The notes below the pieces were generated by a model. That model ran no database searches. It saw only the letters and a list, made by a program, of their open reading frames with translations, and had not been told where the DNA came from. From a virus, in IMG/VR virus record IMGVR_UViG_3300030450_001611, positions 1 to 25,816 of that record: DNA of 25,816 bases. One strand, written 5' to 3'. The position numbers were made by a program, and so were the translations under genes. Below are positions 1 to 25,816 of the stretch, one piece after another. The first letter of the stretch is position 1. Each line of letters begins with the position of its first letter.

Positions 1-78
1 AAATCTGCTGTAAAATCCGAGATGGGATTATTTGGTGGTTTTGGTAAAGGTACTTTAAAAAAAGCATACGAACATTAA
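1..78 (+). CDS. C-terminal end of an unidentified late gene (partial)
   Basis: An open frame runs from the window edge to a TAA and ends in the residues GTLKKAYEH. Only 25 residues are visible, so no function can be given. It lies immediately before the capsid gene in the same direction, a position often held by a scaffold, protease or other head-assembly gene; that is inference from gene order only. Confidence 0.6.
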   Translation, partial: KSAVKSEMGLFGGFGKGTLKKAYEH

Positions 79-135
79 TTCCTACTTGAAGGCGAAAGCA
101 GTTGATAGAGGAAAAACAATTGAAGGGAGCTTTAA

Positions 136-1017
136 ATGGCTTTAACTAATACAAGCACAGCAGCTGGTGGCTTAGGAAGAACGATAGGCGACGCTGTAAT
201 TGCTTTTAATCACGTAAATGTAATGTACCCACTTATAACTGTTCAACAAGCAGCTCAAGGGTCAAATCACGTTCAATTCTCAGATTGGACAAAATTAACA
301 TCAGGTAATGTAACTGCTGCTACACAAGCTACTACTACAACAGCTGTAGCTATTACAACAGCAGCTAGAACTGCAACTATATCAGAGCACGTTATTGCTT
401 CTACAGTAAGTGACTTAGTTCTTATGGGTTCAGGCGATGATGTTGAAGGTCAAGCAGGTCCTGCTTTAGGTAACGCAGTTGCTGCTAAACTTGATGATGA
501 CTTAGTAGAACTAGGTAAAGCATTTTCTCAAACAGAATGTGGTGCTGGTACTGCTCTTGCTTTATCTCATATATTTGGTTCTATGAGACAATTAAGATCA
601 GCAGGTGCTCCAATGCCTTACAATTTAGTTCTTTCACCTAAACAGGTGTGGGGTGCTAAAGGTTTAATTAGCTTATTACACGATGATGCTGTAACAGGTT
701 CAAATGCTAAACCAATGTCTATGATGGGCAATAAAGGTGAAGAAGCATTTTCTACAGGTTATGTTGGTTCTATTGCAGGATTCAATGTTTATTGGTCTGA
801 CCAAATAGATGAGGATGTTAGTTCTGGTGGCGATGCTGCTGGTTTTGCTTTCTCAAAAGGTGGTCTTGGTCTTGGTGTTGGTGCTGATGGCTTATTTAGA
901 ATCGCAGCAGAAAGAGACGAAATGCTAAGAGCAACTAACTATGTAGCTACAGGATTCTGGGGTGAAGTTGAGATTAAAGACGCTTATGGTGTTTATATCT
1001 TATCTGACGTTTCATAG
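136..1017 (+). CDS. Major capsid protein
   Basis: This 293-residue protein is the probable coat subunit of the phage head. It is Ala/Gly/Thr-rich, has no signal peptide or membrane span, and has a helical segment around residues 105-127 (GPALGNAVAAKLDDDLVELG) of the kind seen in HK97-fold coat proteins, followed by a region rich in Gly (about 240-253) and a C-terminus ending in a beta-like segment. Its size is typical of siphovirus coat proteins. The start has a strong ribosome site (GAAGGGAG) about 6 bases upstream. A hairpin directly follows the gene, as often seen after highly expressed capsid genes. The family call rests on residue pattern and position; I cannot name a closest relative. 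It could in principle be another abundant head protein, but no other gene in the window is a better candidate. Confidence 0.8.
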   Translation: MALTNTSTAAGGLGRTIGDAVIAFNHVNVMYPLITVQQAAQGSNHVQFSDWTKLTSGNVTAATQATTTTAVAITTAARTATISEHVIASTVSDLVLMGSGDDVEGQAGPALGNAVAAKLDDDLVELGKAFSQTECGAGTALALSHIFGSMRQLRSAGAPMPYNLVLSPKQVWGAKGLISLLHDDAVTGSNAKPMSMMGNKGEEAFSTGYVGSIAGFNVYWSDQIDEDVSSGGDAAGFAFSKGGLGLGVGADGLFRIAAERDEMLRATNYVATGFWGEVEIKDAYGVYILSDVS

Positions 1018-1036
1018 TCTTAAAGCAAAAAAAAAT

Positions 1037-1060
1037 AGGGAGGTGGGCAACTGCCTCCCT
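1037..1060 (+). terminator. Strong hairpin after the capsid gene
   Basis: AGGGAGG pairs with CCTCCCT, extended inward by two G.T wobbles and a G-C pair to a GCAA (GNRA) tetraloop, giving about 10 stacked pairs. It is preceded by an A-run but followed by TATAATATGG rather than a T-run. It may therefore be a partial terminator or an mRNA-stabilising/processing hairpin that separates abundant capsid message from the downstream genes. TATAAT at 1061-1066 could also serve as a -10 box. Confidence 0.55.
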
Positions 1061-1077
1061 TATAATATGGAGATAAT

Positions 1078-1242
1078 ATGAAAAGATTTTTTAAAAAAGG
1101 TAATGGAACAATCATTGAAGCAACCGATAATCACGATATACAATCTTTAGAAGATAGATTTACAGAGTGTGATGAAAATGGTGAAGAAGTTAAAAAAGAA
1201 GTTAAAAAAGTAGCTAAAAAAGCTAAAAAGGAAGGTAAATAA
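1078..1242 (+). CDS. Small lysine-rich protein, 54 aa, unknown function
   Basis: ATG preceded by GGAGATA opens a 54-codon frame whose stop overlaps the next start (TAATG at 1240-1244), so the two are probably translationally coupled. The N-terminus is MKRFFKKGNGT and the C-terminal third is almost entirely K, A, V and E (KKEVKKVAKKAKKEGK), a basic helix that could contact DNA or capsid. No known domain is recognised. Similar short basic proteins sit between capsid and decoration genes in many marine phages. Confidence 0.7.
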   Translation: MKRFFKKGNGTIIEATDNHDIQSLEDRFTECDENGEEVKKEVKKVAKKAKKEGK

Positions 1243-1754
1243 TGGGTTACAAGTACTTAGAAAAGTATGAAATCATAAGAGTTGTACCAACGCTTGATAC
1301 TAATGCTCACGCAGACGATGATGTTATATTTACAGGGCTAGAAATACCTAATGCAGTTAGAGAAGATGGTGGTTGTTCTCAGCTTATGCATATGTTTGTA
1401 GTTGATAGAGCAGACCAAGGGGATATAGATATTGATTTCTTTTTTACTGAAAAAAACACATCTTTTGGGTCGCAAAATGCTAGTGCTGATATAAGTGCAG
1501 CAAATTTAAAGGCTATTGGTTTTTGTGGTTGGGCATTATTAGATGGAGCTGCTGCTACTACAGGTAATAATGTAGATAATGCAACAATCCATAAAGTATC
1601 AAGTGCAGGGGGTTCAGCAGAAAGTTTAGCTCCTGTCACATTTTTACAAGCAGAATCAGGCAGCAAAAGCGTATACTGTCACGCTGTCAGCAGGTCAGGA
1701 ACACCTACATTTGCAGCAGATTCATTAGACTTAGTATTTCATATTGAAAAATAA
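1242..1754 (+). CDS. Putative head decoration or other virion protein
   Basis: The 170-residue product starts MGYKYLEKYE and contains mostly beta-prone, Ala/Ser/Asp-rich sequence without a membrane span. It has the look of a virion surface protein, and its place two genes after the coat protein suggests a head decoration or accessory head protein. No catalytic motif is visible. It is tied by one-base TAATG overlaps to the genes on both sides. Structural role is inference from composition and position. Confidence 0.65.
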   Translation: MGYKYLEKYEIIRVVPTLDTNAHADDDVIFTGLEIPNAVREDGGCSQLMHMFVVDRADQGDIDIDFFFTEKNTSFGSQNASADISAANLKAIGFCGWALLDGAAATTGNNVDNATIHKVSSAGGSAESLAPVTFLQAESGSKSVYCHAVSRSGTPTFAADSLDLVFHIEK

Positions 1755-1876
1755 TGTCTGAAGCACAAAATGGTAAAGGCGATTCTTATAGAATTCCTAT
1801 TACTGATAAGAAGTATAAAAAAAACTACGACAAGATTTTCAAGAAAGAAGAAAATGAGCTTAATAGAAAGCATTAA
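1754..1876 (+). CDS. KGD-type phage microprotein, 40 aa
   Basis: The frame opens at the ATG overlapping the previous stop and encodes a protein with GKGDSYRIPITDKKY near the N-terminus, followed by KKNYDKIFKKEE. This 'GKGD...R...(D/E)KYxxNYDxIF' pattern recurs in small uncharacterised proteins of many tailed phages, which supports it as a real gene. Function is unknown. Its last 23 bases overlap the lysozyme start. Confidence 0.75.
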   Translation: MSEAQNGKGDSYRIPITDKKYKKNYDKIFKKEENELNRKH

Positions 1877-2267
1877 AAAGCACGAAGGCTATGTAGGTAT
1901 AGTATATAAAGATAGTTTAGGTATAGATACTATAGGTTACGGCTTTGCAATAAAAGATTTAGAGTTAGACGAGGACATCTGTGAGATTATTCTTGAACGT
2001 AAACTTAGAGAATTAGAAACTAGAGTTAATTTAAAATTTAAGTGGTTTATATATATGCCTCAAGAAATTAAAGATGTTGTTATGGAGATGTGTTACCAAT
2101 TAGGTGTTGGAGGTGTTTCTAAGTTTAAGAAAACTATCGCCTATCTACAAAACAAACAATGGGAAGAAGCATCAGTAGAAATGCTTGATAGTAGATGGGC
2201 GAAACAAACACCTAATAGAGCAAAAGAATTAAGTAATAGAGTTAAAGAGGTAGATAGTGGATCTTGA
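1854..2267 (+). CDS. T4-type lysozyme (endolysin, GH24)
   Basis: This 137-residue muramidase would cleave the glycan strands of peptidoglycan at the end of infection. The catalytic triad of T4 lysozyme is present at exactly the T4 positions: E11 (in KHEG), D20 (in YKDS) and T26 (in IDTIGYG). A conserved C-terminal 'W...TPNRAKELSNRV' segment is also present. I chose the ATG at 1854 rather than the in-frame upstream ATG at 1770, because this start places E11 correctly, has an AAGAAAG site, and avoids 28 residues that merely read through the preceding microprotein in another frame. No signal peptide is seen, so release should depend on a holin. Candidate membrane partners follow directly. Confidence 0.9.
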   Translation: MSLIESIKKHEGYVGIVYKDSLGIDTIGYGFAIKDLELDEDICEIILERKLRELETRVNLKFKWFIYMPQEIKDVVMEMCYQLGVGGVSKFKKTIAYLQNKQWEEASVEMLDSRWAKQTPNRAKELSNRVKEVDSGS

Positions 2268-2415
2268 AAGTTTAAAGATTGGTGGACTTGGGCTAAGTGG
2301 TTATATAGTACAATGGATAGATATGTTTAGTCCAGTTATTGAATTAGGATATATGGTGGTACTTATTGCTTATTTTTTATATCAAATTAAAAAAATTAAA
2401 AGCGAGATTAAGTAA
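2257..2415 (+). CDS. Small single-span membrane protein, possible holin/lysis partner
   Basis: A GTG start with a good AGAGG site 7 bases upstream opens a 52-residue frame overlapping the lysozyme stop. A single hydrophobic segment lies near residues 26-44 (YMVVLIAYFLYQI), followed by a short basic tail (KKIKSEIK), so the C-terminus is probably cytoplasmic. Position directly after the lysozyme suggests a holin or antiholin role, but one span and no family signature make that inference only. Confidence 0.65.
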   Translation: MDLESLKIGGLGLSGYIVQWIDMFSPVIELGYMVVLIAYFLYQIKKIKSEIK

Positions 2416-3195
2416 TTGAGTAAAGGCGTAGTAAAAAGAGTTATAGTTACGCCAGATAAACATTTTCCATTACACGACCAACCTTCTATAAATGTCTTAA
2501 AAAAGACAATAGAAATAGTTAAGCCAGATGCTTATGTGGATTTAGGAGATGTTGGAGAATGGGAAGCATTTAGTGCTTGGAAGTATAAAAGAAAAAAAGC
2601 ACCTCCACTTGAATACCTTATAGAAGATTTTAAAATAGACATAAAAGATGTCAATGCTGGTATGGACCAGATTGATGAATCACTTGATAAAGTGAATTGT
2701 GAGGAAAAATACATAACAGAAGGCAATCACGATAATTGGCTTAATATATGTGTAGAAAAGTATCCTTACATTCCTCAATATAAGTTTAAGAACGCAGTTA
2801 AACTTAAAGATAGAGGCTATAAGTATATTCCTTTTGGAAAACACTTAAAATTAGGTAAATTATACCTATATCACGGACATCAATATGGAGGTCAGTACCA
2901 TACTTCCAACCATTTGCGTAAACTTGGTTGTAATGTAATGTATGGACATTGGCACGATTTACAACAAATGTCTGCTACTCATATGGATGGACCTAAGAGT
3001 GCTTGGAGTATCGGATGTTTAAAAGATATGGGTCCTGATTCTAACGAATGGCTAGATAATCGTAGAATTAATTGGGCACACGCTTTTGCGATAGTAGATT
3101 TTTTTAGAGGTGGACTTTTTACAGTTCACATTATACAGATAATAAACGGCAAAACTTCGTTGTGGGGTGAGTTAATAGATGGGAATAAGAAATGA
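2416..3195 (+). CDS. Calcineurin-like metallophosphoesterase
   Basis: The 259-residue protein carries the full metallophosphoesterase motif series: DxH (D14, H16), GDxxE-like motif (G44-D45), GNHD (103-106), YHGH with H153 and H155, and the closing GHWH (177-180). These bind two metal ions and hydrolyse a phosphate ester; the substrate cannot be told from sequence. The start is a TTG directly after the preceding TAA, with no intergenic base, so translation is probably coupled. It sits inside the lysis-like island, next to small membrane genes. A nucleic-acid, nucleotide or cell-envelope phosphoester are all possible substrates. Confidence 0.85.
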   Translation: MSKGVVKRVIVTPDKHFPLHDQPSINVLKKTIEIVKPDAYVDLGDVGEWEAFSAWKYKRKKAPPLEYLIEDFKIDIKDVNAGMDQIDESLDKVNCEEKYITEGNHDNWLNICVEKYPYIPQYKFKNAVKLKDRGYKYIPFGKHLKLGKLYLYHGHQYGGQYHTSNHLRKLGCNVMYGHWHDLQQMSATHMDGPKSAWSIGCLKDMGPDSNEWLDNRRINWAHAFAIVDFFRGGLFTVHIIQIINGKTSLWGELIDGNKK

Positions 3196-3365
3196 TAATA
3201 CCTAAAATGCTTATAAATTCAGTAGCAACTGCATTGGCTAAACATTTTAAGTTAAATAAAGTTATGTCTTATGTATTTGAAGATAACGAACTAGACAAAG
3301 AAGTTAAGCAACTTAATAAAAGAGTTGATATTTTAGAACACATAATTTTAAAAAAGGAGAAGTAA
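3192..3365 (+). CDS. Small coiled-coil protein, 57 aa
   Basis: ATG overlaps the previous stop (ATGA). The product begins MIIPKMLINSVATALAKHF, an amphipathic helix, and continues as a charged heptad-like stretch (ELDKEVKQLNKRVDILEHII) consistent with a coiled coil. Function is unknown. The arrangement of an amphipathic N-terminus plus coiled coil next to a glycine-rich membrane protein could suit a membrane-associated lysis accessory, but this is speculative. Confidence 0.7.
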   Translation: MIIPKMLINSVATALAKHFKLNKVMSYVFEDNELDKEVKQLNKRVDILEHIILKKEK

Positions 3366-3366
3366 T

Positions 3367-3648
3367 ATGTTAGATTTTATTACAAATAACGCAGGATTAT
3401 TAGCAGGTGGAACAGGTGCAGGAGTTGTATTATGGGTACTTAAAAAAATACCTAATAAAGAGATTTGTGGATGGGTAGAAGGAATATGTTTTACAGCAGG
3501 GAAATGTATGACATTAGGTTTATCACAATGGAAGTTTACTAAGGGTTTTTGGAATAATACAATAGAGCCTTGGTTTATTGATCTATTCGATAATTTTATA
3601 GGTGGAGCTGTAAGAGGTTTCATAAGAGGGTTAAGGTCTGATAAATAG
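3367..3648 (+). CDS. Small membrane-associated protein, 93 aa (holin candidate)
   Basis: A strong AAAAGGAGAAG site precedes the ATG. An N-terminal glycine-rich hydrophobic segment (about residues 9-25, GLLAGGTGAGVVLWVL) resembles a membrane span, and a second weakly hydrophobic region lies around 75-88 (FIGGAVRGFIRGL). Trp-rich and Cys-containing sequence lies between. Size, topology and proximity to lysozyme make it a holin candidate alongside the 52-residue protein at 2257. No family signature was recognised. Confidence 0.7.
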   Translation: MLDFITNNAGLLAGGTGAGVVLWVLKKIPNKEICGWVEGICFTAGKCMTLGLSQWKFTKGFWNNTIEPWFIDLFDNFIGGAVRGFIRGLRSDK

Positions 3649-4265
3649 TGCCATACGCAAAGACAAAAGATAATCGTTTAGTTAATGAAATCACTTTAGG
3701 TGATGGTTATCCTTTGTCTGATGATTTACAGGCTATAAAAGTAGGTGGAGAGGCTTCAGTTCTACAACTGTCCTCTCCTATACCTCACACCACTAACAAA
3801 GGTAGAGTTAAAGTTGATGGCGATTTAGAGGTTACAGGTTCTATACTTAAACAACCTACTTTACATATATTAAATGGTGGAGCTTACAATAGTGGAACAG
3901 ATTTATTTTATTTGCCTCTTGTAGGGTATAATGTTGAAAGAACTGCAACTACAAACTATAATGAGAATATAGCCTTTGTTGTACCTTATGATGGGAGAGT
4001 TAAAAAGTTAGTATTAAGAAGCGAAGCAGCACCGAGAAACACAGTTGCAGGATTTCATAAATCATCAGAAGGAACAGAAGTTCCAAATTCAACTGCAACA
4101 GAAGAAATTACAGTTAATATGCTAATAGATGATACTGCTTATACATTTGATTTTACAAGTATTAGCGAATTTGTAGCAGGAGAGATTATGACAATATCAG
4201 TAGACCCTACATTAGCAGTTAATGATTTAGTATGGACATTAGTTTTAGAATATTATATAGATTAG
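3648..4265 (+). CDS. Fibre-like virion protein
   Basis: The 205-residue protein uses a GTG start overlapping the preceding TAG by one base. Residues 50-68 contain GRVKVDGDLEVTGSI, a beta-helical repeat pattern typical of phage tail fibres and head fibres. The remainder is Thr/Asn/Val-rich beta sequence without membrane spans. It resembles the C-terminal half of the next gene (both close with a beta strand ending in 'V..YYID/VKYHIA'), suggesting related appendage components. The exact location on the virion is unknown. Confidence 0.65.
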   Translation: MPYAKTKDNRLVNEITLGDGYPLSDDLQAIKVGGEASVLQLSSPIPHTTNKGRVKVDGDLEVTGSILKQPTLHILNGGAYNSGTDLFYLPLVGYNVERTATTNYNENIAFVVPYDGRVKKLVLRSEAAPRNTVAGFHKSSEGTEVPNSTATEEITVNMLIDDTAYTFDFTSISEFVAGEIMTISVDPTLAVNDLVWTLVLEYYID

Positions 4266-4272
4266 GAGAGAG

Positions 4273-5058
4273 ATGGGAAGTTTAGCAGGAAAGTCACCAG
4301 CAGATACATACAAGAGTTTACTTAAAGTAGCAGATGAAACTAATGGTGTTTCTACAACACTTAGTGCAATAGAAGATGGAGAAGGAACTTCAAGCTGTTT
4401 ATCTATAAGTGATGATAATTTTAATATTCAACCACAAAATGACAATACTACATCAACATTTAGAGTTAGAGATACTTCAAATAATACTATATTAGCTGCT
4501 GATACATCAAATTCTACAGTCAAGGTTGGTTCAAGCCAAGCACACGCAAATACACAAATTTTAGAGTTTTCTGCTTATAGATTAGTGCCTGTAGCAGGAA
4601 CACACTATTTTATTCCTTGTTCTGGAAATAATTTCGCAGGTTCTGCTTTAGCAGAAGTTGCTTGTGGAACAGGGACAGATCCTGATACAACTTTAGATGC
4701 AGGAGCAACAACAGATGAGCTTGTTAATATGCTATTCTTAGCTCCATACAATTTAACTATAGATGGAGCAAAATTTATGGTTTCTACAGATACAGATACA
4801 GACACCACAATTAATGTTCATCTTTACAAATTTACAATGACAAATGCAGGTGGTACAAGTGACGGTAATTTAAGTAGTGGAACTCTACTTGCAAATGGAC
4901 AAGCAACAAATGTAGATAGGAATGTTTTAAAAACAGTTACAGCAAGTATAGATAGTTCAAGTGTATCTGCCGATGAAGTAATTGCTTGTTTTGTAGAGAA
5001 CGTAACAAACACAGACGATATTAATATTAGAGTACAAGTTAAGTACCATATAGCATAG
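4273..5058 (+). CDS. Fibre- or appendage-like virion protein
   Basis: A good AGGAGAG site precedes the ATG. The 261-residue product is rich in Thr, Ser, Asn and Asp, with phrases such as TFRVRDTSNNTILAADTSN typical of trimeric fibre shafts, and a low-complexity STDTDTDTTINVHLYKF stretch near residues 175-190. The C-terminal half looks like a globular beta domain. No enzyme motif is visible. Together with its neighbours it forms a three-gene appendage block lying, unusually, between the capsid and neck genes. Confidence 0.65.
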   Translation: MGSLAGKSPADTYKSLLKVADETNGVSTTLSAIEDGEGTSSCLSISDDNFNIQPQNDNTTSTFRVRDTSNNTILAADTSNSTVKVGSSQAHANTQILEFSAYRLVPVAGTHYFIPCSGNNFAGSALAEVACGTGTDPDTTLDAGATTDELVNMLFLAPYNLTIDGAKFMVSTDTDTDTTINVHLYKFTMTNAGGTSDGNLSSGTLLANGQATNVDRNVLKTVTASIDSSSVSADEVIACFVENVTNTDDINIRVQVKYHIA

Positions 5059-5066
5059 GAGAAGAA

Positions 5067-6647
5067 ATGGCAAAATTAGATGCAAATTTAACGATAACAA
5101 CAGGGCAAGGTCAAGACTACCTGTGCTCTATGAGTGATAGCTATTCAGAAGTTTATCAAAACATTAATAAAGTAGATAATACTGATGCTTTTACTACATT
5201 GGCGACATTATCTAAAACAAACGTAAGTTTACTTAAAGGTTCAAAGTTAATAGTTATTAAAAACAATAGTTCAGTTCCAGTAGAACTTCAACTTCAAATT
5301 AATGAATTTCAAAACAGTACTAATGTAGACCAGTATACAGAAGATTTATTTATAACTCAAATACTAGGTGGGAATGAATATTTAGTTCTACCTAATCAAT
5401 TTATGTTAGCTTATGCTACGGACACATCAGGTGGTCTAGCTAAAACTATTGATAATAAAGGTGGATATGATGTTAATAGTGGAAAACTTTATATTGATGG
5501 TGTAGCAAATTTAGCTGAAGATGTAGATGGATCTGAAACTGCAATAGATGTAGATGATGGAGATTATTTTAGAGTTGGCGATTTAATACAACTGGGAACA
5601 ACTACAGGCACTACTGCAACTAAAATAGAGATAATGAGAGTAACAGGAATTTCTACAAACACATTAACAGTAGAAAGAGGATTGTTTGGCTCTACCACAG
5701 GCAATGTTTCAGCACAATCAACAGGACACGCTTCAGGAGCTGCTGTTCATTTTCCTTGGTTTAATACACAGGATAGATATGATAAATATCACGATGATGC
5801 TAACGCTTTAGGTATAGCACAAACTAACTCTAACGGAACATATACTTCTACTAATTTATTTGGATATGGAAGAAGTGCCACTTACCCAACAGGTATAGTT
5901 AAAGGTTCTTTTGCTATGAAGTTTTATAATGCTGGTTATCAAGAAGTTGGTTTATCAGGTATTACACCAAATACAGAGACAGGATTAACTGCTTCTACTA
6001 CTTATTATTTTAAAATAGCAGTAGATGGAGGTTCAGCTTATGAAGTAGCATTTACAACTGATGCTAGTAACACTAAATTTGGTGGAAATAATGGTGTTAT
6101 AAGCAAGATTCAAGCAATACTTGATACTCAGTTCTATACTGAAGGAAACTTGTTTGAAAAGGGCGTTAGTTGCTCAATAGTAAATGGAGATTTAAGATTC
6201 ACTTCTCACAACAGAACTAGAAATTCAGCAATAGCATTAACGGCAGGAACAAGTGGTACTGCTAATACAGATGAACTTTTTGATGGAACTAATCAGATTG
6301 CTAGATTCCCTGCCACAGTAGAGGCTGCTGTAGCTGCTAAACTTCCAGACGATACAGTATTTAGTAAAGACACTTATATTGAGAGTAAAAATAAAGGTGT
6401 TTTTGCTTATGATGATGGGAAGGGTCATATTATAGGAGCTGCTTCAGGTACTATAAACTATGAAACAGGAGCTCTTACTATTCAAGGTCCTAATAATGCT
6501 GAGTTTGTTGTGAGTTTTAATTATGATTCGGCTCATAGTGGAGGTGTTAAAGATACAGGTAACCAAGAAAATGGAATATTTGCAATATCTGCTAGAAGTA
6601 TGAATAGTAAGATAGATGCCGAAGTTGAAATTTTAGGTTTTGTATAA
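5067..6647 (+). CDS. Large structural protein, probable head or tail appendage
   Basis: The 526-residue protein opens with MAKLDANLTITTGQG after a GGAGAAG site. Around residues 150-215 it has the pattern 'AIDVDDGDYFRVGDLIQLG ... VTGISTNTLTVERGLFGST', a motif that recurs in phage structural proteins. The rest is beta-rich, Thr/Gly/Asn-rich sequence with no membrane span or catalytic signature. A role in the virion, possibly as a head fibre or whisker, is inferred from composition and from its place beside two fibre-like genes. Confidence 0.65.
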   Translation: MAKLDANLTITTGQGQDYLCSMSDSYSEVYQNINKVDNTDAFTTLATLSKTNVSLLKGSKLIVIKNNSSVPVELQLQINEFQNSTNVDQYTEDLFITQILGGNEYLVLPNQFMLAYATDTSGGLAKTIDNKGGYDVNSGKLYIDGVANLAEDVDGSETAIDVDDGDYFRVGDLIQLGTTTGTTATKIEIMRVTGISTNTLTVERGLFGSTTGNVSAQSTGHASGAAVHFPWFNTQDRYDKYHDDANALGIAQTNSNGTYTSTNLFGYGRSATYPTGIVKGSFAMKFYNAGYQEVGLSGITPNTETGLTASTTYYFKIAVDGGSAYEVAFTTDASNTKFGGNNGVISKIQAILDTQFYTEGNLFEKGVSCSIVNGDLRFTSHNRTRNSAIALTAGTSGTANTDELFDGTNQIARFPATVEAAVAAKLPDDTVFSKDTYIESKNKGVFAYDDGKGHIIGAASGTINYETGALTIQGPNNAEFVVSFNYDSAHSGGVKDTGNQENGIFAISARSMNSKIDAEVEILGFV

Positions 6648-6706
6648 TGCCATATAAGAAAAAGAAAAAAACTAAAAAGACTAAGACTAAAAACAGGAGG
6701 AAATAA
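6647..6706 (+). CDS. 19-residue strongly basic microprotein
   Basis: An ATG overlapping the previous stop opens a 19-codon frame, MPYKKKKKTKKTKTKNRRK, whose stop overlaps the start of the next gene; both junctions are TAATG. Its AGGAGG codons also form the ribosome site for the downstream neck gene, so its translation may control that gene. The peptide would be almost purely positive charge and could bind DNA. It may instead be only a translational coupling device. Confidence 0.5.
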   Translation: MPYKKKKKTKKTKTKNRRK

Positions 6707-7680
6707 TGGCGACAGCAGCAATATATTGTACACATAAAGAATTAAAGAGAGTATTTCCTCAACTTGATAGTTTTGATAATAAAAAGCAGATTTATGGTTG
6801 GACAGAAGTCTCAAGTAATAAGTATGGTGCTCACAATAGTGGAATAGTAACTCAATTATTTGCAGATGGAGAGGATTTAGGACCTGCTCAATCAGCACAT
6901 ACTGATTTAAATGTTGAAGGAGAATGGTTTTATAATTCTGCTGAAGATGTATGTTATTATTATTCGGCTAGTACTCCATTAGATAAATTAATGGAAGGTG
7001 GAGAAGAATTTACTTCTATGGTTACTCAATACAGAACTGATGCAAGTAGATACCTTGATAGTATGCTTGATCCTAATATGCCTAAAGAAGCATTAAAGGA
7101 TAAAGAAGGTAACTTTGATTATATTATTATTCGTACTACGGCTTTGATAGCTGCTAATTTTATGATTAAAAGCCACGACCCTAATAGTGAACTTGCTAAT
7201 GCTTTAATGGAAGAAGCTAGTTTAAACATTGAAAACATTAATGAAGGTAGAGCAGCTTTATCTTGGCAAGTATCAAGAGATTCATCTCAAGGAATTGTTA
7301 GAGATGTAACTTATACATCAGGTAAAATTAGACCTGTAGACACAAGAGGCGAATGGTCAGGCACTTATGACTTAATTAAGGTTAAAATAGGTACTGGTGG
7401 TGTTTTTGGAACGGCTACATATTCAGTATGGATTAAAGATGGTGACGGACTTAAAAACCAACAAGTTATTACTAATGAAGTAATAAATGGTGATTATCAA
7501 TCTTTAGCAGGTGGTTTAGAGATTAGATTTGCAGGTAGCACAGATTCTACACAAGCTGCTGCTAATGACGAATGGGAAATAGAAGTATTTGGAAGAAATG
7601 AAGTTGTAGATGCATCTGAAGGTAAAGCCGTTAAAATGACTAGAACAGGTAGAGCTTCATATAAAAGAAAGTATAACTAA
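6706..7680 (+). CDS. Head-tail connector (neck) protein
   Basis: The 324-residue protein starts MATAAIYCTHKELKRVFPQLD, a pattern like the N-terminus of adaptor proteins that join portal and tail (gp6/DUF1320-like helical bundle). Helical sequence continues to about residue 180, including a segment of the form RYLDSMLDPNMP. The C-terminal third (about 200-300) is beta-rich and may be an inserted immunoglobulin-like or decoration domain, making the protein longer than the usual 100-180-residue adaptor. It is followed by a tail-terminator-like gene, which supports the neck assignment. A strong AGGAGG site decides the start. Confidence 0.65.
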   Translation: MATAAIYCTHKELKRVFPQLDSFDNKKQIYGWTEVSSNKYGAHNSGIVTQLFADGEDLGPAQSAHTDLNVEGEWFYNSAEDVCYYYSASTPLDKLMEGGEEFTSMVTQYRTDASRYLDSMLDPNMPKEALKDKEGNFDYIIIRTTALIAANFMIKSHDPNSELANALMEEASLNIENINEGRAALSWQVSRDSSQGIVRDVTYTSGKIRPVDTRGEWSGTYDLIKVKIGTGGVFGTATYSVWIKDGDGLKNQQVITNEVINGDYQSLAGGLEIRFAGSTDSTQAAANDEWEIEVFGRNEVVDASEGKAVKMTRTGRASYKRKYN

Positions 7681-8117
7681 TGCCTATAACGCCTGAAAAT
7701 ACATTTAAGAATATATTAGATAAATTACGTAATGTATTAAGAACAGAATTTAAGGGTACTTTACCTATTTACATAGGACACGAGACTAAAGAGGTGGCGA
7801 CACAATATTTACGGCTTGACCCTATAGGTAGCACTCTAAGTGAATACAATGTTAATGGTGAAATGAGGGAATATCAAATTAATATGTTTTATTATTTTGC
7901 AGACCCTAATGTAAACAAATCATCATTAGACCACGTTTTAAGGTTTGTATCAAGAATTGAGGCGTTAATACACGATAACATTACTATGACATTATCAGAT
8001 AGTACAAATTGTTTTAATTGTAGAGTAGAATCTACAGAACTAAACGCCTTAGATGATGAAAACGAATATGTTGTACAGTTTGAATGGCGTGGACAGCATT
8101 TAGGTAATTTAGATTAG
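7680..8117 (+). CDS. Putative tail terminator / tail completion protein
   Basis: The 145-residue protein starts at an ATG overlapping the previous stop. It has the alpha/beta pattern of minor tail or terminator proteins: an N-terminal helix (NTFKNILDKLRNVLRTEF), a central beta region (EYQINMFYYFADP), a helix (LDHVLRFVSRIEALIHDN) and a final strand (EYVVQFEWRGQHLG). Size and position between neck protein and tail tube protein match this role, in which it caps the tail tube and joins it to the head. Confidence 0.65.
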   Translation: MPITPENTFKNILDKLRNVLRTEFKGTLPIYIGHETKEVATQYLRLDPIGSTLSEYNVNGEMREYQINMFYYFADPNVNKSSLDHVLRFVSRIEALIHDNITMTLSDSTNCFNCRVESTELNALDDENEYVVQFEWRGQHLGNLD

Positions 8118-8125
8118 GAGTAATT

Positions 8126-8338
8126 ATGAAGATTAAATTAATAAGTAAGGATAAACCAATAACATCAAATTGGTGTTTTAAAAAAGAAGGATTTTGTTCT
8201 ACTTTATTAGAAGAAATAAATTCAGGTAAGCAAGTAGAGGTTGATAGAGTACCAAAACCTGCTTGGGAATATGTAGAAGAAGTTAAAACGGTAAAAAAGA
8301 AACAAACAAAGGGTAGTAACCCTAAAGGAGAAAAATAA
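8126..8338 (+). CDS. Small basic protein of the tail operon, 70 aa
   Basis: ATG follows a TAGGAGTAATT ribosome site; the stop overlaps the next start (TAATG). The first part, MKIKLISKDKPI, looks like a beta hairpin, two Cys residues follow (C17, C24), and the C-terminus is lysine-rich (KTVKKKQTKGSNPKGEK). Its function is unknown. Similar short proteins often precede the tail tube gene in siphoviruses. Confidence 0.65.
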   Translation: MKIKLISKDKPITSNWCFKKEGFCSTLLEEINSGKQVEVDRVPKPAWEYVEEVKTVKKKQTKGSNPKGEK

Positions 8339-9354
8339 TGGCTATAAATGATAAGGCTTACTCACCTAAGCAGTTCTCGTTTTTGATTGCTATGCAAGAT
8401 GATTGGGGAACTATTAATCCAGATTCTAGTGGGAGCCCTGATAATCCTTGGTTAGCAGTAGATGTAGATTCTGTAGGAAGTCCATCTTTAAATTTAAATC
8501 AAGTTTTAGAACCAAGAAATGGAAGTCGTATTTTACAGGCGACTGATTTTTTTCAAGATAAACTTAATAAAGTTATAGAAGTATCTGTGTCAGGCACAGC
8601 TACAACAGAAGTATTAGATATTCTGCTTGGTAATATCACACAAGGTGATACTGTTCCATATTTGATAACATCTGCTGGTGCAGTTCAAAATATGACAAGT
8701 GCAACAGAAAACCAAACAGCAAATCAATTATTATCTATTGCATACAAAAGTCCAGCAAGTGGTCACGCTATAGGTCTTAAAGATTGTTTTTGTACAGCTA
8801 TTTCTTTTAATGGTGATGCAGGAACAGAAGGTGGAAGGATTAAATTTTCTGCTACTTTCAAAACAGGAAGTCTACCAGTAATGAATCAAGCTGATATAGG
8901 AATAGATACAGCTATTTCATCAAATAATTACTATATGAGTTCTTGGGATGCTGATGATAGAATTATTGCAGGACATTCTAATGTATTAGTAAATTCATTT
9001 ACTTTAAACGTACAAAATGATGTTGTATTTGCAGGTCTTACATCAACAGGTTTTGAATCTGCTTCAAGAGTTGGAGAAGTTTCAGCTACTGCTGATTTTA
9101 ATGTTAAATATGATGACAATACAGATGTTATACTTGAAAATATGCACGACCAAGCAACAGGTGCTTCAGAAGGAGCAACATTAATGGCAACTGACGCTAC
9201 ACCATCAGACGGTGAATTTGAGTTCAAATTTGCAGGGTCAGTTATCACAAGTGCTGCTTTAAGTGAAGCTGATATGATGGCTTTAGATGTATCAGTAAAA
9301 GCTGTTGGATCAGGAATTGGATCAAGCACAGCATTATTTGAAATAGCTTGTTAA
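8338..9354 (+). CDS. Major tail (tube) protein
   Basis: The 338-residue protein is the likely tube subunit. Evidence is its position directly before the tail assembly chaperones and tape measure gene, its size, and its beta-rich sequence with an 'IEVSVSGTATTEVLDILLG' segment near residues 80-98. A later 'SFTLNVQNDVVFAG...STGFESASRVGEVSATADFNV' region fits an extended tube-forming sheet. No membrane span or catalytic motif is seen. It has a good AAAGGAGAAA ribosome site. Confidence 0.75.
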   Translation: MAINDKAYSPKQFSFLIAMQDDWGTINPDSSGSPDNPWLAVDVDSVGSPSLNLNQVLEPRNGSRILQATDFFQDKLNKVIEVSVSGTATTEVLDILLGNITQGDTVPYLITSAGAVQNMTSATENQTANQLLSIAYKSPASGHAIGLKDCFCTAISFNGDAGTEGGRIKFSATFKTGSLPVMNQADIGIDTAISSNNYYMSSWDADDRIIAGHSNVLVNSFTLNVQNDVVFAGLTSTGFESASRVGEVSATADFNVKYDDNTDVILENMHDQATGASEGATLMATDATPSDGEFEFKFAGSVITSAALSEADMMALDVSVKAVGSGIGSSTALFEIAC

Positions 9355-9375
9355 TTAAAATAAAGGAATAATACA

Positions 9376-9414
9376 ATGGAAATGAAACTTAAATCTGGAA
9401 AGATGTATCTATAG
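9376..9414 (+). other. Truncated leader frame of the first tail chaperone
   Basis: An ATG with a strong AAAGGA site reads MEMKLKSGKMYL and then stops at 9412-9414. The -1 frame immediately continues as WKDVSIDERDEMLDSVQYE into the gene at 9429. Adding back one copy of the 10-bp word GGAAAGATGT at 9397-9406 would fuse the two into MEMKLKSGKMWKDVSIDERDE. This is therefore probably the true start of the downstream gene, separated by a contraction, a sequencing or assembly collapse, or a frameshift site. Confidence 0.55.
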
Positions 9415-9428
9415 ATGAAAGAGATGAA

Positions 9429-9641
9429 ATGCTTGATTCTGTGCAGTACGAAATGGATTCTGATGGTAACGTAGGGCAAATTAAAATGATGCACTCTACT
9501 ATGACTAAATGGGTTCGTGTTGGTATTGATGGTGATACATCTGATAAGTTTCTAAAAACACTTACACTAGAGGATAGGATTGAAATATTTACTGAAATGC
9601 AGTCTTATTATTTAGTGGGGGAAGAGAAAGCCTCCAAGTAG
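9429..9641 (+). CDS. Tail assembly chaperone, upstream (gpG-like) frame
   Basis: This frame codes a 70-residue acidic helical protein (MLDSVQYEMDSDGNVGQIK...). It lies between tail tube and tape measure genes, where siphoviruses encode chaperones that coat the tape measure protein during tail assembly. The frame is actually open from 9393, with sense codons WKDVSIDERDE upstream of the first ATG, indicating that the natural N-terminus lies at 9376 in another frame. ATG 9429 has only a weak GAAAGAG site. Its end overlaps the open -1 frame of the next gene over 9596-9641, the classical arrangement for a G/GT frameshift pair. Confidence 0.65.
   Translation: MLDSVQYEMDSDGNVGQIKMMHSTMTKWVRVGIDGDTSDKFLKTLTLEDRIEIFTEMQSYYLVGEEKASK
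9615..9629 (+). promoter_or_regulatory. Candidate -1 ribosomal frameshift site
   Basis: In the upstream chaperone frame the codons GTG GGG GAA GAG AAA place the heptamer G GGG GAA over a P-site Gly codon that re-pairs perfectly after a -1 slip; A-site re-pairing is imperfect. Slippage here would yield ...LVGGRESLQVELTILSDGCGG..., joining the two chaperone frames without a start codon. The site lies in the 46-base window (9596-9641) where both frames are open. Confidence 0.4.
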
Positions 9642-9652
9642 AACTGACTATA

Positions 9653-10072
9653 TTGTCTGACGGCTGTGGAGGCTGTCCATATTGTGAATTTCCATACGAA
9701 GCACGATTACCTGTAAAGACAGAAAACGGATACGAAACACGAGAGTTTAGATCACAAGATGATGTTTGGGCAGTTATTGATTTAATTGCTCAAGAAACTA
9801 AAGAATTTAACGAACAAAAAGGAAAGGAGTTTGATGTGGCAAAAAGTATAGCAACACAAATCCCTTTCTTTGCGTGTGTAAATCACGTAAGAGATAAGAA
9901 GTATATGAAACTTCTTAATCAATATTTATATTGTACAGAGACAGGAACACCAGCATACTCAGGTAGTTATGGTGAGCAACCTGCAAGATGGGTACAATAT
10001 TTTTTTATAATTAAAAATGCGATGGCGAAAAAGAGTAAAATGATACAAGAGAAAGCGAAAAAAGATGTCTGA
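9653..10072 (+). CDS. Tail assembly chaperone, downstream (T-like) frame with CxxC cluster
   Basis: The only near-start is a TTG at 9653 with no recognisable ribosome site, and the same frame is open back to 9596 in sense-like codons (RESLQVELTI). The natural product is therefore probably a -1 frameshift extension of the preceding gene, as in lambda G/GT. The 139 residues contain a C-x2-C-x2-C cluster (CGGCPYC) near the start, which could bind a metal, then a helical region. The end overlaps the tape measure start by 8 bases. The chaperone role is inferred from arrangement; the metal site is unusual and unexplained. Confidence 0.65.
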   Translation: MSDGCGGCPYCEFPYEARLPVKTENGYETREFRSQDDVWAVIDLIAQETKEFNEQKGKEFDVAKSIATQIPFFACVNHVRDKKYMKLLNQYLYCTETGTPAYSGSYGEQPARWVQYFFIIKNAMAKKSKMIQEKAKKDV

Positions 10073-11963
10073 TATTATTGTAGAGTTTAAACCAAAAGGT
10101 GATAAAGAATTAGTTAGAGCTATAAAAGCATTACAAAAAGCTAAACTTGGCTTAAAAAATAGTACTGATAAAGCTACTAATAGTTTAGGTTTATTTGATA
10201 CTAAAACTAAACGAAACGCAAAAAGTATGAGTAATTTAAGTGTAGCTTTTTCAACAGCACGTTCCAAATTATTATTATTTAATTTTGCTATGGGTTTAGG
10301 TATTCAACAGTTAGCACAAATGGCTCAAGAGGCAGCAAAACTTGATGCTATGGAAACAGCTTTTAATAATTTAAGTGGTGGGTCATCAAATGCAGCTAAT
10401 TCAATAGAAAAATTAAGGGAAGCAACTAACGGAACTGTTTCAGATTTTAATTTATTCCAACAAGCAAATAATGCTATGATTTTAGGTGTAAGCAAAAATT
10501 CTGATGAAATGGCTCAATTATTTGATATGGCACAAAGACTTGGTAGGGCTATGGGTGTAGATACTAGACGTTCTGTTGAATCTTTAATTACTGGTATTGG
10601 TCGTCAATCAAGATTAATGCTTGATAACTTAGGTATTATTGTATCAGCAGAACAAGCATACAAAAGATTTGCTTTAGATAATAATCTACTAGCATCTGAA
10701 TTAACTGACGCACAAAAAAAACAAGCATTTTTTAACGAGGCATTAAGGCAAGGTGAAGCAGCATTATCTAAAACTGGTCAAGAAGTAGATTCTTCACAAG
10801 ATTCTCTTGATAGGTTGGGTGCATCTTTTCAAAACTTACAAGTAAGAATTGGGGAGGTTGCTATTGAATTTCTCCCACTAATTGACGGTACCACAAAGTT
10901 TCTTGACCTTGTTACAAGCGATAAAATTAGAACTGCTTTTAGTTTAATAACTAACATAGCATTAGCTTTTGTTGGTTTAAAAACTGCTGCTCTTGCAGCT
11001 AGAGTGATTTTAGGTGCTTTAAGTAAGGCTATAGCAAGAAATATTGCTTTTATTACCTCAGGAATTGCAGAGACAAGAACATTTGCACAAAGTATGTTAG
11101 TTTTAGGTAAAAGATTTGTTGATTTTTTAGGACCTGTAAAGAGTGCTGCATTATTTTTAGGAACATTTATAACTGTTGCTAAAGAATTTGTTTTTGGTAC
11201 TGATGAAACCACAGAAGCAGTAAATAAGTTCAATGGGGCTTTAATGTTAGCTCCACAATTTTTAGGGCAAATTAATTTTGTTATGGATGAAACTATACCA
11301 AAATTAGAGACTAAAAAAGAAAAGTTTGATAGATTAACTAAAGCCACACATAGTTATGCAAAAGAATTAGAAGGTTTACAAAAAGTAGAAACAGGAGGGC
11401 TTGATGTAACAGAGCAACATAATAAGTTGGAACAAGACAAATTAAAATCGTATTCAGCAGTAGCAAAAGCTGGTGCTGCCTTGGTTTCTGCTGGTGGAAA
11501 AAATGCTTTACAGGCAGCTAGGTTACAACAATTAGCAGCAATAATAGATACTTATGCAGCAGCTACCAAAGTAGTAGGTGCTCCTTGGGAAATGGCTAGA
11601 GTTATTGCCACAGGATTAGCTAATGTAGCTATGATTGAAAACTCAATGTCTCAAATGAGCTCTGCAGCAGGAGGTAGTGGCAATATTTACGGCTCATTTG
11701 AACACGGTGGTTATGTAGGTGGAAACAGACACTCACAAGGTGGTACTATTATAGAAGCTGAAAGAGGTGAGTTTGTAATGAGCAGAAATGCTGTAGAATC
11801 TATCGGCTTAGAAACCCTTAACCAAATGAATCAAGGTGGTGGTGGTGGAAGTATCAATGTAAGTGTCACAGGTAATGTTTTAACACAAGATTTTGTTGAA
11901 GGCGAACTTGCAGAATCAATTAAAGAAGCTGTCCGTAGAGGTAGTGATTTTGGGATTGGGTAA
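10065..11963 (+). CDS. Tail tape measure protein
   Basis: The 632-residue protein sets tail length and is ejected during infection. It has a long helical Ala/Lys/Leu-rich N-terminal half, hydrophobic segments near residues 65-87 and 285-318, a second helical region, and the C-terminal 'GGYVGGNRHSQGGT..EAERGEFVMSRNAVE' block (about 548-575) that is frequent in tape measure proteins of marine and other phages. By the usual rule of about 0.15 nm per residue it would specify a tail near 95 nm. The N-terminus (MSDIIVEFKPKGDKELVRAIKALQ) is typical of short siphovirus tape measures. Confidence 0.85.
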   Translation: MSDIIVEFKPKGDKELVRAIKALQKAKLGLKNSTDKATNSLGLFDTKTKRNAKSMSNLSVAFSTARSKLLLFNFAMGLGIQQLAQMAQEAAKLDAMETAFNNLSGGSSNAANSIEKLREATNGTVSDFNLFQQANNAMILGVSKNSDEMAQLFDMAQRLGRAMGVDTRRSVESLITGIGRQSRLMLDNLGIIVSAEQAYKRFALDNNLLASELTDAQKKQAFFNEALRQGEAALSKTGQEVDSSQDSLDRLGASFQNLQVRIGEVAIEFLPLIDGTTKFLDLVTSDKIRTAFSLITNIALAFVGLKTAALAARVILGALSKAIARNIAFITSGIAETRTFAQSMLVLGKRFVDFLGPVKSAALFLGTFITVAKEFVFGTDETTEAVNKFNGALMLAPQFLGQINFVMDETIPKLETKKEKFDRLTKATHSYAKELEGLQKVETGGLDVTEQHNKLEQDKLKSYSAVAKAGAALVSAGGKNALQAARLQQLAAIIDTYAAATKVVGAPWEMARVIATGLANVAMIENSMSQMSSAAGGSGNIYGSFEHGGYVGGNRHSQGGTIIEAERGEFVMSRNAVESIGLETLNQMNQGGGGGSINVSVTGNVLTQDFVEGELAESIKEAVRRGSDFGIG

Positions 11964-14900
11964 TGCTAGATTTACCAGATAAGTTTAAATTAGCTTTAGG
12001 TAATGGTGTAAGAACATCTTTATTTCCTTTAGTTGTTATCGGATCTAATGTTAGGCTTTCAATTAAGTCTGTTAATATAGATGGAGAATCTTATGATGCA
12101 CTTCTTTTAAGTTCTCCATCGATAAAATCTTCAGCCGACATCATAAACAACAAATACACAATCTCTAGTGTATCTTTATCTGTATCTAATTCTATGTATC
12201 ACGGCAAAATGTTTAGCGATTCTTTGCCTTCCTTGTTAAATGAAACTGCTGAAATTTATTATTGTGCTAATGGTATTACGTCTTTAGATGACTGCCTTCT
12301 TGTATACACAGGAACTCTTAGGCGTTATTCTCAATCGGCAGAATCTATAAAACTTACCTTAGAAGATTTAACAGAAGAAAAATTAACAACAAAAATACCT
12401 ACTACCATTATAGATGATGAAAGTCGCTATAATGAGGATGATATAGGTAAACCTTACCCTATGGTTTATGGTAAAGTTTCAAAAAGTCCTTTAATATTTT
12501 CGGAAAATAGATTAGAAATTGACAAGCCTTCACAGCCTATTGAAAGTTACTGGAATGATGAAAATCAAGTAGAATATGGAAATACTTATGTTGATGAATA
12601 TCACGATTTGTTAACATATGATTGGCTAAAACCATATTTTTATCTTTCTGTCTATAATGAAGGATTTAATCCAATACCTAATGAAGTTGTAAGAAATTGG
12701 GGTTCAAGAGCACACGATAATATTGTTGAGGATACTAAAATTTACAGATATGAAGGTGCTGGAGTAGGTAGTTCAGCAGCTATCGTGTTAGAAACAGATG
12801 TTTTAGCTTACGAAGAATATACTGAAGATACCGAGGGTAATTATGTTGGTGTTGGAGAAAAGGGTATACCAGCAAGAGTGTATAGACCTATTGTTGATGT
12901 TGGGTTTTTTGCTAAAAATTTTACAACTGCTCACATTGGTTCAGATGATAATGGTAATGCGATGTATATAGCAAATACTTCTAATAAGTTTTTTGGATTT
13001 TCTGGTCGTCCAGAAGCATCAGGAGGAACAGATCCCCACAATGATACCGAGGTTTTTGGTAATGTAACTTACGTAACTAATGGAGATATTGGTTATTCTG
13101 GTCTTGACAATACTGGAAGCCCTATGCAAGATAGGTATGATGTTTCTTGGGGTGGCAATGGTGATGAAAGCTGGTGGGAACCTACTGTAGTTAATGAAAG
13201 TGCTGGAACTTCAACAGAAGATGGTACGTGGGCTTATGAAGATGAAAATTGGGATGAAGGTAATCGTAAATTCCCTGTTTATTACATACAAAATGATAAT
13301 CGAAACACAGGTTTACATTTAGATGCAAAAAATTATACAAAAGTTGATAGTGGAGGTTTTGCTAGTTTAAAACTTGCACAAAACATAGGAGATTATAAAT
13401 GTGTAACAAAAATACTATATAATATAGATTATTTTATAGATAGTGATATTTTACACCTTAATAAACATCTCCATAATAATTCCAATAAAAGTTTTTATAG
13501 TACGTGGCACCCTTGTTCTTTTTGGTTAGATAAAGGTCTACCACAAGATGTTGCTGAAAGTATACAAAATAATACCTTAGATGATGTAGACCACACTAGA
13601 AATCGTTGGGACCATTACAATGGGTATGATAACTGGATTACCCCTTGTGAAGTACCTAATAATCAGCACCATTTTCTTAAAACTGTAGAACAAACTAATG
13701 ATTCTGATATAGCCACAGGTTGGAATGTTAATACTGACGATTCTGGGTTTGAATATGAAGGTAATAATTTTGACAATATAATTATTGGCTTTGATAGTAC
13801 AAATTCTTATGATTCTATCCAATGGGGAACTAGAAATCCTAGAGCTGCTAATTTTGCTATGTTTACAACTCACGCCAATTTAAAAGAAGTCTATATCTTA
13901 CAAGACTACATAATAAAAGGAATAGAAAAACAAAAATTTCATTCTGATATTCAAGGGAGAACATTAAACAACACCCTTGTTATGAATCCTTCTTCTATAT
14001 TGAAACATATCCTAGAAAAAGAGCTTGATTATGGTCTTTATACTAATTCAGAAATACTTGATACTAGCGATACTCTTGATACTGATTGGGAATTTTCTTT
14101 TACCCTTTCAGAACAAAAAGAAGCTAAAAGTGTATTTGAAGGGTTGTTTAAATCATCTTTATTTATACCTTCTTTTGATAGTGAAGGTAATTTTAAATTT
14201 ATAAATTTAAAACAAACTATGTCGGCTTCGGACATATCAGGTTATCCTATTATAAATAACCAAGATATTTTAAAATATTCATTTGAGCTATCTAAGCTAG
14301 ATGATGTATATAGTTCTGTTAATGTAAAATATAAAAAGAATTATGGTTCTGGCGAATTTGATAAGCGTACAGGATATTCTCTTGTAGATGTAGATGGAAA
14401 TTCTTATGATAACTATCAACAGTTGACTGAGCATTACTATGAAGATTCAAATGAAATATATGATGTGCAAGATTATTACAATACATCGGCAGAAGATACT
14501 AAACTAGAAGTAGAAACTGAATATGTTAGAGATGAATCTACAGCTAAAAAATTACAAAAAAGACTTTTAATGTGGCATATCAACCAGCACATAATAGTTA
14601 AATTAGACCTACCTCCAAGCTATATACACTTTGAAGCAGGAGATTATATTAGGTTTGAGGAGCTTGTTGGTGGTAAACTTGCTTTTGGTTATGATTATAC
14701 ACAAGCAGAAAGAAGAAACGGACAACTTATTTATCCTGTATTTTTTATTACTAAAGTTTCTAAGTCTTTAACAAAGGTAAGTATAGAGGCAATACAGATC
14801 CATCGTGGGGAGTACGGCTTCCCAGCAGAAGATGATAATGATGGTGGAGATATTGTAAATAGTGAAAAGGTAGAGATAACTGAAAACTGGCTATTTCCAG

Positions 14901-15580
14901 AAGAAGATTATTCTCAAAAGAAAATTTATGAAGAAGTGGAAGATGATTATTTAGACTTGTATCTTGACCATCAAGTATTAAGTAATGGAGCAATTACAGC
15001 TTCTGTTATGACTAATATGGATGAAAGTTGGCAATATGATATATGGGTTAAAAGAGTAAACTCTCCTGACGGTTTTATTTCATATTATGATTCTCTTGGA
15101 GAGCTACAAACAATCCATAACGGCAATTATGAAGCAGGAGATATTTCTGCAAAAGATTTAGTTTTTCATAGCTTACAAACTGAAGATAACGATAATTCGG
15201 AAACAGAAGATAATAACAACGGAACTATTAATATTGGCAAAAAATTTGTATTAGCTCCTTTTGGCTCTGTGATTGAATTTATATTGCAAGTTAAAAATAT
15301 TCACCAAGAAGATACAAAGATGTTTAGACAATTTGGTGAAGCAGATCCTCAAGTTAATCTTGGAGATATTAATGAAGATGGGATAGTTAATATTTTAGAT
15401 GTCGTTCAAATAGTTCAAGCAATTCAGTCAGACCAAGAAGATACTTTACCAGAACAAGCAGATATAAATCAAGACGGTATATATAATATTCAAGATATTG
15501 TTATGATTATTAATTATATACTCACAGGAAACTGGGATGGTGGCGATGACCAAGAAGGACAAGATGGAGGAATTAATTAA
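11963..15580 (+). CDS. Large tail-tip / baseplate hub protein with C-terminal dockerin-like domain
   Basis: The 1205-residue protein starts at an ATG overlapping the tape measure stop. The N-terminal ~180 residues ('KFKLALGNGVRTSLFPLV', then 'LTLEDLTEEKLTTKIP' and 'GKPYPMVYGKV') resemble tail-tip proteins that follow the tape measure gene. A region around 690-960 with 'SVFEGLFKSSLFIPSFDSEGNFKF' and 'HFEAGDYIRFEELVGGK' resembles baseplate hub/gpJ-type folds. Residues about 1133-1191 contain two matched loops, DINEDGIVNILD and DINQDGIYNIQD, each with D-x-N-x-D-G-x2-N-x2-D spacing and followed by a helix; this is a type I dockerin arrangement predicted to bind two calcium ions. An acidic Gly-rich tail follows. 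It probably forms the tail tip and contacts the host. Confidence 0.7.
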   Translation: MLDLPDKFKLALGNGVRTSLFPLVVIGSNVRLSIKSVNIDGESYDALLLSSPSIKSSADIINNKYTISSVSLSVSNSMYHGKMFSDSLPSLLNETAEIYYCANGITSLDDCLLVYTGTLRRYSQSAESIKLTLEDLTEEKLTTKIPTTIIDDESRYNEDDIGKPYPMVYGKVSKSPLIFSENRLEIDKPSQPIESYWNDENQVEYGNTYVDEYHDLLTYDWLKPYFYLSVYNEGFNPIPNEVVRNWGSRAHDNIVEDTKIYRYEGAGVGSSAAIVLETDVLAYEEYTEDTEGNYVGVGEKGIPARVYRPIVDVGFFAKNFTTAHIGSDDNGNAMYIANTSNKFFGFSGRPEASGGTDPHNDTEVFGNVTYVTNGDIGYSGLDNTGSPMQDRYDVSWGGNGDESWWEPTVVNESAGTSTEDGTWAYEDENWDEGNRKFPVYYIQNDNRNTGLHLDAKNYTKVDSGGFASLKLAQNIGDYKCVTKILYNIDYFIDSDILHLNKHLHNNSNKSFYSTWHPCSFWLDKGLPQDVAESIQNNTLDDVDHTRNRWDHYNGYDNWITPCEVPNNQHHFLKTVEQTNDSDIATGWNVNTDDSGFEYEGNNFDNIIIGFDSTNSYDSIQWGTRNPRAANFAMFTTHANLKEVYILQDYIIKGIEKQKFHSDIQGRTLNNTLVMNPSSILKHILEKELDYGLYTNSEILDTSDTLDTDWEFSFTLSEQKEAKSVFEGLFKSSLFIPSFDSEGNFKFINLKQTMSASDISGYPIINNQDILKYSFELSKLDDVYSSVNVKYKKNYGSGEFDKRTGYSLVDVDGNSYDNYQQLTEHYYEDSNEIYDVQDYYNTSAEDTKLEVETEYVRDESTAKKLQKRLLMWHINQHIIVKLDLPPSYIHFEAGDYIRFEELVGGKLAFGYDYTQAERRNGQLIYPVFFITKVSKSLTKVSIEAIQIHRGEYGFPAEDDNDGGDIVNSEKVEITENWLFPEEDYSQKKIYEEVEDDYLDLYLDHQVLSNGAITASVMTNMDESWQYDIWVKRVNSPDGFISYYDSLGELQTIHNGNYEAGDISAKDLVFHSLQTEDNDNSETEDNNNGTINIGKKFVLAPFGSVIEFILQVKNIHQEDTKMFRQFGEADPQVNLGDINEDGIVNILDVVQIVQAIQSDQEDTLPEQADINQDGIYNIQDIVMIINYILTGNWDGGDDQEGQDGGIN

Positions 15581-16167
15581 TGCCTTTATTAAAAAAAGTG
15601 TCAGAAGTAAAAAAATATGAAAAAAGACTATCATCTACTGGTACTGTAAATATTGTTTATGAAAATGGTGAATGTAGCATATCTTCTGATATGGATATTA
15701 TGGGTATAGAAATAAATTTTAGAGGAAAAGCTATTATAACGCCAAAACTTCCTGATGGTTGGTATTTAAGAGGAAGTCAAAAAAAGATTATAATATTTAC
15801 AATGCAAAATACCCCTATAAAAAACACGTCTTTATTTACATACGAAGGAACTATAACATTAACTGACGCTTTAAGTGTGAACACAGATTTAAAAAAGGTT
15901 AGAACAAATGTTTTAAAAGATAGGTCTGATTGGGGGGAGCAATATTGGGATTTAAGCTCAGAATCTGGTAATTGGGATAAATTTAAAGATATAAGACCGA
16001 AAGGTAAGGTTAATCAAACTTCTTATGTTATAGATGATGATTTACCTAAAATTGAAAAAACAAAAATAAGAAAAACAAAATTTAGAAAAAGAGTTGATAC
16101 AGACATACCCACACAAGAAGGTGGCTCGTCAGGTTCTAGTGGAGGTTCTAGTGGAGGAGGATATTAA
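15580..16167 (+). CDS. Tail protein with Gly/Ser-rich C-terminus, 195 aa
   Basis: Start overlaps the previous stop (TAATG). The first ~115 residues are beta-rich (TGTVNIVYENGECSISSD, then INFRGKAIITPKLPDGWYLRG). A lysine-rich linker (KIEKTKIRKTKFRKR) leads to a flexible GGSSGSSGGSSGGGY end, as seen in virion proteins with a hinge or adhesion tip. It is translationally coupled to both neighbours, consistent with a tail-tip assembly role. Function unknown beyond that. Confidence 0.6.
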   Translation: MPLLKKVSEVKKYEKRLSSTGTVNIVYENGECSISSDMDIMGIEINFRGKAIITPKLPDGWYLRGSQKKIIIFTMQNTPIKNTSLFTYEGTITLTDALSVNTDLKKVRTNVLKDRSDWGEQYWDLSSESGNWDKFKDIRPKGKVNQTSYVIDDDLPKIEKTKIRKTKFRKRVDTDIPTQEGGSSGSSGGSSGGGY

Positions 16168-17450
16168 TGGGAAAACAAGTTAAAACGCCAAGATTTTATG
16201 TAGATATACCTACATTTTTACACGCAACAGGAGAGGCCCAATGGGGTCACGGAGGACATTCATTTTCACATCAAGGAGGAAAGAATTATGGTGGTGCAGA
16301 ACTTTTATATTTAAATCCTTCTAATCCATTTATGAGAGATGGTGATAATAATGGTAATAATAATAACTATATGTTTAAAATTGGCATAAACTATCCACAT
16401 CACGACCCAAAAACGGCATTTCCTGTAAATTTTTGTGCTTTAGTAAATCATAATTTTGCTAGTCAACATATAAACTGGGGTGTAGATTCAGATTTAGGGG
16501 AGGAACATACATACCCTTGGATAAGAGGAAGATTAATGGTAGAAAATCCAGATTATCCTGACACAGATACTGATGCTCGTACAATAAGTTCACACGCCCT
16601 TTTAAATGAAGATAATTTAACCGATGTTTTAAATTTTAATACTGTTCTACAAGATGGTAAATATTGTTTTGACCCTATATATAATGGAACAAGTATAGCT
16701 ACTTGGGATACCCCTGAACCATATAAATACACAACATTTGAGGTTCTTTATAGTTTAACCTATGGAACAGGATATGATGCGTATAGTGATTCTGGGTATT
16801 GGGGAGATGGTGCTGGGTACCCACATCAATTAGGCTCTTTTGTGGTAGGTAAGTATTGGGATGCTCCTAATTCTCCAGACCTTAATCTTACAATGTCCAG
16901 ACGATTTGATGGTATTAAAAAACAAAAAACAATAGGTGGTAAAACATTAGCTAACATTTATTATGATGGACCAACAGAATGGACTATGAATAGAATTACA
17001 AACGATTGGGGTGGTACACCTGTATATAAATATCCTCCGTTTGAATTAGATGCAAGAAAAAGAGTAAATGGACATTGGACTGAAAACACTTCTGCACATT
17101 TTAATGAAAGATCAAAAAGTGGGTTAGGTAGAAAAGGTTTAAGAAGCTGGAAATTAACTTTCTCATATATAGCTGAAAGCGATATGTGGACCGATTATGA
17201 AGTTTCTAATAGTATAGTTGACGATTCTGGGACAACACAAAATCAAGCAAATGTACTTGAAGATGATAGTTTTAATTTTGTATGGAATTGTACTTTAGGT
17301 GGTGCTCTGCCATTTATATTCACAGATGATAAAGATTCTAACGAACCTGATAGATATGCTATATGTACCTTTAGAGAGAATAGCTTAAATGTTCAACAAG
17401 TAGCTTATAATACTTATAAGTTAAGCGTTACGATTGATGAGGTTGCTTAG
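16167..17450 (+). CDS. Terminal tail protein of the late operon, 427 aa
   Basis: The protein is rich in aromatic residues, Gly, Asn and His (for example GHGGHSFSHQGGKNYGG near residues 27-44 and DGDNNGNNNNY near 58-68). It shows repeated beta-like segments and no membrane span. As the last gene after the tail-tip protein it is a candidate receptor-binding or distal tail component. It ends 23 bases inside the convergent early gene at 17428. No family was recognised. Confidence 0.6.
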   Translation: MGKQVKTPRFYVDIPTFLHATGEAQWGHGGHSFSHQGGKNYGGAELLYLNPSNPFMRDGDNNGNNNNYMFKIGINYPHHDPKTAFPVNFCALVNHNFASQHINWGVDSDLGEEHTYPWIRGRLMVENPDYPDTDTDARTISSHALLNEDNLTDVLNFNTVLQDGKYCFDPIYNGTSIATWDTPEPYKYTTFEVLYSLTYGTGYDAYSDSGYWGDGAGYPHQLGSFVVGKYWDAPNSPDLNLTMSRRFDGIKKQKTIGGKTLANIYYDGPTEWTMNRITNDWGGTPVYKYPPFELDARKRVNGHWTENTSAHFNERSKSGLGRKGLRSWKLTFSYIAESDMWTDYEVSNSIVDDSGTTQNQANVLEDDSFNFVWNCTLGGALPFIFTDDKDSNEPDRYAICTFRENSLNVQQVAYNTYKLSVTIDEVA

Positions 17451-17781
17451 CATTAGGTAGAACTATACCCATATCCATTGAAGCCCATCGTTTGATCGCC
17501 TCAATTAGCTCAGTAAACTCTGCTTTGGATAATTCTTTAGTAGATTGTATTTGGTATCTTTCTTTCATAGTTTTGTGCATTTCGGCTTCAGTATAACCTA
17601 ATTCTTTTGATAATATCCTAATTATAACCCTGTAGTAAGCATTTTGTTGGGGAGAACGGACCTTTTCGGCAGGTTTTATTTCTAAGTGAACATCACCCTC
17701 AATTAGCCGTAAATAATCCCTAAATCCAAGATTATCATCTAAGGTAAGTTTTCCATTCTTTATTTTACCTGCGAATTTCAT
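17428..17781 (-). CDS. ninB: NinB/Orf-like recombination mediator
   Basis: The 117-residue protein matches the layout of NinB (lambda Orf) proteins: an N-terminal beta region (KNGKLTLDD...VHLEIKPAEK), the 'RSPQQNAYYRVIIRIL' helix with the RSxxQN signature, and a C-terminal 'STKELSKAEFTELIEAIKRWA' segment. Lambda Orf helps load recombinase onto single-stranded DNA, replacing RecFOR. I set the start at the ATG in an ATGA overlap with the HNH gene stop; the in-frame ATG 42 bases upstream only reads through that gene. Its end overlaps the convergent last tail gene. Assignment is by pattern; a related but distinct family is possible. Confidence 0.6.
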   Translation of the reverse strand: MKFAGKIKNGKLTLDDNLGFRDYLRLIEGDVHLEIKPAEKVRSPQQNAYYRVIIRILSKELGYTEAEMHKTMKERYQIQSTKELSKAEFTELIEAIKRWASMDMGIVLPNAKQPHQS

Positions 17782-18035
17782 TCTGCGAAATACCCTCTTA
17801 ATAAGTAAAATGCTTCTTTCCACACATCAACAATGTACTTTTCTTGAAATCGCCTAAGACCCAAATTATGTCTTTCAGTATGATGTTTACGGCATAGGGG
17901 AATACAAGTGAAATCCTTTAACCTACCCTTGTTCTCACCACCCATTTTTAAGGTCTCCAGATGGTCTGGGTCTACTGGCGATACTCCACACACTAAACAA
18001 TGTTTAGATTTTATATACTTAATATAATCCCTCAT
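17778..18035 (-). CDS. HNH endonuclease, small recombination-type
   Basis: The 85-residue protein has C13-x2-C16, then 'DPDHL' (D24-H25), 'GGENKGRLKDFTCIPLCRKHH' with C44, C48, H51-H52 and H56. This is an HNH fold with a zinc-binding CxxC frame, of the short phage type related to Ref/DUF968 nucleases. Such nucleases act on DNA during phage recombination or processing. It overlaps its neighbours by 4 bases on both sides and sits beside the NinB-like gene, as in many lambdoid recombination modules. Confidence 0.75.
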   Translation of the reverse strand: MRDYIKYIKSKHCLVCGVSPVDPDHLETLKMGGENKGRLKDFTCIPLCRKHHTERHNLGLRRFQEKYIVDVWKEAFYLLRGYFAE

Positions 18036-18136
18036 TTAAATGCTTCTATGAATCGGCAAATTATAGCATACCAAAATAATATAGTTAGTGAAATTATAAT
18101 AGTATAAGTTATAAGGTTAATCCAATTAATCCTCAT
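18032..18136 (-). CDS. 34-residue membrane microprotein
   Basis: ATG (AGAGG site upstream) opens a 34-codon frame, MRINWINLITYT..., whose stop overlaps the HNH start as ATGA. Almost the whole peptide is one hydrophobic span (ITYTIIISLTILFWYAIICRF) with a short charged tail. The tight overlaps on both sides argue that it is translated. Function is unknown; it lies next to a second membrane microprotein. Confidence 0.6.
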   Translation of the reverse strand: MRINWINLITYTIIISLTILFWYAIICRFIEAFK

Positions 18137-18254
18137 CTCTTAACCTCTCTTTTGCATCATAGTATATTTCTATTGATTCTAAAACTATAGACATTACACA
18201 TATAATAGCTAAAGATATTAATAGTGTAACAAAAAATATTTGTATCATATTCAC
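18126..18254 (-). CDS. 42-residue membrane microprotein
   Basis: A GTG start fits the AAAGGAG site best (the ATG two codons later is also possible). The N-terminal half is a single hydrophobic span (IFFVTLLISLAIICVMSIV) and the C-terminal half is charged (YYDAKERLRDED), suggesting a membrane-anchored acidic tail. Its end overlaps the next membrane microprotein, so the two are probably produced together, perhaps as partners. No known family. Confidence 0.55.
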   Translation of the reverse strand: MNMIQIFFVTLLISLAIICVMSIVLESIEIYYDAKERLRDED

Positions 18255-18255
18255 A

Positions 18256-18402
18256 TCATTCTCCTTTTAGTTTTTCAAGCCATTGAGTTACCAAGTCTTT
18301 TGGGTCTACCAATGTATCTTCGTGTTTAACGGCTTCATCTTTATCTAAGAATTTCTTGCCGTCTTTAGTTATCCATACAAAGTGTAATTCTTTCTTAATC
18401 AT
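18256..18402 (-). CDS. Small soluble protein, 48 aa, unknown
   Basis: ATG preceded by TAAGGAAAACT opens a frame beginning MIKKELHFVWITKDGKKFLD. The 'FVWITKDGKKFLDKDEA' segment looks like a two-stranded sheet followed by a helix, a pattern seen in several small phage proteins. It heads a short cluster (this gene, two membrane microproteins, HNH, NinB-like) downstream of the terminator-like hairpin. Function unknown. Confidence 0.6.
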   Translation of the reverse strand: MIKKELHFVWITKDGKKFLDKDEAVKHEDTLVDPKDLVTQWLEKLKGE

Positions 18403-18420
18403 AGTTTTCCTTAATTATTT

Positions 18421-18457
18421 TAAAAAACTTGCCCCTACAATAGCCTTTTTAGGCAAG
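18421..18457 (-). terminator. Candidate Rho-independent terminator between early gene groups
   Basis: Read on the - strand, CTTGCC pairs with GGCAAG across an 18-base loop and is followed directly by TTTTTT. It separates the zinc-ribbon gene ending at 18506 from the group starting at 18402. The long loop makes it weak to moderate. Confidence 0.45.
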
Positions 18458-18468
18458 ATTACGACATA

Positions 18469-18488
18469 GGGCATACCTAAGTATACCC
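18469..18488. repeat. Inverted repeat GGGCATAC-CTAA-GTATACCC
   Basis: An 8-bp stem with one G.T pair and a 4-base loop sits just before the terminator-like hairpin in the 103-bp gap. It could be an operator, a second stem of the terminator, or an RNA processing site. Confidence 0.45.
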
Positions 18489-18505
18489 CATATCTGATGT
18501 TTTTA

Positions 18506-18805
18506 TTATTTTATTTTTTTATAAGAATCATTTGTATCAATAATCATATAAGCAGAATCTAAAATTATTTCAAATGGAATATCATCATAGCTTTGGTAAG
18601 AATTTAAATCATCTGATATTGTTTCTGCTAAACTCAAATATTTTTTACAATCTGGGCAGAAATAAAATCCTGTTGAATTATCTATACTCCAACCTTCTCG
18701 ATTTGTTATATCATTATTATATTCTTTTTCTGTAAATGTTTTGTCACATTGTTTGTCGTAACAAACTGCTCCACATTCTCCAAAAACTTTTTCATCTTTT
18801 TTCAT
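18506..18805 (-). CDS. Zinc-ribbon-like protein, 99 aa
   Basis: The start with the AGGAAG site 4 bases upstream reads MKKDEKVFGECGAVC; a longer in-frame extension reaching 18925 only overlaps the upstream gene and is rejected. Cys residues are grouped as GECGAVCYDKQC near the N-terminus and FYFCPDCKKYL near residue 50, consistent with one zinc-binding ribbon. The C-terminal part is acidic (DDLNSYQSYDDIPFEIILD). Such proteins often mediate nucleic acid or protein contacts; the role is unknown. Confidence 0.65.
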   Translation of the reverse strand: MKKDEKVFGECGAVCYDKQCDKTFTEKEYNNDITNREGWSIDNSTGFYFCPDCKKYLSLAETISDDLNSYQSYDDIPFEIILDSAYMIIDTNDSYKKIK

Positions 18806-18806
18806 T

Positions 18807-19145
18807 TTACTTCCTTTCTGCTTTAAGTATTTCATTAAGGTTAAATTCAATGTAACCACTACACTTATCATAATCGACTTCATAGTCTTGACTTGGTATA
18901 TAGCAATGTGTTTCAAAATAACCAATTTTACTATGTATAATATGCTCTACCATATCATCATAAGAATCAAGCATATCGCCACACCAATTATCATCGCAAT
19001 CTTCATCTAACATAAAATGATATTCATCTAAAGGATTAACTACAATTTCATAATTAACTTTAAACTCTACTTTTCTACCTTTAACTGAACCAACATTTTG
19101 TTCTATCGTTTTTCTTAACCATTGTTTTACTTTTGTTTTATTCAT
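18807..19145 (-). CDS. Acidic protein, 112 aa, unknown function
   Basis: ATG follows AAGGAAATAAA. The N-terminus is basic (MNKTKVKQWLRKTIEQ) and the centre very acidic (LDEYHFMLDEDCDDNWCGDMLDSYDD), rather like a DNA-mimic or an anti-host protein, but no family is recognised. It is the first gene downstream of a well-formed - strand promoter at 19180-19209, so it may head its own transcription unit. Confidence 0.6.
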   Translation of the reverse strand: MNKTKVKQWLRKTIEQNVGSVKGRKVEFKVNYEIVVNPLDEYHFMLDEDCDDNWCGDMLDSYDDMVEHIIHSKIGYFETHCYIPSQDYEVDYDKCSGYIEFNLNEILKAERK

Positions 19146-19173
19146 TTTATTTCCTTTTTTTGTATCGCCCTTA

Positions 19174-19202
19174 TTGACGATAATACAATTTACGAATAAT
19201 AT
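19174..19202 (+). promoter_or_regulatory. Opposing + strand promoter candidate
   Basis: TTGACG (19174-19179), 17-base spacer, TAATAT (19197-19202). It overlaps the - strand promoter face to face and would transcribe antisense to the resolvase-like gene and into the small frame at 19303. Activity is uncertain. Confidence 0.3.
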
Positions 19203-19209
19203 TTGACAA
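19180..19209 (-). promoter_or_regulatory. Sigma70-type promoter upstream of the acidic-protein gene
   Basis: On the - strand TTGTCA (19204-19209) and TATTAT (19180-19185) are separated by 18 bases and lie about 35-65 bases before the ATG at 19145. The TTGACA/TGTCAA inverted pair at 19203-19208 and 19235-19240 could be an operator. Confidence 0.5.
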
Positions 19210-19302
19210 ATGCAAGAACTTTTTTTTACGACGATGTCAAGAATTTAAAGAGATAGTGCGTTATATGGTATTAGTACCGAAATGACACTAAAGGTAGGGA
19301 GA

Positions 19303-19398
19303 ATGAATAAAAACCCACCACCTATCTCTTTTTATCAACTAGCCAATCATTCAATTCTTGCATTACATAGCACTTACCTCTATCTTCACGAATTATAG
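19303..19398 (+). CDS. Possible antisense micro-ORF (MNKNPPPIS...), 31 aa
   Basis: An ATG after AAAGGTAGGGAGA opens a 31-codon frame antisense to the 3' end of the resolvase-like gene. Its start resembles another small + frame at 23339 (both read MNKNxPxIS and share AAGG.TAGG upstream). It lies downstream of the opposing promoter. Much of it overlaps a more convincing gene, so confidence is low. Confidence 0.2.
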   Translation: MNKNPPPISFYQLANHSILALHSTYLYLHEL

Positions 19399-19621
19399 TA
19401 ACATCAACGTGCTCTGATGGTTTAATCCATTTAGGCAATGCTTTTCTTATTTTAGCCTGTACTTTAATCTCATCATTTATAAGTATATCAACTTCTTCGT
19501 GGTGTCCAAATGCTTTTCCGTTTGATCCCCAAGCACGAACACATTTAATTTCGTGTAGTTCAACTGCTTCTACAATTTCTCTTTCAAATCTATTACCTTT
19601 AGCTTTGCTTTTGTTCGGCAT
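19322..19621 (-). CDS. Holliday-junction-resolvase-like nuclease (PD-(D/E)xK, Hjc type)
   Basis: The 99-residue protein has the small Hjc layout: 'KGNRFEREIVEAV' with E13/E15 in the first helix, 'AWGSNGKAFGHHEEVDILIND' supplying D45, then 'EIKVQAKIRK' with Q55 and K57 in the catalytic strand. Many phage members carry Q or C where cellular enzymes have E before the Lys, so activity is plausible. It would cut branched recombination intermediates. Its ATG lies 23 bases inside the preceding gene's end. It fits the recombination module of this early region. Confidence 0.7.
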   Translation of the reverse strand: MPNKSKAKGNRFEREIVEAVELHEIKCVRAWGSNGKAFGHHEEVDILINDEIKVQAKIRKALPKWIKPSEHVDVTIIREDRGKCYVMQELNDWLVDKKR

Positions 19622-19811
19622 ATTGCTCCTCTTTTAAATCATTAATTCTATCTTGTAACATATCTATATCGTCAAAACCATTTAATTGTATAACCATATC
19701 TGTCATTGAAGAAACACACCATACACAAAATGCTACTGGACTTATTCCAAACTGACCAACTATGTCGCCACAATCTTGGTCTATTTTACTATCGCAAATA
19801 TTACAATTCAT
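19599..19811 (-). CDS. Small Cys-rich protein, 70 aa
   Basis: Two CxxC knuckles are visible: C3-x2-C6 (NCNIC) and C29-x2-C32 (AFCVWC), plus C14, suggesting a zinc finger. The C-terminal half is an acidic helix (DIDMLQDRINDLKEEQ). ATGA overlap with the next upstream gene points to coupled translation. A transcriptional or protein-binding role is possible; no family recognised. Confidence 0.6.
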   Translation of the reverse strand: MNCNICDSKIDQDCGDIVGQFGISPVAFCVWCVSSMTDMVIQLNGFDDIDMLQDRINDLKEEQYAEQKQS

Positions 19812-20026
19812 TTTTTTTTATGGAAAGATAGGTCTGCTAATATAGACTGGTAGACCCACCAACATTTTCCGTTGTTAGTTGATTTTAAAATTAATTCTTT
19901 AGCCTTTGATGACTTTTTTGAATTATAATATTTCTGACATTCTCGGCAATAAGTGGTATTAGAATATCCGTTATTATTCCAGTCTTTAGGATTCTTCCTT
20001 ATTTTGCATCTCGGACATTTCTTCAT
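19808..20026 (-). CDS. Zinc-finger protein with CPRCK and CREC knuckles, 72 aa
   Basis: The start has a strong AGGAGA site. Sequence MKKCPRCKIRKNPKDW... and TTYCRECQKYYNSKK gives a C-x2-C...C-x2-C arrangement 'CPRC..K....W...G.S....CREC', a pattern common in small phage HNH-like or zinc-finger proteins lacking the nuclease His residues. It is probably a nucleic-acid-binding remnant or regulator. It overlaps both neighbours. Confidence 0.65.
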   Translation of the reverse strand: MKKCPRCKIRKNPKDWNNNGYSNTTYCRECQKYYNSKKSSKAKELILKSTNNGKCWWVYQSILADLSFHKKK

Positions 20027-20138
20027 TTATTCTCCTTATCTGTTCTATCGTTTTATCTGCAAGTGCCGACATATCCGAATTGCTATCTCTTATAATCGCA
20101 AGAGATTCTAAGGCTATTCTTAGTTGTTCTCTTATCAT
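19986..20138 (-). CDS. Small helical protein, 50 aa
   Basis: ATG sits in an ATGA overlap with the upstream gene's stop, with AAAGGAG upstream. Product MIREQLRIALESLAIIRD... is predicted almost wholly helical with heptad-like hydrophobics, so a coiled coil or helical hairpin is likely. Its 3' end overlaps the zinc-finger gene by 41 bases in another frame. Function unknown. Confidence 0.55.
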   Translation of the reverse strand: MIREQLRIALESLAIIRDSNSDMSALADKTIEQIRRINEEMSEMQNKEES

Positions 20139-20587
20139 AAATACTCCTTTAGTATTTCTTTAATTTCATCTTGAGAAGCAGGTGTTTCTCTATTCCAGTT
20201 TTGTCTTTGTTTTTTAAGTTGATCATCTGATTGTTCGTGTCGGCTTTTAGTTACTGCCGTCTTATTAGGATTCTTCATAGCTCTTGCTAACCAGTTGTTT
20301 GTAAATTTCTTAAAATCTTTTTTAGCATTACTTCTATTACTTAATAGCCAAGCCTTTGCTAATTTTAATTCTGATTCTATGTCTACATTGGGGTATGCGT
20401 CTTGCCAAATAAGGAGGATACTATCGTTGTGTGCGATTTGGTTGAAGAAGTTTTCAACTCTCAACGGATAGGCTTGAGGCAACCCCTTTGTAGATACCTT
20501 TTCTTCAAATAGCAATTTCTTGAAGTCCTCCAAAGAAATCCAATGTGGCTTCTCATCTCCTTTTTTTATTGCTATTTTTATACTCAC
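20135..20587 (-). CDS. Possible replication-associated protein, 150 aa
   Basis: GTG start placed one base after the upstream gene's TAA, so translation is probably by coupling; no strong ribosome site is seen. The segment 'ESELKLAKAWLLSNRSNAKKDFKKFTNNWLARAM' (about residues 70-105) matches a 'WLxxNxxxxKKDFxxFxxNWLxRA' pattern found toward the ends of phage replication or primosome-type proteins. The C-terminus is polar. A role in replication initiation is suggested by that motif and by the winged-helix gene directly upstream; it is not proven. Confidence 0.5.
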   Translation of the reverse strand: MSIKIAIKKGDEKPHWISLEDFKKLLFEEKVSTKGLPQAYPLRVENFFNQIAHNDSILLIWQDAYPNVDIESELKLAKAWLLSNRSNAKKDFKKFTNNWLARAMKNPNKTAVTKSRHEQSDDQLKKQRQNWNRETPASQDEIKEILKEYL

Positions 20588-20588
20588 T

Positions 20589-20849
20589 TTATAAGGCTAT
20601 TACTGGTGTTATTAACCTGTTGGTTATAAAACACTTCCTGCGAGTGCCTTCAAGAACTCTACCCTCTTTTTTGAGAGTATTAACTCTACCACTAACTGCA
20701 TTGATCTCATATCCAGTTAGTGCAGATATTTCTCTAAGGCTCATACTCATTCCCTTATCTCTTAATATCTCCACAATTCTTTCTTCTTGAGTTTGCTTAC
20801 CACCACTATCTTTTAGTTGGGCATAAGCTATTTTAGATGTTTCTCTCAT
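20589..20849 (-). CDS. Winged-helix DNA-binding protein, 86 aa
   Basis: Residues 20-75 form a winged-helix pattern: 'TQEERIVEILRDKGMSMSLREISALTGYEINAVSGRVNTLKKEGRVLEGTRRKCF', with the recognition helix near 'EINAVSGRVNTL' and the wing at 'GRVLEGTRRKC'. Such small proteins act in phages as regulators or replication factors that bind DNA. It is one base from the next gene, implying shared expression. Confidence 0.7.
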   Translation of the reverse strand: MRETSKIAYAQLKDSGGKQTQEERIVEILRDKGMSMSLREISALTGYEINAVSGRVNTLKKEGRVLEGTRRKCFITNRLITPVIAL

Positions 20850-20866
20850 TCTTTTTTCTCCTTTAT

Positions 20867-21082
20867 TTAAAACGGAATATCATCGTTTTGAGGTTCTTGT
20901 TTTTTTTGTTCGGCATTAGCTTTTAAACTAATGTATTTCTTTCCACTCTTTGCTATATTGGTCCAAGCACTTAGGTAGAATTTCTCGCCATTTATAACGA
21001 TACTACCACTCAGATTAGGGTGTTTGTCTGTTTTTTTTTGTTCTACTGGAAATAATACTCCAGACATATCTTTACTTTCCAT
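20867..21082 (-). CDS. DUF736-like small protein with SSB-type acidic tail
   Basis: The 71-residue protein contains 'LSGSIVINGEKFYLSAWTNIAKSGKKYISLKA' (about residues 24-55), a beta-rich pattern like DUF736 proteins, and ends in PQNDDIPF. The final DDIPF is essentially the C-terminal peptide by which bacterial single-stranded-DNA-binding proteins recruit partners. It lies in the recombination block with the annealing protein. A role in protecting single-stranded DNA or recruiting host repair enzymes is inferred. AAGGAG precedes the ATG. Confidence 0.6.
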   Translation of the reverse strand: MESKDMSGVLFPVEQKKTDKHPNLSGSIVINGEKFYLSAWTNIAKSGKKYISLKANAEQKKQEPQNDDIPF

Positions 21083-21218
21083 TTATTAACTCCTTAGCTT
21101 GTTTTATAGTTTCTTCAAGTTCTTCAATAGTATAGTAAGTCTTGTGAAAATGTATTGTATTATCACTCTCATCAAAACTTACTGCCTTTTCTTCTCTATG
21201 TAGTATTACTTTTTCCAT
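21072..21218 (-). CDS. Small protein, 48 aa, unknown
   Basis: Frame starts MEKVILHREEKAVSFDESD after AAAGGAGAATGA and ends in a helix (IEELEETIKQAKELINGK). Overlaps of 13 and 11 bases with the genes on each side indicate a compact operon. The strand-strand-helix pattern is common in small phage proteins of unknown role. Confidence 0.6.
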   Translation of the reverse strand: MEKVILHREEKAVSFDESDNTIHFHKTYYTIEELEETIKQAKELINGK

Positions 21219-21358
21219 TCATTCTCCTTTTGTTTTTCAAAATCTCTCCTCATTTCTTCTGGATCAAACACACTAAAGTCTATATAAATATTAGGGTTTA
21301 GCTCCATTAATTTATCGGCAAATTTCTCACATTCAAATTTAATTTCTTCTATATTCAT
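21206..21358 (-). CDS. Small acidic helical protein, 50 aa
   Basis: GGGAGAATAA precedes the ATG. Product starts MNIEEIKFECEKFADKLMEL and ends in a charged helix (FDPEEMRRDFEKQKENEWKK). No domain recognised. Confidence 0.6.
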   Translation of the reverse strand: MNIEEIKFECEKFADKLMELNPNIYIDFSVFDPEEMRRDFEKQKENEWKK

Positions 21359-21649
21359 TTATTCTCCCTTTGTAAATAATTCTACTATTAAGTCGTATAA
21401 TGGGTGTTCGTGCTTTTTTATAGGCTTATTTATAGCGTTTTTAGAAAGATTATCCCACTTGGTAGGCTCTACCCTTGTTTCAATTATTTTTTGTTTAATT
21501 GGCTTCTTTGTAGTAGTTTTTATGTAAGGCAACATATCTGAAGCACACAAACAATAAGTGCAGTCTGGACAACCTTGCTCGTGACAATATTCTAATTGTG
21601 CTACAGGGTCTGGTCTACCATTTTCGTCTAAATGTTCTTTAATTAGCAT
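21359..21649 (-). CDS. Cys-cluster protein, 96 aa
   Basis: Residues 22-35 carry a dense cluster, C-x4-C-x2-C-x2-C-x-C (CHEQGCPDCTYCLC), that could bind zinc or another metal. The N-terminus is MLIKEHLDENGRPDPVAQLEY and the C-terminal half is basic with a final helix (HPLYDLIVELF). It follows the annealing protein with an 11-base overlap. This may be a regulatory or accessory recombination factor; unknown. Confidence 0.6.
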   Translation of the reverse strand: MLIKEHLDENGRPDPVAQLEYCHEQGCPDCTYCLCASDMLPYIKTTTKKPIKQKIIETRVEPTKWDNLSKNAINKPIKKHEHPLYDLIVELFTKGE

Positions 21650-22286
21650 TGATTTTCCTTTTCATCTCATTATCAATGTCTTGATTTATATCTTCAACTT
21701 TTTCATAATCATCAATAGCTTTCTGCATTTCATCTAAATAATGTTGATAAGAAGATTTTGAATTATTGTTCTTTTTTAGAATTTTAGTTAAACCTTGTTT
21801 TGTTTTTTGTTTTTTGTCTTGAAAAAATTCGTGTTTTATAAGTTCGGCAAATTTTCCAGTTTCTTCTTCAGTATAAAACTCCTCTTGTGGTAATCCTTCG
21901 CCTTTATAAATATAAAAGCCAAGTCCAAAGCCAGTCGCAATACACTTTACTAAACATCTCATTTTAGTATTAGCAATATCTACCGAGCTTGGATTTTTAA
22001 TTGGTTTATTATTAAAGTCAGTTACTGCTAACCACATTTTCTTAGTATTGTCGCCAATATTAACTACACATTCAACAGAACAAGATCCATCTGGTGCAAC
22101 AATATAATCTTTAACCATACCATTACTATCAGTATAATGTAAAAAGTCGTAATTTACATCTGGATAGTGTTCCATTATAGTAGATATAGCAAAGTTCCAA
22201 CCAAGATAAGTGAATTGACCTTTCTTTTCTGTGTGTTTATTAACATCTATTGTAGATAGTTTATTCCATATTTCTTGCATTTTCAT
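21639..22286 (-). CDS. Single-strand annealing protein, DUF1071/Sak3-like
   Basis: The 215-residue protein has the DUF1071 signature: 'GQFTYLGWNFAIS' near residue 24-36, 'MWLAVTDFNNKPIKNP' (84-99), 'SVDIANTKMRCLVKCIATGFGLGFYIYKGEGLP' (about 101-133). These correspond to the oligomerising annealing core of Sak3-type recombinases. The C-terminal third is a Lys/Gln/Asn-rich charged tail, which in this family interacts with SSB. It would pair complementary single strands in phage recombination and replication. No partner exonuclease is visible in the window. A GGAGGAAGAA site precedes the ATG. Confidence 0.8.
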   Translation of the reverse strand: MKMQEIWNKLSTIDVNKHTEKKGQFTYLGWNFAISTIMEHYPDVNYDFLHYTDSNGMVKDYIVAPDGSCSVECVVNIGDNTKKMWLAVTDFNNKPIKNPSSVDIANTKMRCLVKCIATGFGLGFYIYKGEGLPQEEFYTEEETGKFAELIKHEFFQDKKQKTKQGLTKILKKNNNSKSSYQHYLDEMQKAIDDYEKVEDINQDIDNEMKRKINAN

Positions 22287-22287
22287 T

Positions 22288-22437
22288 CTATTCTTCCTCC
22301 ATTGTTATAAATATTTCTGTTTCGTCTTTTACACATTCAATAAAGGCTACTTCGCCATTTTGTATTTTTTTAATATCTTCTGCACTTAATATAATGTCTA
22401 CTAAATGCGAATCATTACAGGTTTCGTTGATTTTCAT
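22288..22437 (-). CDS. Small protein, 49 aa, unknown
   Basis: Starts MKINETCNDSHLVDIILSAED after GGAGAATAAAAGA, ends IFITMEEE. Its GGAGGAAGAA codons supply the ribosome site of the annealing-protein gene just downstream. Mixed strand/helix content; no family. Confidence 0.6.
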   Translation of the reverse strand: MKINETCNDSHLVDIILSAEDIKKIQNGEVAFIECVKDETEIFITMEEE

Positions 22438-22449
22438 TCTTTTATTCTC

Positions 22450-22680
22450 CTATTCGTAAAGTTTTGATTGTAAACTAATTACTTGTAATCTTCCATTTTC
22501 AAAACACACATCTTTATTAACTTTGTCTATTTCAAAATAATGTGGGTTGTCTTTGTGTATATCTTGTTCAATTTCTGTTTCCGATAAAATTATTCTCGGC
22601 TCAACCTCAACCCTACTTGGATTAGCATTATTATCTATACAGATTTGTGTTAGTTTGTTTATAAGTTCAGTTACATTCAT
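22450..22680 (-). CDS. Small protein, 76 aa, unknown
   Basis: The start MNVTELINKLTQICIDN has AAAGGAGAATAAA upstream and is preferred to an in-frame ATG at 22773 that lies in the upstream gene. The N-terminal helix is followed by beta segments ('SRVEVEPRIIL', 'HYFEIDKVNKDVCFENGRLQVISL'), a pattern seen in several small phage proteins. Function not recognised. Confidence 0.65.
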   Translation of the reverse strand: MNVTELINKLTQICIDNNANPSRVEVEPRIILSETEIEQDIHKDNPHYFEIDKVNKDVCFENGRLQVISLQSKLYE

Positions 22681-22699
22681 TTTATTCTCCTTTTGTTTA

Positions 22700-22891
22700 T
22701 TAATCGCAATAGTCATCATAATCATAATCGCCAACAGATAGTTTTGAGTTAAGTTGCTCAAATATGTCGCCAAGTATAATTTCTCTTTGTTTTTCAGTAA
22801 GATGATATAATATTTTATACATTACTGATGTTGATTCTTTAATGTATTTATCATTTGTTAAGTATTGATGTTCTTTAAAATTAAATTCCAT
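22700..22891 (-). CDS. Small acidic-tailed protein, 63 aa
   Basis: ATG preceded by GAAAGGGAAAGA. The helical body 'STSVMYKILYHLTEKQREIILGDIFEQL' is followed by an Asp/Tyr-rich tail (GDYDYDDYCD) that could mimic DNA charge. It is the first gene after the repressor in the same direction. Unknown function. Confidence 0.6.
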   Translation of the reverse strand: MEFNFKEHQYLTNDKYIKESTSVMYKILYHLTEKQREIILGDIFEQLNSKLSVGDYDYDDYCD

Positions 22892-22902
22892 TCTTTCCCT
22901 TT

Positions 22903-23121
22903 CTATATATAATAATAGTTTATTCGTTTGATTTCTACATTTGGATATAAGTCTTTAATTGAGCAATTTAGAATCTTTGCTAATTGTCTTAACCTTTTTT
23001 GATTTGGCTTTCGCACTCCAGAGCAGTATAGTGAGAGAACAGAGGGATTTAAGTTTATCTGTTCGCAAATATACGAGGCTTTTAACCCCTTTGAGCGAAT
23101 TATGTTTTTGATGTTATTCAT
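22903..23121 (-). CDS. Cro/CI-type helix-turn-helix repressor
   Basis: The 72-residue protein contains a full XRE-family HTH: 'IKNIIRSKGLKASYICEQINLNPSVLSLYCSGVRKPNQKRLRQLAKILNCSIKDLYP' with the helix-turn-helix near residues 14-38. Cro-sized, it lacks a CI-type oligomerisation domain. It is headed by an AT-rich region with divergent promoter signals and inverted repeats, as expected of an autoregulated switch. CGGAGATTATAA gives the ribosome site. It may regulate the early operon and the divergent transcript. Temperate life style is possible but not proven. Confidence 0.8.
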   Translation of the reverse strand: MNNIKNIIRSKGLKASYICEQINLNPSVLSLYCSGVRKPNQKRLRQLAKILNCSIKDLYPNVEIKRINYYYI

Positions 23122-23151
23122 TTATAATCTCCGTTTCATTTTTCTTAATTT

Positions 23152-23179
23152 AATATAATCCTAAACAATTATGCAACAA
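23152..23179 (-). promoter_or_regulatory. Promoter candidate for the repressor gene
   Basis: On the - strand TTGTTG (23174-23179), 16-base spacer and TATATT (23152-23157), about 30 bases before the repressor ATG. A 7-bp inverted repeat CAATTAT/ATAATTG (23166-23172 and 23206-23212) flanks the -35 boxes of both divergent promoters. Confidence 0.4.
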
Positions 23180-23209
23180 ATTTATTTTTTTTATGTTAAA
23201 TAATAATAA

Positions 23210-23238
23210 TTGTTGTTTATAATTATAATGTTTATTAT
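23210..23238 (+). promoter_or_regulatory. Divergent + strand promoter candidate
   Basis: TTGTTG (23210-23215), 17-base spacer, TATTAT (23233-23238). It faces away from the repressor promoter, with only 30 bases between the -35 boxes, so a repressor bound between them could control both. Its transcript would begin near 23245, just before the first stem of the structured gap. Confidence 0.45.
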
Positions 23239-23244
23239 TTTATC

Positions 23245-23500
23245 ATCCTAAATATTTGATTTGTTGGTTTTATAGACTTCGTGGATCAAATATAATAAAG
23301 CAGTTACATGAAGGGCATAGCAAAACTGCAAGGATAGGATGAATAAGAATAGTCCTGCTATCTCGAAAATATTCTTAGGTGTTCTGACGAAATAACTTCG
23401 TAGGATATAATGCACTAATCAACTCCAGAATCTGGGGCTATAGGATTGGTGCATCCTCTAAAATTCATCATAGGATATAATATAAGGCTTATAATATTAG
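23245..23500 (+). ncRNA. Candidate structured non-coding RNA or cis-element in repressor-upstream gap
   Basis: This stretch holds no convincing protein gene. It contains successive inverted repeats: ATATTTGAT/ATCAAATAT (23252-23260, 23285-23293), GCAGTT/AACTGC (23300-23305, 23324-23329), TAAGAATA/TATTCTTA (23344-23351, 23370-23377), ACGAA/TTCGT (23387-23391, 23397-23401) and TGCACTAATC/GATTGGTGCA (23411-23420, 23444-23453) enclosing CTCCAG/CTGGGG. It looks more GC-rich than its flanks, with a + promoter directly upstream and a weak AT stem plus TTTTT at 23480-23505. TAGGATATAAT is repeated at 23401 and 23471. An RNA, a replication origin or an attachment region are all possible. Confidence 0.35.
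23339..23395 (+). CDS. Possible micro-ORF MNKNSPAIS..., 18 aa
   Basis: ATG after AAGGATAGG opens an 18-codon frame inside the structured gap. Its first nine residues and upstream bases resemble the + frame at 19303. It could be a leader peptide of the + transcript; confidence low because of its length. Confidence 0.2.
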   Translation: MNKNSPAISKIFLGVLTK

Positions 23501-23634
23501 TTTTTAAACTTATAAATTAAATCTTTTAATACTTGTTTATACTTATCATTATTACCTTTACTTACATTTTCATAATAAAACTCTTGTAAAGAATATTTAA
23601 TTAAAAGTTTTTCAGTTTTATTAAATTCATTCAT
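23497..23634 (-). CDS. Small basic protein, 45 aa
   Basis: Frame starts MNEFNKTEKLLIKYSLQEFYYE and ends QVLKDLIYKFKN; mostly helical, Lys/Tyr-rich. Leader TAATAACTAATATGAAAGGAA is shared in form with the next upstream gene. No recognised family. Confidence 0.5.
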   Translation of the reverse strand: MNEFNKTEKLLIKYSLQEFYYENVSKGNNDKYKQVLKDLIYKFKN

Positions 23635-23661
23635 TTTTTGCCGTTCCTTTCATATTAGTTA

Positions 23662-23868
23662 TTATATAAACATACCTTTTAAATACTCTATATTATAATC
23701 TGGATATAATTGTTTAATTTGTTTAACAAGTTCTTGATATTGCCAGACTCTTAATTCAGTAAGATCTTCAACTTCATTAAGTTCTTCTATACCATATTCA
23801 GACCAATATAAAATATTATCTTCTATTTTATAGTAAAAATCATCTAAATCTTCAATTTCTATGATCAT
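23662..23868 (-). CDS. Acidic small protein, 68 aa
   Basis: Starts MIIEIEDLDDFYYKIEDNI after a GAAAGGAATAAA site. Strongly acidic N-terminal two thirds (EYGIEELNEVEDLTELR) and a helical C-terminus (YQELVKQIKQLYPDYN). Negatively charged small early proteins can mimic DNA to block host factors; that is only a suggestion. Confidence 0.6.
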   Translation of the reverse strand: MIIEIEDLDDFYYKIEDNILYWSEYGIEELNEVEDLTELRVWQYQELVKQIKQLYPDYNIEYLKGMFI

Positions 23869-23895
23869 TTTATTCCTTTCTATTAGTTATTAACA

Positions 23896-24042
23896 TTATT
23901 TATTAATTATAACTTTATTATAAGATATAGTAACTTTATCGGCTTTATTATGATCTACGCCCAAAGAATCACAAACATCTTCCCAAACTTTTGAATATCC
24001 AAAATCTTCTGAATATAAATCTAATAATCTATCTTTTTTCAT
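23896..24042 (-). CDS. Small protein, 48 aa, unknown
   Basis: MKKDRLLDLYSEDFGYSKVWEDVCDS... ends in a strand-rich stretch (KVTISYNKVIIN). The start lies in codons of the upstream gene, 14 bases before its stop. No domain recognised; small early phage protein. Confidence 0.55.
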   Translation of the reverse strand: MKKDRLLDLYSEDFGYSKVWEDVCDSLGVDHNKADKVTISYNKVIINK

Positions 24043-24196
24043 TTTTTTGCCTTTCCACTATTTTTAAAAATTCTTTTGTTTCGTCTTTCCATTTTTGAGG
24101 GATATGTTTACTTGTTGAAAAATCAATTAAAAAATTTACTTTTTCATTATAAGATAATTGCTTGTTATTCCACCAGTTTAAAAGTTTTATATTCAT
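24029..24196 (-). CDS. Small protein, 55 aa, unknown
   Basis: GAGGAGTAATAAA precedes ATG. MNIKLLNWWNNKQLSYNEKV... has Trp-rich N-terminus and helical, Lys-rich C-terminus (DETKEFLKIVERQKNEKR). Overlaps the next gene by 14 bases. Confidence 0.55.
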   Translation of the reverse strand: MNIKLLNWWNNKQLSYNEKVNFLIDFSTSKHIPQKWKDETKEFLKIVERQKNEKR

Positions 24197-24208
24197 TTTA
24201 TTACTCCT

Positions 24209-24346
24209 CTAGTTAATTATAAAGTTGATCCCAAGCCTTATAACCATAAAGCCGACCATACTTATAATACTGGTTAATATAATCATTACTAAGTGAATTA
24301 TAATACTTAGATATAATCTAAATATATTTGGAAAGTTATTATTCAT
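24209..24346 (-). CDS. Membrane microprotein, 45 aa
   Basis: AAAAGGAGTAAAA precedes ATG. The short polar start (MNNNFPNIFRLY) is followed by one long Ile-rich hydrophobic stretch, from about residue 13 to 36, with no charged residue; it ends RLGINFIIN. It would sit in the inner membrane. The operon spacing and ribosome site argue it is real. Function unknown. Confidence 0.55.
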   Translation of the reverse strand: MNNNFPNIFRLYLSIIIHLVMIILTSIISMVGFMVIRLGINFIIN

Positions 24347-24358
24347 TTTTACTCCTTT

Positions 24359-24490
24359 TTATTTATTTTCATTTTCATATTTTTCTATTAATAAAGCTAT
24401 TTGATTATAGTTTAAATTGTCCATAAATTGCCCGTAATACCAACAAATATCATTTATTTGTGTTTTAGTATAGTAATTATAAAAGTTCAT
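24359..24490 (-). CDS. Small Tyr/Asn-rich protein, 43 aa
   Basis: MNFYNYYTKTQINDICWYYGQF... with acidic C-terminus (IEKYENENK). Its leader contains the 19-base repeat TTTTTAACTCTCACTTTCT (given in + orientation), also found before the next gene upstream. No family recognised. Confidence 0.5.
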   Translation of the reverse strand: MNFYNYYTKTQINDICWYYGQFMDNLNYNQIALLIEKYENENK

Positions 24491-24509
24491 TTTTTAACTC
24501 TCACTTTCT
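24491..24509. repeat. 19-bp direct repeat, copy 1
   Basis: TTTTTAACTCTCACTTTCT lies immediately upstream of the start of the gene at 24490. Read on the - strand it gives AGAAAGTGAGAGTTAAAAA next to the ATG, so it contains a GTGAGAG ribosome-site-like stretch. The second copy is at 24697-24715. Confidence 0.7.
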
Positions 24510-24694
24510 ATTTTATTTAATATAGATTTAATTTTTAACTTTCTAAATTCCATTCCAGGAATTGCATAATAATTTAAATCATTAAGTTCTTTTTGAAGTT
24601 CTTTTATAAAATCATTACTAAATATACTTTTTAAATACTTTTTGTAATTATGCTTTATAAAATTATATTCACTATTTGATAATGTTATTTTCAT
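24494..24694 (-). CDS. Helical protein, 66 aa, unknown
   Basis: MKITLSNSEYNFIKHNYKKYLKS... is helical and Lys/Asn-rich, with two possible helices (DFIKELQKELNDL and MEFRKLKIKSILNKIE). Preceded by repeat copy 2 as leader. It overlaps the upstream gene's 3' end. No recognised domain. Confidence 0.55.
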   Translation of the reverse strand: MKITLSNSEYNFIKHNYKKYLKSIFSNDFIKELQKELNDLNYYAIPGMEFRKLKIKSILNKIESES

Positions 24695-24788
24695 TCTTTT
24701 TAACTCTCACTTTCTTTAATAATTTAGGTGAAATTCTAGTTTTAGTTTTGCCGTTAATTCTAATTGAGCTATATATAATATATTTCAT
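24672..24788 (-). CDS. Basic microprotein, 38 aa
   Basis: AAAAGGAGCTAAT precedes ATG; MKYIIYSSIRINGKTKTRISP... continues into a basic stretch (KLLKKVRVKKNE). Repeat copy 2 is encoded within its last third (KVRVK region). Possible DNA- or RNA-binding peptide; unknown. Confidence 0.5.
   Translation of the reverse strand: MKYIIYSSIRINGKTKTRISPKLLKKVRVKKNENNIIK
24697..24715. repeat. 19-bp direct repeat, copy 2
   Basis: Exact second copy of TTTTTAACTCTCACTTTCT, 206 bases from the first, placed two bases upstream of the gene start at 24694 and inside the coding end of the gene at 24672. Suggests duplication of a leader or of a gene-plus-leader unit. Confidence 0.7.
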
Positions 24789-24789
24789 A

Positions 24790-25149
24790 TTAGCTCCTTT
24801 TAATTACATTTTTAGATATTGTTTTTAGTTCGTGATTCATATCCATACTTTGACCAAAATCAGTTTTACCCCAAATATACAAACCTTTAAATTCTGCTAC
24901 ACAACCACCAATTTTAGCAAGTTCTTCGTATAACCATTCACTAATAATAAAATATTGATATATTTCTGGATATTCATCATTTTCTTCATCATATCCAGAA
25001 CTAAATTCTATACAATCATCATTTTTTGACGCATAATCAATTAATTCATTACATAGTGTTAATACATCTCTATTAATAATGGTTTCAGTAAATTCTTGCT
25101 CTTTGTCTGTTAAACCATTCCAATTTAGTTTTTTAGTTTCTGGTTTCAT
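24790..25149 (-). CDS. Uncharacterised protein, 119 aa
   Basis: MKPETKKLNWNGLTDKEQEFTETII... is helical at the N-terminus, acidic in the middle (SGYDEENDEYPEIYQYFIISEWLYEELA), and ends with 'GCVAEFKGLYIWGKTDFGQSMDMNHEL', a strand-rich Trp-containing segment. This is the longest of the distal early genes. AAAGGAAATAAATAAA precedes ATG. No family confirmed. Confidence 0.65.
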   Translation of the reverse strand: MKPETKKLNWNGLTDKEQEFTETIINRDVLTLCNELIDYASKNDDCIEFSSGYDEENDEYPEIYQYFIISEWLYEELAKIGGCVAEFKGLYIWGKTDFGQSMDMNHELKTISKNVIKRS

Positions 25150-25163
25150 TTTATTTATTTCCT

Positions 25164-25334
25164 TTATTTAGTTAGGTTAATGTAAATTTTTAATTCTTTT
25201 TTAGCTTCTTGTATTGTATCAAATGAAGCACTTCCAAATATATTTCTTGCACTTAAATCACATACTTCATATTTGTTGTCTAAATTGATACCTATTTGAA
25301 AGTCGTAATTTTTATATGTATATATTTTAATCAT
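25164..25334 (-). CDS. First gene of the early operon, 56 aa
   Basis: MIKIYTYKNYDFQIGINLDN... begins with beta strands and ends with a helix (FDTIQEAKKELKIYINLTK). The stop TAA belongs to a leader (AACTAAATAAAGGAAATAA) that resembles the leader of this gene itself. Nearest gene to the operator-flanked promoter at 25378-25427, so probably expressed immediately on infection. Function unknown. Confidence 0.6.
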   Translation of the reverse strand: MIKIYTYKNYDFQIGINLDNKYEVCDLSARNIFGSASFDTIQEAKKELKIYINLTK

Positions 25335-25377
25335 TTTATTTCCTTATTTAGTTAATCATTTATTTAATTACTAACTT

Positions 25378-25406
25378 AATTTACATGCTTGCAAACTAAT
25401 ATGCAA
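25378..25406 (-). promoter_or_regulatory. Early-operon promoter with overlapping inverted repeat
   Basis: On the - strand TTGCAT (25401-25406), 17-base spacer and TAAATT (25378-25383). An inverted repeat CTTGCA-N8-TGCAAG (25388-25393, 25402-25407) covers the spacer and the -35 box, so a bound regulator would block transcription. One of only two CATG tetramers in the window lies here (25384-25387). Confidence 0.5.
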
Positions 25407-25412
25407 GGATTA

Positions 25413-25427
25413 TTTACATAATGTAAA
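25413..25427. promoter_or_regulatory. Palindrome TTTACAT-A-ATGTAAA, operator candidate
   Basis: A perfect 7-bp inverted repeat with one central base lies 6 bp beyond the first inverted repeat, just upstream of the early promoter. It has the size of a dimeric repressor site; the Cro/CI-type protein at 22903 is a possible binder. Regulator and site are not matched experimentally. Confidence 0.45.
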
Positions 25428-25772
25428 GAATATCTTTAATTAATAGACGAGAGAAAGTTTTAATTAATTCTTTTAATATGTATTGTATTGTCAATTAGAT
25501 GTGATATTTTGACGATACTGATAGTAATTCTACTATATACTAAGATAAAACAATATATAGTTTGGTTTGTGGTTTTGGTTTGTAGTTTGGATCACAAATT
25601 GTAACAATATTTTAATATGATTTAATTCATAGATTTAAATTGCTTAATTCTGTAATTGTATGATATATGCCTTTTAACGCCTCTTATTATGCCTATACTA
25701 TCTACTACTACCACCAAATACATAGGATTTTGATCCATCCATACCAAAACAAGGGTCTAGGTGTATATTTGC
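25428..25772. other. Gene-poor AT-rich stretch at right end
   Basis: No convincing gene is seen on either strand. It contains a + strand promoter-like TTGACG-N16-TACTAT (25509-25536), a GT-rich tandem repeat (25561-25590) and an ATG frame at 25667 that stays open to the window edge but has no ribosome site. A regulatory or origin role is possible; nothing proves it. Confidence 0.4.
25561..25590. repeat. Tandem 13-bp GT-rich repeat
   Basis: TTTGGTTTGTGGT followed by TTTGGTTTGTAGT, one mismatch between copies, then a partial third unit TTGG. Strongly strand-asymmetric (no C on the + strand). Function unknown; iteron-like or RNA-level roles are possible. Confidence 0.6.
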
Positions 25773-25816
25773 TTAAAATGGGGTGTATGGAGGATAGTCT
25801 CGGGCAAAACCTTGTC
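25773..25816 (-). CDS. Possible C-terminal end of a - strand gene entering from the right (partial)
   Basis: One - strand frame reads QGFARDYPPYTPF then TAA at 25773-25775. The local sequence looks more GC-rich than its surroundings and the peptide ends plausibly. Only 13 residues are visible and the opposite strand is also open here, so this is a weak suggestion. Confidence 0.25.
   Translation of the reverse strand, partial: QGFARDYPPYTPF

Follow-up and report, generated by a model that had tools for sequence, protein, structure and literature searches.

An RNA gene lying beside a small HTH gene with divergent promoters is familiar from the immunity RNA of phage P4 and the OOP RNA of phage lambda, both of which are short and simple RNAs, and loop-loop pairing in a phage RNA is known from the packaging RNA of phi29. 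Phage RNAs of greater complexity are few, and a function is lacking even for those whose structures have been solved. Among them, ROOL and GOLLD are ornate RNAs of phages and prophages (PMC12286853). They reach ~600-800+ nt, often lie near tRNA islands, and form homo-oligomeric cages through intermolecular kissing loops.

Here we describe an RNA of ~240 nt encoded in an intergenic gap of a viral DNA stretch of 25,816 nt (IMG/VR record IMGVR_UViG_3300030450_001611; "the window" hereafter denotes this whole stretch). With a triple-pseudoknot core and strong covariation, it appears to represent a new RNA family, unlisted in Rfam 15. Like ROOL and GOLLD, the gap RNA is an elaborate phage-borne RNA with covarying kissing loops and pseudoknots; unlike them, it adjoins an early operon, with no tRNA in the window. 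All evidence for the gap RNA comes from DNA sequence. Membership in these classes was judged by an Rfam match and a length >500 nt, and the gap RNA, with a conserved block of ~240 nt, had neither this length nor a match to the ROOL and GOLLD models. It shares compactness and conservation with raiA, OLE and other large bacterial noncoding RNA classes, and loop-loop pairing with the phi29 packaging RNA, but matches no Rfam 15 family: scanning the whole window at the family gathering scores returned 0 matches, a permissive scan of positions 23100-23560 returned SNORD66 alone (14.9 of 32 bits), and a type C relative (see below) gave chance-level matches only. A search of the open-access literature found no description of a matching RNA.

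Layout of the gap and its promoter-like elements

The gap separates the HTH gene from a very small ORF, and contains the following elements, given in window coordinates.

22903 to 23121, minus strand: gene of a 72-aa HTH (Cro/C1-type) protein, a lone domain (Pfam HTH_3, E 1.7e-8)
23122 to ~23496: intergenic gap, with the HTH gene on one side and a 45-aa minus-strand ORF on the other
23152 to 23179, minus strand: promoter-like boxes of the HTH gene, TTGTTG (23179-23174), 16 nt, TATATT (23157-23152), from sequence
23210 to 23238, plus strand: right-hand promoter-like boxes, TTGTTG (23210-23215), 17 nt, TATTAT (23233-23238), from sequence
23217 to 23229, plus strand: probable promoter -10 region, TTATAATTATAAT, a consensus match in an AT-rich background
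23239 to 23478, plus strand: structured RNA of ~240 nt, from a covariance-model match with approximate ends
23497 to 23634, minus strand: 45-aa ORF whose stop borders the gap

Both pairs of divergent boxes named in the original prediction were located, and promoter-like sites as a class were not enriched in the gap sequence (13, compared with 16.6 in shuffles). Across the family, a TATAAT, TATAAA or TTTAAT element occurs in 22/24 members ~14-20 nt ahead of the RNA leader, and on this basis transcription probably starts at ~23230-23240. At the 3' end, no recognisable terminator-like hairpin was found. As had been proposed from the sequence, a plus-strand transcript would be antisense to the small minus-strand genes.

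A pseudoknotted fold conserved among phages

Folding the window sequence by itself gave modest evidence of structure, with a plus-strand energy of -63.3 kcal/mol (z -2.5; 2/200 shuffles equally good) and a z of -1.85 for the minus strand. We collected relatives of the gap by several routes. Starting from the HTH protein, we reached two phage contigs that share the gap, and a conserved-word search yielded members of type A (the window, L012/L016, L017 and L019), type B (L011, L013/L015 and L018) and type C (L035, L043 and L042/L124), further pattern matches being due to chance. A resolvase gene common to these phages gave 80 loci. A covariance model built solely from types B and C then recovered the window RNA at 147.5 bits (E 1e-41, the E-values of these models coming from a shortened calibration) together with ~15 additional members that diverge further (types D and E), and a second model added L146 and strengthened L145, L147, L178 and L154 (type F).

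In all, the RNA was found in 31 phage contigs, window included, and its strand is opposite to the early operon wherever checked. It is present in one copy per contig, as established for those genomes scanned in full, G015 being the one possible exception. In G015 (L199, L200), HTH and Sak genes are each present twice, and a type D RNA is accompanied by a truncated type A leader where the contig begins. This may reflect a duplicated module or, as the doubled HTH and Sak genes suggest, the merging of two co-occurring strains during assembly. Beyond these contigs, a nucleotide search of cultured phages returned weak AT-rich matches only, and a combined type A and B pattern run against 84,980 species genomes to detect host or prophage copies found 50 stretches, all chance on inspection, with types C-F falling mostly outside the pattern. 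The RNA was also absent from the searched regions of Salinibacter phages that have the same resolvase. The family thus defined appears to be widespread in one phage group known from metagenomes only, in which many related phages of uncultured bacteria carry the RNA as an exchangeable cassette.

Twenty-four members are full ones, carrying hairpins H1 and H2, pseudoknots PK-a, PK-b and PK-c, and hairpin P7 between twin repeats. In the window, the helices are placed as follows.

23254 to 23291, plus strand: hairpin H1, AUUUGAUU (23254-23261) with GAUCAAAU (23284-23291); 8/8 pairs changed on both sides, 100% of cells paired
23277 to 23313, plus strand: kissing pseudoknot PK-a, CUUCGUG (23277-23283, H1 loop) with CAUGAAG (23307-23313, H2 loop)
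23300 to 23329, plus strand: hairpin H2, GCAGUU (23300-23305) with AACUGC (23324-23329); 6/7 pairs changed on both sides
23317 to 23361, plus strand: pseudoknot PK-b, AUAGC (23317-23321, H2 loop) with GCUAU (23357-23361, H3 loop); 5/5 pairs changed on both sides
23331 to 23356, plus strand: pseudoknot PK-c, AGGAU (23331-23335) with GUCCU (23352-23356, H3 loop)
23344 to 23377, plus strand: hairpin H3, UAAGAAUA (23344-23351) with UAUUCUUA (23370-23377); 5/6 counted pairs changed on both sides, 98.6% paired
23387 to 23401, plus strand: small hairpin P6, ACGAA with UUCGU, by eye
23412 to 23452, plus strand: hairpin P7, GCACUAAUC with GAUUGGUGC, around CUCCAG with CUGGGG; outer stem 5/9 pairs changed on both sides and 97.7% paired, inner stem 5/6 and 98.6%

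The original prediction had read a series of inverted repeats in the gap, and these were found, including a 9-bp stem (23412-23420/23444-23452) around a 6-bp hairpin; the three pseudoknots, which covary, were absent from that description. It had also named covariation among homologous gaps as one check to make. In the 24-member alignment (A7), which was fitted to the nested stems and not to the three pseudoknots, the 8 helices comprise 53 pairs, of which 41 changed on both sides, and 93.8% of cells hold standard pairs. The covariation score was 0.700; shuffles gave 0.228 +/- 0.012, with 0/500 reaching the score, and slid controls did not exceed 0.143.

We complemented this analysis with a comparison that is independent of column-by-column alignment, scoring the best helix between two segments taken from the same phage (cognate) or from different phages (swapped), in 15 representatives with 5000 permutations. 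Each of the five stems and of the three pseudoknots gave 0/5000; of the 144 control segment pairs, four scored 5/1000 or below, their differences being smaller, and the other 140 were not close. PK-a forms 7 bp in 14/15 representatives (cognate 16.3, swapped 10.6), with variants CUUCGUGxCAUGAAG, CUUCUGGxCCAGAAG, CUUUUGGxCCAAAAG and CUCUUUGxCAAAGAG. The corresponding values for PK-b were 12.7 and 7.6, with variants AUAGCAxUGCUAU, AUCACAxUGUGAU, AUCGUAxUACGAU and GUUUACAxUGUAAAC, and PK-c varied among AGGAUxGUCCU, AGGUUxGACCU, AGGUUxAACCU, GGGAUAxUGUCCC, AGGUGxCACCU and UCGUUxGACGA. All three pseudoknots can be made out by eye in subtype F, which lies outside all models (ACACxGUGU, CCACxGUGG and GCACxGUGC for PK-b/PK-c). 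Because the H3 loop pairs on either side of the 3' arm of H2, the core is tightly knotted.

Paired positions of the alignment contain 106 G-U cells and 17 A-C cells, and this excess identifies the plus strand as the RNA strand; compensatory changes are thus accompanied by G-U pairs tolerated on one strand only. Once this comparative evidence is added, chance is far exceeded, confirming, at the level of the compared genomes, that the fold is real. No reading frame on either strand is open across all members, most members have stops in every frame, and indels between subtypes are not multiples of three. Since both strands carry stops in varying frames, the gap RNA is not a protein gene, and the proposal of a structured plus-strand RNA in place of a protein is supported.

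Other pairings are less certain. P6-position hairpins (ACGAA/UUCGU or CCAC/GUGG) occur by eye in most subtypes, and types A-C could plausibly form a further helix, P4 (GAUGAA x UUCAUC), which remains a candidate because its sequence hardly varies. A closing stem formed by the leader with the strand after H2, or with a repeat, was considered and found no covariation support; the pairing of leader and second repeat is present in the minimum-energy fold of the window. The covariance models and named helices make compensatory-mutation tests possible.

Twin repeats identical within each phage

Two copies of TAGGATATAAT had been noted in the gap, and we found them where they frame P7.

23401 to 23411, plus strand: repeat R1, TAGGATATAAT, equal to R2 within a phage and different among phages
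23471 to 23481, plus strand: repeat R2, TAGGATATAAT, bordering the variable small-gene region

These are the only copies in the whole window, both strands searched. In 23/24 members a single 8-12 nt word is present twice, following P6 as R1 and again, 65-78 nt away, at the 3' boundary as R2; the exception is L011, whose twin repeats carry changes. The word itself differs by subtype (TAGGATATAAT, TAGGTCATA, AGGTTTATAAT, AGGGTTATAAT, AGGGATATAAT or CGAGTTACATA), and L178, L147 and L145 each have their own. Within a genome, the longest word common to the R1 and R2 zones measured 10.46 nt, compared with 6.67 nt when the zones came from different genomes, and 0/100000 permutations reached the within-genome value. 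This is the strangest feature of the gap RNA: identity within a phage and difference between phages amount to an unusual constraint, which offers a direct handle on a partner. Together with the conservation of three pseudoknots, the twin repeats show that the shape of the RNA matters.

A conserved internal partner accounting for the identity of R1 and R2 was looked for across the family and not found, and the strand preceding P6 lacked family-wide support as a partner of R1. Service of the repeats as an operator for the HTH protein is unlikely, because near-identical HTH genes accompany different repeats. A more specific proposal, which we regard as quite improbable, is that the gap encodes a small RNA machine of new fold in which R1 and R2 are read as a matched pair, R1 serving at the RNA level as a guide or as a site of processing and R2 matching it at the DNA level or at the 3' end; if true, this would let the RNA gene move among phages as a precisely bounded cassette.

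The sequence past R2 (23482-23500 in the window, and in relatives) is often AATATTAGTTATTAACATT, which recurs at junctions of small minus-strand genes, for example at 23880-23897 in the window, and may mark a boundary of recombination or expression that these places share.

Possible roles of the gap RNA

A conserved structure fits a trans-acting RNA, a ribozyme or a cis element alike. Comparison among the members demonstrates the fold, strand, conservation and exchange as a unit of the gap RNA, and we favour, at even odds (a probability of about 0.5), its being the product of a self-contained gene of ~240 nt with its own promoter, acting in trans. Such an RNA would be transcribed rightwards during infection, divergently from the early HTH operon. 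In its fold, H1 and H2 kiss through 7 bp and the H3 loop pairs to the H2 loop and to the strand right after H2, forming a compact core followed by the P7 domain between the two identical short repeats. The core would offer a rigid RNA surface to a partner from phage or host, either a protein or a nucleic acid, as scaffold or decoy, and the partner that reads the twin repeats would drift in specificity from phage to phage.

Rather than acting in trans, the RNA might be a cis-acting leader, an antitermination or attenuation element opening a long plus-strand transcript toward the packaging and structural genes, which we consider unlikely. In four larger genomes the RNA heads the minus-strand early operon, variable small minus-strand genes lie beyond it, and packaging and structural genes follow; the later large plus-strand genes share the strand of the RNA, with capsid and tail genes, all on that strand, starting 7-9 kb downstream. 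However, several kb of minus-strand genes intervene, and the later plus-strand genes are themselves preceded by minus-strand genes. In these genomes the next plus-strand gene of >170 aa lies ~2.6-4.6 kb downstream of the RNA, and because no notable plus-strand gene occurs over this distance, a free RNA is favoured over a leader.

Catalysis is another, unlikely, reading of the compact core, its three pseudoknots and its conserved loop nucleotides: as a ribozyme or self-processing RNA, the core would cleave or join RNA, and the two identical repeats that flank P7 in nearly every member would be the processed sites. Against this, no Rfam ribozyme matched above chance, and a flanking exon-like arrangement is absent.

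The original prediction saw in the gap a resemblance to an immunity switch with one arm making a structured RNA, and divergent promoter-like boxes with an adjoining HTH gene do occur in many members. In such an immunity or lysis-lysogeny switch the HTH protein would repress one arm, and the RNA, as the product of the other, would counter the repressor operon. The exchange history of the two genes speaks against this. L133 and L015 are 97.3% identical in the HTH gene and 97.3% in the promoter gap but 63.9% in the RNA, whereas L133 and L143 are 64.4% identical in the HTH gene, 62.9% in the gap and 98.8% in the RNA, so that the same HTH gene and promoter gap accompany very different RNAs, and vice versa. 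The recombination breakpoint coincides with the 5' edge of the RNA, at its predicted start, and the RNA is exchanged as a unit. Genes also intervene between the RNA and the HTH gene in L116, L117, L145 and L147, where the distance is 1.5-1.8 kb, and in L119. Because of this independent exchange and these intervening genes, the RNA and the HTH gene are not a co-inherited pair; co-inheritance of an RNA arm with a cognate repressor was not found, and a tie to the repressor is not supported. Moreover, the 72-aa HTH protein is a lone domain, and an integrase-like protein was not found among the window proteins scanned. While the P4 immunity RNA and lambda OOP resemble the locus in layout, independent exchange with the HTH gene sets the gap RNA apart from them, and we judge a switch of this kind decidedly unlikely.

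An RNA that heads the early operon beside the Sak annealing gene could also be a primer or activator transcript of a phage replication origin, near genes for replication and annealing. We hold this to be very unlikely: neither the cumulative GC skew nor the keto skew turns at the RNA, both tracking gene direction, and the RNA lies as far as 1.5-1.8 kb from the HTH gene in the members named above.

Finally, inverted repeats that arose by chance in AT-rich DNA, or a gene coding for a protein in antisense, suggested by a single-sequence fold moderately better than shuffles and by a minus-strand frame open across the RNA in some members, are refuted by the cognate-versus-swapped test, the covariation of eight helices and the G-U excess, and by a minus-strand frame that is broken in most members with indels not in threes.

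Several features of the surrounding genomes are of separate interest. L115 and L116 are 99.9% identical over 11.4 kb and differ entirely in the small-gene region upstream of the HTH gene; L116 has the RNA in this region, and L115 lacks it within the fetched DNA. In the window, positions 23500-25334 hold a run of very small minus-strand genes that differ from phage to phage, nearly all of those scanned having no family match, and likely form a rapidly exchanged accessory region. End repeats are present in two of the four larger genomes (G004 and G005), and the capsid protein has distant similarity (27-33%) to pelagiphage capsids. Positions 11963-15580 of the window encode a structural protein of 1205 aa, probably a tail protein, with a type I dockerin domain at its C-terminal end (Pfam E 8.8e-11), which is unusual in a phage protein; G004, G005, G008 and G015 have a homologue at the same place.
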